This document shows, piece after piece, positions 1-64,000 of a stretch of 64,000 nucleotides of DNA. Source of the stretch: Acytostelium subglobosum LB1 (taxonomy: Eukaryota; Evosea; Eumycetozoa; Acytosteliales; Acytosteliaceae); assembly GCF_000787575.1 (NCBI RefSeq), contig NW_012236504.1, positions 417,050 through 481,049 of the forward strand. The letters are read 5' to 3'. The notes below the pieces were generated by a model, which was not told the DNA's origin, ran no database searches, and saw only the letters and a list, made by a program, of their open reading frames with translations. Position 1 is the stretch's first letter. Each line of letters starts with the position of its first letter. A program made the position numbers and the translations under genes.

Positions 1-86
1 TATTAATTATACTCACTCCAATGATTCCTGGATTATTGATTGATTGATTGAGTGGAATAATGAGTTACCTATAAGGTGGAGTTGGT

Positions 87-2351
87 TTAAATAGATCTTA
101 GATACTCAACCATCAGGAGATGTCCTCTCTCGTAGGCTTCTTCAAACAGTCTTGCCATCGTAACATCCATGTTGGGAAGAAGAAGATGGTCCATGAAGTA
201 TTGGAGACAGACTGCTGCCTTGTATCCACGATCCATGGCTGAGGCACAGCACCCAGGCAAGTGACTTTTGGCATGTACCGTGAGACTATAGATAACTTGT
301 CTTTTATCCTCTTTGTCCATTCTATTTATAATACCGACATAGGCCTCCAACATTGGAAGGTGTCCACATGCAATGTATTTAAAGAGTTGGCTTCTGATAT
401 GAGGAAGGGATAGGCGATGGACATGCGATTGAATGATGTAGTCCACCATGTCCGTGTGACCATTCTCAACTGCTTTGTAGAGATCTGACATGATCCACTC
501 TGCTTTGTAGTTTTCAACGATGAATTTGAACATCTCCATATGTCCGTTGATGGCTGCTCTTTCCAATGCTGTTCTATGGCAAATATCTGGTTGGTGTTCT
601 TGAAGGAAGCGAGCAATCTCCAAGTTGCCGTGTTGAGCTGCTTCAATCATCGGACCCTCAGATGATGGAAATTGGACATTGCCAAACATGTTGTAAAAGT
701 CGCGAACCAATGATATGTCATTGAAGCGTTGAATTATGACCGTCAAGGGATTGGTATGATGATTGGTGGTTGGCGCCAAACATCCAGAGTCGAGCAGAAC
801 TCGAGCTTGTTCCGCAGTGCCAAGATATACCATCTCTTGAAGACCAACACGACGTCCAGTCTCTGCAAGTACTGCGAGAACGTCGTGACGATTGCTAATT
901 ATGGCGTTGGCCACCACTTGATCGAGTTTTTGTTTGTTTCGTTCCAATAGTACCCTGATCAGTCTAATGTCCTTGATTAGCATCACCTTTGGCTCCCTCA
1001 ACACGTGTTGATATTCATCAAGTTGTGAATCAAAGAACTTGGTCTTGATGAATTCGAATGTATCCAGTGTCAGACCAGGTGAGAACAGTATGCCATGTCC
1101 ATATTGGATGTTGTCGTACGATGTCAGGCGTCTGAGCAGTTCAATTGAAAGAATTGATTCGTCAATTGTATGATCAATTAGCCAGAGTGGACGTTTCTTG
1201 TCGTCGGCAGCAGTAGACTCACCATCATCAACGTCATCGCCATCGCCCTTTGGAGAGACCAATGGACATTTGTCAAGGATAACAAATGCTACGTCGACAA
1301 AGCCGTGCTGTAGCGCCAATCCGACATGGTTTTGGTAGGTGGCTGGTATTTGATGTTCAATGGCCCATTGTGTGAGCTCAACGTCTCCATGACTGGCTGC
1401 GGTCAAATAGATGAAGTCACCTGGAAGGTGTTGGCGATATCGTTTTGCAAAGAATAGGCCATCTGGTGTCATCAGTGAGTTCAAGAACTCGGTCTTCCTG
1501 TCAAATGAGTAGTAAAAGGCATCTTTGAGATATTTGCTAGTTCTTCCAACGATCGTCTCATGACTAAAGAAGCAGTCAAGGAGAGGTATGTTGTTCATGT
1601 GATCCATCATGATATTGTAAAAGGCGATGTCCACGCTGAAGATGGGTACTGGGCCGCCGAGAAGCTCGAGGAAGTCTGGGAGTTCGTCGCATGTCAGTGC
1701 CCCAACCAACTGATCACGAGCCTGCACGGGTTCGTTCTGGGGTTTGAACAGGTGGCATTGCGAGCGTATTGTTTGAAGCATCTTGAACGACCGGCACCCC
1801 GAGTACATACGGACAACAGAGATAGGCTCGAATTCATTGACGTTGTCAACCTTTCTGCTCCAGACGTCGAGTTGTCTGTTATTGTTGATGAACTCGAGTT
1901 CGGACAGTATAAGGTGTAATATATCATGTCGATCCAGAGTGACTAGATCTTTGATCTGTTTGCAAATGACCAATAAGGTGTCGCGAATGAGATTGTTGTC
2001 TCGGTTGAACTTGAACAGATGTCGCACCACATTGAAGTTGTTGGTGTTGATTGCCACTTTAAGAAGATGACCAAGGTAAGGAGTGTTACCATGAGGATGT
2101 GCCTGGACAAAGACATCAAAGTACTTCATGAACAGGTCAGTCCTGCCATATCGCAACATTGTTGACAGACATCGCTCCTTCTCAAACTGTTCACCTGACA
2201 TGATGTGTGTCAGTGGCACACCTGCTGCCCTCATCAACACGACATGTATCTGATGCACATGATGCATGACATTCAATCGTATCACTCTGCTTTGCAACAC
2301 TGTCTTTAGTAACTGATCTATCTTCATTGTATCATTGTGTTGTTGTTGCAT
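87..2351 (-). CDS. Ankyrin-repeat protein, dictyostelid family (754 aa)
   Basis: Intact single-exon ORF. The N-terminus (residues 1-60, with MHHVHQIHVVLMRAAGVPL) is family-specific. The C-terminal part has degenerate ankyrin units of the type AAQHGNLEIARFLQEH, AAINGHMEMFKFIVEN and AVENGHTDMVDYIIQS at about residues 565-665. Such proteins are usually protein-binding scaffolds; no enzymatic motif is visible. The ATG at 2351 is the first in frame, followed by CAACAACAACA. A decayed copy of the same gene lies in opposite orientation at 16154-18437, which supports the reading frame along the whole length. It is divergent from the membrane-protein gene at 2558, with the 21-bp inverted repeat between them. 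Cellular role unknown. Confidence 0.85.
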   Translation of the reverse strand: MQQQHNDTMKIDQLLKTVLQSRVIRLNVMHHVHQIHVVLMRAAGVPLTHIMSGEQFEKERCLSTMLRYGRTDLFMKYFDVFVQAHPHGNTPYLGHLLKVAINTNNFNVVRHLFKFNRDNNLIRDTLLVICKQIKDLVTLDRHDILHLILSELEFINNNRQLDVWSRKVDNVNEFEPISVVRMYSGCRSFKMLQTIRSQCHLFKPQNEPVQARDQLVGALTCDELPDFLELLGGPVPIFSVDIAFYNIMMDHMNNIPLLDCFFSHETIVGRTSKYLKDAFYYSFDRKTEFLNSLMTPDGLFFAKRYRQHLPGDFIYLTAASHGDVELTQWAIEHQIPATYQNHVGLALQHGFVDVAFVILDKCPLVSPKGDGDDVDDGESTAADDKKRPLWLIDHTIDESILSIELLRRLTSYDNIQYGHGILFSPGLTLDTFEFIKTKFFDSQLDEYQHVLREPKVMLIKDIRLIRVLLERNKQKLDQVVANAIISNRHDVLAVLAETGRRVGLQEMVYLGTAEQARVLLDSGCLAPTTNHHTNPLTVIIQRFNDISLVRDFYNMFGNVQFPSSEGPMIEAAQHGNLEIARFLQEHQPDICHRTALERAAINGHMEMFKFIVENYKAEWIMSDLYKAVENGHTDMVDYIIQSHVHRLSLPHIRSQLFKYIACGHLPMLEAYVGIINRMDKEDKRQVIYSLTVHAKSHLPGCCASAMDRGYKAAVCLQYFMDHLLLPNMDVTMARLFEEAYERGHLLMVEYLRSI

Positions 2352-2391
2352 GTTTGTGTGTGTGCGCGAAGATGTGACTCATTCGCATATG

Positions 2392-2484
2392 ACTTTCAAA
2401 GCAAGAGCAGGAAGGTCAGAATCGATACCAATTTTTGTCGTTGTTTTGTAAAATGTGAAAGCATCCTGCTCTTGCTTTGAAAGT
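2392..2484. repeat. 21-bp perfect inverted repeat, potential long hairpin
   Basis: Arms 2392-2412 (starts ACTTTCAAAGCAAGAG) and 2464-2484 (ends CTTGCTTTGAAAGT) are exact reverse complements over 21 bases with a 51-base spacer. It sits in the intergenic space between two divergent genes. It could fold as a long hairpin RNA if transcribed, or be a two-sided promoter element or remnant transposon ends. The sequence alone does not decide. Confidence 0.85.
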
Positions 2485-2557
2485 TGAACATCAACACCTC
2501 TTCATTCAGTCAGTCAATCATTCGACATTATATCTTATATATATATTATCTTTGAGA

Positions 2558-3492
2558 ATGATCAACAACTACTATAACATTCAGAGATACATCAGTCGAT
2601 CAATAACATTGTTATTACTGATAACTTTATTAGTCTCAATATCTCTTGCACATGATCTAAGGCGTATGTCATTTGATTGATTAATGATGGTCATACATTG
2701 ATACTAATTCAACTCAATTGATTGATTGAACAATGTAGCTTATAATTTAGGTGATCCAATCAAACTTGAATGTAGGAATAGTAAAGGTGACTGGGGAAAA
2801 GGTCCAGTTTGTATAGATGTACGTTATTATGTGATCAATCACTACGTTAGTTAATATTGCTTGACTAATGGATGACTCACTCACCGCTCATCAATCAATG
2901 GACTCGATCAATCAATCACATCAACATTATTGTTCAGAATCACGAAGAGTTAACATTCTTTTATGGAAGGGATACGTTCTTACATTGTGGCGTAGTTGTG
3001 GACACTGATGAGTTCTATAGACATTTGGTCAATATATCAAGACAGGAACAGGCATGGGAATGCCGCGTGGCAATGTCGACAGACGAGACAATCAATTTAT
3101 ACTATCCACTGCAGATCCCCGTGTGGGGCATTGAACAGGCCGATCATCTGGACGTGGCCAATCATATCAATGTGGTGTTCCACGCCGACGAAGGACTGAT
3201 CAGCGCCGTGTCCATATACCCGATCAAAGACAGACATCTCGACATCCGCACCAAGTCTGTGATCTCATTCCACGGTCACATCAAATGGTTCCGTGGCACA
3301 TCGTTCGAGGAGCTCACCTCGTACAACCCGGATGATGAGGAAGGTCGTTCATGGAAGCTATTGTCATCGGGCTATGTGCCCATGGTCTTTGTGTTCCTGT
3401 CCACGCTCATCTTTAGCTTGTTGGCTGCTGCACTACTCTACAAGTTTACATTGAAACCAAGATTGATTCGAAAGTATCTAAAGAATGATTGA
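2558..3492 (+). CDS. Predicted type I membrane protein, 3 exons, unknown function (246 aa)
   Basis: Exons 2558-2663, 2739-2818 and 2938-3492, joined at GTATGT...TAG and GTACGT...CAG; frame is kept (741 nt). The N-terminus has a signal-peptide-like stretch (SITLLLLITLLVSISLAHD). A short Cys-bearing segment YNLGDPIKLECRN...GPVCID follows, then a lumenal-looking domain with further Cys residues. One C-terminal membrane helix (VPMVFVFLSTLIFSLLAAAL) ends in a short basic tail. I do not recognise a named family; the topology suggests a secretory-pathway or surface protein. The short first exons explain why no single ORF covers it. Divergent from the ankyrin gene. Confidence 0.75.
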
Positions 3493-3707
3493 TCCAATAA
3501 CATCGTTTCAATCCAGTCAATCAATCAAACATGGTCATGTCTTGGACAAGCATGTCACTTCATCGTCCTTCAATGGACGCTGTTTCAACTGTTGGCGTCA
3601 CAAACCTCTCGCCTTCTCTCTTGAATGTTTCCATCCGTTGTACAACCAGGATAGATCTTTGATTGATGGTCTTTGTGATCAGTACCATTCACACTCAAAC
3701 ACTTAAG

Positions 3708-3900
3708 AGGTCTTGTGGACCTATTTTTGGTCTCAGCGTTTTGACCAATGTCAAAATAGTGCAGAAAAGGGTTCTGCTAACTTTGTTCAGTGTCGTCTCA
3801 ACTGTCTTGAACGTGGTGGGGTGGTTCATCGTCTGTCTCGTAAGCTTGATAATCTACTCCTCTGCTGATGGGCTTCGGAAAACAGCTTGGTGCCCTGTTT
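3708..3900. other. Hairpin-dense block, possible structured RNA
   Basis: Four exact stem-loops are visible: AGGTC/GACCT (3708-3722), TTTTGAC/GTCAAAA with a CAAT loop (3739-3756), GCAGAA/TTCTGC (3761-3777) and AAAACAG/CTGTTTT (3878-3900). Composition is less repetitive than the flanks. No known RNA signature (snRNA, SRP, RNase P) was recognised. It might also be the 3' untranslated end of the upstream gene. Confidence 0.3.
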
Positions 3901-4579
3901 TGGGGGCGCATTGGACCTTTGGGGTCAACTCAACAGCATCAACAAACAACATCAACAGCTCAAGTCTTGTCTGTCTTCATCATCTTCAAACCAAGGTAAC
4001 TATACTCAATTAGTTAGTAATCATTCATTCTTTAAGCAGCTCAACAACAAACAGAAACACAGTAACAAATAATCAAACATAATATTTATGTAGGTCATTG
4101 AACATCACCATCTCATCAATCAATCAATCAATCAAACAATCAATCGACCAATCATAACAAGACATTACACTCATTCATGATCATCCCAACCATCATTCCA
4201 TCCAGTAGTTAGTTGTTCAAGTAAATCGATTTGATCAAACACTCATCACTCAATCCCTCACTCAATCACTCACTCCCCTCAACTCATCAATCAATCACTC
4301 AATCACCCAATCACATCCACCAATCCCCACATCACACTCACTCACACACATTAATAATAAGGTTCATTCATGATCACTTTGTTTGGAAGAGTGATGATTG
4401 ATTGATTGAATGAATGAATGTGTTTAGTTAGGGAGAGTGACCTGGAGAGAGCCGTGTGATCGTGTGATCAGGTGATCGTGTGCAATCACACCACATGCAT
4501 GATTGATCGTATGGACCATCCATCCAACCATCACACATCACCATCACTACCATTTATACTCATTAAACATATTTAGACT

Positions 4580-4588
4580 GTCTATCTA

Positions 4589-4619
<31 letters not shown>

Positions 4620-4635
4620 GTCTCTATCTATCTGT
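4580..4635. repeat. Tetranucleotide microsatellite (CTAT/CTGT)n
   Basis: Tandem TCTA/TCTG units followed by TATATA. Located about 200 bp upstream of rasC. Confidence 0.85.
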
Positions 4636-4833
4636 ATATATACATATATATATGTATGTGTCGATCCATGTGATGTGTTAATGTCCAATCAATCAAACAT
4701 ATATTGTGTTACCAATCCTGTTCAATCACTTACCAATCTCACTCCACTCAACCAATCAATCAATCCAATCAAAAATAGTGATTAGTTGGACTTAAGGAAA
4801 ACAAGGAATATTATATAATTATAAGATAAGAAG

Positions 4834-5566
4834 ATGTCAAAGCTATTAAAGTTGGTTATTGTTGGAGATGGAGGTGTTGGCAAGTCAGCACTCACCATTC
4901 AATTGACACAGAATCAGTTCATTGCCGAGTATGATCCAACCATTGAGAACTCTTACCGCAAGCAAGTGGTCATCGATGAAGAAGTCTACATGCTCGATAT
5001 CCTAGATACTGCCGGTCAGGTATGAATACGATCACTTGATCACTCAATCACATCGATCACTCGATCACATCAATCATGGAATCATTCCATCATTCAATCA
5101 TTCCACCACTCAAACACACTCAATCAGTCAATCATGGAATCATTCCACTCACTCAATCAATCAATCAAACAATATGTAGGAAGAGTACTCAGCGATGAGA
5201 GATCAATATATTCGCTCTGGAAGAGGATTCTTGATCGTTTATAGCATTGCCTCGAGACCGAGCTTTGAAGCAGTGACATCGTTTAGGGATCAGATTCTGC
5301 GAGTTAAGGATTTGTCGACATATCCAATGGTGATCATTGGTAACAAGGTCGATCTGCCAGATAAGGAGCGCAAGGTCAGCACGCTGGAGGGCAAGGAGTT
5401 GTCCAAGAGCTTTGGAGCGCCATTCTTGGAGAGCAGTGCAAAGTCACGTGTCAATGTCGAGGAGGCCTTCTTCACGCTGGTTCGCGAGATCAAGAAGTGG
5501 TCCACCAATCCAGAGAACCAGGAAATGACACATACAACCAAGAAAAAGTCATGTATCATCCTTTAA
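4834..5566 (+). CDS. rasC: Ras GTPase, RasC orthologue (190 aa)
   Basis: Exons 4834-5019 and 5180-5566, joined at CAG|GTATGA...TAG|GAA inside DTAGQ/EEYSAMR. All small-GTPase motifs are present: P-loop GDGGVGKS (residues 10-17), switch [12 protein letters not shown], switch [21 protein letters not shown] and ESSAK. The C-terminus is CIIL, a CAAX box ending in Leu that predicts geranylgeranylation. Near identity to what I recall of D. discoideum RasC, including FEAVTSFR and [15 protein letters not shown], supports the assignment. In D. discoideum RasC acts in chemoattractant signalling upstream of TORC2 and cAMP relay. Glycine at the codon-12 equivalent is wild type. It converges with the PDE gene on the other strand. 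Confidence 0.95.
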
Positions 5567-5737
5567 AACAAGTATCATCATCCTTATATCGTTCGTTCGT
5601 TCGTTTGTTCAAACAATCCACACAACCATCAAGACATCGTCACGGCAGCAGTCAACACTCTAGGCAGCTGGCATTCAACTCAACTCCCCTCCCTCCGCAA
5701 CTATATACTACTCTCCTACTCTCTACTCCTCAACTGG

Positions 5738-5810
5738 CATGACCCCGGTCAGATCTGATAACAAAAGGACAAACCTTTTTTGTCTGTCTCCAAGCGATAC
5801 AAGGGTCATG
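5738..5810. other. Nested inverted repeat downstream of rasC
   Basis: Outer arms CATGACCC (5738-5745) and GGGTCATG (5803-5810) are exact complements, and CTGG/CCAG just outside them can also pair. Inside is a GACAAA/TTTGTC hairpin. It lies about 170 bp after the rasC stop codon, so it may be a 3' UTR stem or a small RNA. No ACCATAA-type box is seen in front. Confidence 0.4.
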
Positions 5811-6158
5811 TCCCCTCCAGCAATATTCATCCAACCTAACCAAACTTGATTGATCACCTTGGACAACAAACATCATCAATGAGTATCAAACCATGTCTAA
5901 TACGATATGAAATATTCAGAGATGACTTTGTGATCACGACTATCAACAAGCAACCCTCAATCATCCAATCATTCAATCAACCATTCACCAACCAAGTGTA
6001 CATTTACAGCCAGTCAACAAGGAGTACGAAGTAAACTTCTTCTTTAATCAACTTTGTCTGTCTCTTTTATTCCCAAAACTCTGAGATTTATTGATTGATT
6101 GAGTGTGAGATCACATTGATCGTTCCAAAAAAAACAGTATTATTCCAGAAAGAAATAG

Positions 6159-6165
6159 ACCATAA
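6159..6165 (+). promoter_or_regulatory. DUSE-like box (ACCATAA)
   Basis: ACCATAA ends 60 bases before the class I RNA candidate at 6225. Dictyostelium small-RNA genes carry an upstream element recalled as ACCCATAA at about -60. The same word at the same distance precedes the second candidate at 14044. Confidence 0.5.
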
Positions 6166-6224
6166 TTATTCTATTGATCAATTTAATTAAACTTTATTAA
6201 CTATTATGTATATTAAGTCCAACA

Positions 6225-6274
6225 AGGTCTCATCACAGCAACCAACATCGTGAAGAACAATTAGTCAGAGACCT
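6225..6274 (+). ncRNA. Candidate dictyostelid class I RNA (copy A)
   Basis: Closing stem AGGTCTC (6225-6231) pairs exactly with GAGACCT (6268-6274). Next to the 5' arm is CATCACAGCAA followed by CCAAC. The recalled class I motif is CCTTACAGCAA, so 9 of 11 bases match. Size (50 nt), stem plus adjacent motif, variable loop and the DUSE-like box 60 bases upstream fit the family. It lies in the 3' flank of the PDE gene, antisense to it. Alternative: a chance hairpin in a 3' UTR. Confidence 0.6.
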
Positions 6275-6335
6275 GTTCTATCAACCAACCCATCAATTAA
6301 TTATATTATTATTTTATATTATTAGAAATATATTT

Positions 6336-7865
6336 TTATTTAGTCGTTTCGAGGTTTGATATATTGTTCCATGTTCTAATGTTCTCTTGGAGATGATCAA
6401 GACAACTCTTGGTCTGTGGGAACAACTCAACCATTTGACTAAAGAATGGCTCACCAATGTATATCATAAAGTTGAGGGAGTTCTTGGCTACGGTGGTCTT
6501 GGACTCGTCCATCCAGTCGGTCGTGGGGATGCCCAGCTCCACCTCCTTCTTGCCCTGCAGGAAGCTCTCGTGTCCAATGCGCTCGCACCACAACTTTGAG
6601 ATATCCCATGGTTTGGCAATGTTGGAGATGTCGGCCGCGTGCAGGATCAGCTCCATGAGGAACTGGCGATCTTGAGAAGTGCTGTTGATGTACTTGAACT
6701 GGTTCATCTTCTGCTCGGTGACCTTTTGTTTCAGCTTGGTCACCAGGGGAAAGTGCAGGGACATATCTGTGGCGATGATCGAGTTGATGATTGATGTGCG
6801 GAACTCCTTCTTCTCGTCCCACTTCAAGTTCTTGAGGAATTGGAACTGGTCCAACAGGGTCCACATCAGCTGAATGTGATGGTTCTCCAAAACTGACTTG
6901 TCGTTGTACTGGATGGCCAGTGGGTCGAATGTATTGACTAAGAATGCGTTGTTGTAGCCGGGATGATTGAGGTCGTGGCACAGTCCGCTCAGCAGCAGCG
7001 CGATGATGTCCAGATGAGTGAGATGCTTGCCAAATCCAAAGGTAGTGAGGTATGTGAATATTGTCTGAGTGACATCGAATGCATGATAAAAGTTGTGATA
7101 TGAATGGCTGTGATATAGTTGTCTAACATGTATAATAAATTGATTCAACTTGATATCGGATATCTTCAACTTCTCTGGCATCTGATAATACATAAACATT
7201 GATTGTAACATTGATATCAACTGTTCATCAGAATGATTGAATGGGTCATATCCCCAAACTTTCAGATGTTCAATCTCCTTATTCAAATTGAACAATGTAC
7301 AATGATTCGAAGTCTTATGTACCATCAAGTCATTATTACTATATGTCTTTAAAAGTGATCTAGCAATCTATAGATTGATCAAACAAATTAGTATATATTT
7401 TTGGAATATAAATAATAATTAAATACTTACTGGATTGAGATCAACTTGATTACTTATTTGATTGGCTGATGGACCGTAGAGGTCATTGTTGGATGATATT
7501 TGAATGAGGATGTTTTCCAACTCTTTCTTGAGTGTTGGGTTGGTGGCATTGAGTGATTGATCCGAGATAAGCTCGGACAGTGAATTGGTGATTGATTCCA
7601 GAGGTGACTCCATAATGACCTTGTGTATCAGCATCTTGTTGTTGTCCAACTTTAATTGACCGACTTGATTCTTTAATAATTGTATCTCTCGCTCTTTCTC
7701 CCTCACTAACTGTTCATAATGATTAAGTCTGTCATCTGTTGTCGTCGAGTTTGATGAGTTATGATTGTGATGATCATTCAAATGATTGGATTGTCTCTTC
7801 TTCAATTTAAATATAACATTATTTAGGAAATTATCCTGGTGATAATTTGATAATGTTGCATTCAT
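6336..7865 (-). CDS. pde3: Class I cyclic nucleotide phosphodiesterase, PDE3-like (488 aa)
   Basis: Two exons, 7431-7865 and 6336-7367, joined at CCA|GTAAGT...TAG|ATT; phase 0. The N-terminal 145 residues hold a probable coiled coil (YEQLVREKEREIQLLKNQ). The catalytic HD-type PDE domain follows with HNFYHAFDVTQ, CHDLNHPGYNN and LHAADISN, which supply the metal-binding His/Asp residues. There is no response-regulator domain (as in RegA) and no membrane segment (as in Pde4). By elimination among the class I enzymes I recall from Dictyostelium it is closest to Pde3, described as cGMP-specific. The start at 7865 is the only ATG in exon 1 upstream of the coiled coil. Substrate preference cannot be read from the sequence. 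Confidence 0.85.
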
Positions 7866-8191
7866 TCTAAATTAACTAATTAATTAAATAATTATATATA
7901 TTATTATTATTAATTGTATTGTATTATTATATATTATATATTAAAAAATATGTAAGGTAGATTATTTAAAAGGATATATATATTTGGTTAATATATAAAT
8001 ATATAAATTGATTGATTGATTGATTGGAATTGGATATGGAGATGTATGAATCACTGTCTTGGTAATGTTGGTGATGGTAGGGTCAATGATGATGGATGGA
8101 TTGGCGGCAATGTGGTCTGAAGACATCACACCCTGGCACACATTCAGGACAGCGTCATTAATAAGATCACTTCTCTTGATTGTAATCACTG

Positions 8192-8395
8192 TTGATCAAG
8201 AATGGAGGAGTCAGTGTGTGAGTATAGTAGAGTTGAGTTGAACGTATATGTGTGTGTGTGTGACTATTAATATAACAAAGATTGAAAGAAAGAGAGTGAG
8301 AGTGATTGAAGGTCATATGATGATTGATTACAAATTGTTTAAGAATGGATATCTTGGTACTGGAGACATGATACACAAACACCATTCTTGATCAA
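8192..8395. repeat. 14-bp inverted repeat pair
   Basis: TTGATCAAGAATGG (8192-8205) and its exact reverse complement CCATTCTTGATCAA (8382-8395) flank 176 bases. A partial third copy (ATCAAGAATG) follows near 8405. Confidence 0.6.
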
Positions 8396-8690
8396 TACCC
8401 ACTCTAATCAAGAATGCGATAACACTCGCCAAATCCCTACCCTATCCAATCAAATCCCATCCAATCCAATCCTATCCCTACGTCCATGTGACAGACAGTC
8501 CTAGATCCCCTGGATGCTGGTTGATTGATCATGTGTTAGTGAGCGTGTGTGAGTGTGTGTTGTTGAGAGTGAGTGAATGAGTGTGAATGATCAGCTGATC
8601 GAACAGTGTTTATCACACACACACACAACTTACCATAACACGGACCACTTATAACTAATGATAATGCATCGGAGTGTGTGCCCGTTGTTA

Positions 8691-8771
8691 CCACATCCTG
8701 TCTACACTCTTTCCTAATACGGTTCATTGTGACCCTTCCTTATTGGAGAGCTCCGAGTGACTAGGATGTGG
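8691..8771 (+). ncRNA. Candidate structured small RNA
   Basis: CCACATCCT (8691-8699) pairs exactly with AGGATGTGG (8763-8771); inside them CACTC near 8704 pairs with GAGTG near 8756, and GGAG/CTCC can form a further small stem. A DUSE-like ACCATAA lies at 8632-8638, 53 bases upstream. The class I motif is absent, so another DUSE-driven RNA class would be needed. An 11-bp direct repeat GTTCGCAGGCA (8771-8781, 8805-8815) follows. The minus strand of the same stretch has an open frame, which weakens the call. Confidence 0.35.
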
Positions 8772-9255
8772 TTCGCAGGCAGTTTGATTGATTGATTGTT
8801 TGTTGTTCGCAGGCAATCCAGTGTATCTCCATTACCTACTCTCTCTCTCTCTCTTTGAGTATGAGTGTATGAATGTGTTATTCTCCTGTTCCCTCTTCCT
8901 CCTTCAAACACATTAGGTGATTGTGTTCAACAACATTAATACTCACCATCTATCAATCCGAATCAATCGTTGTTAGTGTGTGTCATTCAAGACTCTTGTC
9001 AATGATGGGGAGACAATGTTAAATCTACGTAGATCGAGGCCAACGTCTTTGTTCGTTACCCAATATGGTAGTATTATTATACTAATACATGCACATACTT
9101 GAATTATTTGATTAAAGTAATGGACGTGATGGTGTGTAATTAAATGATCATGATCATCACTTTAATTATTTAGTTTGGAAATTGAGTTTGAATGAATGAA
9201 TGATTGATTGATCGATTGCGATTGGGATGGGTTGTGATGATCCATGGCCACACAA

Positions 9256-10786
9256 TTACTTCATCTTCTTGAGAAGACCCTCCTTCTTGAGCAAATTCTT
9301 CAGCTCAGTATAAGTGAAGTCTGTGGATGGTGCAAACCTGCTTCTCTTGTTGTTATCATCCAAGTAGTCAAAGTATTCATAGTGAGTGCTGTAGTGAGGT
9401 AGGTGTTAGTATTCCATTCCTCCATGGGTTGGGAGCGGTTCCTACATACGTATCATCTGAAGCATAACGGTAACATTGGATGGTGGCACAGAAGTCGGTG
9501 GTTGATTTGTTCTTGAGCATGTGAGTCTGGTAGAGGGATGGTGTGAGGTAGGTCACGCCACCAGTCGGGAAGTTGCAGTCCAGGTAGGGCGTGGTGATCG
9601 CCGGATTGAGGTCGGAGTAGTAGGTGCAGTTGATCGATCCATGCAACACCTTGATCACTGCGAACGCACCAGAGTGCTGATGGATTGGCGAGTTGTGTCC
9701 AGTTGGCCAGAGCTCCAGAACGAATGGGATGCCCGGGCTGTATCCCTGGTCCATGCCCAAGGTGACACGGATGTATGTCTCGGTCAGCTTGCACTTGTGA
9801 TCCTGTGCCTTCTTCACCAAGAACTTGGACAGCTCACCTGATTTCAACGAGAGTTGGATGGCTGTGGCGATGTCATTTTGGAGGACGACATTTGGGCCGG
9901 CGACCACTGAGTAGAGCATTTGGCACTCGGTTGGCAGGTTGCCAATGGTCGTGATAAGTCCGTTCTCAATGTCGTCCAGGGTGACGAGGTCAGAGGAGAT
10001 CACATTGGGTGGCAGTTGAAAGGTCACGGGCAGCTCGTAGATCAGGACCTTGGTCATAATCTTTGTGTCGCTCACAGACAAACCGACGTACTTGAGGTCG
10101 GGGAGGAAGGCGCCGACCGGCACATCATAACGGAGCAGTGTTAGTGCTTGGGTGGCCTCTCCCTTTCCATACTTGAGGACGCTGTTCTTCTTGTCGAGGG
10201 ACAGCCAGTAGTAGACGTCGTTGTTCTTCTCGCGAACGGCCTTACGGTCGCTGGTGCTAGCCAGGACACTAGTGAGCGCATCGTTGTTGTGGTTGAGCAA
10301 GATGACCGAAGTCTCATTGACCTCGAGACAGTAGAGTGGTGTGACGCCGGCTGAACTCTCGGATTTGGAGTTGATGTAGATGCGGAACTTGGACATGGGG
10401 TTGGTCATCTTGATGCGGACGACTCCCTGGGAGGCCACTGGAAGTGAGGCGCTAATGTAGTACTCTGGCATCACCTCATTTGGCTTGTTGTTCATCATAA
10501 CAATGTTGTTGGCTGAAGGGGCTGCTGCTGGGGGCATTGACTTTAGCAACAATTTGGCATGAGATGGTTCAGCGGCCACGCTTCTGAAGGCAGGTGTCCT
10601 GTAGACGGTGTATCTTGGTGCAGTTTCTGTTTGAATCATGATTATATGATTGATTGATTAATTGATTGATTGGATATAGTTGTTTGTCAGAGTCTGGACT
10701 AACTTTATACTTGTTGGTGTTGCCAACATTGTTGTCACAATCAAGCAACCTAGCAGGGAAGCAAGGGACACGATAGCAATGGGCAT
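9256..10786 (-). CDS. Secreted cysteine-dioxygenase-like cupin protein (461 aa)
   Basis: Three exons: 10711-10786, 9450-10626 and 9256-9388; total 1386 nt in frame. Exon 1 gives a clear signal peptide (MPIAIVSLASLLGCLIVTTM, then LA|TPT). The middle region resembles farnesoic-acid O-methyltransferase-like sugar-binding domains (VYYWLSLDKKNSVLKYGKGE). The C-terminal 200 residues are a cysteine-dioxygenase-type cupin with WPTGHNSPIHQHSGAFAVIK (iron-binding His-X-His) and a distal TYLTPSLYQTHMLKN (third His). Cysteine dioxygenases oxidise a thiol to a sulfinate; a secreted version with an extra N-terminal domain is unusual. A shorter start at 10639 is possible only if the first intron is not spliced, and that start lies inside the intron. 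Substrate unknown. Confidence 0.8.
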
Positions 10787-11628
10787 TCATAATTGATCAA
10801 CTTTACACCACACACAAGTTCTGATCAGTGTAGTAGGCTGCACAGGGGGTCGAGTCCAATCTACACATCGGCAGTAATTGAAGTTGTTTGTGGGCGGGCA
10901 GACATCGATCCACAATCGGGAGACTTTTAATCACATGACCATTGATGCACACAAGTCATCATTGCCACAGTGTTGCTTGGGACAAAGGGGGGGAGGTTCC
11001 AATCCATAATGAGGATTTTGCCCACTGGGAGCGATCCTGGTTGTCAGCTGACTCTGAGCTCTATCTGTTATTATTACTTTGATTCTGTGTTGTAGTATGT
11101 GCACTCTACATTTAACTATCTACCTCTCTTGTTCATCTACATTTACATTACAACAAGCACCCAATCACAACAAACATGTAAGAAGTACCATTCTCTGAAT
11201 GTGTTGCATGTCTTTTATGTTGGATTTAGATCTCCAATATTCTCCTTCTCTCTCTCCATTGTTGTCATAACACAAGAGTCAACCAATCAAACATGGTCTG
11301 CGCAGTTTAATGTGATTGATTGATTGATTGATTTGTTGATATCATTAATACATATGTATAACTAAATAACTATGTATTATTATACTAATACCACAACTAA
11401 TGTAATAACTAATAACAATCATCATTGGGTTGTCAATGGAAAAGTGGATGGCTTGAAGGGTGACCCAACTGTTCAAATATCTGAAACTAACAAATAAAAT
11501 TTAATGAAACAGTGTGTGAACAACAAGATGGACCATACCCCAACCCATTCAATCTCATTCATTATTCATCCATTCATATACAATCAATCAGATATTCATT
11601 ACTTATTTATATATATATATATTAAGAT
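10787..11628. other. Intergenic region between divergent genes
   Basis: Bases 10800-11090 are relatively GC-rich and complex (contains TGTAG/CTACA pairing and a G run at 10988) but hold no convincing exon. Bases 11340-11480 contain TTGGGT/ACCCAA arms (near 11427 and 11468). The rest is low complexity. Probably promoters of the two flanking genes. Confidence 0.5.
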
Positions 11629-12091
11629 ATGTCAAAGTTTGGAGGGGCACCAAAGTGTCCAATTTGTACAAAGTCTGTCTATGCCGCTGAGAAGGCATTG
11701 GGTCCAGGTGGCAACGATTACCACAAGTATGTGTTCAATGGTCGGCTGTCAACTTGTTGTGAGAGAAGGAGAGGGAGAGGGAGGCATAGGGAGAGTGAGA
11801 GGGATAGATACAAACAGAGTTAGATGACAGGATTATGATAAGAGGTCAAGGATCAACATAGCGAGAGAGATTATAGAAGAATTGGAACTCACACCATCAA
11901 TCATATTCCAATCAACAACTACGTTTCGAATGAATAGGACTTGTTTGGTCTGTGTAACATGCAAGAAGTCATTGGACTCAACCAATCTGTGCGAGAATGA
12001 CTCAAAGCCATACTGCAAGGCATGCTATGGCAAGAACTTTGGTCCAAAGGGCTTTGGTTTCGCTGGAGGTGGTGCCATCATGCACACATAA
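11629..12091 (+). CDS. Single-LIM-domain protein, CRP-like (83 aa)
   Basis: Exons 11629-11726 and 11938-12091, joined in AA|GTATGT...TAG|GAC. The spliced product has one full LIM domain: CPIC, HKTC, CVTC, then CENDSKPYCKACYG, i.e. eight zinc ligands in the CRP-type spacing. The tail is Gly-rich (GPKGFGFAGGGAIMHT). LIM-only proteins of this size bind actin-associated or nuclear partners. Dictyostelium has several small LIM proteins and I cannot tell which one this is. The first intron is unusually purine-rich (GAGAGGGAGAGG). Confidence 0.9.
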
Positions 12092-12204
12092 TCGATCAAT
12101 TCAGTCCAACGAATGAATGTAATGGTCGAGCAATGTCAACTTGTATTAAATGAGAACAACACACTGTATTCCACATCCTATCTATACTATCTATCTGTCG
12201 GCTA

Positions 12205-12796
12205 TCAGTTACTCTGCTGTTTCTTCAGTTCCTCTTCTTGCTTTATCATCCTAACATGGTTGTCATGTCGTTTTATCATCTCTTCGACCTCATCCAATGA
12301 ATTGTACAACGAGAAGAAGCCATGATATGCCATTGAGGACACTGTCAATGTGCCCAACACCAATGGGAACATCTTTCCATGTTTGAGTGCACTTGCCCAT
12401 GTTGAAGCGGACAATGCAGCCGACAGTCCACCTGCCAAGAATGCGCCTGTGTTCGTATAGCTATTGTCTATCAGCAGTCTGTTGATTGCGTTATTGAGTA
12501 AGATTGATTGATTGAGTGAGTGAGTGAGCGAGGTGCAGTGGACAGGCGCAAGAGGGAGTGAATAGGACCACTTACCCTGAGGTCAGGAACAATCCCGATG
12601 AGATCAGTGATACCTTTGCCATTAATGGCATACGTCTGGAAGTGTAATAGGCAAAGGTACCAAAGAATACTGCACTCATTGCATATGTAGGCTTGGCCAT
12701 TATAACATATTTCTTCTTTGGAGTAGGTTGTAAATCTAATATATTATTATTATTCTTATCATCTTTAGAGGGTATTGAAGATGTATTATTAGACAT
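12205..12796 (-). CDS. Small multi-pass membrane protein (164 aa)
   Basis: Exons 12576-12796 and 12205-12478; donor GG|GTAAGT, acceptor CAACAG|A; 495 nt in frame. After a polar Asn-rich N-terminus come hydrophobic segments around YAMSAVFFGTFAYYTS, VSLISSGLFLTSG, GAFLAGGLSAALSAS and FPLVLGTLTVSSMAYHG, then a charged C-terminal helix (EMIKRHDNHVRMIKQEEELK). The Gly/Ala-rich short helices recall TMEM14-type proteins, but I am not sure of the family. It converges with the LIM gene (stop codons 113 bp apart). Confidence 0.75.
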
Positions 12797-12957
12797 TATG
12801 TATGTATATGTTTGTATGTGTATATGTACAAGTATTTCAAAGATTGAACCAAAAAGAGAGACACCAAAGTTGTGTCAAAGTCAATAAAGAGGCACGTGTT
12901 TTGATTGTTTGATTGATATACAGATACAGATACAGATACATAACATAGACGTATAGG

Positions 12958-13780
12958 ATGATGAACATAGCATTGACAGGTTCTCGTATGTTCTCTGTTC
13001 GTCAGAGGGTTAGGAGTATCATATCACCGATGGTGATCATTCATAGTAGATCAATGTCATCAACATCAGGGAGAAAGAATATCTTTGAAGATGACGACGA
13101 TGATGATGATAATGGTAGAGATAACAAACAACAACAACAACAACGTATACCCAACAATCAATCATCATCACAACAACAACAACAGAGTCATGTGACATAT
13201 CCGATTGTCATGCCTACATTTAAGCCGCGAGGTAGTAACTTCATGACCCCGAGACGTCCACCTAAGCAGCCAGATGCAATAGTACTGACAAAGGAGGAGA
13301 TTGATTATATGTATGTTACCGAGTGATGAAGAAGGTTGTGATACATACACACATACTGACCTCGATCAATCAATCAATCAAAGAGTTGAACATGATGTAC
13401 CAAAGCCTAAAGAGATAAGGAATATATTATTGGAGGATGATGAGGATGAGGATATCAATTCAAACTCTACTTTGAATCTAAACAATATGAACTCGACAGA
13501 CGCAGCAGACAAGAAGACATCAGAGGCATTTGATGAGGTGGCAGGCATGAAGTTTGAAAGTCTACTAAAGATGATCTTTAAGAATAAGAGGACGGGCGAG
13601 TTGGATCTGGACCAGGAGGACATCGAAGAGTTGGAACGTATGATCACTCAACAGTCTGCTGGTGGTGGTCTATACACTGTCGATCCAAATATGCAGGCAC
13701 ATCAACAACAACACCAACAGCGACGACAACAACAACATCTTCAAAATAGTAGTAATAGTACAGATACAGATAAACGATGA
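12958..13780 (+). CDS. Gln/Asp-rich protein with mitochondrial-type N-terminus (249 aa)
   Basis: Exons 12958-13310 and 13384-13780 (750 nt), joined AT|GTATGT...AAAG|AG. The N-terminus (MFSVRQRVRSIISPMVIIHS) is Arg/Ser-rich without acidic residues, as in mitochondrial presequences. It is followed by an acidic run, poly-Gln, a conserved-looking YPIVMPTFKPRGSNFMTPRR, and a helical segment (FDEVAGMKFESLLKMIFKNK). No family recognised; a mitochondrial ribosome or assembly factor would fit but is not shown. Divergent from the gene at 12796, 161 bp apart. Confidence 0.7.
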
Positions 13781-13975
13781 TGATTAATGATGGATGGATA
13801 GATACACATGTCCATCAATCATGTAAATAATTCAATGCATCCAGTTTCAAATGTTCCATTGACATACTTTTATGAATGAAAGTTGGATTGATTGAATGAT
13901 TGATCGAATGGATACAATATGATTGATGATCGTGGGAGTACCTACCTACCCAACCCAAGGGGCACCTTGGACATC

Positions 13976-13982
13976 ACCATAA
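13976..13982 (+). promoter_or_regulatory. DUSE-like box (ACCATAA)
   Basis: Ends 62 bases before the stem of the class I RNA candidate at 14044. Identical in sequence and nearly so in distance to the box at 6159-6165. Confidence 0.5.
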
Positions 13983-14043
13983 CCAATCCAGGAGGTTATG
14001 GAGTTTTTGTTCAATTACAATCATTGGATGATTGACCATCTTG

Positions 14044-14125
14044 AGGTCCTCTTACAGCAACCAAACAAACGTATCCTACAAAACTTAAATGTCTGGAATA
14101 GATAATGCACATACCCAGGGGACCT
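14044..14125 (+). ncRNA. Candidate dictyostelid class I RNA (copy B)
   Basis: AGGTCCTC (14044-14051) pairs with GGGGACCT (14118-14125) through one T-G wobble. TCTTACAGCAA (14050-14060) matches the recalled class I motif CCTTACAGCAA at 10 of 11 positions and is followed by CCAAAC, as in copy A. Length is about 82 nt, longer than the 42-65 nt I recall for D. discoideum. Sharing AGGTC, ACAGCAACCAA and the upstream box with copy A makes chance unlikely. Confidence 0.65.
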
Positions 14126-14515
14126 GTCTTCTTATACCATTTTATTCCATCTCCATCAGTCTGATCACTATCCATCCTCAATCACACAAAAGCTTGGATT
14201 GATCGTACACAAAACGACCAAACTCTCAAAAAAGTGACAAAGTGAAGAGAAACGCATAAACTTCGTCATTCTCCTCCACTCAATCATATAATTAGTGTAT
14301 TAGTGTATTTGTATAGTTTGTTATCGTGATAAGAGGTACGTCTACAGTGCACAGTGTCATTACATATGATTGATCGAACGAACGAATGAATGAACGAACG
14401 AATGAACGCGAATGAATGAAGTACTAATACATCAAACTTGATCAATCGACAATGTTGAATATTATATAGCTCGCGATACAGAAACAGAACAACAACACGA
14501 CAAAGTAGGACAATC

Positions 14516-14836
14516 ATGTCTGCAACACCGCTCTTATCAAGACCACTGATGAGCACTTATCAGGCTGGACTCAAGATCTTTGGGTTCAGACCAGAGGGCA
14601 GCATCAACTTGGGTCTCAAGTATCTGCGCAAGCCACTGAAGGGACAGTATCTGGACAACTACTACCCAGAGATGGACCTGTCACTCGAGATGATTGGCAA
14701 CAATAATGACAAGGGCTGGTTCAAGGCCGACCGTACAGAGAGACGTGAGGACAGAGGCAAGGTCAAGGTTAAGAAGGGAAGTGGAAAGATGGCTTTGAAG
14801 AGAGCAAAAGACTCGTCAAAGAAGCAACAACAATAA
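14516..14836 (+). CDS. mrps33: Mitochondrial small-subunit ribosomal protein mS33 (106 aa)
   Basis: Intact single exon. The pattern STYQAGLKIFGFRP...SINLGLKYLRKPLKG...YYPEMDL...KGWFKADRTERRE...KKGSGKMALKRAK matches the mS33 (MRPS33/YmS-T) family, including the basic KKGxGKxAxKR C-terminus. The protein is imported and bound in the head of the mitochondrial small ribosomal subunit. Length is normal for the family (about 106 aa in animals). Confidence 0.85.
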   Translation: MSATPLLSRPLMSTYQAGLKIFGFRPEGSINLGLKYLRKPLKGQYLDNYYPEMDLSLEMIGNNNDKGWFKADRTERREDRGKVKVKKGSGKMALKRAKDSSKKQQQ

Positions 14837-15157
14837 TAAAAGATGTGAACGAACGAACTAGTATATATATATATGCGATATCAAACAACAACAATAACTA
14901 TTACTACTTATTGATTAAAGAAGATATTCTTTGAATTATGGTCAGAGTCAGGCTAGACTTGTCTCTCCTCCACTTCATCGTCGTCCTCGTGCATTATTGA
15001 GGATGAGTCATTCAAGTTGACGTTGCACCACACACACACACTTGGAACAAATAATGTCTTGCTTGCCCCTTCATCTCGCTCATTCATTCATTCATTCAAT
15101 CATTCATTCATTAAGTACATAGATATATAACAACAAACATTTAGTTGGTTGGAAGAT

Positions 15158-15717
15158 ATGAAGAGGGACATGGATAGGTTGTAAGTTATTGTTATCTGGA
15201 TCATTCCAGTTTAAATGATTGCGGACGCTAATCAATCAATCATTCAATGAATCAATGAATCAATAGCAATACAAATATAAATAGTCGATCGACTAGGAAT
15301 GTATTGGGATTGGATGATAACAATAGTATGAATAGATCATCACCAAACAGCTTCAATTCAGAACAGTTGGTCGAACAACGCAATGATGAACAAGGTCAAA
15401 TGCTTAAAGAGAAGACAGAGGTTCTGAAAAGAGTATGTGGACTGACTCAACAACGCGATCGCCAACGTTGTTACTAATGCGATGCCATTCAGATAAGCAT
15501 AGATATAGAGTCACAGGTTCGCGAGAGTAACTCATTGCTGGATGACTTGAATGGCGATTTGTCGAATGCACAAGCATTGTTGTCCAACACCATGAAGAAG
15601 TTGACACACCTTGCACAGACGGCCACCAGTCGACACATGATGTATCTGATCCTCTTTGTTGTATTTGTATTCCTACTACTCTACTACATCATCAGCTGGG
15701 GAAGAAGACCAACATAA
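15158..15717 (+). CDS. Bet1-like Qc-SNARE (137 aa)
   Basis: Exons 15158-15180, 15267-15432 and 15493-15717 (414 nt). The SNARE helix runs from LVEQRNDEQGQMLKEKTEVLKRISIDIESQ through SLLDDLNGDLSNAQALLSNTM, with a single C-terminal membrane anchor (MMYLILFVVFVFLLLYYIIS). The short polar N-terminus (SRSTRNVLGLDD) and total size fit Bet1, the Qc-SNARE of ER-Golgi transport. Bet1-like GS15/Sft1 is the main alternative. The two upstream exons are too short for a simple ORF scan. Confidence 0.85.
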
Positions 15718-16153
15718 CTTATTGTTGTGCTTGTCTAATACATACATATATAAATATACACACAAACAGGTCATCGAGTTCAACGCATCCATCTATGTTA
15801 AGGTGTGGACATCACATGGCACCTTCTCCTTCATTGTATCATAATGGCATTCAATCATTCATTCATTCAAACAAGACAACCCCAATGATGACATCAAAGA
15901 AAGCTGCCTGGTGGCTGCATTAATACATCAATTAATAATACAGCTACAAGTTATTGTATTTGTTTGATCGTTACATGTACCTTGGGATATGTTTGATGCA
16001 CAATTACTTTTCTTCAAACTTGTTGGCCACGACAAATGAGCATCGGGATTCCCTTGATCAATCAAATCAGTTGTTGATAATCATAATTTAGTTATTGTAG
16101 ATAGATAATGGTACTTGAAGAGGAGCAGACTGCAGACATCGTTGGGTTGACAA
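15718..16153. other. Intergenic region
   Basis: No gene seen. Bases 15765-15845 are of coding-like composition but without a start; likely the 3' UTR of the Bet1-like gene. Confidence 0.5.
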
Positions 16154-18437
16154 TTGGAAACCATACAACAACAACAATGCAATAATACAAGGAAGATAGA
16201 TCAGTTAGTAAAGAGATTGTTGCAAAGCAGAGTGATACGAGTGATCATCATGCATCATGTGCATCAGATACATGTCGTGTTGATGAAGGCAGCAGGTGTG
16301 CCACTGACACACATCATGTCAGGTGATCAGTTTGAGAAGGAACGATGTCTGTCAACAATGTTGGGATATGGCAGGACTGACCTGTTTATGAAGTACTTTG
16401 ATGTCTTTGTCCAGGCAAAGCCACAAGGTGTCACTCTTCACCTTCGACATCTGATTAAAGTTGCAATCGAGGTCAACAACATCAATGTTGCTCTTCATCT
16501 GTTCAAGTTCAATCGAGACAACAATCTCATGCACGACAACTCATTGGTCATTGCCAAACACATCGATGATGTTGTCAGGTTGGATCGACATGACATGGCT
16601 GAGCTGCTTCTGTCCGAGCTCGAGTTCGCCATCAATGGATCACTCAAGAACAAAAAACAACAGAGGTTGGCAAGATGTACTCGAGTTGCCAGTCTTTCAA
16701 GATGCTTGAGACAATCCACTCGCAATGCCATCTGTTCAAGCCCCTTCACAAATCAGTGTACATTAGTGTCAAGTTGATAAAGACACTGACTTGCAGCGAT
16801 ATCCCAGTCTTCCTCGAGTTACTCCGAGGAAGTACCAAAAACGACAATACCATCTCCAACGTCGTGTTGTGTCACATGGACAACATACCTCTCCTTGACT
16901 GCTTCTTTAGTCTGTGGATGTTAGTGGAAAGCACTCGTAGATGCATCGATGAAAAGATCTTCCCAAGTGTCGATGAATGGACCAACAGGCACCTCAAATC
17001 GTTGCAAAAGCCAGAGGGCATAATCTTTGCACGGATATATCGCCTACATCTTCCAAGCGACTGTATCTACTTTTCCGCAGCTACACATGGAGACCTTGAA
17101 CTGGTTCAATGGGCTATTGAACATCAACTACCAGCCAAAAATGACAGACATGTCGCTGTGGCGCTGCAGCATGGCTTTGTTGACATTGCATTTATCATCT
17201 TGGACAAATGCCAACTTCGCGATTGCGATTACCAGTTCTCATTGTATTACACATTAGATTATCTTCGATGGCTACTAGATCGTCCAATTCACGACTCCAT
17301 ATTCTCGATGGAGCTTCTTCAACGACTGGCATCGTACGGCAACATCCTATTTGGTTGGGAAATGCTACTCTCACCTGGTCTGACACTGGACACATTGGAA
17401 TTCATCAAGGCCAACCTCATTGGTTCACGAACTTATCTTGACCCAAACAGATTCAAGAGGATGCCAGAGTTGTTTTTGGTCAAGGACATTACATTGCTCA
17501 AGGATGTTTTTGAACTAATCACCTTGGATCTTGGTGACATGATGGTGCGCGCCCTCATCCGCAGGCGTCCCGATGTTTTCACAGTACTTGCAGAGACTGG
17601 GTGTCGTGTTGGCCCTGGGGCTCTATCATCTCTTCACTCTGTTGAGAATGTTCACGTACTGATCGACTCTGGATGCTTGGAGCAAGAACCCACGCAATAT
17701 TATAACAATATCCTGAAAATCATCATTGAACGCTACTACGACATATCATTAGTACGCGACTTTCACAACAAGTATGGCCGTGTCTATGCCCATACAAATG
17801 AGTCAAACTCAAGTTCTACTCCTGTAATGGAGTATGCAGCTCGACATGGCAACCTGGAGATTGTACGCTTCCTCCACCAAAACCTACCATAAGTTATGAT
17901 AAATTCACTTTGAATGAAGCAACCTATAGTGGAAACATTGACGTGTTCCAATTCATCAAGGACAACTATACAATGAAGTGGAGCATGCCATATCTCTACC
18001 AATCTGTTGAGAAAGGACACACAGACATGGTGGATTACATCCTTCACTCGCATGTCCATCTCCTGACCATCCCTGATTACATTGAAACATACTTTCACAA
18101 CGTTGCATGTGGACACCTTCCAATGTTGGAGGCCTATGTCAGTTTGGTAACTCGCATGGACAAAGAGAAAAAAAGAAAGGTTGTCGAGATCCTCGCCAAT
18201 AGGGCACGTAACTTGACTAGTTACTATACCTCAGCCATGGATCGTGGATACAAGGTAGCAGTCTGTCTCCAATACCTCATGGACAATCTTCTTCTTCCCA
18301 ACATGGATGTTCCAATTGCGGAACTGCTTGAAGAAGCCTACGAGAGAGGACATCTCCTGATGGTTGAGTATCTATCTAAACTCCATTCATCCACAACCAT
18401 CGCCACCACCCAACCAACCAACCCAATAAAGAATTGA
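16154..18437 (+). pseudogene. Decayed inverted copy of the ankyrin gene at 87-2351
   Basis: Similar to the first gene over its whole length: VIIMHHVHQIHVVLMKAAGV, DQFEKERCLSTML, then LLDCFFS and DMVDYILHSHVH. Three defects are visible. The homologous start codons are lost (AGG AAG ATA where the intact gene has ATG AAG ATA), leaving an in-frame ATG only at 16250. A frame change occurs between about 16655 and 16675. A second occurs near 17886 (CTACCATAAG), where deleting one base would restore the frame. Three separate ORFs result (to 16777, 16675-17892, 17910-18437). A sequencing error could explain one break but hardly all. Confidence 0.8.
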
Positions 18438-18574
18438 GGTACCTTGTGACTTGTATAATATACTTTTAAAGTAGTTCTATAGACCTGTACATAATGTATG
18501 ACCGTGATCGATCAAGGTGGCGCTGGTGGATTGATTGAATGATGAATGATTGAATGAATGAATGAATGATCACT

Positions 18575-19537
18575 TCAAATCTTCTGATTCCAAATCAGTT
18601 CATTCAATGTGTATCGCGATATGCACCATAGTAGTCTGATTGTTGTCATGTTGGATGGATGGATGATGAGGGTATTAGTCAATCGATCCTGATCACAATA
18701 ACGTTGGGGAACCTTGGTGTACTACTTACTTGAACAACTGAACGAAATCTAATGAACGGAAGAAACAGTCAAGTAGCAGACGTAGGATGGCAAAGGGAAG
18801 TATGCCACGAACGTATACGAGCATGGTGCATTGCTGTGGAACGGAGAGAGCAAATGAGTTCATGGTTGGGATGAAGAAGTGCTCGAATTGGCGTCGTGGC
18901 AATGCCAGTGTACTGGCGTCGGTACACGTCAGACAGTCGCCACGCATGATGAATGAGTAGGTCTCTTGAGGCAACGGTGCACTATACAACGTGCTCGAGG
19001 CAAATGGGAATTTGATGACGGCCACCAACTCTGTGATGGATGAGTGCACTATCATGATCTTGGACACCGAGCCTCCATAGTTGAACCAAATGAATTGGTC
19101 GTAGTTGAGGCCTGGCTTCACTATATGTCCAGGATACTTTTGTGCCAATGCTTCCATCACCCTATTCGTCTCGGCCAAGTCCTTGATAGTACCATCCGTT
19201 GGTGTTAAATGGTTTGTTGTTAAACCATTTGGTGTAGCACCATCACTACTACTGCTGCTACTGCTGTTGCCATGACTATGATCAGGCTGTACATTGTCTT
19301 TGATTATCTTAAGTAGTGCCTATTTGGTTGATTGATTGTTACATGTTAGCATGTTGATCATACATAATCATTGAATGAATGAGTGATGTTGATGTTGAAC
19401 GATGTTGATATTACAATCTCATCGAATACGAATAGCTTTGATGACCTGAACTTGAAGTGATAGAGTAATACACTCAGTAGACAATAGATGACCATGTACC
19501 AGAATACACAGAATCCAATAAGTAATAATGATATCAT
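18575..19537 (-). CDS. Sigma-1 receptor / ERG2 C-8 sterol isomerase-like protein (257 aa)
   Basis: Exons 19415-19537, 18730-19319 and 18575-18635 (774 nt in frame). The N-terminal membrane helix LLIGFCVFWYMVIYCLLSVL is followed by KLFVFDEIALLKIIKDN, a Ser-rich insert, then YPGHIVKPGLNYDQFIWFNY and GGSVSKIMIVHSSITELVAV, which match the ERG2/sigma-1 cupin-like fold. SFIMRGDCLTC and MLVYVRGILPFAILRLLLDC follow the family order. ERG2 shifts the sterol double bond from C8 to C7 in the ER; sigma-1 receptors are non-catalytic relatives. The short last exon (KLLWCISRYTLNELIW) is the least certain part. The Ser/Asn insert near residues 55-85 is absent from the homologues I know. Confidence 0.8.
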
Positions 19538-19619
19538 TGTATGATTATTATTACTGTTTACTACTTAAGTGAATGGATATTAAGGGTTTGAAAGAGCAAT
19601 GAGTACACTTGAGAGAGTG

Positions 19620-19621
19620 NN
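19620..19621. other. Ambiguous bases (NN)
   Basis: Two undetermined bases in non-coding sequence upstream of the ERG2-like gene; possible assembly join. Confidence 0.95.
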
Positions 19622-19999
19622 GAGGGCTTACTTTGAATGAATGAATCGGAACAAGAAGTCAGGTGAGGTGTGTTTAATTAACCTGATTGGGCAATGTGTG
19701 ATGAGGCCACAATGGGTGGAAGTCAGTCAGAATGAAGCACCACAAAAGCAACAACAACAACAGTCAGGGTTTATATCTATGTCATCTGATCATCTGTGAG
19801 TAGTAGTAATACAAGAGAGAGAGAGTAAATATAGTCATGACTTGGTATAAATATTGTTTGTGATTAAGGAAACAAATGAACTTCCATTTGTTGATCTGGG
19901 TGAATCAAAAGACTAGTCTCACAGACACTAATCAAAACCGAACATCTAGCGTTAAGAACTGAACAACAACCTATTTGTTATAAATATATATCTTGATTG

Positions 20000-21357
20000 A
20001 TGTCTACCAAGAAAGCAACACCAACTTTAGGAGGTAATGGCAATACTAAGTCAGCTGTAGCCACCACGTCGACAACAAAGACAAAGACAAAGATACCAAC
20101 TACAACAACGACAACAACAGATATGATAAAGAAACAACAACAACAACAACAACAACATATAAAACCATTAATCAATGCTACTAGTCCCAGCACAACAAAG
20201 AAACAAACACTCATACAGTCACCAACGACAACAACAACAAAGAAAAGGAAGGATATTGAGAATGATGAAGACGAGCAATCGCAACAGAAGAACAATAAAC
20301 AAATACAGATACAACAGACACAACAGGCATCAAAGAAACAAAGAACGATCAATGAACAACAAACTACCACGACTACTCAATCAGAGCAACAACAACAACA
20401 ACAACAACAACAACAGGACACATTTCAACAGGACACATTTCAACAACCTACATTGATATCTATATTGGCTATCACACCTGACTTGTTGTCAAAGACACAT
20501 CTGCCCGCTCAACCTTTCGAACCAGCCTTTACTCCAGCCATCCGATCACTCCTTTACACTCCCACCAAGAAGGTCGCCACTATGGCGGCCGGTCTAACAA
20601 AGCTATGCGACAAACTGTCAACAAATCAATATGTGGTCATACCTTCAAAGACATTGCTGGACGAGATCACTCAATATGGACGACTGACCAACTGTTACAT
20701 CAAGAACAGTTTGGGCAAGTGGCCACACTTCAAGCATCTACGTCTATGTCATAAGAGACTGAAACAAATCACATCCATTGATTATAATGGTGTACTCATG
20801 CCCTTTGTCAACTCGATTCGAAACTACATTGATGGCGATGACAACAGTATGCCCAGTGGACAATTCATTCATCTCGTACTCTACAAGTTATATACACTCA
20901 TTAACTGTCATAAATTGGTAAGTTTGATTGATAGGCCGATGGAATTGACCGATCCAGCCACTGACTCACTCATATTTCCAGATTGATGAGCTCATGATAA
21001 CGACCGGAAACCTGATGGCTGGAGTGTTATTGAAGGGCTTCTACCCTAGCCTTTCAACAACAACCATTTCCATGTTGAGTGTACTTCACAAGTGCATCAA
21101 TGAGCAACATAATAGTCTTTGGTAAGTTTACTCAATCATTCATTCAAAGTGCTCCAAGTGACTCACTAACATATATACCCGATAGCAATGTATATAACCT
21201 TATCCAGGACAATATGAACATATTACTTGGAGGCGCCAACAACAATAACGAAAAGACAAAGCTGACGTATGCATCTGGCAAACTATGTGCACCATTCTAT
21301 CAAATGTTCAACAAGATGATGTTGCCCAAACACATGGTATTGGTAAAGATAGAGTAA
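20000..21357 (+). CDS. NEPRO-like nucleolar protein (409 aa)
   Basis: Exons 20000-20917, 20982-21121 and 21186-21357 (1230 nt). The first 150 residues are Thr/Lys/Gln-rich and low in complexity with a repeated QQDTFQQ. The conserved part starts near ISILAITPDLL and includes TLLDEITQYGRLTNCYIKN, WPHFKHLRLCHKRLKQITSI and a run of helices to the end. This resembles the N-terminal domain of nucleolus and neural progenitor protein (NEPRO, DUF4477), linked to rRNA processing and RNase MRP/P. The family assignment is tentative; the gene model is sound. Confidence 0.6.
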
Positions 21358-21373
21358 ATATTCTATTATTTAT

Positions 21374-22605
21374 TCAAGTTGATGATGTTGCAGTGATTTG
21401 AACACTGATGGAATTATTATTGTTGGATAGGATTTCAGAGTCAACTGTTCCATGACTCCATTTGATGTCAACATTGGAGAATGAACCGGCTATAGGTGGT
21501 GATCCACTGGTCGATGACAGAATGTTATATATGGAACCAAGTTGTGGTGTAGTACAAATGAATTGTACATTCAAACTGGATTGAATCGATGATTGACCCT
21601 CGATCCATATTGTTGATAGAGAACTATTTGGATGAATGGAATCAATCATATCAATGGTTGCACCTTCAAAAGAATTGAATATACCTTGGACCCTAAGTGA
21701 CGGCTCATCAGTTGCATTTTCAAACGTCAAGTATCCTCCAAGATGATTCAAAGTACCAATGACCGAGGTATTCCTCGGGGCAAAGACTCCAGTAATCATT
21801 GTGATTGATCTTCTCAATGTTCCATCATTGGCAATGAGCGTTGCTGACTCATGGATCATGAATAGTCCCACTGCCTCCTGGAATGACAACTCATTGTGGA
21901 CGGTCAAATGTCCCATCAAATTAATGCCAGCTGTGTTTAAGAATGATGCTTCATTCTCCACGGAAAGATGTGCTCCAGGATGAATGTTGATGGTGACCAT
22001 ATCTAAACTTGTCAATGAATGACCAATGAAGTTGTTTGAGCTGTAGTAGTTGATTGTGACAGATGTCTCAAGTGTTGACTCGATTGATAAGAAATCAATT
22101 GATAACCTATCAAAGTGAGTAGTAATCATTCCATGAAGTTCCAAATAACTAAAATTTTATTGATATATCCCATTACCAATTGATAACAAGTCTACTGTAT
22201 CAACTTTGATGTGTCCATGGGATTTCAAACTTGAGATTGACATTTCTGTTGCATGTTTGATAGACATAGCAGCATCCATAAGTATCAACTCTGATATATT
22301 TAGATTGATTGATTGATTTCAATAATGACATTTGGACCTAGTACAAATATGTTCCCAAGTATGATTGAAGTGCCTCCAGGTATTGATATTGATTGTTGGG
22401 TTGTATAATTGAGAGATGAGTAATCGATGATTGCATCATCTTTGTAAGTTGGTACAACATTCCCAATCCAATTATCTGGATCTAGGAAACTACATTGTTG
22501 AGACAATGAACAGTCTTTAGTAACATTAAAATATATGGTATCACTTTGTGCTATATCTATAATATTAATTAAAAGTATAAAAATATTAAAATAATAATTA
22601 TTCAT
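21374..22605 (-). pseudogene. Secreted beta-repeat protein gene, apparently disrupted
   Basis: The 5' part (22605 down to about 22200) has a signal peptide (YYFNIFILLINIIDIAQS) and a beta-strand repeat pattern (IILGNIFVLGPNVIIEI). The 3' part (21374-22144) continues it with N-glycosylation sites and repeats such as GHLTVHNELSF. Between them the frame breaks in an ATCA tetranucleotide run near 22307-22318, where one more 4-base unit would restore it, and again at the junction near 22148-22165, where GTAATG...TTTTAG joins out of frame. It is either a pseudogene, a gene with errors in the sequence, or one with introns I could not place. An extracellular matrix or surface role would be expected. 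Confidence 0.55.
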
Positions 22606-22843
22606 AACTTTATCTTATTTCTATCTTTAATAATAAAATAAATTAATCACTTACTTTTAAGAGATACAACTATTTAATATTAGGTCGTGAATATAAAAAA
22701 ATCAATCAAACAATCAAACATTACCTTGACACTTGTTTAGAACCAACTTATTGGGCCATGTTGAAATTGCTAGATAAGGAAATTTCCAAATTCAGAGAGT
22801 TTCTTTTGATCATTCCTCTGAACAGTCATCTTATTTGTATTGA

Positions 22844-24193
22844 TCATTCTTTATAAAAGAATCGCAAGATTCCTCGTGATTGCTTCTTTGGTGGTTCGAT
22901 GGGACGAGGACGAGAATAAGTTATAAAGTATAATCTATCATGACCCTCCCTGTGAAGGAATAGTGCAGTGTTGTTATCAATCCATCGACAGTCGGCAATG
23001 TTATTACATCTCAAATCATACTGTCTATAGGTTTCGACAAATGGAGCTTTGAGGTGCAGAAACTTGAAGTATTTCAATGAGTAAACAATATTGGGATTAC
23101 TTTCATATATCAGAGTCTTGATTCGTAAGTTCACCAATGGAGATAATTCCCAAGCAGTCTGGCAGCGCACTTCGACCGTATCCAAGTTGCTCAATGAAGT
23201 CGAATTTGCCAAATCAGTGAGTTGCTTCAGCGTGAAGACAGACAAGTTCTTGAGACTGCTTGGAAACAAAACATCACAGCTTGATTGTGCAAAGTCGGAG
23301 GATTTTTTCGATGCTCTTGCACGCTGAGATTGCAACAGCATGTCCTCCAGGCGATCAATCACCAATGACTCCAGTATCTCTGGGTTCCATATAGACTCAG
23401 AGTCGTAGTTGAAGCTTTCTCCAAAGCTTATTGATGTGATAGACTCTGGAAGGCAACCCGCCAACAACTTTTGGTTGAAACTTTCACCAAATACAATGGT
23501 TCTTAGTGACAGAGGAAGAGATCCATTAATGATCTTTTGATTGAAACGGTTTCCTAAGACCAAGGTTTGAAGTGTTGTGGGCAAGACACCAAGTTGGATC
23601 ACTTTGTCATAATTAGAGCCGAAGAACAATGATCGAAGTTTAGGTGGTAGTGAGCCTGGTGGAATCACTCCATTGAAATCTGGACCAAACATTAGGAAAC
23701 GCAGTGATCTAGGAATAATGCTCAACACATTGGTTTGTTGATGATATGCACCAAGTATGAGTGACCTTAGCTTGGGTGGAAGTGAGCCAGTATGAAATGT
23801 GAACTCTCTCGCTGAGTGGATAGTCAGTGTCCTGAGTGACTTGGGCAACATGTCCACACCAATATCTTGATGAAACTCTGAACCTAGTGTCAGTAGAGTT
23901 ATTGAGTTTGATGAAGCCAAATGAATTGGCAATTGTACAAGGTCTTGAGTATAGTAGTAGTGCTCTGGATCTCTATAATGATCAAGATAGCCTTTCTCTT
24001 TTACAGCACTGATTGTGCTGCTGTTGACTCTGCTCCAATCACATGTGTAATGACCTTTCGACCATGTGAACCCTTTCATATTGCTCAGTACCGAATACCA
24101 TCTTTTACAAGAGAGTGATAAGCAGACTATATCCAACTCATCGTTCAAATGCATATATATCGATCTACCTATAATCTCTGATATATTATCCAT
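22844..24193 (-). CDS. FNIP-repeat protein with F-box-like N-terminus (449 aa)
   Basis: Single exon. Start chosen at 24193 (MDNISEIIGRSIYMHLNDEL), which aligns with the starts of two other FNIP genes in this window; an upstream in-frame ATG at 24289 adds an unlikely hydrophobic stretch. Residues 1-45 look like a degenerate F-box (CLSLSCKRWYSVL). Residues about 110-290 contain FNIP repeats, such as GNRFNQKIINGSLPLSLRTI and FGESFNQKLLAGCLPESIT. FNIP proteins are a large dictyostelid family of mostly unknown role; F-box-like ends suggest ubiquitin-ligase adaptors. Confidence 0.85.
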   Translation of the reverse strand: MDNISEIIGRSIYMHLNDELDIVCLSLSCKRWYSVLSNMKGFTWSKGHYTCDWSRVNSSTISAVKEKGYLDHYRDPEHYYYTQDLVQLPIHLASSNSITLLTLGSEFHQDIGVDMLPKSLRTLTIHSAREFTFHTGSLPPKLRSLILGAYHQQTNVLSIIPRSLRFLMFGPDFNGVIPPGSLPPKLRSLFFGSNYDKVIQLGVLPTTLQTLVLGNRFNQKIINGSLPLSLRTIVFGESFNQKLLAGCLPESITSISFGESFNYDSESIWNPEILESLVIDRLEDMLLQSQRARASKKSSDFAQSSCDVLFPSSLKNLSVFTLKQLTDLANSTSLSNLDTVEVRCQTAWELSPLVNLRIKTLIYESNPNIVYSLKYFKFLHLKAPFVETYRQYDLRCNNIADCRWIDNNTALFLHREGHDRLYFITYSRPRPIEPPKKQSRGILRFFYKE

Positions 24194-24417
24194 TGTTGTA
24201 TTATCTGTTAACAAAATTATTACAATGAATGATTGAATAAAGTGAAGAGAAGCCCCTTTCAAAATATAACTTTGATCATTGTTGACCATGAACCGTATTC
24301 ATTGAAGTAAGTCAGACAAAGATAATAATAATGTACAGTGCAATAATTGGGGAGTTTATTGATCGATCGCTGTTTGAGTGAACAGGAGCAACTATCACCT
24401 CCTCTCTAGAGGGAGAC

Positions 24418-24799
24418 TCATTGCGATGGATATTGTCCAATGATTGAATGCTGCGGATAGGTGTACTGGGTGGGCGAGGTTGGTGATGATGAAGCGCTTC
24501 CGTTGGGGTTGCCCATTGTATAGCCACGAGGATTGGGCACCGCCGACGGGTAATAGCCCATTGATCCCGGTATCATGTTGTTGCCTGTGTAGCTGTTCGC
24601 GCCGTAGCCAACAAGGTCGATGTTGCCTGCAGCGTTGATGTAGGGCACCTTGGAGTCCTTGGCCGACATTCCCATGGCGCCAGACCTGCGGTCGTCCTTG
24701 TCTGATGTGTCGGTCTGGTAGAGGGCGTCGGGATATGTCGGCATTAGCAGAGTGTCTGGGTAGGACTGAGGCTGTTGCTGTTGTTGCTGTTGCTGTTGC

Positions 24800-24830
<31 letters not shown>

Positions 24831-25407
24831 GCTGTGCTTGTTGTTGAGCTTGCTGCTGTTGGACAGCGGCAAGTTGTGATGGTTGCTCTAATGCCTGCTG
24901 TGGGATGCCCACCTGGCCGGCCATTCTTGGTGTGTTGACTTGGAGGTTGGATGCACTTGATGGCGTGGACTGCATTGGCGGCGATGCAGGCAGATCTGGT
25001 GTGTTGAGACATGATTGGATGAGGTTCTTGCCCTCTGGTCGAGTGATGAGCGGCTGGAGCTTCGAGGTGGCGAACGTATATACATGTCCGGTCTCCGAGG
25101 CGACCAGGAGCAGCACCTGGGTGCCGGTGAGTGTGCTCAGCTCGTAGGCTTTCTTCATGATGCCTGCCTTTCTCTTGGAGAAGGTGATGTGTCGTCTGCT
25201 CTTATCGTCGATGAACTCGATCTTGATCTTTCTGCGGCCAGCCTTCTTTGGTGTGTCGTTGTTGGGCGAAGTTGGCTCACTGGTATCATCCTTCTTTAGT
25301 AGTGGATCCTCTGAGAATGATGATGGTGTCGATGAAGGAGAGGATGGATGACTGTTGAACAATGGCATTCCATTGGAGTTGATAATAGGTGCCATGTTGA
25401 GACTCAT
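24418..25407 (-). CDS. SRF-type MADS-box transcription factor (329 aa)
   Basis: Single exon from ATG 25407. The MADS domain lies at residues about 50-110: GRRKIKIEFIDDKSRRHITF, SKRKAGIMKKAYELSTLTG, TQVLLLVASETGHVYTFATS. The SAM-type extension KLQPLITRPEGKNLIQSCLN follows. This is the SRF class, related to D. discoideum srfA/srfB, which act in spore and slug differentiation and in vegetative growth. A long Gln tract occupies about residues 165-210. An in-frame ATG at 25482 sits in CAAT-repeat sequence with an intron-like CAG, so it is taken as 5' UTR. More than 3 kb of gene-free DNA lies upstream, suggesting a long regulatory region. Confidence 0.9.
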
Positions 25408-28400
25408 GGTTGAATGATTGTTGAACTGGTTGAATGATTCAATGATTGGGTTGATTGATTGGGTAGTGTAGCTATAATACAAGCGTTCTCGATAGTGATG
25501 GATAACTGGATATTATGATTATTATTATTATTAAAATTATCGAAAGGATATAATTAATTAATTATTTAAAACTATTAAGGATGATTGGAGAGTAATAATA
25601 AGAATGAATGATTGTTAGTGTCCCGGATTCTTACTTAAGATTAATGAGTTCGTCAATGGATATGTGTATGTGTGTGTGTATTTGATGTGTGGTGAATACA
25701 TGTGATATAACAAGACGAATTGATAGATACATTCATCGAATAACCCAATGAAGATGGTTGTGGTCGTGTGTTTATGAAGGTGAATGAGTGAGTGGTGTAT
25801 ATGTGTGTGTGAATGTGTGTGAGGAGAGATGATGATGGCAATTCATTGGTAATGGTCGGACAAGTGATAGTTATACATGAGATAGAAGAGAGTGATTGAT
25901 AGGATGATATCATTAACAAACATACTTATCAACTGTTTCGAAGAGGGTCAGTCTGTGAGTTGTTTGATTGTTTGATTGATGATGTTTGTAAGGTTGATTG
26001 ATTGATTGAACCCCAAATATTAATATTAATTAATTAAAAGAATTAATTAATTAGTATATAATATTATATATAGGTATATAGATATATAACTATAAGATTG
26101 TTTGGGTTGAGGTTGTAGGAATCGATTGGAAGTAGGGATGGTAGACTACACAGTTATCCCAATTAGTCCAACCCTGAATGTCTATATTGGGGACAACAGT
26201 GGCAATAATCAAACACACAATTTCAACAAGGATGGTATCCATGATTATAGAACAGGCATGTCTGTGTGTAGATAGGTAGGGTTCCATTCATCCATTCATT
26301 CGCTTCCGATGATACCCCTAACAAACTCTAAGATACACCTTACATATGGATGACATATATTATTATCTTAAGTCTGTTGTTGTCAACCACAAACACACAC
26401 TAGTGTGTAATTCATTGCATATGATTGATTGACGGACACACACACAATGAGAAATTGTTGATAGACAGATAATTAAGTGTGATAATATGAGTGAGTTTGA
26501 GTGTGGTGTGGATGGGTTTGAGTGAACAGATAGTGAATGAATGAACACACAATGAGATTAAGATGGATTATGGACAAATCAGTCCAAGTTGTGGTGAACA
26601 ATGTATGTGTGTGAGATGTCTCGATTAGGTAGACAAAATGGACAATGTTGTTGTTGTTGGATTCCAATGTTGAATAGATAATTAATATTCAATGATTGAT
26701 TGATTGATTGATTGATGGATGGATGGTTATGGACGGATGACACATACAACTAAGTTATTTTAACTTATAAGTTTGTCATTCTATGTATTAATATATATAT
26801 AAATTATAATTATCACTATTATTATCTGTATAATTATTATATATATGGTGAATAATTAATTATGACTAAAATGGAGTGGAATGATTGATCGCCTGTAATG
26901 AATGAATACTGTTGTTTGGTTGTTTGGTTGTTGTTGGATGGATGGATAGGTGGATGGATTGAAGGGTGGATGGTTTGACAGTAGCAGTAGTCAGAGTAGG
27001 AGTAGAGTAGAGTGAATAGAGTAGACAGGGTGGAGAGGTGAGTGAGGAGGGATGGATATTGGCAAACTGAATTTTGTATCTGAATGAGAGAGTGGTAGAA
27101 TTATAATTGTAGACTAAAGTGGGTAGTTACCTTTGTTGGGAAAAACACTGAATGATACGTTCGGACATCAACCTCCACTAAAATAGCAATGTCTAAACCT
27201 ACACTTAATAATCTTCTCTCTCTCTCTCTTCTATCTTCCTGTCTTTCTCCATCTCTCTGTCTGTCTTTCCTCCATACCCACACCCACCACCACACACACA
27301 CACTTGAAGGCCTTCACTAAACAACGTGGGGTCCCTGTTGTTGTTGATGTTGTCCATGTCTTTGTGCATGAAGGACCTTGAGTGTGGTGGGGTGTATCAG
27401 TCAGTCGTAGACTGTGTGTGTGTGTTGTTGAATGAAAGTCATTGACAAAGTGCTCCATGGTGAACCAATGGTCCTCTCGTCATCCCACACAACAACATTT
27501 AAATTAATAAACATTTCCTTATTGGGATGTCCATAACGGGCAGGTGCCAATCCTCCCCCCACCCACTTTGTGACTGGTAGACCCTGGACTTTCATTCATG
27601 CAGATTGACATGACCAACCTCTATCTGTTGCTGTTGTTGTTGTTGGTCCCTATTGTTGTTGTATTGGGAACAAGTGTGTGTGTGTGTTTGAAAGTGTGAA
27701 GTGCAAAGTCATAGGGATACAATGTACATTGGAGAGGGTGTTGTTGGGGGAAACACGATGGTGTGTAGGCCTTCCAACTCCTTTGACTCATTCATGCCTT
27801 ACATACATACTTTTCGTTGTTTCTGTCGATCGATTGATCTGCATCGGAGTATGTATCGGGACTGCCCAACCAAGTGTAGTTGGTTCCATCTCAGTCGATT
27901 GAGTCACTAATCTTACGACCTACATCAAATCATTCGTTGTAGTTGTTGTCGATGTTGTCGTGATATTGTTGTTGTTGTTATTGTTGTTGAACCATAATCA
28001 TAACAACTACAATATCAATGTTCGTCGTTGCTCATTGTTTAGAACTAATGTATTATTCTCTTCTTGTTGAATGAATGTGTTGGGGATGATTCATCATATT
28101 CGGGATTCATGTTCTTAAATATAAAGATAGAATAATAGATAGATAAATATAGATTCTCGAGACTGAACAACGGAATTCGTAGCTATAATGGTTACAGAGA
28201 CTCGTGTTCCAAACTCACTTGTCCGAGTTCGAAGTGGCATCCTCCCCAAAGAGACAATGAACTTGCTCATAACATATGAGGGGGTGCGACACGATTCAAT
28301 ACTGCACTCTCTTCCACCCAACATATAAATCAATTTATTTAAATTGAATGTATGAACATCAACACAGTCAATCTTCAAGTTTAGTGTGTGTTTGGTGTGT

Positions 28401-28593
28401 ATGAATGAAGTGAATTAAAGAGTGAGGTGTGTTTGGGTTGGTGTTGTGTACTTTGTCCAATCCTTTAACTTCACTGACAACCAACCAAAGCAAACAAGTT
28501 AGAATCAACAACAGAGATAGAGGTAGAGATAACTATCATTAGTTTATAACTTTATCATCAGAACTTCAAATTCAAACAAACAATCAAACAAAG
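25408..28593. other. 3.2-kb gene-poor region
   Basis: Dominated by ATTG, GTGT, TATA and GATG repeats. No ORF has coding character. A non-repetitive island at 28150-28330 (GC-richer, with CCGAGTTCGAAG) stands out but has no start or family signature. An isolated ACCATAA at 27991-27997 has no stem structure behind it. Likely the upstream region of the MADS gene and of the glucokinase gene. Confidence 0.6.
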
Positions 28594-29999
28594 ATGGAAG
28601 AGAAACCATTCTCAGAGTTCAAGAACAACGTTCAGTCATACTCCGTATGTTTCATTGATTGAATGTCCAATGGATGGATGTATGGATGATGAACAAATTG
28701 TTAATATAGGATGTTGTTGGTTGTATAAATATGTAATAGAAATACTACATTGGAATTGATATTGGTGGAACCAATACAAGAGTCATTGCAGGTTTTGATG
28801 AGGGAGACATTTATCATGTCCACAAGTTCCAAGCCAATACCATCTGCGAGCTTCTTAAGGGATTGCAAGAGGCTGCCGCTATGATTGCCCAGGTCTACAA
28901 CCATCCACCAGAGATCTGTTGTATCGATATCGCTGGTCCAACAACTGACAACAAGGAGGTATGTCATTCGCGAACTTATTCATTCATTCACGTACTTACT
29001 CTAATATTCTATACATTCAGTATGACATTACCAACTACAACAGAGAGAAGAAGGAATTCCATGTTCTCACAAAGTGCGATCTTCCAGTCTCCATCTGCCC
29101 ACCATCTAGAACCCATATCATCAATGATTTGGAGAGTGGCTGCTATGGACTCGTCCACTTGATTTCCTCCAAGGCAGAGCAGAGATTCTTCAAACCAGTC
29201 ATCACTAGCGACGGTCCAAAGTGTGAGGGCTCACAAGTCAGTATGTATTCATCCATCCACTCATTCATTCCCATTCACTCACTCACTTATTCATTCACTC
29301 ATTCAACCTTAGTTGTTGTCCTTGCCGCTGGTACTGGTCTTGGTGTCGGTCTCATTCACCACCTCAAGCATAAGGACAAGTACAATGTGATCCCATCAGA
29401 GCTTGGACACATCAATGTCTCTTCATATGGTCCCAATCATCCACACTATCAATGCGAGTTGGATCTGTTCAACAAGGTCATTCCAACTCATGACCCCAAG
29501 AGACAATACGCTCTTGAGTATGAGGATATTGTCAGTGGACGTGGTTTGGTCGCTTGCTACAACGCATACAAGGCAGAGGGAGACAAGTCATTGACAGGCG
29601 CAGAGAGTAAGCATATTTTGTCGACAGACCCCTTGTAGTGATGAGCTGATACTAACAACCATTATCCCCATTAACATAGTCGCTCAGATTGCCATGGAGG
29701 ACCCATTGAAGGTGAACCCATCGACAAAGGCCATGCTTGCTCATTACAGATATCTGATAAGAGCTGCCCAAGAACTGTCTGTTGGTATGCGTGCCACCAC
29801 TACCTACCTGATCGGTGACAACGTTGTCAAGAACTCCAAGTTTGTCGATGCTGTCCAGGATGAGTTGGTCAAGGAGTTCTTTGCCCACACCAAGGAGGCA
29901 TGGCTCAAGAAGATCTCCAACCTCCATGTCCAGAGTGAGCTTGCCAATCTCAACCTCTATGGAACACTCTACTTTGCCAGAAATGCTTCCAAGGAGTAA
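28594..29999 (+). CDS. Bacterial-type glucokinase (367 aa)
   Basis: Five exons: 28594-28644, 28740-28958, 29021-29240, 29313-29606, 29680-29999 (1104 nt). The product starts MEEKPFSEFKNNVQSYSKYY and has the actin-like ATPase phosphate motif GIDIGGTNTRVIAGF, IDIAGPTTDN, INDLESGCYG (catalytic Asp), VIVVLAAGTGLGVGLI (second phosphate loop) and the SELGHINVS substrate motif. This is the Glk family (ATP + glucose to glucose-6-phosphate), distinct from eukaryotic hexokinases. Cytosolic; no targeting peptide. The first exon is only 17 codons. Confidence 0.88.
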
Positions 30000-30319
30000 T
30001 TGTAGCCTACTACCATCATCCTACCTTCCAGTCTTCATCTAATTTATGTCAATCAAGTTATCATCTTTGATAATATATAAATGTATTCCATGTTCATCGA
30101 CATAAACATCAACAACTTTGTTATTATCTTTTGAATGAGTGAGTGTGATGGATCAATCAAAAATAAATCAAAACAAATCAATCTTTTTTGAAAGACGAGT
30201 CGACACTCGGCCCCACCAACTCAATCAACAAACAAATACAACACCATTCACTCATTCACAACCCAATTATTAACTTGTACTTATTATATAGATATAGATA
30301 GATAGATAGATAGATAGCA
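30000..30319. other. Intergenic region with (GATA)n repeat
   Basis: Low-complexity sequence. A GATA tandem repeat runs from about 30290 to 30317, ending two bases before the next start codon, so it probably lies in the 5' UTR or core promoter. Confidence 0.7.
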
Positions 30320-31452
30320 ATGGGAGGAGGAAACAAAGCACCAACATCTGTACAAGTACAGAGAAAGGCATTCATACATAATCCAAAGAGTAGAAAGACC
30401 GCACACATCCTATCACTTCCAAATGAAGGTCTCTGTTACACATGTCATCAAACAATCGAATGGAGGAAGAGATATCGTAAATATAAGCCATTGACTGTTG
30501 CTGCTAAATGGTATGTTTATCATTGTTGTTATTATCATTGTGAGCCATGCCCTAACCATCCCATCCATTATAGTTGTTCATGCGGTGAGAAGAATGTGAA
30601 GAGAGCATATCATCAACTATGTGATGAGTGCGCTGAGGAGCAACAGGTATGCGCCAAGTGCGTCAAGCCCAACGAGATTATAAAGTATGTTCCATTCGCT
30701 CAATCAATCAATCAATCACATTCAATTCTAACAATGTTACCAACAGCGAGAGAACAGACAAGAAGGTTGAGCAAGCAGAGCAGAAGAAACTGCACGAGGC
30801 ATTGAAGCTCATGACAGAGAGTGAGCGCAGAACATTCTACAGAGAGCTGGAGAAGAATGATCCAGAGTTCCAGAAGGAGAGAGAGAAGGAGAGGGAGAAG
30901 AGGAGGAAGGAGAGGAGACTCTTGGCAAAGAGTGAGAAGGATGACGACGAGTTCTCATCGTTCGATGAGGATGAGGATGATGACCTGGACTACGACAGTG
31001 ATGAGGACTATGATGATGATGATGATGAGGTCGATGACGTTACCGACAGCATAAAGAAGGTGAATGTATCACCAGCCATCAATCAACAACAACTACAACC
31101 AAAGCCACAAGTCAAGGCATCGATATACGACGACATTGACGAGGATGAGGAGGACGAAGATGATGAAGACCCCATCGAGATGTACAAACGTTTAAAGGAG
31201 CAGCACAGCTCCAGGCAACACAAGACCCTGCAGTCAACTATCACCACCCTCAGTGAGGATGAGGATGAGGACGAAGAAGAAGAGGAAGAGGAAGAAGAAG
31301 ACGAGGATGAGGAAGAGGAAGAGGAAGATAATGAGGTTGACCAAGAAGAGGATGACGAGGATATTGAACAAGTTGTCCCTCAGTTGATCATCAAGAAGAA
31401 GATACAACAACAGCAACAACAGAAGAAGAATCAGACTCCAAAGAGAAAGTAA
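30320..31452 (+). CDS. C9orf85-like zinc-binding protein with acidic tail (335 aa)
   Basis: Exons 30320-30510, 30574-30684 and 30747-31452 (1008 nt). The N-terminal 120 residues match the C9orf85/DUF2039 family: HNPKSRKTAHILSLPNEGLC, YTCHQTIEWRKRYRKYKPL, then paired CxxC motifs CCSCGEKNVKRAYHQLCDEC and CAKC. The rest is a charged helix (ESERRTFYRELEKNDPEFQ) and long Asp/Glu tracts not found in the short animal proteins. The acidic tail suggests a nuclear or nucleolar protein. Function unknown. Confidence 0.85.
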
Positions 31453-31603
31453 ACACTGACTCCTATTGTAGTCGTTTAGAAACATGTTTGGGACCATTGA
31501 TCAGTTCGGGCAGGTCATGATGATGGAATAATAGTACTTGTTACAAGTTTATTGGTCACTAGTATATCTGAAAGATCGATCGATCGGCCGACCGTAGACT
31601 CTC

Positions 31604-33457
31604 TTACTCTCTGGTGATCTCGAGGGTGATCAGCTGTCCATTGGTGGTGGTGGACGATGGAGTGATGTTGATGATGTTCTTCTGTGGGTAGGTGAGGGTG
31701 GCAGCACCGGTGGTGATCTTGGCCTTGTAGCCGGATGGGTAGTGCATGGCCTCGTTCAGGTAGACGACGGTTGGCTGGCTGATGGATGTGTTGATCTCAT
31801 AGGACAGGGTGAAGTCGCCGTTGTTGATGTCAAACTTCATCTTGCGTGGCTCACCAGCGATGGCCTGAGCGTAGGTTCTGCTCAGAGTCTTGACCTTGAT
31901 CAGGTCCAGAGTACCGTTCGACAGGTAGAGTGACTCGAGCTCACTGGATGTGGTCAGGTCGTTGTAGAACTTGAACTGCCAGTAGGTCCACGACTGGAAG
32001 TAGTCGTCGGCCTGGTCCATCATGTAGGTGATGGTCTCCATGGCGTTGGTGGTGTTGGAGATGGCGCCAAACTCGGTCATGAAGCCACCGCCGCCAAGAC
32101 GACGCAGGTCGGTCATGGCTCCCTCAAGGAAGAACTTGTTCTCGCCGTCGCACTCGCCAACGTGTCTGGGGTTGCCACCGACGTTGCCACAGTAGATGTG
32201 GTAACTGAGGATCTGACGGTCGTTGTACTCGATGCCACCTGGGGTACCGGCTGGGTACTGCGAGTCATAGACATCGACCAAACTCTTCTCAAAGAATACA
32301 GCGTGTTGCTGATCGACGCTTCTAATGGCAGCGTTGACATTCTTGTACAATGGAAGCATGTTGACTCTGTCGGCATGTCCCATCTGATCCAACAGCAATG
32401 GATCTCTGTAGATGTTGCCTCCCCACTAATTATTGATTGATTGATTGGTGTCAGTGTATATGTCCAAATGATACGTTATGATTGATACTCACTGGCTCAT
32501 TGATGATCTCGTAACCAATGACGGTGTCGACATCGACAAAGGTTGATGCCAACTGCTTCCAGTAGGCGACGAACCTATGGTAATAGAATGATTGATTGAG
32601 TGTAATGGTTAGTGTTTGGTCGCTCAATGATCAATCAATCATACATATGTGGACACATACTCATCTTGGATTCCCTCAGCATTGTCGAACAAGCTCTGGA
32701 AAGTGGCACCAACGGCCTCAGCAAAGTAGTAGGTAGCAAACTCCTTCTGTTAAAGTTGTAATGTTTGGATTGATGGATGGAAGGAGAGTGTCAGTTTGGA
32801 TCAAGTTAGGACATGATTCCCTAAATCCAACATACGCTCAAACAAAGATCAAGGGCTGGGTAACCAGTGACGTTGTCAACTGGGTACTTCTCCATGACGG
32901 CTGGCATTGGGAATGGCAAGGTCTCCTCTGGAAGCACGACGGCCCAGTCTGGGATACCCTCACCACAGAACCTTCTGTTAATAATATCCTGATGGAAGTC
33001 TAGACAAGTATGAGTGAGGACATGGCATTGGTAAGTAAGTGGGATCACTCAGATGATTGATTGATCGATTGAATGAATGCATACCAATGATAGCATAGAT
33101 TCCAGCATCACCGAGCTGGTTGACCATGCCCTTGATGACGTCGAGATAGGTTTGGTTGAAGACTCCCTTCTCGGGCTCGACTCCGGGCCACATGGCACCG
33201 AAACGAATGGCGTTGAAGCCCCATTCCTGGAGGTTGTCAATGTCGAATTGGACCAGGGAGTTTTGTGGGTCAAACTCGTTGGTCAATGGATGCCATGGGA
33301 AGATCTTGTACACGGCGTTCACACCGTGGAATATACGGACACGTCCATACTCATCGATCAAGTTCTGTGTAGTAGTGTTGACTGTGATCAATGCCGACAC
33401 TGATGACGCTGCTACCAACACCAAAAGTACCAAAGATGCCAATGTTATTGACTTCAT
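31604..33457 (-). CDS. Secreted GH5 endoglycoceramidase-like protein, one frame break
   Basis: Five exons: 33085-33457, 32836-32999, 32661-32746, 32493-32574, 31604-32425. A signal peptide (LASLVLLVLVAASSVSA) precedes the TIM-barrel start VRIFHGVNAVYK. The acid/base Glu is in YEIINEP, the nucleophile in GGFMTEFGA. NEPWGGNIYRDP continues like endoglycosylceramidases, which release glycans from glycosphingolipids. At 32400-32402 the plus strand reads ATGGGATC; one G too many breaks DP|LLLDQMG. The break falls after a perfect family match on both sides, so an assembly error is the simplest explanation; a young pseudogene is the alternative. A beta-sandwich-like C-terminus follows. Confidence 0.8.
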
Positions 33458-34081
33458 TGTGTATATGTTATTATATGTTATTATTATAAGTTATATAAGT
33501 TATATAAGTTATATATTTGTTGTGTTCGGTTTAATAATGTGGTCATGTGAGTGGACACAGACATGGACCTGCAAGTCCATCTCGGAGCAGAGAGGACTGT
33601 CATCAACATTCATTCAAACACACACAAACGAGATACTTTTTGCAAAGTTTGTACCGATTCTCATTCTTTTTCGTGAGGTTTCTTTGCCTTTTTCAACACA
33701 ATCAGAGGAGGGATGGTCTGCGATACTAAAGACCAAACCACAGTCAATGCACTCCCTTCGGCAATACCATTATCGGTACTAGCGAGTATGTTTGTACTCA
33801 ACAACCATCACATCATCACCTTCACCATCATAAATTTAATAATTATAATTTTATTTAACTATCTTAGATTCAATGTTCAACAGTGATTAAAACAGAGGAT
33901 GTCCTCCGCACTCACTATTTGTGGGGAACCCGAGACTAAGTGCCGAGAAGTCTCAACAACACAGATATAGATATTTCGAATTCCCACTTGTTGGGTTGCA
34001 TTGCGAGTTCATGTTGTTGTAGCTAAAGTAAAAGTAGAAGGAATGTTGTAATGTTATAGTAATAATAATATTCAGAATTGA
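33458..34081. other. Intergenic region with small hairpins
   Basis: Bases 33895-33954 contain GAGG/CCTC and GAGACT/AGTCTC (33932-33937 with 33949-33954) stem-loops, a possible small RNA or 3' element. The block 33600-33790 is complex but shows no gene. Confidence 0.4.
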
Positions 34082-34087
34082 AGGTTA

Positions 34088-34409
34088 TTATCCTAGGACC
34101 AGGAGCATGAGCGAGATGGCGAGGACAAGTAGTATTGGAAGTTGATCACACTTGAATAGTGAACATGCTGAAGAGGTCGAAGCGGATGTAGTAGGTGACG
34201 AAGCTGATGTTGTTGTTAAAGTGGTTGGACCTGAGGATGAAGTTGTTGTCGATGTTGAAGAAGTTATGGAAGTGGATGTAGTTGGGGAGGTTGTTGTTGA
34301 GGTAGACCTGGGGTTTAATGTAGTTGTATTAGAAGTTGAATTTGTAGTTGAAGTTGTAGTTGAAGATGTAGAGAGTGATGGTACATTGGGCAATGGAGCA
34401 GTGTACCCT
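34088..34409 (-). CDS. Ser/Thr-rich GPI-type surface protein, 3' exon only
   Basis: The reading frame is almost pure Ser/Thr/Asn repeats (TSTTNSTSNTTT and similar), then CSLFKCDQL and a terminal hydrophobic segment (PILLVLAISLMLLVLG) typical of a GPI-attachment signal. No start or signal peptide is found upstream: an in-frame TAA sits just before ATAAG|GG, a possible splice acceptor. Either the first exon is further upstream and unrecognised, or this is a truncated gene. The opposite strand is open but reads as implausible Val/Glu/Asp repeats. Confidence 0.45.
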
Positions 34410-34581
34410 TATCGCTGCTGTTTCATTCACTTGGATCACTGGCTCTAAGTTTGGTGCGAGACTTCAAATAACTTGATTAATTAATTTTGAGTGAAATTTC
34501 AATTAAGTTATATTTCTTTGATCTTTATTTATTATTTACAATCTGTCACTGACAGATAATTTATGAATGAAGAGGAAGTCT

Positions 34582-35211
34582 TCATGCAAAGACTCGACTA
34601 GCAATCAAACAACTGATAAAGTATGTCTCGGAGTGTCTTAACTTTACCCATTTGTCCAAGTCTACATATTTGTAGGCAACAAGGACAAATATAAAGAATA
34701 TGAATCCAGCTTCGAATATCAATCTTGTGCACAATAGATGGGGCTCCTTGAATAGACACAACAGGGTGAAGTGGAAAACTGACTGTACACTTCCAAGGTA
34801 GTATAAAGGATTCTGATATTTGAATGTTGGCTTGCTTGTTGGTACCAATCCCATAATATTCCATGCTATCATTCCAAAGAGGTAGGACATTATCATGGGA
34901 GATTCTTTGATCACCATGCCTTGGTATGCTGCCAAAACAGCTTGTGCAAGATGATTAAATAAATCCCAGAATACATTGACAGCATAAGATTCCTCCGTTG
35001 GCATCAATTGGTCATGGATGAATGCATGGGAGAATACAACAATAACTGTTAAAATATTAAATAAACCTTGAGTATTAAATAAATAATATAAAGCCAAAAC
35101 AAACATTACTAATCTAAATAATTGTTTTGATATTACGGAAATTAAAAATCCAAATAATATTAATACGGTAACAAATGCATATTGTTCCATAAGGCCTATT
35201 ACTGTTGCCAT
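34582..35211 (-). CDS. Multi-pass membrane protein, unknown family (209 aa)
   Basis: Single exon with about six hydrophobic helices (FVTVLILFGFLISVI, LVMFVLALYYLF, ILTVIVVFSHAFI, MIMSYLFGMIAWNIMGLV, and FIFFIFVLVAYKYV near the end). HAFIHDQLMP and WDLFNHLAQAV lie between helices. No recognised transporter or enzyme signature. It is AT-richer in its 5' half than neighbouring genes. The start is the first ATG after a stop-rich AT stretch. Confidence 0.75.
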   Translation of the reverse strand: MATVIGLMEQYAFVTVLILFGFLISVISKQLFRLVMFVLALYYLFNTQGLFNILTVIVVFSHAFIHDQLMPTEESYAVNVFWDLFNHLAQAVLAAYQGMVIKESPMIMSYLFGMIAWNIMGLVPTSKPTFKYQNPLYYLGSVQSVFHFTLLCLFKEPHLLCTRLIFEAGFIFFIFVLVAYKYVDLDKWVKLRHSETYFISCLIASRVFA

Positions 35212-35923
35212 TTTTTAAAAGTAATTAATAATTATTAAGAAAAAAAGATGGATTATAATAAATAATAATGATAATAATAATAGATGAGTAAATGGCGAAT
35301 TAAAGAATGGTCCTCTTTTATTTCATTGATATAGAGTTGTCTATGAATTTTAATTGGTTGATAGATCTTTAGAGTTATTGAAATAGGCAATAATAATTGG
35401 CTAGCGAGTTGCCGAGTTACGGTAAGAGTAGGGTTAGAGTAAGGGTCGGGGGATTGGTAGGGGTGGGGTTGTCCGAGTCCATAGTCGGATGGAAAGATTC
35501 ATATCATATAAACTATGTAATGGAACCCTCTAGCCGGTCCGTTCTTATTGCAGGGAAATGAATGAACGAAATAATGAATTGTATCAATCAATTATCCTAG
35601 TTTTAGTCAATGTACAGGGTATTCGTTTGCAGTGATACAATTGAAAGGTCCTGTGTGTTTTGTTTGTGCCATTGAATGAGTGTTGCCAGGTATAATGAAG
35701 ACGAGTACTCGTCTTTGTTAATTGCGGGGAGTGGGTGTGGTTGATGATGCCATCACAGAATGCCTCCTCGTGTTCTTTATTAATTAGTATACTACTAAGT
35801 CTTTTTTATTTTAATATTGTTTGATGGATTGATTCATCGAACCAATTGATATAATAAATATTAATTAATATATTTTATGTTTATTGTGGATGCGGTTGGT
35901 AATTTGAACCTTTTAATCAAATA
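35212..35923. other. Intergenic region with G-run cluster
   Basis: Between 35399 and 35535 is a block bounded by GGCTAG/CTAGCC arms. It contains five G-runs within about 45 bases (TAGGGTTAG...GGGTCGGGGG...GGGGTGGGG; possible G-quadruplex) and a TCCGA/TCGGA stem (35472-35489). The rest is AT-rich. Confidence 0.5.
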
Positions 35924-37833
35924 CTAGAACCTGGCCTCACCTCTATTGTTATTATTATTGGATGTATCAATGTCATCATTGTCAACTGATATGTCAGACA
36001 AGGATCTACCTATCGGGGTCTCCTTGTTATTATCATTGTCCATATTCTTCTCTTCCAATGACACTTCACTTAGTTCATCTACAACTTTTTTGTTATTCTG
36101 TTCACATTCAAAGTAATTGGTTAGTATGAATGAATAAATGATTGATTGATTGTGTCATTGAAGGACATACCAGTTCGATGATTCCAGTCTTGAATTCATG
36201 GGCCGGAACATTCAACTTCTTATGTTTACGATCTAAGTAAATCAATATGCTTACAAGTATCACAGCTATTCCTGCACAGCTTATGAATATTGCTTCAACA
36301 TGACTACATTTTATAGGTTAGTAGTTGTTGTACCTCATTGTTCGGTGATGATTATACATACTTGTAGTTGTTGTTATACTTCTCCAACAAGGCATTGACA
36401 CCCATACCTGCCAGACCAACGAATAGATTCTGGAAGGCAAAGGTCAGACCATAGGCTGTTCCAAGTCTGTTGGATTGAATGAGTGCAGGGAAACATGGCA
36501 TAATAGAGGCTGCGAAAGTGGCATATCCAATACCCATGATAACCATACCAATATAGGGATTGGCGTATGTCAAGCCCAGGATGATGTGACCAACTACCAA
36601 CATGACTGTTGCTCCAAACAACCATGTCAAATTCCTTCCTACTCTATCGATAACAAATCCAATAACAGGTGATGGTGCTGCAGTATAGTATGGGATACTT
36701 GTCAAGATGCCTGCGACATCATCTGTGACTCCAAACTTGTCAATGAAGAATTGTCTGGAATATATATATGATGTTTGAATGATTGATTGAGTGGGGTGGG
36801 GTGGGGTGGAATCATTCCAAATGATTGAATGAGTGTTTGGGTGATGAGGATTACTTACGTTCCAATTGATACAAAGACAAACATTGGAATGTAGAAGAAT
36901 ACTACAACGGCAATGAGCAACCATAGTTGGATTGGGAACTTGGGTATGTCACGGAATGAGATCGGATCATTCTTGATTACAATCTTCTCTTTCTTTCGAC
37001 GGATAGTGTCGACGAAACATAGGATGACTGTTGCAACCATTGATACTCCACAGCAAATGGTACCGAACCATACTGCAAATGGGATACCAGATGACCTTAC
37101 CAAGGCTGGCGTGACCTGGAAGTTGACGGCACTTCCAATCCTCGAGAAACCAAGTGTTACGGCAAAGGCAAAGTTCATGTCGCTGCGGCCATTGAACCAG
37201 GTGGCGGTGAATGTTGACTGGGCAACACTCAAAGATTCACCACCGAGACCAAAGATGATACGACCAAGCAAGGCCAACCAGAATGTCTTGGAGCTGGCTG
37301 ATATGGAGAATATCAACTGACCGACCAGGACCAAAAGACAGAACAGTAGGCTTCCAAGACGTAGACCAAAGACACGATCAATCAAGAATCCGCCAAAGAA
37401 CACAATGACCATGTTTGGAAAGTTGTAAACAGAGTACAACAATCCATACTTCACCTCAGTGACTCCATACCATTCATCAACTGCACGTTGAGTTAATGCT
37501 GATGGTATATCCTGTAATTGATTGATTGATTGATTGAATCAGTGAGTGATTGAATGAGCGAATGAATGATTCCAAATAGTTATAACATACATATATATAA
37601 TAACTACCAAATGGTAATAAACAAATAAATAATAGACCGAGATAGCGGAAGGCATGGTCTGTCCATCTTTGTTTGGTTGGTGTATCATCCTCCAGTTTGG
37701 CGCTTGAGTCAAATTGGACCATCTTGTCGTCTTTTGACAAGTCCACAGATGTTTGATTGGCAGTATCACCATCATTCGGTTGATCAGAATGATCATCTAC
37801 CGATGGTATAGAAGGACTAGTTGGTATTGGCAT
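35924..37833 (-). CDS. Major facilitator transporter, MFSD1-like (531 aa)
   Basis: Five exons: 37591-37833, 36859-37511, 36362-36754, 36171-36303, 35924-36097 (1596 nt). After an acidic cytosolic N-terminus, twelve helices follow. WYGVTEVKYGLLYSVYNFPN, FFGGFLIDRVFGLRLGS and LLGRIIFGLGGESLSVAQ are very close to MFSD1, the lysosomal dipeptide exporter. The second half has GFVIDRVGRNLTWLFG, the mirrored MFS loop. The C-terminal tail is acidic and Asn-rich. Lysosomal location is by homology. Three stem-loops lie upstream at 38003-38069. Confidence 0.9.
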
Positions 37834-38683
37834 ATTTTTGTTGTTGTTGATTGTAATATTATTGAAGGTTTATGATCCACACATATTATCATTGATGGGA
37901 ATTGAATTGATACAGATAATAATGATATTATTATTGATTATATGATTAATATTATTGATTGTGGATTGAGTAAGATCTCTATTTATATCTAAAAAATTGT
38001 TACGGACGAGTCCGGATTGCCGGGTCTTTTCCCGTTTCTTTAGTCCAAATTTGGTAATTGTTTACCAAAGTGGGTGGTATTGAGGAAAGACGACTCCACT
38101 CGTTTGTAGACACGCGCACATATGTCCAACCAATAATCTCGCCGTGTTACCTGCAAATGACATCCATGGGCTATTCGTTGATTAAATATAGATCTACCTT
38201 TATACAATATAACGTTCATAAATTGATGATCGTATAAGGTTTAGAGTTTGAATGTCTAACACACTTCATCTCTACAATCTATAACTTCATTCACATCATG
38301 ACCGACGTTACCCATCATAATACTTAAAGAGTCGGATAATAGGTTATTTCATCAGGGTCACATGTTATCTCTATTTGAAACCTGATTGTTTGTCAGATAG
38401 ATAAAGAGTACTGAGTAAGTGAATGAGTGAATAGTGGAATGAATGAATGAATGATTATGATCAATCCAACAATCACATGATTGTTCATTGAAGGTGTGTG
38501 AGTGATCGTGTGTGTGTGTGTGAATGACGAATGATTGATTGAATGATGTTCACACATCAATGTGTTGTGCGTTTTCATTCACTCATTCAATCAATAAATT
38601 AATTAAATAATCAATCATATATATATATATATTGTACAAAGAAGAATATAAACATAATATACACATAACATATATAATAAGGA
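37834..38683. other. Intergenic region between divergent genes
   Basis: Holds the stem-loop cluster 38003-38069; otherwise ATTG/GAAT low-complexity sequence and TATA stretches before the start at 38684. Confidence 0.6.
38003..38069. other. Cluster of three stem-loops upstream of the MFSD1-like gene
   Basis: CGGAC/GTCCG (38003-38014), CGGG/CCCG (38021-38034) and an exact 8-bp TTTGGTAA/TTACCAAA with 4-base loop (38050-38069) follow one another. They lie 170-236 bp upstream of the minus-strand start codon. Could be an upstream regulatory region or a small RNA. Confidence 0.4.
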
Positions 38684-39649
38684 ATGTCTAATCCAACACC
38701 TAATTCAAACCGTGTCAGATGTATATTGTTCTGGGTCGATGGTATACTTGTAAAGTATGACGAGTCGTCATTGTTTGAGTCGCTCATTGGTTTGGACTCA
38801 TACGTAGAGGACGGTTGTGTCGGACAGCTACTCAGTGTCAACACACCGCAGACCACCGAGACATACTTCAACCAACTGCTCGGCTTCCAACCCGAGGCCA
38901 GCCCACCTCCAACCTACGACGAGTTCAAGAAGAAGTACAAGGATCTCAATCTCAGAGTGCTGTCATCGTCGCAGTCGTTCTGCGAGGGACTCAGCGGCAA
39001 GGGCTTCGAGTGCACACACGTCGACGACTATGACAAGGTGGTCAAGATCATCAATGATCACGACGTCGACATTGAGATGGTGATCGTGCATGTCCAGACG
39101 GCGTCCACAGAGGAGTGCGACAGGAAGCGTACCATCCTCACGGCTGACCATCTCATCCATCAGCTCTACAACGACCTTCCAAAGTCTGAGCAACAACAGA
39201 ACCGCACCATCTTCATTGGCACCATCCTATCATTCGCTCCCGATCACTCTGACGTTGAGATCCCCCTCACCGAAGAGCAAGCTCAGAGCAAGGCAGTCGT
39301 GCCCGACTGGTTCAAACTACCAGCCCAGAGCACTGAGTTCTTTGAGGGCAAGCCATTCCAAGCAAGGTATGATTACTAACATATATATATCATGTATACA
39401 TGGACGAGCAAGAGCACTAACTCATTCATTCAATCACTCATTCATTCAATCAATCAATCACTCTCCACTCTCAGACAAACATCACCAATGTTTGTTGTCA
39501 ATAGCCATCCAATAGTGACTAGAAAGGACTGCATTAAGGGATTCAAGGACACTGAGTTTATTAAGGGATCAAGTGGAAAGATGCTGATCATGCAGTATCT
39601 CCGTGGATTGGCCTTTAAGATGGGTCATGCCGAGAAGTATGGCGCATAA
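38684..39649 (+). CDS. Conserved-looking protein of unknown function (285 aa)
   Basis: Exons 38684-39366 and 39475-39649 (858 nt), joined AG|GTATGA...CAG|AC. The first half reads RCILFWVDGILVKYDESS and later DVDIEMVIVHVQTA. The C-terminus PIVTRKDCIKGFKDTEFI...AFKMGHAEKYGA looks like a conserved motif, but I cannot name the family. An alpha/beta fold is likely; no membrane or signal segment. It ends only 60 bp before the next start codon on the same strand. Confidence 0.75.
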
Positions 39650-39709
39650 CTTTATGTTTGCGTGCACGCAAATCAATCATTCATTCATTCAATCAACTAA
39701 ACAAGTAAC

Positions 39710-41524
39710 ATGGATATGATATTCAGAGAGATAATCAACAATAAATGGTTGTCAACGTTGTTGTTCGAATGTGTACATGACATTAATGTTAGACGTCGAG
39801 GTGCGAAAATGAATAGTAGACTGTACAACTGGACTGACTTGTTTACGCTATGGACAAAGTGTGTAGTGACGTTGGACACTGTAGTCCCACGTTATGATGA
39901 CTCATTGCGACGCTTGTCACTATCAATGACAGGAGAGATACACTCATACATGATAAAGTACATTCAAACAAACAATCAAGAACTATTCACATTGCTACCT
40001 ATCATTGACTTTATGTCTACGATAGGCCATGTTGAAATCGTGCGCAGTCTACTCGATCTAGGTCCCCAAGTTCAAGCTTGCACAGTCAGGGCGATGGATA
40101 ATGGTGCGGCTATATCATTGGAGATCGTACAACTACTACATAGTCGTCGAACTGAAGGCTGCACCAACAAGGCGATGGACAAGGCTGCAGCGGCAGGACA
40201 TCTGGATATCGTTCAGTTCTTGCATAACAATCGAAGTGAGGGATGTACAAAGGAAGCGATGGACAACGCATCAAAGAATGGACATCTTGACGTGGTCAAG
40301 TTCTTGCATGGTCATCGAAGCGAAGTGGCATCGTGCTTCGAATCCGCTTTGGCTAATGCCGCATGGAATGGTCACCTTGCCATCGTTCAGTACCTTCACC
40401 AACAATTTGCGGACCGCAAGTTAAATATCTCAATTGATAACCCAGCATATAATGGACACTTGGATGTCGTACGCTACTTGCACAAGAATGATGCCACGGC
40501 CTTTTGTTCAGAGTTGGCGATGGGTAAGGCGGCGGCAGGCGGACATCTTGAGGTGGTCCGCTACCTACATACCAATTACCAAGTGGGCTGCACGGGGTGG
40601 GCTATGGACCAGGCTTGCTCAAACGGATATTTGGATGTCGTTCGGTTTCTACATGACAATCGAACAGAGGGTTGCTCTACTAGGGCTATGGACCTAGCCT
40701 GCGCCGGTGGTCATTTGGATGTCGTTCGATTCCTACACGACAACCGAACAGAGGGCTGTACTTTTACAGCAATTGATGGAGCAGCGTACACCGGCCAACT
40801 GGACATTATCAAGTTCCTGCACCACAACCGTACGGAAGGATGTACGACCGCCGCTTTAACTCAAGCTGCGTGGAAAGGACATCTCGAGATCGTCCAGTTC
40901 CTCCATCTAAACCGCACAGAGGGTTGTTCCACCGCGGCCTTGGACAAAGCCGCGACAAATGGTCACCTCGAAGTTGTCAAGTACCTTCATTTCAATCGCA
41001 CGGAAGGATGTACGACTGAAGCACTGGACACTGCTGTTCGCTTTGGACATTTGGACACTGTCAAATTCCTCCTTCATCATCGTACTGAAGGTGGATCCGA
41101 ACATCTATTGGACCAGGCCACTGGACGGAATGGTAATCTTGATACAATCAAATTCTTGAATCAATCTGAGGGCTCTGCCACAACCGAAGCAATGAACAGT
41201 GCTGCAAAAGATGGAAGATTGGACATTGTTCAGTATTTACATTTTAATCGAACAGAGGGATGTACAGTCGATGCTATGGACGATGCATGCGCAAATGGAT
41301 ATCTGGCCATTGTACAATTCCTTCATAATCGTACAGAGGGCTGTACATACAAGTCTATGTTACTTGCTGCAAGTTATGGATATATTTCGGTCGTACAATT
41401 CCTTCATCATAATCGTTCGGAACATAATGACGGCACCATCGACATTATACTAGAGAGGGCACATCCCAAAGTTCAAGAGATCATGTGTAAGATGATGAAG
41501 TTGCCAACTCCCCTTCATCAATAA
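39710..41524 (+). CDS. Ankyrin-repeat protein with regular 32-residue units (604 aa)
   Basis: Single exon. From about residue 100 to the end there are some fifteen units of the form AMDKAAAAGHLDIVQFLHNNRSEGCT, unusually uniform (NGHLDVVRFLH-NRTEGC). This is a dictyostelid expansion of ankyrin repeats, different from the first ankyrin gene. The N-terminus (FREIINNKWLSTLLFECVHD) is shared in style with other family members. Regular repeats suggest recent unit duplication. Protein-binding role presumed; partner unknown. Confidence 0.88.
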   Translation: MDMIFREIINNKWLSTLLFECVHDINVRRRGAKMNSRLYNWTDLFTLWTKCVVTLDTVVPRYDDSLRRLSLSMTGEIHSYMIKYIQTNNQELFTLLPIIDFMSTIGHVEIVRSLLDLGPQVQACTVRAMDNGAAISLEIVQLLHSRRTEGCTNKAMDKAAAAGHLDIVQFLHNNRSEGCTKEAMDNASKNGHLDVVKFLHGHRSEVASCFESALANAAWNGHLAIVQYLHQQFADRKLNISIDNPAYNGHLDVVRYLHKNDATAFCSELAMGKAAAGGHLEVVRYLHTNYQVGCTGWAMDQACSNGYLDVVRFLHDNRTEGCSTRAMDLACAGGHLDVVRFLHDNRTEGCTFTAIDGAAYTGQLDIIKFLHHNRTEGCTTAALTQAAWKGHLEIVQFLHLNRTEGCSTAALDKAATNGHLEVVKYLHFNRTEGCTTEALDTAVRFGHLDTVKFLLHHRTEGGSEHLLDQATGRNGNLDTIKFLNQSEGSATTEAMNSAAKDGRLDIVQYLHFNRTEGCTVDAMDDACANGYLAIVQFLHNRTEGCTYKSMLLAASYGYISVVQFLHHNRSEHNDGTIDIILERAHPKVQEIMCKMMKLPTPLHQ

Positions 41525-41674
41525 TCCAGCCAGGCTGGATGGATTGTGGTGACTCATGAGTCCTGCACCCTCTCTCTTCACCACTTTTTGTTCAACAACC
41601 AACTTCATAAAGTTCATTCATTCATTCACTTCATCATTATCTCTATCTTGTACATATATTTATATACTTTTACA

Positions 41675-42034
41675 ATGGTATGTTCAATGAACAACATAGT
41701 CTTACCTACTTCACTAACTCACTAACTCACTCACTCACTAACTCAATCAATAAATGTAGTCCGCTATATTCAATTTCCAAAGTCTGTTGGTAGTGTTGCT
41801 ACTGTTCATCTGTACATGTACTTATATTCGTGGATCATATCCCAAGTTGTTGGATGTAAAGGACAAGCATAGGTATGTTTATGAATCATCATAGATTGAT
41901 TGGTCACTGTACTCACTCAAATACAATACATTAGTTTATCAGGATTACCTTGGAAGGCAGCGAGAATAGGAGAGCGACTGAGTCCTTGGGTATCAGTAGC
42001 ATGTATAATCATGGGTGTTGTGTTGTTATTCTAA
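41675..42034 (+). CDS. kish: Kish / TMEM167 small secretory-pathway protein (71 aa)
   Basis: Exons 41675-41677, 41760-41872 and 41935-42034 (216 nt). Exon 1 is the ATG alone, directly followed by the donor GTATGT. Exon 2 reads [20 protein letters not shown] and [18 protein letters not shown]; exon 3 gives [20 protein letters not shown] and ends IIMGVVLLF. This matches Kish (TMEM167A/B) end to end, 71 aa against the usual 72-74. Kish is a Golgi/early secretory membrane protein needed for constitutive secretion. The ATG-only exon hides it from ORF searches. Confidence 0.92.
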
Positions 42035-42181
42035 GCATCATCAACAACAATAAATAGCGAATATATATACAACAACCAAGTCATGGTCAATCATTCACAT
42101 TCGATCAACAGATACAGATACGTGGAACATACATACAGACAGACACACAAGGTTTATTGAGTACCTGTTGTTGAAGAAGTA

Positions 42182-43171
42182 TCACCTCCTGACGATNGGC
42201 TGCAACACAGGATAACTGTGTATCGATACAATAGTGTCACCTTTGATGAACAGTTGGCCATAGTATCTCTTGTCACGTATCAGTTGACGTTTGCTGGATG
42301 TATTGGAGTTGGATGACTCGCCGCCACTATCATCTGTCACTGATGTTGTTGCTGCTGCTACTGGTACACTTCGAATGATTTCTTCTTCAACATCACGTAG
42401 GATCACATTGAAGTGTTTGTCAAAGCCTAACAGGTAACCGATACAATGTCCTCTAATACTTCTTAGACCACGAATGACCACTCTGATCTGTTTCCTCTCC
42501 TGCAGAGCTCTTCTGAGAAGACTCAACGGACCATCTGTGAACTTGACTGCAATATTATCAAACACCTTATGGCTCTCCTTTGCCTTTGTCATTGTCGTCG
42601 TCGTTGTCGTTGTCGCTGTCGGTGTAGTTGTTGTTGTTGTTACTGTCGCCATCGTATTTGTAGTTGACCTCTGTGTCTGTGGCTGTAGCTGTGTCTGTGT
42701 CTGTAGTTGTGGTTGTGGAGGCTGAGATGTCTGTGGCTGTGGCTGTGTTTGTGACTGTGGCTGTGGCTGAGTCACAGGAGGAGCAGGCGTAACAGCAGCA
42801 GCAGCAGTAGTGGACTGCTTATGTGGTTGTGGCTTTGTTTGATTTGGCCTGATCGACAGGTAGTTTGGATCGTTTGGAGGTAGCAATACTCTTGCCTTGT
42901 GTAGATTGTCAAGTGGCATTGCCTTGGGATATGGCAATGTGACATAATGTGGATTGGACAATGCCATCAATGGATCAAAGTGTATTGATAACATATCATA
43001 TTTCATCTTATCTCCTTCCAATGGTTGTGTTTGTGTTTGTGTTTGAGCCCTCTGCTGTTGTAGTTGTTGTTGTTGATTCTGATGTCTCTGCTGTTGTTGT
43101 TGTTGTTGTTGCCTATTTGGCTGTTGAGTAGAAGATGTACCAAACCTGGCTACATCATCATTTCTCTCCAT
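42182..43171 (-). CDS. Lsm11-like Sm-domain protein with Gln-rich N-terminus (329 aa)
   Basis: The N-terminal 200 residues are Gln/Pro/Thr-rich. From residue about 205 comes [40 protein letters not shown] and [11 protein letters not shown], an Sm1 motif. A Ser-rich insert separates it from Sm2 ([19 protein letters not shown]). A split Sm domain with RALRER-type start is the hallmark of Lsm11, a U7 snRNP subunit in animals. The undetermined base at 42197 is in the third position of a CCN codon, so that residue is Pro either way. Divergent from the Nudix gene, 207 bp apart. Confidence 0.75.
42197..42197. other. Ambiguous base (N)
   Basis: One undetermined base near the end of the Lsm11-like gene; synonymous whichever base it is. 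Confidence 0.95.
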
Positions 43172-43378
43172 CTACACTTTGTCCTTGTTGACTAACATAT
43201 GATTGATTGAAATGGACATTCTTGAAATTGAAGTTTGAAGATTGTTGTTGGGGTAGAGAAACAGAGGAAAACGACGAGTCTCAATCAAACCATTGTAGTC
43301 AAGTCATTCATTCAAACATAACAATACAAGTACAACAATATAAATATCTATTATATATATATATATATATAGGTGATA

Positions 43379-46087
43379 ATGTCATCACTCAAACGATTAA
43401 AAACAGAGAATGGTGCAAAGCCATCCAAAGAAGAAGAGGATAAAGATGATCATTCAAAGAAGATAGTGTCAGACAATGCTGAGAAGGAGAAAGAGGAGGA
43501 GAAGGAAGTTGAAGCACCAACAAAGGAAGAAAAGATCAAGTATAAGGAGTTAAAGAAGAAGGATAAGAAGTCTTGGACAAAGGAGGATAAGACATATTTG
43601 AAGATGATCAAACAGAAGGATAAGGCATACAAGAAGGCAATGAGCAAGAAGAGAGAGACAAATAAGAAGGCCGCTGCGCCAAAGAAGCCAACACTTCAAG
43701 AGCAGCTGGATGAGGAGATCAAGAAGCAGAACATATTGTTGGGCATTCGCAACAACCAGCCCAGGCCACCAGTCCAGCGACCGCCACCCAAGATATTCGT
43801 AGAGGAGAAGCCAAAGAAGGCCTTGGAGGATATGACTTTGGAGGAGCAACTGGCCGCTGAGCTGGAGCTGCAGGCCAAGCTCAAGTCCACATTGATAGAC
43901 ATTGCAAGTGGAGAGGTGCAAGACGTCAGCAACAATGGCAAAGACGAAAGGATACATTGGAGGCTGGTCAATCCTTTTATGGCCGATGGCGGTATCAGTT
44001 TCATCAAAGAGATCCAAGTGGTCACCGATATCAACACGAATACGAGACGACAAAACAGACTGCCAACGATGTACCTGTACGAGCAGAGGCTGGACGAGAT
44101 CCCGCACATGATACACACATACTTCAAGGCCGCCGGTGTGCTGTTGGTGGCCAAGCACAAGGGTCAGCTCAAGGTGCTGCTGGGCGCCGAGGACAGGAGC
44201 GGCAAGCCAAAAGATAGGGGCGACAAAGCTATTGATGGTGGCCTTTTCCTGCCGTTTGGCGGCAAGTGGGAGACGCATGAGTTGATGGCCGAGCAGACAG
44301 CGATCCGCGAGTTCAACGAGGAGACGGCATTCATCTTTGCCGACCGTCTCGAGGAGTTCAAGGAGCAGATGTTGGCGCCAGCCACCCTCAAGCTCTGGTA
44401 CCCTGGCTCCAAGTACATATTGTACGTGCTCGAGATCACGTATGATGCCGAGCTGCCCAAGGTGTTTGACAGCGTGGACAGATCAAAGATAGCCAACAAC
44501 GACCAGCTCTACCTCGAGTGGATCAACCTCGAGTCAGTGCTCCTCGCGGAATATGGTGTGTTCAAGAGAGACAATGGAGAGAAGGGCGCGCTGCCCAGGT
44601 TCTTTAAGGATATGATACGTCTGCTGCACGCCAGTACTCATGATGTGTATCCCGACCTGATATCGGCGCCGTCGTTACTACAACCTGTGATCAAGAAACA
44701 TGTGGAACAACCAGTCACTCAATCCTTGCAAGATAGGGTGCGTCAGACTGTGTTGGATTCCGAGTCAGCTGGAGCAGATGGATCAAACAACGAAGACGAT
44801 GATGATGATGATAATGATGATGATTCAAACGACAAAGATACACCAATCACAAAGAACATCGATAAGAAGAATGTAAAGAAAGAGTCAAGCAAAGACAAGG
44901 CGGCCACAACAAAGTCACGCGATGAGGAGATGAAGAAGAAGAAGAAGAAGAAGAGCAAGAAGGATGAGTCCAGCGAGGATGAGGATGAATTGGAGATGAA
45001 GCCAGCTCAAAAGAAGAAGGTGGTCGTCGTTCAGGAGGAGCCAAGCAGCGAGGATGATGCACCTGAGAAGAAGAAGTCCACATCCACAACACCAACCAAG
45101 AACAAGAGCAAGAAGGAGGACACATCCAGCAAGAGCAAGAGCAAAAAGGACGATTCAAGCATCGATAAAGAGGAGGAGACACCAAAGAAGAAGAAGTCAT
45201 CAACTACATCCACCACCGCCACAACAACAACAACAACAAATAACAAGGTCAAGAAGGATAAGAAAGATGGGACTACATCCAGCAAGAGTAAGAGCAAGAG
45301 CAAGAAGAAGGAGTCAAGTGGCGAGGATGAGGATGAGGTGGCACACAAGAAGAAGAAGGTTGTAGTCATACAGGAGGAGTCAAGCAGCGAGGAAGAGGAG
45401 GCGTCTAAGAAGAAGTCGACTTCAACCACAACACCAACCAAGAACAAGGGCAAGAAGAAGGACACATCCAGCAAGAGCAAAAGTAAGAGCAAGAGCAAGA
45501 AGGAAGAATCAAGCAGCGATGAGGAGGAGCCACCCAAGCAGAAGAAGGTGGTCGTCATACAGGAGGAGTCAAGCAGCGAGGATGAGGCGCCCAAGAAGAA
45601 GAAGAAGAAGTCAATATCCACATCATCCACCAGCAGCTCAAAAGAGTCAAGCAAAAGCAAAAGCAAGAGCAAGAGCAAGAGCAAGAGCAAAAAGGATGAC
45701 GACGAAGAGGAGGAGGAGGAGAAGCCACCCGTCCATCCTAAAAAGGTGGTCGTCATCCAGGAAGAGTCCAGCAGCGAGGATGAAGCGCCCAAGAAGTCGA
45801 CAACCTCATCCGCCACCGACACCACGACAAACAAGAGAAAGAAGGACGATGAGGAAGTTGCAGTGAGCAAAGTATCATCAAGGGCCAACCCTAAGGAGTC
45901 TGACATGAGCAAGAGCAAGAAGGAGGACACAACTTCCAGCAAAGCATCGTCAAGCTCCAGCTCCAAGGAGTCAAGTGGCAGCAACAAACGCAAGAAGAGT
46001 GAGGCGGAAGAAGAGCCAATCAAAGAATCACGCAAGTCCAAGTCAAAGTCCAAGTCAAAGGAGGTCGACCCAATGGATATGTCATAA
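43379..46087 (+). CDS. Nudix-domain protein with long Lys/Ser/Glu-rich tail (902 aa)
   Basis: Single exon. The start (MSSLKRLKTENG) follows a TATATA tract. Residues 1-130 are a charged helix (KIKYKELKKKDKKSWTKEDK). Residues about 235-400 hold a Nudix fold: GVLLVAKHKGQLKVLLGAED, then GGKWETHELMAEQTAIREFN and EET, close to the GX5EX7REUXEE box with one extra residue. The C-terminal 450 residues are imperfect repeats combining KKVVVIQEESSSEDEAPKKK with SKSKSKS tracts, like nucleolar Nopp140-style acidic/basic tails. Catalysis would be hydrolysis of a nucleoside diphosphate derivative; substrate unknown. The tail suggests a nucleolar scaffold. Confidence 0.82.
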   Translation: MSSLKRLKTENGAKPSKEEEDKDDHSKKIVSDNAEKEKEEEKEVEAPTKEEKIKYKELKKKDKKSWTKEDKTYLKMIKQKDKAYKKAMSKKRETNKKAAAPKKPTLQEQLDEEIKKQNILLGIRNNQPRPPVQRPPPKIFVEEKPKKALEDMTLEEQLAAELELQAKLKSTLIDIASGEVQDVSNNGKDERIHWRLVNPFMADGGISFIKEIQVVTDINTNTRRQNRLPTMYLYEQRLDEIPHMIHTYFKAAGVLLVAKHKGQLKVLLGAEDRSGKPKDRGDKAIDGGLFLPFGGKWETHELMAEQTAIREFNEETAFIFADRLEEFKEQMLAPATLKLWYPGSKYILYVLEITYDAELPKVFDSVDRSKIANNDQLYLEWINLESVLLAEYGVFKRDNGEKGALPRFFKDMIRLLHASTHDVYPDLISAPSLLQPVIKKHVEQPVTQSLQDRVRQTVLDSESAGADGSNNEDDDDDDNDDDSNDKDTPITKNIDKKNVKKESSKDKAATTKSRDEEMKKKKKKKSKKDESSEDEDELEMKPAQKKKVVVVQEEPSSEDDAPEKKKSTSTTPTKNKSKKEDTSSKSKSKKDDSSIDKEEETPKKKKSSTTSTTATTTTTTNNKVKKDKKDGTTSSKSKSKSKKKESSGEDEDEVAHKKKKVVVIQEESSSEEEEASKKKSTSTTTPTKNKGKKKDTSSKSKSKSKSKKEESSSDEEEPPKQKKVVVIQEESSSEDEAPKKKKKKSISTSSTSSSKESSKSKSKSKSKSKSKKDDDEEEEEEKPPVHPKKVVVIQEESSSEDEAPKKSTTSSATDTTTNKRKKDDEEVAVSKVSSRANPKESDMSKSKKEDTTSSKASSSSSSKESSGSNKRKKSEAEEEPIKESRKSKSKSKSKEVDPMDMS

Positions 46088-48166
46088 CAAGCGTGTGTAT
46101 GTGTGATCGATTGATTGATTGATCAAGGTAAGTACATCCATTCATTCATAGGCTGGCAGCGAATCACGTGATCTCAGTAACTCACTCACTCAATCAACCA
46201 ATCAATCACAATCACATGATCAATCATTCAGACTCTCAGTATGTGTTTGTGAATCTGATTGGAGGAGTAGTTCAGCGACCACTCTTCATCATGTTCCTTG
46301 TGTTTCCAGCCCTTCAGACCAACATCGGGCCTCATTCCCAGGCCTTACCATAATCTTTTGTGTAGCCACTCATTCACTACAAGCCACATCATCAGACGAA
46401 TAAAATTATGGCATTAGCGGGGCAGACAGGGCCACGCACCACGATCGGCAGAGGTCGTGAGTGTAGCAAACTTAATCTGACTTGTGTCGATCCCACGCCC
46501 GATCCACATTCGTCTTGTGTGTGTTGATGTTGTTTGATGATGCAAACGAAACCAATCAGCTCCATCAATATTGTGTTGGTGAGTATGATTGAATGGTTGA
46601 TTGATTGATAGAGTGATTGAGTAATTGTTTGATGGGGTAAAGCACGATACTGTACTCATTCTCAAGTATTGTCTTGTGTAGTTTGATTGATCATTCAATC
46701 ATTCAATAATTCAATCGTTCAATTTATCCTTCCTATCTATCTATCTATCATTCAATCAAGTTATAACAGTTTCAAGACAAAGCCACAAAGGACAGGAATA
46801 GTAACAGGACAAGGAAAGCACGAGCCCACCATCAACAATAATAGTTTTAGGTATGTTTGAACCAAACTAAACATCTAAAGTTAGTTTAGATGTCAACTAC
46901 TTTAAGTTCGTTGTATTGTAGATCGATCAAACTATGACCAAACCACCCCTACTTTTATGCCTTTTGCCATTGATGGCCATTGGCCGCGGTTATCACCTGC
47001 CATAATCATTGCCAATCGAACCTGGTATCACTTGTACCGACCTCGTATCAAACCACACATCAACCTAACTCAACCCATTCATGAACTAATGAATGTTTGT
47101 TCGTCGAGTCAATGACGACCATGACGAAGACCCACAATCACAAACACACACTATGTTTTTCAAACCAGGGTCTCACTCACACACATTGGATCGATCAGTG
47201 ATCGCAAAAATGTGACAGTGCTGCACCACCCCCCAACTTGGTCGTTGCCTTGATGGGGTTAGTAATTAAGACACACACATAATCATCAATGGGCTATTAG
47301 TTAGTCTTCGATTGGTACAAACACCTCACTGATGATGGTTAATTAAACAGCTGTTGTTGTTGCTGTCAGCCTCATCATCCATCTTTCTCCCCAATTCCAA
47401 AGCGTCCCTGATCATAGCCAGCCAGGGTTCGTTAGGGTTGGATGTGATGGGATATGAATGAATACTTATCCAATATCATTAACGACCAACTGAACAAATA
47501 CACATACATAGACACACACACATAACAAATATATATATTTATTCATCCAACAGTCAGCAGAAAGCGATCAGTAACTTCTGTGCGGGGACAATCAAATATT
47601 CCTTTTGGCGAGTCACTCCATCAAACACCGACCAGACATCACCCATCATATCAATCAATCACACCACACACTCATACACTATATTCAATCAATCAATCAA
47701 GGTATGTTTAATGTTGCTTAAACAAACACACACTCAAAAAATATATATATATATATGGATCAATCAATCAATCATCATCCATTCATCACAACCAAACAAG
47801 TTCCAACGTTCATTGTGGTTGGTTATGCGTGTCACTCACTGTAACCTCACTTTTCGCACACGCATGCCAAGTGGGCAGATGGCATTGCATGGCATCGTAT
47901 GGCATCATTCTGTATCCCATCCATTCATTCCATGGTGTTGTGTGTGTGTTGGTGTTGTTAGTGTTAAACTTGAATGAATGAATGAACATGCGATGAATCG
48001 ATCAACATCAATCACGTGTGCTTGTTTGCTTATTTCCACTCATTATTGATTATTAACAATCCAATCCAATCCAATCAATAATAGATATAAAAGGTCATTT
48101 CCAGTTATCCTGGAATCCATTTTTTAAATAATATATTAATAATTAGAGAGATAAAGATAGAGAAGA
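46088..48166. other. 2-kb intergenic region
   Basis: A possible unassigned exon lies at 46240-46353, after CTCAG, reading VFVNLIGGVVQRPLFIMFLV. A GC-rich structured block follows at 46411-46470. An exact 9-bp hairpin ACATCTAAA/TTTAGATGT sits at 46871-46893, and the palindromic GGCCATTGGCC lies near 46975. The remainder is repeat-rich and includes the upstream region of the RhoGAP gene. Confidence 0.5.
46411..46470 (+). ncRNA. Possible DUSE-driven structured RNA
   Basis: ACCATAA at 46347-46353 is followed 58 bases later by a GC-rich block with GCGGGGC/GCCACGC (46418-46438, one mismatch) and CACGA/TCGTG (46441-46460) stems. There is no class I motif and the end is undefined. The box also overlaps a stop codon of the possible exon before it. 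Confidence 0.25.
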
Positions 48167-50239
48167 ATGATTCAGACTCAAGAGATTGATTTCAAGAATC
48201 AGCTGGCTGATAGATTGAAGAAGAGATCTTCGGCAGAGTCACAGATGGTGTTGCCACCACAACAAAATGCTCCACATCAACAGCAGTCAACTACGACGAT
48301 CACGAATACATCAGACAACAACAACAACACCATCAATAATATTAATAATATGACTCCACCAATTTCACCTCGACACAAGGAGCCAAAAGACAATCATAAT
48401 AGTCGACCACCAATTCCAGATCGCAGAAATATACCAACTCATAAGTCATCGTCGTCCTTCATTGGATCGACGCCAGCTGGTGGCGCCCCACCAAAGATTG
48501 GGTCATTTGCGCCGCCACCCCCACCCCCGGCCTCACTGTCCATGGGCAGTCTGGCCCCTCTGCCACAGACGCAGCCACAGCAACAGACACAGTCACATCC
48601 ACATCCACAGCGCAACGCACCTCCACCTCCACCCCCATCATCAAACAAGCCATCCACATTCACAAATGCGAACCTATCCGCACCGCTGCCTCCCATGCAG
48701 CCGGGCCACTCGCCTCGACAACTGTCGAGCGGCAACCTACCGTTGCCACCAACAACCACATCATCACATAGATCGATCTCGCCATCGACTACCATCGCGC
48801 CTCCACCATCAATCCCGCCACCCCCACCTCCTCATTTTTCTTCGGCGCCTACCACGCCACTGGCCGGCCTCTCGCCAACACTTTCGACCAACTCCTCACC
48901 ACCCGCGCCACCTCCCAAATCACTATTCCTCATTTCCAACCTACCTCTGCCACCCCCACCCGAGGCCGCCACTCCTGCGCCCCGACCCACCGCGCTACCA
49001 CCTCCTCCAGTCACCGCCCCAGTCGCGCACAATCCACCTCCACACATCCTCCCTCGACCAGTTGCCACAAGCTCTCCAAACTTTGGCACCATGGTCACGC
49101 CCATTGTACATACTCCTCCTCCTCAAACATCGTCGGCACCAACTACCCCGGCGTTGCCACCATCAATCAAACCAAGGCCAATGGTTCATGGCCACAATAG
49201 ATCATCATCGCTCGATCCAAAGCTCATGGCCACCGTTCAGATGATACATGCGAATCCAATCCCTGGCGTTGGCGCATCAACATTGTCAACACCACCAACC
49301 AACGCCAGTCAAGCCAATCACGCACACCGTCTGAGCAGCGAGTCGAACAAGGCTGTCAACACATCGATGGGACGACTGCCACTGGGGATGCTCTCGTCGC
49401 AGGCCGCGTCGCCGCCCTCTGCCAAGTCGCCAGCACCCGCTGCCAACGAGGACGGCAACAAGTCGCCGCACAAAGATGAGGACAAGGAGCTCAAAAAGAA
49501 GGAGAAGAAGGAGCAGAAGGAGATAAAGAAGGAGGAGAAGGAGAAAGAGAAGGAGATGAAGAAGGAGAAGAAAGAGATGCTCAAGAAGGAGAAGAAGGAT
49601 TCCAAGAAGGACAAGCGCGAGATTGGCTCTAGCTCCAGCCAGTCATCACCACGCTCCGCCATATTCAACTGCACACTGGAGCAGATCATGGAGCTGCAGC
49701 GCGAGAAGCTGATGGACCAGGGCGGCGACATGGACGTGCCCGTGGTGCTCAAGATGATGACTGAAGCCATCATCGCGATGGATGGCTGCTCGACCGAGGG
49801 CATCTTCCGTGTGCCCGGCACTGCGTCCGAGGTACAGCGCTTCAAGAGTCGCTTCAACGAGCTGGACTTCACGCTGGACACCAAGGACGTGCACGTCGTG
49901 GCTGGACTGCTCAAGCTATGGCTCCGCGAGCTGACCGACCCCATTATACCGACGTCGTTGTACGACGAGTGCATCAAGACGTGGAATCAAAAGAATGACA
50001 GCATCCGTCTGATCGACGCGTTGCCCACGCCCAACAAGCAGGTGATGACCTTCTTGTTGCACTTCCTCAAGACCGTTGCGAACCCGGCCAACATTGCCAA
50101 GTCCAAGATGGACATTGATAACATTGCAATGGTGTTTGCGCCTGGTCTACTCAGATGTCCATCCACCGATCCCAACAGTATTCTTGTCAATTCACAATAC
50201 GAGAAGGAGTTCATTCGTAACTTGATTGAGACCATCTAA
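48167..50239 (+). CDS. Proline-rich RhoGAP protein (690 aa)
   Basis: Single exon. The N-terminus IDFKNQLADRLKKRSS resembles a WH2-like actin-binding helix. Residues 60-340 are Pro-rich with PPPPPP stretches, likely SH3 or profilin ligands. A Lys/Glu helix (EKKEQKEIKKEEKEKEKEMK) precedes the RhoGAP domain (residues about 505-690): IFNCTLEQIMELQREKL, the Arg finger in STEGIFRVPGT, GLLKLWLRELTDPIIP and NIAMVFAPGLLR. It would speed GTP hydrolysis by Rac/Rho proteins at actin sites. Dictyostelium has many gac genes and I cannot assign one. Confidence 0.9.
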   Translation: MIQTQEIDFKNQLADRLKKRSSAESQMVLPPQQNAPHQQQSTTTITNTSDNNNNTINNINNMTPPISPRHKEPKDNHNSRPPIPDRRNIPTHKSSSSFIGSTPAGGAPPKIGSFAPPPPPPASLSMGSLAPLPQTQPQQQTQSHPHPQRNAPPPPPPSSNKPSTFTNANLSAPLPPMQPGHSPRQLSSGNLPLPPTTTSSHRSISPSTTIAPPPSIPPPPPPHFSSAPTTPLAGLSPTLSTNSSPPAPPPKSLFLISNLPLPPPPEAATPAPRPTALPPPPVTAPVAHNPPPHILPRPVATSSPNFGTMVTPIVHTPPPQTSSAPTTPALPPSIKPRPMVHGHNRSSSLDPKLMATVQMIHANPIPGVGASTLSTPPTNASQANHAHRLSSESNKAVNTSMGRLPLGMLSSQAASPPSAKSPAPAANEDGNKSPHKDEDKELKKKEKKEQKEIKKEEKEKEKEMKKEKKEMLKKEKKDSKKDKREIGSSSSQSSPRSAIFNCTLEQIMELQREKLMDQGGDMDVPVVLKMMTEAIIAMDGCSTEGIFRVPGTASEVQRFKSRFNELDFTLDTKDVHVVAGLLKLWLRELTDPIIPTSLYDECIKTWNQKNDSIRLIDALPTPNKQVMTFLLHFLKTVANPANIAKSKMDIDNIAMVFAPGLLRCPSTDPNSILVNSQYEKEFIRNLIETI

Positions 50240-50739
50240 TAAAGTTGGATATATATTATGATCAATCAATCAGTCAATCATCCTGGCTATCCATCCAGAG
50301 GCATCCAAGTAGAATGTCCAGTGTACTACATAACTATCACCCAGAGAGAACCCCCCATCTTTTGATCAAAAGTGTGTGATTGATTGATCAGTGCACTTCC
50401 GTGTGTGATTCAGTTGATCAATCACACATACACTCACACACTCAACAACAACAAACACACCAACAACAACATCAACAACGAATATCACATGATCTGCCTT
50501 CATGTTGTTGATGAACAATGAGTGCCCTTTTGGTACCCAAGAGGCCACCCAAGGCCACAACTTACCAACTTAGCAAGCATTTAATTTGTTGCGATGCGGT
50601 TTGTTCACTACCTGATCAATGAAGGGATGCGAGCTACAGTGATAAAGAGCGATGATGGTGTTCATCAACTACCATTTCTCATTCATTCATTCATTCAATC
50701 AATCACTCAATCAATAATACAACAATCATAGTTTAAACT
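50240..50739. other. Intergenic region
   Basis: CAAT and CACA repeats; nothing gene-like. Contains the tight AT-rich region immediately before the FNIP gene. Confidence 0.6.
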
Positions 50740-52512
50740 ATGGATAAACTACCAATTGGTATAATCAAGTTACTTATAACATATCTTGATGACAGGTTGG
50801 ATGTTGCCAGTTTGGCATTCGTGTCCAAAGGTCTATACAGGATCAAGTCAATCAGCCAACTCAATCATCTCAATAATAGTACCTCAACATCATTATCATC
50901 ATCATCATCAATAGCCATAACAAGGAGTTGTGTTAGTGTTAGATCACCATCAGTTTATACCAGGGAAGATGGATCAATTCCAAATATTCCAGTATTATCA
51001 AGATATGGTCATCAGAATCATCCAATTGCACCAAATAGTATACCATCGACTGTGACATCATTACACTTTCATGATCACTGGGATCAACCTATCGAGCCAG
51101 GTGTAATCCCACCTTTTATCCGTCATCTATCATTTGGAAACAGTTATAACAAACAATTGGACGTTGGAGTGTTGCCCGCGTCATTGACCACACTCGCCTT
51201 TGGCTCATCATTCAATCAAGAGCTGATCTGTAACAGCCTCCCCCAAAGCCTGACCTCGTTGACATTTGGATACTTCTTCAACACTTCGATCAAACCAGAT
51301 ATGCTGCCTGGATCACTCCGAACGCTGGTACTTGGCTTCCACTACGCCTCCAAGATTGAGCCTCACAGTCTGCCCAAGTCACTTACCCATCTCAAGTTTG
51401 GCTCGCGATTCAATCAATGCTTGGAGCCGTATGTGCTGCCCCATGGATTGACATCACTCGAGCTTGGACACAGCTACGACCGACCCATTCAGCCTGGTGT
51501 CCTCCCTCCAACCATTACCAAAGTATCGTTTGGCTTCAAATTCTGCCAAACTATATACCCAGACACATTACCATCATCCATGCGTGACATATCATTCGGG
51601 TTCAACTTCAATAGACAACTCGAACTTGGTGTGTTGCCAGCATCCCTTCACTCCCTGAATATGGGCTCATACAACCATGAGCTCGCGCCAGGTATACTGC
51701 CAGACTCTGTCACCAAGCTCATCATCGGCGCACCATTCAATCATCTGATCCCAATCGGCAGCCTTCCGTCGTCCCTCAAAGAGCTCTACTTTGGGTTCGC
51801 ATTCAATCAACCTTTGAGTCCTGGTGCCCTGCCATCATCCCTATCAACCCTAAAGCTTGGAAACAATTACAATCAATGGATACCACCTGGTGCGCTACCA
51901 TCCAGCCTCACCGATCTACGCTTTGGCAATCAATTCAATCAACCATTGTCCATTGGTGTTCTCCCCGCATCACTTGCCCGCTTGGAGGTAGGCCTGTTCT
52001 TCCATCAGAAGGGCAGTGGTGCAGTTCTACCCGCATCACTCAACACAATATCAATGCACAACTTCATGTTGCAACGTTGTTTGATCGAGTCCGCCACGCC
52101 ATCAAGCATCACAAACGTTATAATCAATCATAACAAAAAGACCAAGTTCATACAGAAGGAAGGGTTCCTCGCCAGACTGGTACAATCATTCATTGGACAC
52201 AGACGACTATCAAGTAGTGTTAGGAGCATATCATTCATATTTGGTCACATTCAAATCGATGCAATCAATGAGTATATACACTCGATACAGAGTCATAATG
52301 ACAACGGATCAGGAAGATTAGTCAGTCTACACTTCAAACTCAAGGGCAAGGACAAGATGTCACGCGAGTTCAGTTCAAGAGTCCTCGGAGACAACGACTA
52401 CCTCTACCTAATCGATGGCGATGTAGTCCACTCACGGAAACTGATCAACACCATCACTGTCAGTGCGATCCAGAGTTCAATATTCATGAAGACTGTAGTC
52501 CAAACCAACTGA
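50740..52512 (+). CDS. FNIP-repeat protein with F-box-like N-terminus (590 aa)
   Basis: Single exon. Residues 1-40 (LPIGIIKLLITYLDDRLDVA then SLAFVSKGLYRI) are F-box-like. From about residue 100 to 430 there are some fourteen FNIP repeats of about 22 residues, such as FGSSFNQELICNSLPQSLTS and FGNQFNQPLSIGVLPASLAR. The C-terminal 150 residues have no repeats. Poly-Ser near residue 55 is encoded by TCATCA triplets. Probably an adaptor protein; partner unknown. Confidence 0.9.
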   Translation: MDKLPIGIIKLLITYLDDRLDVASLAFVSKGLYRIKSISQLNHLNNSTSTSLSSSSSIAITRSCVSVRSPSVYTREDGSIPNIPVLSRYGHQNHPIAPNSIPSTVTSLHFHDHWDQPIEPGVIPPFIRHLSFGNSYNKQLDVGVLPASLTTLAFGSSFNQELICNSLPQSLTSLTFGYFFNTSIKPDMLPGSLRTLVLGFHYASKIEPHSLPKSLTHLKFGSRFNQCLEPYVLPHGLTSLELGHSYDRPIQPGVLPPTITKVSFGFKFCQTIYPDTLPSSMRDISFGFNFNRQLELGVLPASLHSLNMGSYNHELAPGILPDSVTKLIIGAPFNHLIPIGSLPSSLKELYFGFAFNQPLSPGALPSSLSTLKLGNNYNQWIPPGALPSSLTDLRFGNQFNQPLSIGVLPASLARLEVGLFFHQKGSGAVLPASLNTISMHNFMLQRCLIESATPSSITNVIINHNKKTKFIQKEGFLARLVQSFIGHRRLSSSVRSISFIFGHIQIDAINEYIHSIQSHNDNGSGRLVSLHFKLKGKDKMSREFSSRVLGDNDYLYLIDGDVVHSRKLINTITVSAIQSSIFMKTVVQTN

Positions 52513-52604
52513 TTGATTGATTGATTGATGGATATAAATAGAAATATATACTCATGTCTTTTGTTTAATTATTTATTATTTATGATCACCTTTTGTTGTT
52601 AATA

Positions 52605-53393
52605 TCAGGGATTTCGAAAGATGTCTCGTCTATAATTTGAACTGCCGGCTACTAGGAACACACGGTTCGATCCTGTCTCCCAGTAGAGTAGGTCGCCAGT
52701 GTCATAGTAGGATATAAAGTATTTGTATTCGATTCGTCCGGCCTGTCCCAACAATAACTCGCCCTCCCAAGTATCGCCCTGAGAGAACTTCAATGGGAAT
52801 GCCTTCTGCGGGTCCCAATTACCAAGTTGTTCACAATTTCCAGTGACTCTAACCTGTTGTCCAAATTGTACATGATATTTTAGCTGTATGATTGTTAGTC
52901 GATCAATCACTAAATCAATATATATAGTATGTATATATATGGAACATACCCAGAATCGAATCTTTGGCAAGGCTGCTTGACATTGTCTTAGGTGACAACT
53001 TAATGATGACCATTTTCCAATCCATTGGCAACCTTGAGCATGATGATCACACCTGACCACCAAGTCGGCTAATATATTAAGTACTAAACAGTTTGGTATG
53101 AGTTGTTTGTGTGTTACTGGCAGTCTATCTGTCGGACACTGCCTCCTTGTGTTCAACCAGTTCTGCAGACATGGATTGCAGAACGTGTGCCCACAAGGTG
53201 TAACAATTGGATCCTCAATGACTCCTTTACCTGGATCAAGGTAATGAGAGAACTTTTGGTTAGTTCCATATCGAGTTTGAATTTTGAGTTGTCATTCTCT
53301 CTTCTCTCGAGTCCTCCTCAAGGGGAACATACCGATCGGACAAATGAAATGATGGCTGACTTTGTCTACAAATAAATCTTCTGATCGACACAT
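52605..53393 (-). CDS. RING finger / TRAF-type zinc / CBM20 protein (206 aa)
   Basis: Coding exons 53333-53393, 52950-53230 and 52605-52883 (621 nt); a non-coding exon probably lies upstream of 53500. The RING reads HHFICPIGKGVIEDPIVTPC then GHTFCNPCLQNW and CPTD. A TRAF-type zinc motif follows (VRCDHHAQGCQWIGKWSSLS then CHLRQC). The C-terminal 93 residues are a starch-binding CBM20 module: VRVTGNCEQLGNWDPQKAFP, WEGELLL, IEYKYFISYY, NRVFLV. The order suggests an E3 ubiquitin ligase that binds glycogen or another glucan. The start at 53393 is the first in-frame ATG. Confidence 0.85.
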
Positions 53394-55171
53394 CAATGGT
53401 GTACTGTTGGTATTCTTTGTGTCTGGCGCTGGAAATGAATATTAATATTTTAATTGATTGATAGATCACAAAGAATAATAAATAATTATACATACCTATT
53501 ATTTTTGATGTTTTGTTGAATTATTAATTATAATAATAATAATAATAAATAGAATAGATAAATTATGATTATTTGATTGATTATGATTGTATATTCATAT
53601 CAATTAAATGGATTGAAGTTGAGTTTGAAACTTTAGTCGCCAAAGTTGTTGATACTGCTGCTGTTGATGTTGTTGTTGCTGATACTGATGCTCTAGAGTC
53701 AGTCTCTTCTGCTTGTGAAATACTGCAGGGACAAGAAGAAGTAGAGGGACGAGGAAGTATTAGCATTAAAGAAATATCCAAGGGTTTTAAAATGTTGAAT
53801 AATATATTGAGTTTAGTTGGTTCAGTTGAGTTGAGTTGAAGGAGTTATCTTTACAATGATGAATGAATGAATAACAAACAAATAACCAACTATCAAACAA
53901 ACAATCAAACAATTAATATGGTCGGAAGGATGGATGATTGGTTGGATGAGTGAGTGCGCTAGTGAGAAGGAGGATGAATTAATATCCCAAGCATTATTCT
54001 TATTATTATTATTATTATGCATGCAAGAGAGACGACTCTCTACACAAACTGAAGGAAGGTGTACTGTACGTACTGCATTCATCATCACCATTCACTCATT
54101 CATTCATCATCCTCAATCAGGGTGCTTATTGTGGGTAGGTGAAAGGAGTGAGTGAGTGAGTGATTGGTGGGGGCTAGCTGGGTGATCAGTGATGAGTGAG
54201 TGACTGAGTTAGTTGTGATGGAGTGAGTGAATGAGTGTTGCTCAGTTCTGATGATGAGTTGTAATGTTGTTTAACTTTGCGCTTATTGAATGCACCTTTC
54301 TTATTATCCTAATCAATCAATCAATATAGGTCATATGTAAACTTGTGATGATCATCACCTTGTGTATGTATGTATGTCTGAGTCTTTGCCTACATATGTC
54401 TATGCTGTCTCTGACTCCTTGTCACTTTGTTGGATGGTACGTGTGTGAGTGTCATCAAGTAGAGTTACACAACGATGATGGATGATTGGAATGGCAATGA
54501 TTAAAGTAAGGTATGGATAGATGGATGGATGCACCAACCAACCAAAGTTATATTTATATCAACCTACTACTATCTTATTATGTATTGTATGTATGTTTAG
54601 AGGTAAGATTGGTCCTCAGTGAAAGAGGGCTGATGAATGGATTAATTGGTATTGAGCTCTCTGTGAGTGGTAATCCTGAACCATTCATTACATCAAACAC
54701 CAATACTCACAGAGTTACCATACCGATCCAAGGTTGGTGTGTCTGATGGAGGCACAGTTTGATTGACTGATTGTGTGTGTGTTGTTGGTGAAGGGTCGCC
54801 CACCCCCACAAGTCTCTCTTTAATTAATGTGGGCTCGTTGGTTGGATCATGCGTCTGACTGACTGATTGTTTTTGGTTGTGGGCGTCTTTGCAGAAGTAA
54901 TGTGTCTACATCATTGATGAAGGTGCAGCTTAAATCAAGCTTTGTTCTGTGTGGCTGGGACAATGCCAGGTCCTGATTGACTGTGATCACTTCTGAGCTC
55001 AGAACTTAAAGGGGGGCAGTGGCCAGTTGGGGGCAAATGTAGCGGTGGTATCTGGGGCGCGGCTCACATCGGGATCCAATAATGGTGAACCATCCAACCT
55101 AGCGATGGGGTTCACTACAATGACGATCATTGGGTCTCGCTCATTCACTCACTCTGGAACCTTGGGTCAAG
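53394..55171. other. Intergenic region, mostly low complexity
   Basis: A minus-strand open stretch at 53581-53781 reads either Ser/Thr-rich or, after a CTGCAG acceptor, a Gln-rich end (QKRLTLEHQYQQQQ); neither has a convincing start or partner exon. Bases 54150-54300 and 54480-54620 are GAGT and GATG repeats. Bases 54880-55130 are less repetitive without a gene. Confidence 0.5.
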
Positions 55172-56548
55172 CTAACACTTGCAAAAATCCTCATAGGGCA
55201 CGTCTGTGATTGTGATGGTTCCATAACCGCCGCCACCGAGGTTGGTGAGCTGAACTCGACCAGTGAACTTGTCGATGTTGATGTCCAAGAGCTGGCCAGA
55301 CTCTCCACGATATTTGCCACGCAACACTCTGACCTGGCCACCTGACGCCGGGATCACCGTCTCCAGATAAGTCTGGTCGATCTTGAGCAGAGGGCCATTG
55401 CGGTCAATCTCGCCACTGCTGTCCAACAACTGAACGGTGGCCACATAGTCTGAGACCAAAGCGGTGATGACACCCTTTTGCTTGTAGAACTTGCTCTCCT
55501 TGTCCATCACCTTGATGATCAATCCGCGTACAATCCAATTCTCTTTCTTGTCTGTCTCGTGGCGGACAACAACATCCTTCTGAAGCTGTTGTTGATGTTT
55601 CAAGTCTCTCATCTTCTTCTCGCGTTCATTTCTTGCCATGATCTCGTCGAGTGCGCTTGGAGTCGATGTGCTCGTGGACATGGTCGACTTCTTGACTGGC
55701 GCGTTGACATTGACTTCATCATCATCGACGTAATTATCATTGAAAAGATTGGGCTTTGATGTTGATGGCAATGCCTCCTTCAGCTCTGGCTTGATGTTGT
55801 TGTTGACCATCTTCAAGCTCATTGGGGTAATGTTTGCCAATTGATCGACAGTGACCTCTGTTGGTATTGGTACTTTGCCTCCTTCTTCACCCTCTGCACC
55901 CGCCTCGCCTTCATCCTTGGCGGCAAACATCTCGCTGTCTTTGTTCAACTTCTCCAGACGCCTGTATATCTCCAATCGTTGGAACTCCTCATCAGTGATC
56001 TCCATCTTCTCCTTGCTCTTCTCCTTCTTTTGCTTGGCCATTGTCTCTGGGTCTCTGTTGATGTAGGTGATCATCCATCCCTTGGGCGTCTCCTCTACCA
56101 CACACTTGCTCTCTCTGCCCAAGTACTTGACAAACTCTGACAGTGACGACCATTGTGTTGCATTCATATGTATATGAGTCCTATCCTTAATATACTCATT
56201 ATATACCTGATTTGCTGCCACCTTTGTCGTTGGATATCTCCTCGCCAACAACTTCATAAACTTTGATTCAAACTCTCCAGAATATCCATCAATGAACATT
56301 GATGTATGTGATGCTACAATCTCCATCTGTCTAAGATGTCCTTCTGTTTGTTGATGGCACTGGAGTGTGTCGTGTTAGTACTGTGTCTGATTGATTGATT
56401 GAATGAGCCATGTACATACCTTGAATCCATTCTCATCTCTACATTGTTTCTGACAGAATTGACAATACCATCGAAGTTTGAGCAATCCCTTTGCTTTGAT
56501 CTTGTTCGCGATAGCCTTTGGTGTCAAGAATCCTTCAGACTTGCCCAT
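55172..56548 (-). CDS. kin17: KIN17-like DNA/RNA-binding protein (438 aa)
   Basis: Exons 56420-56548 and 55172-56359 (1317 nt). Begins MGKSEGFLTPKAIANKIKAK, then the zinc finger LRWYCQFCQKQCRDENGFKC with TEGH. The conserved winged-helix domain follows (FMKLLARRYPTTKVAANQVY, NEYIKDRTHIHMNATQWSSL). The middle is acidic and low complexity. The C-terminus is the tandem SH3-like KOW region: WIVRGLIIKVMDK, GGQVRVLRGKYRGESGQLLD. KIN17 works in DNA replication and repair and is found in spliceosomes. It is 45 residues longer than the human protein, due to the linker. Confidence 0.93.
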
Positions 56549-56806
56549 ATCTACTCTACTATATGTTTGACATATATTATCTCTATCTACAAATAATAAT
56601 ACAATTGAATTGAATGAATGAATGAAGGAGAATAAATGTGTTTGAATGAAAGGACTTTTCGAGATTGTTGATGAAAGTTCGAAAAAGACACAGAAGTTCG
56701 TCAAAATGTTCTTTTTGCTTAAGGTCGCAAGATCAAAACGTCCTTGTGGCTAAGATTGATACAAGTCATTAGCATTGTGTAGAGTCAATGAATACTTATA
56801 CACACA

Positions 56807-58565
56807 ATGACAGACAATAATAACAACAACAACAACAACAAAAATAATAATAACAACAACAATAATAAAAATAACAATAATAATGTTGCAAAGATGGATG
56901 TAACAGATACAGAAACAGTGATCCATACAAGTAATAAGAAGACTTATACTTTAGGTAGACCACCTTGGTATGATACTACGGGTAAACCAAAGTGCCCATT
57001 GGTCATTGGTGTATGTGGTGGAAGTGCCTCGGGAAAGACTAGTGTCTGTCACAAGGTGATCCAATCATTGAATGTGCGATGGGTCGTCCTGCTCTCAATG
57101 GACTCGTTCTACAAACCAATTGGAAAGGACGTCGACCCGACCTCCTACAACTTTGACCATCCCAACGCCTTTGACTACGATCTCATGATCAAGACCATCG
57201 GTGACATGCGACAGGGCAAGCGAGTACATATCCCCATCTATGACTTTAAGACTCACAGCAGGTAAGTGTCTGTTCACTCAAGGAATGGAATGGTTCCACT
57301 CGCTCATTCACTCATTCATTCAATCAATCAATCAATTAGACTGGCGAGACAAGAGACAGTTTATGGTGCCGATGTCATCATCCTCGAGGGAATATTGACG
57401 CTGTACTCAAAGGAGTTGCGCGAACTAATGGACATCAAGATATTCATTGACACTGACGATGATGTTCGTCTCGCAAGAAGATGTAAGTCTACTTTGATTG
57501 AAGTTGATGATGATTGTGATGGTTCCACTAACATAATGTTTAGTGAGGAGAGACATTAGCGAACGTGGACGCACTGTTGAGAGTGTCATCCATCAATATA
57601 CCAAGTATGTCAAGCCATCCTTTGACGACTATATCCTTCCAGTGAGTGTTCAATCAATCATTCAATCAATCAATGAATCACATGACTAACAGGAACGACG
57701 TTTAGACGAAGAAGCATGCCGATGTAATCATCCCAAGAGGCTCGGATAACCTTGTGGCCATTGAGTTGCTGACACAACATATTAGATCGAAATTGAGCGA
57801 GCGAGGATACATTCCTCAGAAGCATATGAGTCTGGCAGAGGGCGTCAGCATCAACAATCTGCCAAAGAACATACATGTGCTTCAAGAGAATCGCCAGATA
57901 AGAGCCATCCACACAATTCTGCGCAACAAGGATACAAACATTGGCAACTTTGTATTCTTCTCTGATCGTCTCGTCATGATGATCATTGAGGAGGCGCTGA
58001 CACTGCTACCCTCACGCGAGAAGACCGTCACAACACCGACCAACGTGGAGTACCAGGGCTACCAGCCCGACTACACCCTTTGCGCACTGAGTGTGTTGCG
58101 TGCTGGTAGTTGCATGGAGCAGCCACTTCGTTCCATATGCAAGGGTATCAAGACTGGCAAGGTGTTGATCCAATCAGATGGCAACAAGCAGCCACATGTA
58201 AGTTGATCCATCACTCAATCATAATACTCATTCAATCATACTTATACCCATGACCACCATAGCTGTTCTATGAGCGTCTTCCAGACTTGACCGATAGCCA
58301 TGTACTGGTGCTGGATCCAACGATTGCATCTGGTGCGTCCTCGCAGATGGCCATCCGTGTGTTGTTGGACCATGGCATTCCTGAGGACAGGATCATATTT
58401 GTTACAGTGTTGGCCTCGCTCAGAGGTGTGATGACACTCAACTACTGCTTCCCAGATCTCAAGATTGTGACCAGTGCCATTGACAATGACCTCTCTGAGG
58501 AGGGTTACATCCTGCCAGGTGTAGGAAACTACTCTGACAGGTACTTTGGAACATGCTCATCCTAA
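56807..58565 (+). CDS. Uridine-cytidine kinase with UPRT-like domain (496 aa)
   Basis: Exons 56807-57261, 57340-57482, 57544-57641, 57706-58197, 58263-58565 (1491 nt). After a poly-Asn leader come the kinase P-loop [24 protein letters not shown] and [21 protein letters not shown] and a lid region [12 protein letters not shown] complete the kinase half. The second half (from about residue 285) is uracil-phosphoribosyltransferase-like: [18 protein letters not shown], and the PRPP loop [14 protein letters not shown]. Fused UCK-like proteins are widespread; kinase activity (uridine to UMP) is expected, while UPRT activity is often lost in this family. Confidence 0.92.
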
Positions 58566-58779
58566 GTGTGAGCCTGACGATTCGATCAAACGAATGAACG
58601 AATGAACGAACCTAGCAATGATCGATCGATTGATTGATTGATTGACTGCGCTTGTTGAATGGTTTATTGATTGAATGATTGAATGATTGAATGAGTGCAC
58701 GCACCATCGATGGTGCATTGCTTGACAGGATCATTGAGTGACTCTGCTTGTGAACTTGTTGATATAATGTGTTGATCGA

Positions 58780-59481
58780 TTACTTGGTGATTTGGAAGTC
58801 GCCAGTGAGCCTCTGAACATCGGTGAGCATCTCTTCAGACATCTCGTCGATGTGGACCAGGTCATTAAGACCATTCTTTAGACGCTCTATGTATACTCTG
58901 CCATGAAGATGATCGTTCTCGTGTTGAAGGCAAGCTGCAATGATACCGTCTGCTTCGATTGCTCGACTCTGTCCAGCAATGTCTGTAAAGCTAATGATGC
59001 AGCGACGTGAGCGAGTGACTCGGCCGTAGAAGTTGGGCACCGACAAGCACGACTCCCATAGACTGATCGTGTTGTTGGCAGTTGCCACGCGAGGGAGATG
59101 ATTGGTGGCCGAGTGCACACTTCGTTTGAATCGCGTGAGATTGAGCAGGTTCTTGGAAGAGCCGGCAAGGGGACGAGGAATGACAAAGTCCTCGTCGACA
59201 ATCTCGATGCGCGGGTTGAAGAAGGCGGTCAGGGGGAAGTTTGGGCACTTCAAGTCAGACTCGCGAGCATCCAGCTCAAACAAGAACAACTGCTTCGATA
59301 TGCCTATCTGGGGTGCGGCGATGCCGCAGCCACTGCTCGATCGCATCTCCCTCACCATCGTATCCAACAACTTCTCCAATCTTGTAGTATCGCGCAACTC
59401 CTCCTTTGTCCAAGGCAATGCTGTCTGTTTAAGTATGCCATTGCCAAGCTTAACAATACTCTTTGCTATGTTTAATGTCAT
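58780..59481 (-). CDS. pdf: Peptide deformylase, organellar type (233 aa)
   Basis: Single exon. All three motifs are present: GCGIAAPQIG (motif 1), WESCLSVP (motif 2, EGCLS with Gly replaced by Ser) and QHENDHLHG (HExxH zinc motif). The enzyme removes the formyl group from initiator Met of mitochondrially made proteins. The N-terminus (MTLNIAKSIVKLGNGILKQT) is basic and could serve as a presequence. An insert of some 30 residues (KNLLNLTRFKRSVHSATNHL) separates motifs 1 and 2. Converges with the UCK gene. Confidence 0.93.
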   Translation of the reverse strand: MTLNIAKSIVKLGNGILKQTALPWTKEELRDTTRLEKLLDTMVREMRSSSGCGIAAPQIGISKQLFLFELDARESDLKCPNFPLTAFFNPRIEIVDEDFVIPRPLAGSSKNLLNLTRFKRSVHSATNHLPRVATANNTISLWESCLSVPNFYGRVTRSRRCIISFTDIAGQSRAIEADGIIAACLQHENDHLHGRVYIERLKNGLNDLVHIDEMSEEMLTDVQRLTGDFQITK

Positions 59482-59655
59482 TGTTATGTATTTGTTTGTT
59501 TGCTACACGTCAACACGTTGTGTTTGTTTCTTGGTATTGAGCACTAGTGGGGTGTGTGAGAATAAGACGAGGCTGAGGCCATGACTTGAACTTTCGCTTC
59601 AACTCATTAAAATACATTCGTTTGGATATCTCCAACAAACAAATAATAATATTTA

Positions 59656-61488
59656 ATGGATAATATACCAATAATAATAATAAGAAGAATATTTAATATA
59701 TTGAAAGATGAAGATTGTTATGTTGATTTAGTAAGTTTGGGATTTACTTCCAAACGTTTTATGATAGAGATACATAATAGATGGAATTTAAAATTAAATA
59801 AGATACCAAAGATATCAAAAGAGTTAACAAAAAATATTAAATCTTCAGTAGAGTCATCTATATTTGATGAGCAGGACAAAGAAGTACTTGTACATAATCA
59901 TAACAAACTTGTCAAATTTCCCTACTCTATTACATCACTCACTCTTGGTCAAAGGTTCCAACAGACCATCACATCAAACATATTTCCATCCTCACTCACC
60001 TCGTTGTCATTCAAAGGCGACTGTGTCCTAGACTTGGCCTACCTTCCAAAATCACTCAAGACCTTGGATCTCTCAAACAAATTTAACCAGCTACTCAAGC
60101 CAGGGGAGCTACCTTCAACATTAACTTCTCTCTCCTTTGGACACGAATTCGACAATGAGCTGTTGCCCGGGGTCCTTCCACAATCACTCTTATCTCTTTC
60201 ATTTGGCTGTCGTTTCAATCAAACTCTTCAGCCTCGATCACTCCCTTCCTCATTGACCAACTTAAACCTAGGTAGTTCACCATTCACATCTGGACTTAAT
60301 GGCATGCTACCGGCACTCATCAAACTAGTGATCGGGTGTGGATTTGGGTCCAATGCACCATTTACCCCTGGCATAATACCTTCAACAGTTCAAACTTTGG
60401 TGATTGGAAATAATCAATATCAGAATTTCAGTTATGGATTCCAGAGTGGTGAGACACCCGATTACTACATTCCCGACTCAATCACCGATTTGACATACAA
60501 CGGATCACTTAGAGTTGGTTTGATACCAAACTCGGTTACCAATCTGACATTCAATTGTTATAGATTCGGGGGAGCGATCGAAACTGGCTACATTCCCGAA
60601 TCAATCACCAGATTGGATTTTGGTCACAATTTCAATTGGCCTATTATCAAAGAATGTCTACCGTCATCAATCAAGACACTGATGTTTGGAGACCTTTTCA
60701 ATAATTACATTGAACCGGGGGCGCTCCCTAAGTCACTAACATCCTTGAGATTTGGATATGGATTCTCAAGAGACATTTTGATTGGAGAACTGCCTTCCTC
60801 AATCAACCATTTGGAATTTGGCAATATCTATTACAATGGATTCGCAGTTGGTGTGTTGCCTACTTCACTCAAAACAATGATCCTAAGAGCTAGCCAAATA
60901 AGACCCATCAAGTTCTCTGGCAAGCTTAACTTTCTTTCTATACCATCACTGCTCCATATCCAGAACGTTCATTGTCAAGTGGATCATCTCATATTGACAA
61001 AATTGGAATTGAGGGACATTTCCAAAATGCCAACAATCCTTCCAGTGACAATACCGATCAAGACATTGAGTGCAAGTGCCCCTGGAAGAACATTCAATAA
61101 GCGAGCACAATTCATCAATGAGATCATCCGAGTCTCTCCCAATGCAGATGTATATAACTTTACCATAACAAAGGCCAAAGGTGATTGGACCATTCAATTT
61201 CGCAAGATTGAAGGGCACTTGTTATTAAGTGTCACCAATCACCGAACCATTGAATTCTTCAAAATGAATGTACCAAAAGAGATCAAAGCAGAGGAGTTGA
61301 TACAACAGTTAACAATGGAGAATGACTCACTCAAATCTCAGTTGGCCGAAGCAAATGCCAAGTTGGCTGAGCTTATCGGAGTCGGCCCTTCCACATCCTC
61401 AGACAATGATGAGGACAGCTCTGAACCTGAGCCTGAGCCCGAGCCACCAGTCACCAAGAAGGCAACAGCCAAAAGAACCAGTAAATAA
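59656..61488 (+). CDS. FNIP-repeat protein with coiled-coil tail (610 aa)
   Basis: Single exon. The F-box-like N-terminus is IIIRRIFNILKDEDCYVDLV. FNIP repeats run from about residue 90 to 420, such as FGHEFDNELLPGVLPQSLLS and FGDLFNNYIEPGALPKSLTS. A coiled coil (ELIQQLTMENDSLKSQLAEA) and an acidic Glu/Pro tail (SEPEPEPEPPVTKK) end the protein. The first 70 codons are very AT-rich (AATAATAATAAG), unlike the rest. Role unknown. Confidence 0.88.
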   Translation: MDNIPIIIIRRIFNILKDEDCYVDLVSLGFTSKRFMIEIHNRWNLKLNKIPKISKELTKNIKSSVESSIFDEQDKEVLVHNHNKLVKFPYSITSLTLGQRFQQTITSNIFPSSLTSLSFKGDCVLDLAYLPKSLKTLDLSNKFNQLLKPGELPSTLTSLSFGHEFDNELLPGVLPQSLLSLSFGCRFNQTLQPRSLPSSLTNLNLGSSPFTSGLNGMLPALIKLVIGCGFGSNAPFTPGIIPSTVQTLVIGNNQYQNFSYGFQSGETPDYYIPDSITDLTYNGSLRVGLIPNSVTNLTFNCYRFGGAIETGYIPESITRLDFGHNFNWPIIKECLPSSIKTLMFGDLFNNYIEPGALPKSLTSLRFGYGFSRDILIGELPSSINHLEFGNIYYNGFAVGVLPTSLKTMILRASQIRPIKFSGKLNFLSIPSLLHIQNVHCQVDHLILTKLELRDISKMPTILPVTIPIKTLSASAPGRTFNKRAQFINEIIRVSPNADVYNFTITKAKGDWTIQFRKIEGHLLLSVTNHRTIEFFKMNVPKEIKAEELIQQLTMENDSLKSQLAEANAKLAELIGVGPSTSSDNDEDSSEPEPEPEPPVTKKATAKRTSK

Positions 61489-61603
61489 ACTTTTACTCTT
61501 ATCAATCAATCAGTCAATCAAATATACATAATGTATTGGAGTAGTAAGGAGCGAAGTCGCGCAATTGAATGTTTATATACATTATCCAGATGATGGAGGG
61601 TGT

Positions 61604-61909
61604 TTAGATGTTAATATTGGCGCTGATGTGAGCATCCAACAAGTTGCAACGACCCAAGTTGATATCGATATCAACATTTGCATCGATGTGAATACCTGGG
61701 AAACATGGGTTCCAGCATGCACTCTGGCTTGAACCTTGGGAGGCACCGCTGGCTGATGATCCAGAGAAGGAGGCACCAGACTTGGCCAATGAGGCAGATG
61801 GGTTCATGTTCTTAAGGGTGGCTATTTGATTGATTGATTGATTGTTAGAATATTATCTCTTATTTGAAGAAGTTAATTTCAAGAATATACACATACCAAG
61901 GATAGTCAT
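61604..61909 (-). CDS. Small hssA-like protein, 2 exons (76 aa)
   Basis: Exons 61897-61909 and 61604-61821 (231 nt). Exon 1 encodes MTIL plus one base, with a GTATGT donor. Product: MTILATLKNMNPSASLAKSG, a Ser/Gly stretch, then CWNPCFPGIHIDANVDIDIN and a CNLLDAHISANINI end. It shares the opening M-T-x-x-x-x-LKNM, the HIDANVD motif and the CN(I/L)L-AHI tail with the two genes at 62671 and 63810, but has an intron they lack. Small Ser/Gly-rich proteins of this kind (hssA/2C/7E, sigN) are developmentally expressed in Dictyostelium. Confidence 0.8.
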
Positions 61910-62670
61910 TTTAGTTTATATTATTATTTGTTAAGATTATTTGATTGATTTGATGATATAAAAATGATCAAATATTATTGTTTATATAGTTTTTGAACAA
62001 TGTGGAATATACCCAATCAGTTGGAAAGATATTTGATAGGAGGTTACCATAATTGGTTGAATTGATGCTGTGTCTTTTCGAATTAGTGTCATTAACATTC
62101 TTTTAAAATGACATCCAAATCAGGATAATGTCTCCACTACATTAACTGTCATCAACGTCAACTACTTATATCTTTGAACATATTTCAATCATTTTTGTGG
62201 ATGGCCATCACCATCACTTCACACAAATCCACATCATCCTCAAACCAACCACCCTCTTTTATTATCTGATTCCACCTCTTCCATTACACACACACACACA
62301 CATTCCTAAGTGTAGATCAATATGTCAATCAGTTAGTCATTAATTGGGTAGATATATGTGTTAACTAAAGTGTGAGTAAGTGCGAATGAGTGAGTTGGTG
62401 AGTGTATGATGGTGTATGTACTTGGAATCAAATACAAACTCCCTCGACCATATGATATCAACATTGTTAAGTTAATTTAATTTGGATCAACGAAATAATA
62501 AGTTAATTCCGTGATGTATCAAGTAATAATGTCTGGATATTAATTAACATATTATTGCTCCAGTCTAATACAAAGTGGAACAATGAATATAAATACTCGA
62601 CCAAATTGATCATTTTAAAATCATCAAATCAATCAATTTAATTAACTTACTAAACAATACCAACTTAGAA
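61910..62670. other. Shared promoter region of divergent hssA-like genes
   Basis: On each side, close to the start codons, occurs the leader TTGATCATTTT...ATCATCAAATCAATC in the sense direction. The same leader precedes the gene at 63810. It is a near-palindrome (GAT-ATTTTAAAAT-ATC). The middle is AT-rich. Confidence 0.6.
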
Positions 62671-62910
62671 ATGACTCTCATCTCTGCCTTGAAGAACATG
62701 ACTCCAACTTCCTCCTTGGGAATGTCCAACTCATCGATTGCCAGTGCCTCCTCCAGCTTTGGCACTCAATCCTCAAATAAGAATGCTTGTCTCCTTGGTT
62801 GTGTCGGTGGTCTCCTCTCTGGTCTGCATGTTGATGCCAACGTTGATGCCAATGGCAGCCGCGCTGGATGCAACATCCTCACTGCCCACATTGATGCCCA
62901 TGTCAACTAA
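62671..62910 (+). CDS. Small hssA-like protein (79 aa)
   Basis: Single exon. MTLISALKNMTPTSSLGMSN, a Ser-rich stretch, CLLGCVGGLLSGLHVDANVD and an end in CNILTAHIDAHVN. Almost identical over its first 30 codons to the gene at 63810, and preceded by the same TATAAATACT and TTGATCATTTTAAAATCATC elements, so coding and upstream DNA were duplicated together. Confidence 0.82.
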   Translation: MTLISALKNMTPTSSLGMSNSSIASASSSFGTQSSNKNACLLGCVGGLLSGLHVDANVDANGSRAGCNILTAHIDAHVN

Positions 62911-63809
62911 GGAACTTCCCTGTTGTTTCTAATCCTTTATATAATACTACTGTATAAATCTCCTTGTAATAAACTGTAATAATGGTTATTACCATCCTTC
63001 CTAAATCATATTCAAATTATAATTTATTTGTTTGTTTGTACAAAATTAATATATTGTCTAAGAAATATTATGTAGCATACTAACAAAATACCCATGACCC
63101 AGAAACAAACTATCATTATTTTATCACTCACTCAATGAATCAATCAATCATATTGAATATTCATCTCTTCCTTTTAAGAACATTAATAACAATTTGTTGA
63201 GTCATCTTTCAAACCTCGTTGAGGATAAACATAACAATATCTAGAGTTCATATCCCTTTCATAATGATCTCAATACTAAATTAAATAATTTATTAATATT
63301 ATTCATCTACCTATTCAATTTAAGAACAACCTCCTTAAGAGTAATGAAAGTACAATAATATTAATGGATGACATCATCTTGATCATGATCATCTTCACTA
63401 TGATCATCATCATCATCATTAAAATAACCCCTAATGTATTATCTGTATATACATCATATTCTACTACACTCGAACACCACCCTCTTAAAATTGATTCTTT
63501 TAATTTGTCAGTAAATGTGGTTTGACAAGTGTAAAAGTAGGTGTGAGTTAGAGAGCGAGCGGGTTAACAAGTACATGGATACTAGTAATAACTCCAGCTA
63601 CCCATGTGATAACAATACTGTTAAGTTTAAGTTGAATCAAAGAAATAATAAATAAATTCCATGACGTGTCATCTAATAATTTCCGACAATATATATTTAT
63701 TAACAGTCTAATCCAGGGTGGATCAATGGATATAAATACTGTACCAAATTGATCATTTTAAAATCATCAAATCAATTAACTTAATTAACTAACTTAACTA
63801 AACTTAAAA
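62911..63809. other. Intergenic region of the tandem hssA-like pair
   Basis: From about 63610 to 63800 it repeats, with changes, the sequence upstream of 62671 (including CAGTCTAAT, TATAAATACT and the near-palindromic leader). The rest is AT-rich with no gene. Confidence 0.6.
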
Positions 63810-64000
63810 ATGACTCTCATCTCTGCCTTGAAGAACATGACTCCAACTTCCTCCTTGGGAATGTCCAACTCATCGATTGCCAGCGCTGCCTCCAGCTTCG
63901 GAATGCAGTCGTCCAACAAGAGTGCCGGTCTCCTTGACTGTGTCGGTGGTCTCCTCTCTGGTATCCATGTCGATGCCAACGTTGATGCCAATGTCAACCT
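63810..64000 (+). CDS. Small hssA-like protein, cut by window end
   Basis: Begins MTLISALKNMTPTSSLGMSN and continues to GGLLSGIHVDANVDANVN, where the window stops. Compared with the copy at 62671 it has Met-Gln and Ser-Ala-Gly-Leu-Leu-Asp changes in the middle, and it lacks the GSRAG insert after DAN. Confidence 0.85.
   Translation, partial: MTLISALKNMTPTSSLGMSNSSIASAASSFGMQSSNKSAGLLDCVGGLLSGIHVDANVDANVN

Follow-up and report, generated by a model that had tools for sequence, protein, structure and literature searches.

Do the stem and the short sequence motif found at positions 14044 to 14125 belong to a class I RNA gene, or are they ordinary sequence elements that happen to lie side by side? 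The question concerns an intergenic region in a 64,000-nt stretch of DNA that was analysed as a whole and is called the window hereafter. Class I RNAs of dictyostelids are defined by a stem of about 6 bp joining the two ends of the RNA, an invariant first G, an 11-nt motif next to the 5' half of the stem and a variable middle part (PMC7919456). In the same survey, which covered 16 dictyostelids, the AA preceding the first G is described as highly conserved and the CTGT end as almost perfectly conserved. The genes are intergenic, with several per genome and more than one per region, and carry a DUSE promoter element about 60 nt upstream. T runs follow many of them, and transcription by RNA polymerase III (Pol III) has been suggested (PMC7919456).

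Family assignment and parts of the candidate gene

Judged from its sequence, the plus-strand segment 14045-14127 is very probably a class I RNA gene of a dictyostelid. The predicted gene and its parts are as follows.

13976-13982, plus strand: ACCATAA, a DUSE-like promoter element of the two-C form; 62 nt separate it from the conserved G
14045-14127, plus strand: probable class I RNA gene (predicted RNA), with the RF01414 match and CTGT at 14124-14127; the RNA may start 1-2 nt further upstream
14045-14050, plus strand: 5' half of the end-closing stem, GGTCCT (pair probabilities 0.99-1.0)
14050-14060, plus strand: 11-nt class I motif TCTTACAGCAA, 10/11 letters, near-invariant positions 5/5 (T3, C6, C9, A10, A11)
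14119-14124, plus strand: 3' half of the end-closing stem, GGGACC, pairing with GGTCCT
14140-14143, plus strand: TTTT, 12 nt beyond the end of the predicted RNA; it may serve as a Pol III stop

The initial annotation had proposed a search with the class I covariance model as a check and had named the lack of any hit as a refuting outcome; with the Rfam cut-off lifted, a hit was obtained, so this outcome did not occur. The Rfam model RF01414 (Dicty_Class_I_RNA) matches 14045-14126(+) over its full length (positions 1-56 of 56) with 32.3 bits and a span of 82 nt. It is the top Rfam match at the interval and, by both score and E-value, the top one of the 16 Rfam matches with E-values up to 10 in the whole window, although it stays about 9 bits under the Rfam gathering score of 41.5. 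The E-value is 0.035 for the whole window (64,000 bases × 4227 families) and 0.00022 for the 401 bases around the locus. No family passed the Rfam cut-offs when the whole window was scanned with them; being below 41.5, the locus would thus be left unannotated by Rfam itself. The score clears both thresholds used in PMC7919456 (at least 25 for the model alone, at least 15 in combination with the DUSE), which were set on the authors' own model and serve here as a guide only. Compared with the 56 positions of the model, the predicted RNA has extra length, which falls in the middle part. Two other Rfam matches were rejected as chance hits: a match to RF00611, a snoRNA family, at 14195-14278(-) (20.4 bits, cut-off 46, E = 0.46), and a match to HBV epsilon (14.5 bits, cut-off 45, E = 6.3). 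The latter covers a short perfect hairpin, CCAAGGGGCACCTTGG, at 13955-13970, just 5' of the DUSE.

The reading of this locus as a class I RNA, already put forward in the initial annotation, is supported by the RF01414 match, the first G, the stem, the 11-nt motif, the CTGT end, the distance of the DUSE and the intergenic place. The stem had been given correctly: AGGTCCTC at 14044-14051 pairs with GGGGACCT at 14118-14125, and the folding prediction has 14044-14052 paired with 14117-14125. The first G, at 14045, is the opening base of the family's six-pair stem. The motif does have the 10 matching letters out of 11 that had been claimed for it; it shares two letters, the first two, with the stem, so that it does not come directly after the stem as had been described. 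The ACCATAA reported 62 bases upstream is where it was said to be, with bases 13983-14044 lying before the conserved G. Published rules for the 5' and 3' ends would place the RNA from about 14043-14045 to 14127, that is 83-85 nt including the final CUGU. The earlier estimate was about 82 nt, for a family median of near 60; such a length is not odd, since members of 82 and 85 nt have been published (PMC7919456). The conserved first G and the CTGT end were absent from the initial annotation, which had also missed a second locus at 6226-6276.

Immediately before the first G the locus has GA, not AA, and the CTGT end is kept. This departure from the AA rule would fit a silent class I copy, right in sequence and unexpressed, and PMC7919456 does report candidates that score highly yet are not expressed; these have no DUSE in the proper position. 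The DUSE is at the right distance in both loci of the window and the stem is complete, which argues against silence, and we regard this explanation as highly unlikely. The GC content of the predicted RNA is 42.2% at 14045 and 45.1% at 6226, for a published range of 32-41% (PMC7919456). Nothing at 14045 clearly departs from the class I family. The feature is most likely a member of a family already known, and one already listed, because the gene would be expected in the 2021 list if the genome is among the 16 surveyed.

Tests against chance and a second locus

Might a stem simply have come together with an 11-mer and a 7-mer that are both common, with no RNA made? Taken one by one, the parts are indeed at chance level. 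With at most two mismatches allowed, the window has 16 copies of the 11-nt motif (14.0 expected), the copy at 14050 being the only one with as few as one mismatch, and ACCATAA occurs 10 times (11.3 expected). The fold energy of the 86-nt stretch at the 14045 locus is ordinary (z = -0.42), with 72 of 200 shuffles folding as well. The Rfam scores under the curated cut-off also speak for chance; by its score alone, the 6226 locus has an E-value of 3.8 over the window.

The combination behaves differently. We searched both strands of the window and of 1000 dinucleotide-preserving shuffles for a full rule consisting of the motif, the stem, the CTGT end and a CCATAA 55-67 nt upstream; this rule was drawn up after both loci had been seen and the paper had been read, and its motif limits (at least 9, 8 or 7 letters) are our own. 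With at least 9 of 11 motif letters and six of six stem pairs, two loci are found in the window and none in the 1000 shuffles. The outcome is the same with at least 8 letters and six pairs (two loci; 0/1000). With at least 7 letters and at least five pairs the window still holds two loci, and 3 of the 1000 shuffles hold one. When the DUSE condition is dropped from the strictest rule, 11 of 1000 shuffles satisfy it. A relaxed scan of both strands returned 10 stem-plus-motif rows, only two of which, the 14045 and 6226 loci, have a DUSE in place. The combination of features is therefore far from chance, though its single parts are ordinary. Since it occurs twice in the window and in none of the 1000 shuffles, and since RF01414 is matched over its whole length and the conserved CTGT is present at the 3' end, a chance assembly appears extremely unlikely.

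The second of these loci comprises the following features.

6159-6165, plus strand: ACCATAA resembling a DUSE, with a gap of 60 nt to the conserved G at 6226
6226-6276, plus strand: putative second class I RNA gene, 51 nt, with the perfect six-pair stem GGTCTC/GAGACC, the motif CATCACAGCAA (9/11 letters, near-invariant letters 5/5) and the CTGT end; all elements of the full rule are present

It gives an RF01414 match at 6226-6275(+) with 24.3 bits and an E-value of 0.024 for the surrounding 401 bases. The sequence starts with AAG (6224-6226), so that it follows the AA rule as well as ending in CTGT; a TTTT is found at 6312, 35 nt beyond the end of the predicted RNA. As a candidate gene, the second locus equals the first by the published promoter rule and has the better 5' start. 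About 7.8 kb separates the two loci, which share a strand and both lie in intergenic gaps. Their RNAs have ACAGCAACCAA, GGTC and GACCTGT in common, and the middle parts and flanks mostly differ.

For a possible third member, we built a model from the two window RNAs and ran it over the window with filters off, the two training RNAs matching by construction. No third class I gene was found in the window, because the four remaining matches with E-values up to 10 are weak and without an intact stem (the best has 13.7 bits, E = 0.57). By eye, no class I-like sequence was seen 50-100 nt downstream of the CCATAA-type elements elsewhere in the window (17 of the 19 listed). As only the 14045-14127 and 6226-6276 loci pass the full rule, and none of the 1000 shuffled windows has a single such locus, the window most likely holds two class I RNA genes.

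Genomic surroundings

Two plus-strand neighbours leave a gap of 735 bp around the 14045 locus: an ORF ending at 13780 and, from 14516, a gene similar to mitochondrial ribosomal protein S33 (PF08293, E = 8.8e-08). No ATG-started ORF of at least 100 aa exists on either strand between 13780 and 14516; the ORFs of at least 30 aa in this gap are six (35-77 aa), three of which overlap the RNA. Upstream of the S33-like gene, a GAAT/GAAC-like tetranucleotide run is seen at 14374-14421. The second locus is flanked by a Ras-family ORF (ending at 5566) and by a cyclic nucleotide phosphodiesterase (PDE) gene at 6336-7325(-), whose stop is at 6336; among the matches listed (60 of 151), a PDB search with this gene returned phosphodiesterases only. 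The gap from 5566 to 6336 has no ATG-started ORF of at least 80 aa.

With plus-strand ORFs on both sides, the 14045 feature might instead be a structure within an mRNA, either in the 3' UTR of the upstream ORF (which ends at 13780) or in the 5' UTR of the S33-like gene, and not an independent RNA. We give almost no weight to this explanation: the second locus, of the same anatomy, faces the tail of the opposite-strand PDE gene, and the presence of its own DUSE and of conserved RNA ends argues for an independent gene. An independent class I RNA gene thus remains the preferred reading of the 14045 locus.

The protein genes of the window fit a dictyostelid genome, as judged from FNIP-repeat proteins and from Q runs in the ORFs. 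The FNIP-repeat genes are three (22847-24298(-), 50737-52509(+) and 59650-61485(+)), and FNIP-repeat proteins made up 3 of the 7 ORFs in a Pfam scan, picked by eye from 33 stop-to-stop stretches of at least 200 aa. In the dictyostelids that PMC4334915 tabulates, the FNIP-containing family is a large one, with 381 members in Acytostelium subglobosum. The GC content of the window is 41.7%, about 3 points under the 45.0% of the A. subglobosum genome (A+T 55.0%); this A+T content is described as remarkably low for a dictyostelid, and the three others with a value in the table have 66.2-77.6% A+T (PMC4334915). Two ankyrin-repeat genes on opposite strands, 90-2378(-) and 16151-18434(+), have nearly identical starts (MHHVHQIHVVLM.AAGVPLTHIMSG.QFEKERC); the plus-strand gene is divided among several ORFs that overlap, so it may have introns or be broken.

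Predicted structure and possible function

In the six-pair stems of the two loci, 12 of 12 cells are standard pairs. The two RNAs show no more covariation than shuffles do (270/500), and a comparison of only two sequences proves nothing in this respect. The motif itself is predicted to be partly paired. In the 14045 RNA, motif positions 1-3 have predicted pairing probabilities of 0.89-0.99, and positions 8-10 have 0.36-0.51 at 37 C and 0.55-0.70 at 22 C. In the 6226 RNA, positions 3-6 reach 0.83-0.94 at 37 C and higher values at 22 C. The mean over the motif is 0.43-0.51 for the two RNAs at the two temperatures. In most species of the 2021 survey the motif is less structured than the whole RNA (PMC7919456); the partial pairing predicted by folding for both of our RNAs is a point against a fully exposed motif.

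Class I RNAs are abundant and developmentally regulated and, in Dictyostelium discoideum, mainly cytoplasmic (PMC7919456). The one class I gene with a loss phenotype described in that source is DdR-21, whose loss disturbs early development; DdR-21 is also the one case tested for Rnp1A, and it was bound. The authors put forward two hypotheses, the targeting of mRNAs and the sequestration of protein (PMC7919456). Applied by analogy to the present gene, the second hypothesis would run as follows. The DUSE would direct transcription of the short RNA, perhaps through RNA polymerase III, and the stem would then keep the RNA ends together and present the partly open motif to a protein in the cytoplasm, for instance the RRM protein Rnp1A. 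In growing cells, abundant class I RNA would hold this protein back, and during development the level of class I RNAs would fall and the protein would be freed. Binding of protein at the motif is favoured because the motif is conserved as sequence and the stem as structure. We regard such a sponge mechanism as possible for this gene, though doubtful. A 2026 CLIP-seq study of Rnp1A reported 24 bound mRNAs and no sequence motif, and its main text does not contain the term "class I" (PMC12863306); it neither supports nor excludes the sponge model.

The fruiting body of A. subglobosum consists of a single cell type (PMC11014262). Class I RNAs of this species would therefore be a useful contrast for the idea that links the family to multicellular complexity. 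The 14045 locus adds little to what the 2021 paper (PMC7919456) covers. The present case shows that the motif, the stem and the DUSE allow class I RNAs to be recognised by eye, and it has yielded a second, nearby candidate gene.

Comparison with known class I RNAs

Both loci share with the class I RNAs of RF01414 the 6-bp end stem, the first G, the CTGT, the 11-nt motif, a variable middle part, a DUSE at about 60 nt, the intergenic position and the occurrence of more than one gene. They differ from them in scoring under the Rfam cut-off and in a slightly higher GC content, and the 14045 locus has GA in the place of AA. The DpuR-X class I RNAs of D. purpureum (85 nt) are long members like the 14045 RNA (PMC7919456). 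D. purpureum, however, belongs to Group 4 and its DUSEs have three Cs (PMC7919456), in contrast to the two-C form found here, and its class I stems start with GAATT (PMC3188802) whereas the 14045 stem starts with GGTCC. All DUSEs of P. pallidum class I genes have two Cs, and so do the majority of those in A. subglobosum and in D. lacteum (PMC7919456).

The two loci could also form a new pair of class I genes in a dictyostelid outside the 16 surveyed, with their shared motif extension ACAGCAACCAA acting as a lineage-specific binding site; we consider this unlikely. The published AsuR-10 of A. subglobosum LB1 has a predicted length of 82 nt and gave a distinct northern band (Kjellin et al. 2021, PMC7919456), and it comes from a species with mostly two-C DUSEs. 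The two-C DUSEs, the composition and the FNIP genes make A. subglobosum the probable source of the window, and together with the 82-nt span they make it likely that the 14045 gene is AsuR-10, an identification drawn from length and context only.
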